From Kiritimatiellia bacterium (GTDB lineage Bacteria; Verrucomicrobiota; Kiritimatiellia; RFP12; UBA1067), in NCBI GenBank assembly GCA_024405255.1, contig JAKSOY010000161.1, positions 1 to 10,376 of the forward strand: a stretch of DNA of 10,376 nucleotides, written 5' to 3'. A model generated the notes under the pieces. The model saw nothing but the letters and a program-made list of their open reading frames with translations. It was not told the DNA's origin and ran no database searches. Shown one piece after another: positions 1 to 10,376 of the stretch. The position numbers were made by a program, and so were the translations under genes. How positions within the stretch are numbered: the stretch's first letter is position 1; every line of letters starts with the position of its first letter.

Positions 1-210
1 CCTCAATTTCATATATGAAAACAAAAAGTCATCTCGGGACAAGGGGTCTGTCCCCGTGCGTCGCCAGACCACGGCGTGGGACCGGTCCCACACCGTAATC
101 TCGTCCCCACCCGTCGGGCCGCAGGGTCTGTCCCCGTGCGTCGCCAGACCACGGCGTGGGACCGGTTCCACGCCGTAATGGTTCTTTGCCTGAAGAGCAA
201 AACAGTTCAT
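1..210 (-). CDS. Possible 5' end of a gene leaving the window; unrecognised
   Basis: An open frame begins at an ATG (208-210) and stays open for 70 codons to the left edge, so no stop codon is visible. A ribosome-binding-like AAAGGTG lies 4 bases upstream (215-221), and a good promoter lies further upstream (240-268). The predicted start is MNCFALQAKNHYGVEP. Most of the visible frame is made of the two 56-base repeat copies. They are 80 bases apart, not a multiple of three, so the same repeat is read in two different frames. That argues against a conserved protein. Either the frame is fortuitous and the stretch is an untranslated leader, or a repeat has invaded the 5' end of a real gene. I recognise no family. 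Confidence 0.22.
   Translation of the reverse strand, partial: MNCFALQAKNHYGVEPVPRRGLATHGDRPCGPTGGDEITVWDRSHAVVWRRTGTDPLSRDDFLFSYMKLR
44..99. repeat. REP-like repeat, copy 1
   Basis: A 56-base unit matches copy 2 (124-179) at 54 of 56 positions. It can form two adjacent hairpins. One has arms GGTCTG (45-50) and CAGACC (65-70). The other is a perfect 16-base palindrome, GTGGGACCGGTCCCAC, at 76-91. The layout resembles REP/BIME elements, which are dispersed by RAYT-type transposases in other bacteria. Whether such an enzyme is present in this genome cannot be seen here. Confidence 0.8.
124..179. repeat. REP-like repeat, copy 2
   Basis: This is the second copy, 80 bases from the first, with an unrelated 24-base spacer between them. 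The differences from copy 1 are C to T at 167 and A to G at 172. The second hairpin still folds: its arms extend to GGCGTGG/CCACGCC over 153-174 (22 bases), with one G-T wobble replacing the changed pair. Keeping the stem despite substitutions suggests that structure matters. Confidence 0.8.
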
Positions 211-239
211 TCGTCACCTTTCTTTGCAAAACAAGACAT

Positions 240-268
240 CTTATAGAACTTTTATTGAATTTCGTCAA
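240..268 (-). promoter_or_regulatory. Sigma70-type promoter reading off the left edge
   Basis: On the minus strand, a TTGACG -35 box (263-268) and a TATAAG -10 box (240-245) are separated by exactly 17 bases. The surroundings are AT-rich, in contrast to the GC-rich repeats and operon. Transcription would begin near 233 and run leftwards, with a ribosome-binding-like AAAGGTG and an ATG at 210. This is the best promoter match in the window and is independent of the six-gene operon, which ends at 709. Confidence 0.55.
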
Positions 269-359
269 GTGCAATATTCTTATATTCTAAATTTTTCCAA
301 ACTTAAGAATATTCACCAAGGCAGAAGACACATGATCCGAACTTTCAATCAATCCGTCC

Positions 360-453
360 GATCCGACCCATCGGTCCCAGCGAAAAAAATCTAGGCACTC
401 ATCATGCCATGCTGGGTGCCTATTTTTTGTTTTTTGGACCGATGGGACGGATC
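360..453. terminator. Nested inverted repeat, candidate bidirectional terminator
   Basis: The outer arms at 360-377 and 436-453 are complementary at 17 of 18 positions. Inside them an A-tract (383-389) faces a T-rich run (423-435). The core is a 9-pair hairpin, TAGGCACTC (392-400) with GGGTGCCTA (414-422), one pair being a T-G wobble, around a 13-base loop. Because the core is followed by T-runs on both strands, it resembles an intrinsic terminator in either direction. It would end the leftward operon about 290 bases after the acyltransferase stop. The outer arms go beyond a normal terminator, so a small palindromic element is an alternative. Confidence 0.55.
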
Positions 454-471
454 GAACCGATGGGACCGATC
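436..471. repeat. 9-base degenerate tandem repeat, four units
   Basis: Four consecutive units are visible: GGACCGATG, GGACGGATC, GAACCGATG and GGACCGATC. The word ACCGATGGGA recurs exactly 18 bases apart (438-447 and 456-465). The first two units also form the right arm of the nested inverted repeat. Confidence 0.6.
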
Positions 472-476
472 TCCTG

Positions 477-557
477 TGATAGGTCATATCGGTTTGATAG
501 GATTGATTGATGATAGGCCCAATTGGTTTTATGGGATTGATTTGGATAATGGGCCAA
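477..557. repeat. Highly degenerate 9-base repeat tract
   Basis: The tract is a run of loosely related words such as TGATAGGTC, TGATAGGAT, GATAGGCCC, ATGGGATTG and TAATGGGCC, with an approximate 9-base rhythm. In one frame it reads as a Gly/Ile/Met-rich string, which is typical of a simple repeat and not of a gene. Unit boundaries are uncertain. Confidence 0.4.
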
Positions 558-622
558 AAGCTTGTCGGAACGGCATTCTTTGAATTAGATCCAGCCATGC
601 GGAACCATCCCCGCTGGATTCC
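558..622. other. Unassigned spacer between repeat tracts
   Basis: This stretch separates the degenerate 9-base tract from the 8-base array. I see no gene, promoter or structured element in it. The reading frames that cross it on either strand consist mostly of translated repeat or of the reverse strand of the acyltransferase gene. Confidence 0.4.
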
Positions 623-703
623 GACCAATCGAACAATCGACCAATCGAACAATCCGACCAATCGACCAATCGACCAATCGAACAATCGAACAATCAAACA
701 ATC
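623..703. repeat. 8-base tandem repeat array, ten units
   Basis: Ten units of GACCAATC or GAACAATC follow one another, with a single extra C at 655 and a last unit of AAACAATC. The units differ mainly at the third base, in the order C, A, C, A, then C, C, C, A, A, A. The array ends 6 bases from the acyltransferase stop codon. An 8-base period cannot keep one reading frame, so it is not coding. It could vary in copy number by slippage. Confidence 0.85.
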
Positions 704-708
704 GCCAC

Positions 709-1530
709 CTACGTCGTCTCTTCGCACGTAAGCCCCCGGGCGGTCAAATCGGCGTCGTACCATTTCTCCAGGTGGCGATTGAAATCCATCCGTCCGTCCA
801 CCAGCCACTTTTCGCAGGCGTCGGTGAGGTCTTCGAAGTGGATCGAAACAGGGCGTTTCTTCCAGAATCCGCAGAAGAACCATTTCGCAAGCGCCTTTGC
901 CAGCGTCGAGGCGAACGGCGGTGCCGGACGGCCTCCCTTGCGACTCCACATGCTGCCGTAGAGGCCACGCGTCCGCACTCCCAGTACACGCACCTTTTCG
1001 GGCAGCTGGCTGATGACGTTGTAGGCGAGCTGACGGTTCTTGATGAGCTCGCGTCCGTCGGCCGTGATGTGTCCCGACGGATAGAGGATCACGTTCCCGC
1101 CGCTTGTGAGCGTCGCCAGCACCGTATAGCCGAGAGCCTTGGCGCGCCGTGCCGCATCGTGCAGCTTCGGACGCGCCTTCAGGATCGGACGAAAGTTGAG
1201 CCGCTGGAAGTCGGGCACTTTCACCGCGTCCATCAACGCGAGGATATGGCGCGCGATCCGGTTCGAAAAGAACGACTCGTCCACAAGCGGACGCAAATCG
1301 ATGCGCGCCGCATGCAGTTCCGTCACCACAAGGAACGGATCGACAATCGCCGGATGGTTGGGGATGACGAGATACGTCTCACGCGGATCGAGCGCCTCGA
1401 GTCCCGTGAGCGTAATCTCGTAGCGTCGGCGCAACATCCACCGGCTCACGCCCAGCACCCCATTGCGGCTGGAATACACAAGCGCCGCAATGAGGACGAA
1501 AGGCAATGTGATAAAAAGGTAAAGCAGCAT
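709..1530 (-). CDS. PlsC-like membrane-anchored acyltransferase
   Basis: The 273-residue protein belongs to the glycerolipid acyltransferase (PlsC/LPLAT) superfamily, whose members move acyl chains to glycerophosphate-type or other acceptors at the inner membrane. One hydrophobic segment at residues 2-20 would anchor it. The catalytic motif is NHPAIVD, with H59 and D64 forming the HX4D pair. The region of the usual FPEGTRS motif reads ILYPSGHIT (148-156), so the usual Glu is Ser and the specificity is unclear. The ATG lies 3 bases after the stop of the preceding gene, so translational coupling is likely; the ribosome binding site is weak. It is the last gene of the leftward run. A link to the carbohydrate genes upstream is not evident; it may modify a lipid or a glycolipid, or simply be co-transcribed. 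Confidence 0.8.
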   Translation of the reverse strand: MLLYLFITLPFVLIAALVYSSRNGVLGVSRWMLRRRYEITLTGLEALDPRETYLVIPNHPAIVDPFLVVTELHAARIDLRPLVDESFFSNRIARHILALMDAVKVPDFQRLNFRPILKARPKLHDAARRAKALGYTVLATLTSGGNVILYPSGHITADGRELIKNRQLAYNVISQLPEKVRVLGVRTRGLYGSMWSRKGGRPAPPFASTLAKALAKWFFCGFWKKRPVSIHFEDLTDACEKWLVDGRMDFNRHLEKWYDADLTARGLTCEETT

Positions 1531-1533
1531 GTC

Positions 1534-3912
1534 TTACTTGAAATAACCGTAGGGTTGGCCACCATAGGGACACACGGCCACCGGCACGTCAAAGGTCTTA
1601 CCGCCATCGTTCGACACCTTCCACCCACGTATATTCGAGGGGAAGCGCACGATGCGGCCGTCTTTGTAGGTTGCCTCGACCATCGCGAGGAAACCCGCAC
1701 CCGTGCCGGCATGATTGACGGCGGCGACTTCAATCACGTTGCGACCCGGCTTGAGGTTCGTCCGTTCAAGACCGCACACCGGCGTGGGCGTGTACCAAAG
1801 CTTGCTGCCCGTCTGGCTGCCGACTTCACGACCATTGACCGAGACCACCGCGCTGTCGTCGCACGTGAAGATGAGCGCCGCCTTTTCAAGTTCGCCCGCC
1901 GGCAGGTCGAGTTCCGCACGGAACGACACCGCGGTCTCGGGCTTCAACGCCTTCGCATGCCAGATCCAGGTTGCACCGTCGAACTTGGGCGCCTCGCCCT
2001 TCTCAAGTCGGTCGAGCTGATCGGCCAGCGCCTTCTCGAGGTTCGAATCGAGCGCCACTTCGTCCGTGCGCACGCGCAGACCGCGGAACTCGATCTTCAT
2101 CGGCTTGCCTTGATGCATCTGCAACGAGATGTAGCCCTTCTTCGGCAGGAAGTCTTCCCGCGCATCGATCACCGCCGCCGTCCGTACGCCGTTGATCCAC
2201 ACGGCGATCATGCGGTCTTTCACGATGACGCGCAAATCGTTCCAGTCGTTTACGCGATAGAGCTTCTGAAGTTCCTTGCCGTCGGCAAACGGCGCGACGT
2301 TCTTCGCTCCGTTCGACGCGAGCGCCACATCCGCACCGCGTTCGCCCACGAGGTACTGGCGCGTATGGAAGATGTAGCCCACGATGTTCCCGCCGCCATC
2401 CATATCCGCCTGATAGCCGCTGTCGACAAGCAGTTCGTCCGTGCTGCGCAACTGGACGCCCGAGTTGGCGCCCGCGCTCAAACGGAATTCGCCGCGCAGT
2501 TCGAAGTCCGTGAACTGCTCCTTCGCATAGATGAGGTAGCGGCTCTTCTTGCAGGGATTCTGAGGCGTCGACTCCGCCGTCAGCACGCCGTCGCGCATGC
2601 TGAAGAACGTCCCGTCCTGTTTCCAGTCCGAGAGGTCCTTCGTGTTCCCCAGCGGACGGAACAGCACGGCATCGGACCCCGGTACGCGTCCTCGCCGTTC
2701 AAGCGCGGCAATGATGCGCCGCAGCGTCACCCGCGTGGCACCCTGCGCCTTCGCCCAGGCCTCGACCAGCGTCTTCGTGAGCGGACCCGGCAGCACCGTG
2801 TCGCCGAACGCGAGAATCTCGCCGTCCGCCACAACCGCCTGACGCACCGGACCTCCCCCCACCGTGTACGAGATGCGCAGCTGCTTCGGCTGTCCCGGTG
2901 CCGGGTCGGACGGGAATCCGCCGCGTCCCACCAGACGACAGCCGGCCATGATCTCGCGCGAACCCGCCTCCACCAAAGCATCGACCATCGGTTTCACATC
3001 CGCCACACGCCCGTTTTCGAAATTGCCGAACCGCGCGGAGACCACCTTCACCGACTGGCTCTCGGGCAGGAATTCCTGCGCGAGCAGACGGATGATCGAA
3101 CCTTCCAGACGATCCTCTTCGGGGAAGCTGTTGAGCAGGTCGAGGAGCGCCGGCAGATCCTGCTTCGCCGAACACAAGTACGCCAGGCACTTGAAGACGT
3201 CTTCCCGCCGGCGCGTATCCTGCGTCGCCTTCGCGAACGCAATCAGCTGCGGCAGCACCGCCCGCGCCCGACGCTCGCCGAGGAGCGTGGCCGCCAGACG
3301 CGCCTTCTTCGCATCAGGACCCTGCGTAACCAGATTCAAGAGCCGCCCGTCGAGCTGCGCATTCGGGAACGCCGCCAGCTGACGATGCGCGACCGACGCC
3401 GCTTCGCCAACGCCCAGCGCCGCCGCGAGCAAGGGCTCGATCTGCGCCGTCTCGCCGCGCTGCACCGCCGTCTTCGGAGGGAACGCCGTCACCGCCGCCG
3501 TCGCCCCGGCATAACCATCCGGCACCGGATTCGCACGAAAGGCCCGCACGTGCGCGACCGCCGTCCGGCGTGTTCCCGTCACCTTCGACTCGGCCGCCGC
3601 AAGCGCCGCATCCGCTTCCTTGCCCGAAATGTTCTGCAGCCCGTACAGCGCCGCATGGAAGAGGGCCGGCTGGGCCGCATCCGTCAGACGCGCCGCCAGC
3701 ACGGGTACGCTCGCAGCCGTCCCGCGATGCATCAACTCCTGGCAGGCCGTCACCTGGTCGGAGACCGCGCCCTTGCGAACAACCTCCAGCAGCTGCTGTT
3801 CGGACATCTTGTACGCGGCCTCGCCTTCCAAGCCGGCCATCGCCGAACCCGCCACCAGCAACAGCGCCGCCAGCAGGCTCCGATTCAGAATTTCAAAATC
3901 TCTATTCTTCAT
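1534..3912 (-). CDS. Secreted HEAT-repeat/DUF1080 (3-keto-glycoside hydrolase) protein
   Basis: The 792-residue protein has several modules. A signal peptide (about 1-26) ends in AGSAMA. An alpha-helical HEAT-like region (about 35-285) follows, then a linker region (about 290-410). A DUF1080/3-keto-disaccharide hydrolase domain (about 413-615) contains SGVQLRS, DWNDLRV and a GYISLQMHQG-type strand. The C-terminal beta domain (about 647-792) begins WIWH and resembles the galactose-binding-like fold. Characterised DUF1080 proteins cleave 3-keto-glycosides made by a partner dehydrogenase, and a Gfo/Idh/MocA gene sits immediately upstream. I chose the ATG at 3912 because GCGAGGTG precedes it at the right distance and the signal peptide then starts cleanly. 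A TTG at 3927 would add five residues. Family assignment is firm; the exact substrate is unknown. Confidence 0.85.
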   Translation of the reverse strand: MKNRDFEILNRSLLAALLLVAGSAMAGLEGEAAYKMSEQQLLEVVRKGAVSDQVTACQELMHRGTAASVPVLAARLTDAAQPALFHAALYGLQNISGKEADAALAAAESKVTGTRRTAVAHVRAFRANPVPDGYAGATAAVTAFPPKTAVQRGETAQIEPLLAAALGVGEAASVAHRQLAAFPNAQLDGRLLNLVTQGPDAKKARLAATLLGERRARAVLPQLIAFAKATQDTRRREDVFKCLAYLCSAKQDLPALLDLLNSFPEEDRLEGSIIRLLAQEFLPESQSVKVVSARFGNFENGRVADVKPMVDALVEAGSREIMAGCRLVGRGGFPSDPAPGQPKQLRISYTVGGGPVRQAVVADGEILAFGDTVLPGPLTKTLVEAWAKAQGATRVTLRRIIAALERRGRVPGSDAVLFRPLGNTKDLSDWKQDGTFFSMRDGVLTAESTPQNPCKKSRYLIYAKEQFTDFELRGEFRLSAGANSGVQLRSTDELLVDSGYQADMDGGGNIVGYIFHTRQYLVGERGADVALASNGAKNVAPFADGKELQKLYRVNDWNDLRVIVKDRMIAVWINGVRTAAVIDAREDFLPKKGYISLQMHQGKPMKIEFRGLRVRTDEVALDSNLEKALADQLDRLEKGEAPKFDGATWIWHAKALKPETAVSFRAELDLPAGELEKAALIFTCDDSAVVSVNGREVGSQTGSKLWYTPTPVCGLERTNLKPGRNVIEVAAVNHAGTGAGFLAMVEATYKDGRIVRFPSNIRGWKVSNDGGKTFDVPVAVCPYGGQPYGYFK

Positions 3913-3932
3913 TTGCGCACCTCGCAAGATTC

Positions 3933-5228
3933 TCAGATGATTTCCCAGCCCTGCCGCGGCGTACGCGCGAGCATGCGGTTTGCTTCGTCATCGTTGATGA
4001 AACGCTCCTTCACCGGATCCCACCGCAGATCGCGTCCGAGCCACTGCGCGATGTTCGCGCAATGCGTGCTCGTCATCGAACGGTGCATGAGAACCGCATT
4101 CGCCACCGTCTTGCCGCGCGTCTTACAGGCATTGAAGAACTGGCGCATGTGGTTCTCGGTCGTATAGCCCGTACGCAGACAGTAGTCCGCCAGGATCTTG
4201 TTGTAGTCCGCCAGCAACGACGGACGCGACACGTCAGGACGCGTATAGCCGTCCGCACACGACACCCAGCCTTCCGTACCCACATAGCGCACGCCGCATG
4301 TTCCACGCCAGCCGCGCTGTTCGGCGACCATCTCCTGTCCGTTCGCGAAACGCAGGGACAGGCCGTTCGGCTCCGCCTTGTGCACACACGGATAGAACAC
4401 CGGCGACGTCGCCTCCATGCCGAGCGCATCGTGGCACTGCGCGTAGGTGTGGCTGCACCAGTCGCCGATGATGCTCGTACCGAAGTCGTAGAAATGCTGC
4501 CAGGCGCCAAGATAGTATGAGTTGTACGGATGCCACGGACACGGCCCCAGCCACGCATCCCAATCCACCACGTCCTTCGGCGGTTCCGGCTGGGCCGGCA
4601 ACCATGTGCGCTGCAGGAAGAGCGGCGTGCCGAAGTAGAGATGCGCATACACTTTCTTCACTTCGCCGAGGCGCCCCAACCGCAGCAGTTCGTTGCAGAC
4701 AATGAAGTTCGGTTCGCTCAACCGCTGCAGGCCCGCCTGGTAGACGCGACCGTACTTCGCCGCCGTCGCCACCACCGCCTGACCTTCGTGCACCGTCATC
4801 GCGGACGGCTTTTCACAGTACACGTCCTTGCCCGCGCGCATCGCCAGAACGGACATCGGTGCATGCCACCGGTCGCCCGTCGCAATGTAGACGCAGTCGA
4901 TGTCCTTGCGCGCCAGCAATTCCCGCACATCGATGTAGACCTTGCAGTCCTTGTTGCCGTAATGGCGGTCGACCATGTTCTTGATGCGCAGACGACGCTC
5001 TCGGCGCACATCGCAGTCTGCGACGAACTGAATGTCCTTCTCCGCCAGCGCCCAACCCGGCAACACCCCGCCGCCGCGGCGGCCGATGCCAATGCCCGCC
5101 ATCACCAGTCGATTGGACGGCGCGACCTTGCCATCAAGGCCCAATGCGGACGCGGGTACGAACGTCGGCAACGCGACCGCGCCCAACCCCGCCAAAAACG
5201 AACGACGTGAAATCTGAATTGTTTTCAT
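3933..5228 (-). CDS. Tat-exported Gfo/Idh/MocA family oxidoreductase
   Basis: The 431-residue protein is an NAD(P)-dependent sugar oxidoreductase. The N-terminus has a twin-arginine signal, ISRRSFLAGLG (R8, R9), so it is probably exported folded with its cofactor bound. A Rossmann region (about 40-160) starts with the Gly-rich GIGIGRRGGG and carries the family motif CEKP (138-141, with K140 as the usual catalytic or binding Lys). The C-terminal domain contains GDWCSH (255-260), matching the family's D-x3-H pattern. Export and the adjacent DUF1080 gene suggest that it oxidises C3 of a glycoside to the 3-keto form for hydrolysis by that partner. This is inferred from known gut bacterial pairs. 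A clear AAAGGAA ribosome binding site precedes the ATG, 24 bases after the upstream stop. Confidence 0.85.
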   Translation of the reverse strand: MKTIQISRRSFLAGLGAVALPTFVPASALGLDGKVAPSNRLVMAGIGIGRRGGGVLPGWALAEKDIQFVADCDVRRERRLRIKNMVDRHYGNKDCKVYIDVRELLARKDIDCVYIATGDRWHAPMSVLAMRAGKDVYCEKPSAMTVHEGQAVVATAAKYGRVYQAGLQRLSEPNFIVCNELLRLGRLGEVKKVYAHLYFGTPLFLQRTWLPAQPEPPKDVVDWDAWLGPCPWHPYNSYYLGAWQHFYDFGTSIIGDWCSHTYAQCHDALGMEATSPVFYPCVHKAEPNGLSLRFANGQEMVAEQRGWRGTCGVRYVGTEGWVSCADGYTRPDVSRPSLLADYNKILADYCLRTGYTTENHMRQFFNACKTRGKTVANAVLMHRSMTSTHCANIAQWLGRDLRWDPVKERFINDDEANRMLARTPRQGWEII

Positions 5229-5252
5229 AGGAATTCCTTTGTGTCACGATGA

Positions 5253-6968
5253 TCACGGTTTCACACGGTTGCCATTCTCCTGCACAGGAACATTCGCGCC
5301 CGTCAGTTCGCGGAGGAGTTCAAGCTCCTTCGGGTTGTAGGGCGTGTGATCGGCATGGAAGAGATCGTGCTTCCAGCGGCCCGTGTACGGCGGCTTGTCG
5401 GCGCAGTAGCCGAACGGCAGATGGGTCTGCGTCTTGCCGTTCACGAGACCCCACATCATGCAGCCGACGCCCCTCTCCTTGTAGATGCCGAGGCAGTGCT
5501 CGATGTCGCAGTCGCCGTAGCGGAGGAACCATTCGGTGCACACCATCGGACGCCCCAGCTTCGAGAGTTCGTCGATCATCGCGCGCGTCCGCTGCGCGTT
5601 GCTGTAGCAGTGGTAGGAGATGATGTCGCTTTCGCGCGCCACCAGCCGGTTCAGCTGCGCATTGCCATTCCAGCGGCCCACCGTGAGCGGCTGCGAGGGA
5701 TTGACGGACCGCGCCCACACGAAGCACTTCTTCACAAGCGCCAGCGAATACTTCGAATAGCCGCCCATGCCGTTGACGGGCTCGTTGTAGAGGTCCCACG
5801 CGAAGATGCGCGGATCGTCCTTGTGGGTGGAGATGAGATCCTTCACGTACTTTTCGAGCTTGCCGTGCGTGCGGTGGTCCACGACCATCGTGTAGCCGGG
5901 CGACGGCGTCCAGCCCCACATGTTCCAGCCGATGAGCGGATCGGTCTGCTTGCCGAGCGTGGGTTCGGTGGCGAGGCCGAACGAGCAGTCGTCGAACAAC
6001 GTGGGCATCACCTTGAGCTTCGCCTCGTCGGCGAGCTGAAGATACTTCTCGAACGCCTTGTGGAACCACACGGGGTCATGTTCGTAGACCTTGTACTGGA
6101 TGAAGATGCGCACGCAGTTGAAGCCGAGTCCGGTCGCAAGCTTGAACTCGTCCTTGATCACATCGGGCGAGAACGTCTCCTCCTGCCAGATCTCCGTGTC
6201 GTTGATCGCATTGGCGGGCACGTGGTTGAAACCGCAGAACCACGGATTGGACTTCCCCCAAGCCTGCGCACGCGCAATCGACCAGCGCCGAGGACCCGCC
6301 GCCACCGGATCGTCCGGCGCGCGGAAAGCGCCACCGCCCGCATTCGCAAAGAACTTGCGCGTGACGCGATCGTAGAGACCGACCGCGCGGTCGCCCAGAC
6401 GACGCGCCGGCACGAAGTCGCGCAGAATCTCGCCAGAGTCCTGGCCGATCTTCATCGCATAGAGCCGGAACTCGCCGCCCGTGCTATGCTGCGAATTGCA
6501 CTTGAAGAGCCAGAGCGGATGGTGCGAGGACGACGACCGGTCGGTCGCAAGCGCGCAGAGTTCCTTGCCGGCGGCGTCGAAAAGACGCGCCTTGCTGTCC
6601 GTGCCCAACACAAAACGGTAGTCGCGCTCTTCGGTGGGATCCATGTCGATCAGATTCCACATCGGCCCCGGTTCCCTGCCCGTGTTGCCGAAGAAGCGGA
6701 AGTGCTCGTTCTGGAGGATGAAGAGGAACCCCTTGGGGTCCCACACGTTCTTGCCGAAGAACGTCGCCCCCTGCGAATAGAGGCAGTGGCCGAACGACAG
6801 ATCGACCGTCGTCTTCGCTCCGGCGTCCACGCCGGTGTCGATGTACTGTTCGCCCGTGGACTCGATCCACGCGAGCGGCGCAAAACCCTCCGCCAGTTTT
6901 TCTGCGGCAAACGCGCTTCCCACCAGAACGGCGACCGTCGCCGCCAACATGCACTTCGTCATTTTCAT
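5253..6968 (-). CDS. Secreted LamG-like + GH5-like (clan GH-A) glycosidase
   Basis: The 571-residue protein has a signal peptide (1-21, ending SAFA) and a LamG-like module (about 30-216). That module starts WIESTGEQYIDTGV and ends near DFVPARRLGDRAVGLYDR, a pattern known from PVC and gut phage proteins. A TIM-barrel glycosidase follows (about 228-560). The probable acid/base is E396 in WDLYNEP and the probable nucleophile is E479 in CTEW. A motif rich in aromatics, GWNMWGWTPSPG, lies between them. The fold points to clan GH-A, closest to GH5-type cellulase-family proteins; I cannot name a subfamily or substrate, though a beta-linked glycan is likely. The start is 1 base after the stop of the upstream paralogue. 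M3 is an alternative start. Confidence 0.82.
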   Translation of the reverse strand: MKMTKCMLAATVAVLVGSAFAAEKLAEGFAPLAWIESTGEQYIDTGVDAGAKTTVDLSFGHCLYSQGATFFGKNVWDPKGFLFILQNEHFRFFGNTGREPGPMWNLIDMDPTEERDYRFVLGTDSKARLFDAAGKELCALATDRSSSSHHPLWLFKCNSQHSTGGEFRLYAMKIGQDSGEILRDFVPARRLGDRAVGLYDRVTRKFFANAGGGAFRAPDDPVAAGPRRWSIARAQAWGKSNPWFCGFNHVPANAINDTEIWQEETFSPDVIKDEFKLATGLGFNCVRIFIQYKVYEHDPVWFHKAFEKYLQLADEAKLKVMPTLFDDCSFGLATEPTLGKQTDPLIGWNMWGWTPSPGYTMVVDHRTHGKLEKYVKDLISTHKDDPRIFAWDLYNEPVNGMGGYSKYSLALVKKCFVWARSVNPSQPLTVGRWNGNAQLNRLVARESDIISYHCYSNAQRTRAMIDELSKLGRPMVCTEWFLRYGDCDIEHCLGIYKERGVGCMMWGLVNGKTQTHLPFGYCADKPPYTGRWKHDLFHADHTPYNPKELELLRELTGANVPVQENGNRVKP

Positions 6969-6969
6969 C

Positions 6970-8037
6970 TCACTTCACCCCCGTTGCTTTCTTGATGATC
7001 TCGAGGTCCTTCACATCGTAGGGTGTGTGGTCGGGCCGGTACAGGTCGTGCTTCCAGGGCCCCTTGAAGTTCGGCGTGTAGACGCCGTTGGGCAGGTGCG
7101 TCTGCGACTTGCCGTTGACGAGTCCCCAGATCATGCTGCCCACGCCCGTTTCCTTGTAGATGGGAAGGATGTTCGGGATGTCGCAGCCGTTAGGACGATA
7201 GAGCCATTCGGTGCAGATGACAGGGCGGCCCAGCTGGACCATGTCCTTCAGCACCTTCCGCGTGCCGTCGGCAGGCTGATAGCAGTGGAACGTGATGATG
7301 TCGCTTTCATTCAGCACGATGTCGTTGACCCCCTTGTCGTTGTTCCAGCGGCAGACGGTCAGCGGCTGCGAGGGATTGATTTCACGCGCCCACGTGAAGC
7401 ACTTCTTCACGAGCGCAAGCGAATGCCGGCTGAAGCGGCCCATCGCGAACGTCGGCTCGTTGTAGAGGTCCCACACGAAAATGCGCGGATCGTCCTTGTG
7501 ATGGAGGATCACCGACTTCACGTATTCCTCGAGCCTGCCGTGCGTGCGGGAATCGGCCACCATCGTGTGTCCGGGCGACGGCACCCAGCCCCACATGCCC
7601 CACCCCGGCAGCGGCTCGGTCTGCTTGCCGAGTTCGGGATCGGTCGCGGGACCGAACTTGCAGTCGTCGAACAGCACCGGCATCACCTTGAGCTTCGCCT
7701 CGTCGGCGAGCTGCAGGTAGCGCTCGAACGCGCGCAGGAACCACACAGGGTCGTCCTCGTACACCTTGTACTGCAGGAAGATGCGCACGCAGTTGAAGCC
7801 GAGATCCGACGCGAGCTTGAATTCCTTACGCAGAACCTCGGGCGAGAAGCCGCCCTTCTGCCAGATGTCGACGTCGTTGATCGCGTTCGCGGGAATCTGG
7901 TTGAATCCGCAATACCACGGATTCGCCTTGCCCCAGGCCTGCGCCCGTTCAAGCGTCCAGCGCGCACCCGGCGCCGCCAGCACCGCCGCCGCCACGCAGG
8001 CGGCACCGATCAAACAGCTGATTCTCTTCAGTTCCAT
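6970..8037 (-). CDS. Secreted GH5-like (clan GH-A) glycosidase, single domain
   Basis: The 355-residue protein has a signal peptide (about 1-22, hydrophobic CLIGAACVAAAVLAA) followed directly by the catalytic barrel. The probable acid/base is E194 in WDLYNEP and the probable nucleophile is E277 in CTEW. It aligns over its whole length with the catalytic half of the next gene and by eye is about two-thirds identical, sharing stretches such as KYLQLADEAKLKVMP with one change. It lacks the LamG-like module. The start at 8037 is supported by AAAGGACT upstream and by the clean signal peptide. The frame extends 45 codons further upstream, but that part is Arg-rich and overlaps the epimerase gene. 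Substrate unknown; retained catalytic residues suggest an active enzyme. Confidence 0.85.
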   Translation of the reverse strand: MELKRISCLIGAACVAAAVLAAPGARWTLERAQAWGKANPWYCGFNQIPANAINDVDIWQKGGFSPEVLRKEFKLASDLGFNCVRIFLQYKVYEDDPVWFLRAFERYLQLADEAKLKVMPVLFDDCKFGPATDPELGKQTEPLPGWGMWGWVPSPGHTMVADSRTHGRLEEYVKSVILHHKDDPRIFVWDLYNEPTFAMGRFSRHSLALVKKCFTWAREINPSQPLTVCRWNNDKGVNDIVLNESDIITFHCYQPADGTRKVLKDMVQLGRPVICTEWLYRPNGCDIPNILPIYKETGVGSMIWGLVNGKSQTHLPNGVYTPNFKGPWKHDLYRPDHTPYDVKDLEIIKKATGVK

Positions 8038-8053
8038 TGGTTGTAGTCCTTTG

Positions 8054-9205
8054 TTAGTTGGCACGGAAACGGTATTCCGTCTTGGTGCGATAGGTTTCGC
8101 CCGGACGCAGCGTCGTCTGCGGATAATCGGGACGATTCGGCGTATTCGGATGATGCTGCGTCTCCATCGCAATGTGGCTGCGCGGCATCATCTGGATGCC
8201 ATCCTTCATCGTCCAGCGGCGCTCGATGAGATTGCCCGAATAGAACTGCACGCCCGGCTGGTCGGTCCAGATTTCCATCCGCCGCTTGTCGCCGCGCATT
8301 TCCGACACCTTGCGGAAACCCGTGCCGTTGAGGCAGAAGCTGTGGTCGTAGCCGGGATCGATCTGCACGTCGCGGTCAGGCGCGTTGATGCGCTCGCCGA
8401 TCTTGTGGAACGTGCGGAAGTCGAACGGCGTGCCCACCACGGACTTCGGCGGCCCGGGCAGCGGATTGAGCTTCCCGTCCACCGAAACATAGCGGTCGGC
8501 GTCGATCTGCAGGTCCTGTCCGTGCACGTCGCCCGTGCCGTTCAGGTTGAAGTAGACATGCTGCGTGAGGTTCATCGGCGTCGCCTTGTCCGTCGTCGCC
8601 TCGTATTCGATGCGCCACGTGTTGTCGGGCGTGATCGTATAGGTCACCTTCGCATCGACGTTCCCCGGGAAACCCTGCTCGCCGTCGGGAAAGCGCTTTG
8701 TGAAGACGATGCCCACGTCGTCGCCGCGTGTGAACGTTTCGGCCTTCCACACGAAGGAATACCAGCCGCGGGTACCGCCGTGGAGATGGCAGTCGCGCGT
8801 CACGTCGTTGCAGTCGAGCTGGTAGGTCTTGCCGTCAAGCGTGAAGCGTCCCTGCCAGATGCGGTTGCCGTAGCGGCCGATGATCGCCCCGAAGAACGGA
8901 TCGGTATCGTCCCAGCCCTTCACCGAGTCGAAGCCGATCGTCACGTCCACGAGCACACCCTTCGCATCCGGCACCAAGAGGCGCGACACGCGCCCGCCGT
9001 AGTCCGTGACTTCCATCACGAGGCCGCCCTTGCCGCGCAGCACATACGCCTTCGCCTGCTCGCCATGCTTCGTCACGCCGAACGGACGCGGCGACACTTC
9101 CAGGGCCTTCGGCAACCCTACCGCCATCGCCGAATTCAACCCTCCCATCATCATCGTCGCCGCGCACAGCACGGCGCCACACACTGCCATCTTTCTGTTT
9201 TTCAT
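8054..9205 (-). CDS. galM: Secreted aldose 1-epimerase (galactose mutarotase)
   Basis: The 383-residue protein interconverts alpha and beta anomers of free aldoses. The family landmarks are in order: GRYGNRI (about 110-116), LHGG with catalytic H142, TQHVYFNLNG with H216, GYDHSF with D287, PGVQFYSGN, and METQ with the catalytic-base Glu at E348 followed by HHPNTPN. A signal peptide of 28 residues (ending NSAMA) makes it extracytoplasmic, unlike cytosolic GalM of the Leloir pathway. It probably acts on sugars released by the two glycosidases encoded just downstream. A strong AAAGGAG ribosome binding site lies 4 bases before the ATG. It is the first gene of the operon, with 109 bases to the gene upstream. 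Confidence 0.92.
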   Translation of the reverse strand: MKNRKMAVCGAVLCAATMMMGGLNSAMAVGLPKALEVSPRPFGVTKHGEQAKAYVLRGKGGLVMEVTDYGGRVSRLLVPDAKGVLVDVTIGFDSVKGWDDTDPFFGAIIGRYGNRIWQGRFTLDGKTYQLDCNDVTRDCHLHGGTRGWYSFVWKAETFTRGDDVGIVFTKRFPDGEQGFPGNVDAKVTYTITPDNTWRIEYEATTDKATPMNLTQHVYFNLNGTGDVHGQDLQIDADRYVSVDGKLNPLPGPPKSVVGTPFDFRTFHKIGERINAPDRDVQIDPGYDHSFCLNGTGFRKVSEMRGDKRRMEIWTDQPGVQFYSGNLIERRWTMKDGIQMMPRSHIAMETQHHPNTPNRPDYPQTTLRPGETYRTKTEYRFRAN

Positions 9206-9217
9206 TTTTCTCCTTTC

Positions 9218-9236
9218 AAGGGACTCATTTTCCCTT
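9218..9236 (-). promoter_or_regulatory. Small hairpin before the galM ribosome binding site
   Basis: AAGGGA (9218-9223) and TCCCTT (9231-9236) form a 6-pair stem with a 7-base loop. In the minus-strand transcript it lies immediately before AAAGGAG. It could influence translation start or transcript stability, but a stem this short could arise by chance. Confidence 0.3.
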
Positions 9237-9277
9237 AATCGATCTCCGCTCTGATGCCATTTGTCCGTAGCCTCTCC

Positions 9278-9306
9278 ATGTTACGTCCATAATGCTCTTT
9301 TTTCAA
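9278..9306 (-). promoter_or_regulatory. Candidate promoter of the carbohydrate operon
   Basis: On the minus strand, TTGAAA (9301-9306) and TAACAT (9278-9283) are separated by 17 bases. They match the sigma70 consensus at five and four of six positions. It starts 9 bases beyond the stop of the HsdR-JAB gene and would give a leader of about 65 bases before galM. No terminator is visible between the two genes, so read-through is possible. Confidence 0.42.
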
Positions 9307-9314
9307 AATTGATA

Positions 9315-10376
9315 TCACATCAACCCTCCTTCAAGGAAGCTAAAGTACTCCTTACGATTGAAAACAATATGGTCAAGAAGCATAACCCCAACAATATCGC
9401 CCACTTGTCTGATGTGGTTGGTCATTTGGATGTCGGCATCCGAGGGCCGAAGCACACCCTCTGGATGGTTGTGAGCTATGACAATACCGGCGGCCTTGTC
9501 CGCCACAGCCCGAAAAAAGACCTCTCGAATATCAGGCGATGCCCGATCGAATGATCCAACAGCAACCGTATGCGTGTTAATCACCTCATTTGCACCATTG
9601 AGGGTAATGCAGAGAACATGTTCCTGGTGCTGAAAAGCAAAATGGCGAACCAACGGTAGAACGTCCTTTGTCTCGCGAATCTCGTCAATCATCTCCTGCA
9701 CGGAGACCTTCTTCTGCGGAACACCCGGGCCATGGCCCTTTCGGCTCGGTTTCAACGCAACAATTCCGTTGCCAGACCGAACCCCCTGGAACTTGACGCT
9801 CGCCTTGACGACTTCGGTGTGACGCATGGCCTGCATCAATTCGCTCATCGATCCCTGCTTGATCAACTGACGGCCAACGACATCTGCAAAGACATACGCG
9901 TCCAGCATGTCGCTTCCGAAATCATAATCCCTCCTGAAGAAGTCCACTTGTTTGACGTATTTCGCAAGAAGCCGAACGTAGTCCTTCCGCGGTCCAATGT
10001 CACTCACGCGCGTCTGGAAGATCTGCCGTAACGCACCAACGCGATACTGGACCTGCGCATCCGTCGCCGTGCGGGCCAATGCCGCGAATTGAGTAATGTC
10101 ACCCAGGGTGAATATCGCCGCGTCCAGAATCTGCCGATAGAGTTCTTTCGCCCGCTCGGGATCCGGTGGATCGGGCTCGTAGGGCGTCCCCTCGCGATAC
10201 TTGGCAAAAGCCCTGAGAATCGCGTCTGCATTATTCGTGAAATCCACCACAACGACACGATCCTTGCCCGGACACTTGCGATTGAGTCGCGAGACGGTCT
10301 GTACGGCATTACGATCCACAATCGGCTTGTCAATGAACATCCCCGCCAACAACGGCTGGTTAAATCCCGTCTGAAA
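9315..10376 (-). CDS. HsdR-like restriction helicase C-terminus fused to RadC-type JAB domain (5' partial)
   Basis: The frame is open through the right edge; 353 residues are visible. They begin FQTGFNQPLLAG, followed by AVQTVSRLNR (helicase motif VI) and KDRVVVVDF, as in type I restriction R subunits and related SF2 translocases. A helical region follows (about 70-200) containing DYVRLLAKYVKQVDFF and a YVFADVVGRQL stretch, again like the HsdR C-terminus, then SVQEMIDEI. Where HsdR proteins normally continue with a short tail, this one enters a JAB domain (about 233-353) with a complete metal site: HNHPEGVLRPSDAD fits H-x-H-x7-S-x2-D, and an upstream REVFF Glu is present. It ends LLDHIVFN...FLEGG like RadC. 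The nuclease and ATP-binding parts would lie outside the window. Codon use is less GC-biased than in the operon, which may indicate transfer. Confidence 0.85.
   Translation of the reverse strand, partial: FQTGFNQPLLAGMFIDKPIVDRNAVQTVSRLNRKCPGKDRVVVVDFTNNADAILRAFAKYREGTPYEPDPPDPERAKELYRQILDAAIFTLGDITQFAALARTATDAQVQYRVGALRQIFQTRVSDIGPRKDYVRLLAKYVKQVDFFRRDYDFGSDMLDAYVFADVVGRQLIKQGSMSELMQAMRHTEVVKASVKFQGVRSGNGIVALKPSRKGHGPGVPQKKVSVQEMIDEIRETKDVLPLVRHFAFQHQEHVLCITLNGANEVINTHTVAVGSFDRASPDIREVFFRAVADKAAGIVIAHNHPEGVLRPSDADIQMTNHIRQVGDIVGVMLLDHIVFNRKEYFSFLEGGLM

Follow-up and report, generated by a model that had tools for sequence, protein, structure and literature searches.

The question raised by this locus is whether an open frame at the right-hand end of the window, which runs uninterrupted from a restriction helicase into a RadC-type JAB domain, represents a new protein architecture or a join between two ordinary genes. 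By the window we mean the whole stretch of DNA analysed, the 10,376 nt of contig JAKSOY010000161.1 from the Kiritimatiellia bacterium assembly GCA_024405255.1. The minus-strand frame 10376-9315 contains no stop from the window end to a TGA at 9317-9315 and comprises 353 codons, whose parts are given in Table 1. About 650 N-terminal HsdR residues, as measured on the intact HsdR of a related locus (L001), fall beyond the contig together with the rest of the operon, and what the frame keeps of the SF2 motor is its end, with motif VI only.

Table 1. Parts of the joined hsdR-radC frame, in window coordinates; residues are counted along the frame unless stated otherwise.
Feature	Position	Strand	Basis or remark
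3' part of hsdR	9672..10376	minus	TIGR00348 and PADLOC REase_I matches; identity to L001 HsdR and P0142; 5' end off contig
Content of the hsdR part: final portion of helicase domain 2, then a portion of the C-terminal helical domain	9672..10376	minus	Corresponds to residues 652-886 of L001 HsdR
Motif VI, QTVSRLNR	10301-10278	minus	Residues 26-33
Junction, codons DEIRE|T (reads on DEIRE|TKDV)	9669..9686	minus	Residues 231-236
radC C-terminal JAB domain, 118 residues	9318..9671	minus	PF04002; lacks the UPF0758_N N-terminal domain
Metal motif H-x-H-x7-S-x2-D	9473-9432	minus	Residues 302-315; here with HNH
TGA stop of the joined frame	9315..9317	minus	Open frame listing

Both halves could be assigned from profile matches. 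Towards the N-terminus, the PADLOC REase_I profile matches residues 3-62 (E 3.4e-11) and TIGR00348 (hsdR) residues 2-62 (E 1.3e-7, 30.6 bits, far under a cut-off that is set for the full protein), in addition to a weak T1R_D3-like match at residues 2-46 (Pfam E 6.3e-4, 20.6 bits against a cut-off of 27). Towards the C-terminus, RadC PF04002 matches residues 235-351 (E 3.9e-34), and the metal motif is kept; in the abstract of PMC300881 the general JAMM motif is written with H-S/T-H. The first-pass annotation had described a single open frame leading from helicase motif VI through a helical tail into a JAB domain with an intact metal site, with an HsdR-like N-terminal part, a RadC-type C-terminal part and a join near 9680 without a stop, and the frame, the Pfam and PADLOC matches, the metal motif and a junction at 9686-9669 all bear this description out.

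Each half also has an intact, separate counterpart. The HsdR half is identical at 232 of 235 residues to P0142, an intact HsdR of 975 aa, and at 220 of 235 to the HsdR of L001, and is thus a genuine member of a type I R subfamily. The RadC half, counted from I233, is identical at 121 of 121 residues to the last 121 residues of P0050, an intact RadC of 219 aa that carries both PF04002 and PF20582; the latter domain (UPF0758_N) is found in P0050 and P0122 and is absent from the window frame. A genome scan with the window protein led to two loci, L001 in a Kiritimatiellae MAG from goat duodenum and L002 in a MAG labelled Selenomonadaceae, both of which match residues 1-235 only (94% and 78%, respectively). 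In each of them an hsdR of 976 residues is followed, after one base, by a separate radC of 219 residues.

In the residue numbering of L001, the join connects HsdR position 886 with RadC position 102. Approximately 577 bases of L001 are therefore absent, which comprise 90 codons of hsdR, its stop and 101 codons of radC. Division of 577 by 3 leaves a remainder of 1, which equals the offset between the two frames, and the reading frame is therefore kept. At the break, the HsdR of P0142 reads DEIRER, the RadC of P0050 reads KIRETK and the window reads DEIRETK; Ile-Arg-Glu is common to both parents, and a cut anywhere within it yields the observed sequence, a pattern that deletion across short direct repeats would produce. 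At the break in L001 the corresponding stretches do not repeat each other exactly, and the direct repeats found around it leave out the break itself; the short parental repeat is argued from the proteins alone. Our preferred reading, to which we assign a probability of roughly 0.6, is that the frame is what is left, still in frame, of hsdR and radC, two neighbours in a type I restriction operon that were joined by a recent rearrangement. The rearrangement is most likely a recent and private in-frame deletion or recombination, and its most likely course would be the loss of some 577 bases between short matching stretches encoding Ile-Arg-Glu in both genes (stretches that we know as protein only), so that hsdR would have lost its last 90 codons and its stop, and radC its first 101 codons. 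Such an event would have taken place in a cell, with both halves derived from one operon.

The relatedness of the two halves is unequal, which speaks against their having come from one long-standing operon by deletion alone. Against L001, identity is 93.6% for the HsdR half and just 68.6% for the RadC half, whereas L001 and L002 differ from each other more evenly, with 80.3% for whole HsdR and 77.2% for RadC, or 77.9% and 70.3% over the same parts; RadC proteins 95-98% identical to that of L001 do exist (4 of the 26 compared). This pattern may reflect an earlier replacement of radC by recombination, uneven evolution, or a join across two lineages, either in a cell or in vitro, and the halves may thus stem from different lineages. 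It is because of this discordance that we keep a second, distinctly less probable reading, in which the join arose artificially, through a chimera (of amplicon, read or contig) between the hsdR of one strain and the radC of a related strain at Ile-Arg-Glu. An artefact of this kind would also fit the fused form being a cluster with a single member sequence, the existence of intact forms of both halves, and a contig that itself ends inside hsdR. It fits less well with the stretch common to both genes, which we infer to be about 9-10 bases and hence far shorter than usual assembly k-mers. The fused protein is, moreover, listed on two contigs, although these may share reads, and the join is in frame, a weak argument given a one-in-three chance.

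If the fusion were an established architecture, more than one independent member would be required, and the searches brought up no fusion but the window protein (P0001) among the best 120 relatives in each. With the window protein as query, none of the other 119 of the best 120 relatives (from 1053) shows both domains by listed Pfam, and the four with the widest coverage (73-86%) have sequences that end in an ordinary HsdR C-terminus. With the HsdR of L001, PF04002 occurs in 0 of the best 120 of 2710 relatives, which were scored from the 7994 candidates with the largest number of words in common with the query. With the RadC P0050, the window protein is the only one of the best 120 of 1172 relatives that is not stand-alone; the other 119 have 211-225 residues, all are listed with PF20582 and all carry the metal motif. 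Searches covered sizes of 0.55-1.75 times the query (194-617 and 537-1708 residues), and any fusion of this kind within those sizes would be expected near the top of the window-protein or HsdR listing, where there is none. Among 161 genomes of the order of G001 (E 1e-30), the window protein matches G001 alone, as two separate pieces. Viral contigs scanned for close relatives of the window protein gave no match; the same collection, queried with an alignment of 14 HsdR proteins, yielded a single locus (L046), which is 98% identical over residues 1-501 and ends inside hsdR. In the plasmid (731) and phage (3) records with a match, the best place was always below 60% identity, with 26.6-32.4% in the rows listed (25 and 3, respectively).

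As far as these searches reach, the claim of a new fused effector architecture does not hold: none of the 120 listed HsdR relatives is fused, the window protein is the sole fusion among the 120 listed RadC relatives, each half is known in unfused copies that are identical or nearly so, and the fused form is without conserved parts of both proteins. Homologues that always encode the two parts separately had been named in the first-pass annotation as evidence that would speak against it, and the parts are separate in all relatives listed, the window protein excepted. A functional fusion, in which an HsdR motor and a JAB effector were selected in one chain in this lineage, is very improbable, for although both halves are unbroken up to the join, with no stop and the metal motif kept, and the neighbouring position of the two genes in relatives means that their functions may be linked, a second fusion turned up neither among the best 120 relatives in each search nor in the set of 161 genomes from the order, the fused chain lacks the conserved C-terminus of HsdR as well as the N-terminal domain of RadC, and the very high identity to unfused parents would leave little time for a history of its own. 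Seen as a fusion it is ordinary and does not warrant an entry as a new domain architecture.

Under the preferred reading of a recent rearrangement, the effect on the protein would follow from what the HsdR half has lost. The C-terminal helical domain is incomplete, since residues 886-975 of P0142 are missing from the window frame. Over these residues, 23 of 90 columns are invariant in 25 sequences, compared with 305 of 975 for the whole protein, and the mean identity to P0142 is 0.636 against 0.682 overall. Two structure models were of low confidence (pTM 0.39 and 0.27); the second, which can be read for local helices only, places predicted helices between residues 891 and 974, past the break. 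Because the C-terminal helical domain is cut through, the product would no longer be able to restrict DNA, and judging from its sequence it is probably restriction-deficient, while methylation by HsdM and HsdS would continue if hsdM and hsdS are intact off the contig. As a fusion it carries little weight, being a private and probably inactivating rearrangement or else a chimera.

The gene pair itself is the better lead. We defined members of the HsdR subfamily by at least 41% identity to the HsdR of L001 and searched overlapping groups of genomes, in which members occur in G001, G126 and G131 among the 288 genomes of the phylum of G001; in G002 alone among the 398 genomes of its phylum (E 1e-120); in G001, G126, G827, G861 and G902 among the 337 genomes of a class (E 1e-120); and in G131 alone among 197 genomes (E 1e-120). 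With spacing measured as far as the first Met in the radC frame, radC starts 0-4 bases past hsdR in all six loci with a readable hsdR 3' end (G001, G002, G126, G131, G861 and G902); G827, where the contig piece covers no more than the beginning of hsdR, was left out of this count. These six loci are L001 and L002 together with L010, L011, L042 and L045. The idea that the HsdR and RadC-type JAB proteins are associated thus held up, given that their genes are adjacent in one type I operon in L001 and L002 and adjacent in the four further loci. At 27 other HsdR loci from the 288-genome search (identity of 36% or less), no RadC was found in flanks reaching at most ~1.5 kb past the match, a distance beyond which a radC would be missed. 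A linkage test by equal-sized longest contigs, run first on 17 HsdR and 8 RadC rows chosen by eye and then on 119 and 117, gave three exact matches (80391, 7381 and 59290), as against five in six control shifts of 1-3 bases together, and weakly links three HsdR and three RadC clusters.

In the intact relatives, RadC, tightly coupled to HsdR, may act together with the restriction complex, or on that complex or the DNA products it makes. A tentative and rather doubtful extension of this is that this HsdR subfamily has RadC as a dedicated component, with hsdR and radC adjacent and probably coupled in translation at every readable locus, and with the JAB protein acting on the HsdR C-terminal assembly domain, a partner complex or the handled DNA. 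If so, the chance fusion would be a natural hint that both proteins work side by side, and RadC, whose function is disputed, would gain a definite biochemical setting; a RadC subfamily tied to a restriction motor offers a testable context for its role. According to parts of PMC5512222 and PMC11981726, RadC was named for a DNA repair role that has since been disputed, and RadC domains, which occur with DinG-type helicases, have been proposed to process nucleic acids; an excerpt of a preprint mentions RadC/ArdB antirestriction modules (PMC12458937). Among the papers listed by literature searches on RadC with restriction or defence, none is evidently about an hsdR-radC pair, and the word RadC is absent from the main text of the type I review PMC3874165 and of PMC12707154.

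Comparison with known systems places each element. The HSDR_N region, SWI2/SNF2 motor and domain 3 of EcoR124I HsdR (PDB 2w00, 4be7 and others) are also present in the intact relatives P0121 and P0142 (HSDR_N, SWI2_SNF2, ResIII and T1R_D3); EcoR124I HsdR is the solved relative of P0121, with a sequence match that covers only P0121 residues 271-441. Unlike EcoR124I HsdR, the copy in the window has a RadC JAB domain at its end, and its own last 90 residues are missing. As in type I systems, hsdM and hsdS are held in the operons of L001 and L002. The window shares with the RadC/UPF0758 family (PF04002 and PF20582; PDB 2qlc, whose JAB domain structure is matched by residues 98-218 of P0050) a JAB domain with H-x-H-x7-S-x2-D, but its copy is without UPF0758_N, and in the six loci read radC comes after hsdR. 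A RadC domain and an SF2 helicase in one chain, as in the window, are described in parts of PMC11981726 for RadC-like DinG and of PMC5512222 for polyvalent proteins; there they form a recognised subgroup, with RadC N-terminal in DinG, whereas the window is a single case and its helicase is HsdR. PrrC beside EcoprrI (type IC), as presented in sections of PMC12707154, is like radC an accessory gene inside a type I locus, but PrrC is an anticodon nuclease and the activity of RadC is not established.

The operons of the relatives carry further genes. In L001, hsdM and hsdS are separated by a GajA-like gene (PDLC00094, E 1e-164) and a GajB-like gene (PDLC00114, E 1e-236) at 3001-6666, and this type I restriction operon thus has a Gabija-like pair inside it. 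In L002, the gene for a YhcG/DUF1016 nuclease (4167-5207) separates hsdS from hsdR and overlaps each neighbour by 4 bases. The cargo thus differs between the two operons, GajA-GajB in one and a YhcG-type gene in the other, and radC stays in both.

Elsewhere in the window, for which Rfam gave no match, positions 34-179 hold two copies of a 66-base element that are 91% alike and begin 80 bases from each other. Both copies contain an inverted repeat, with arm complementarity of 83% over 18 bases and 92% over 13 bases. Positions 620-704, directly beyond an acyltransferase-like gene on its 3' side, consist of 8-base units in tandem (CGAACAAT / CGACCAAT), about 10 copies with 88% matches. At 3933-9205, two genes side by side match GH5 (Pfam E 1.1e-7 and 3.8e-5); they are flanked by aldose 1-epimerase and Gfo/Idh/MocA oxidoreductase genes, all on the minus strand.
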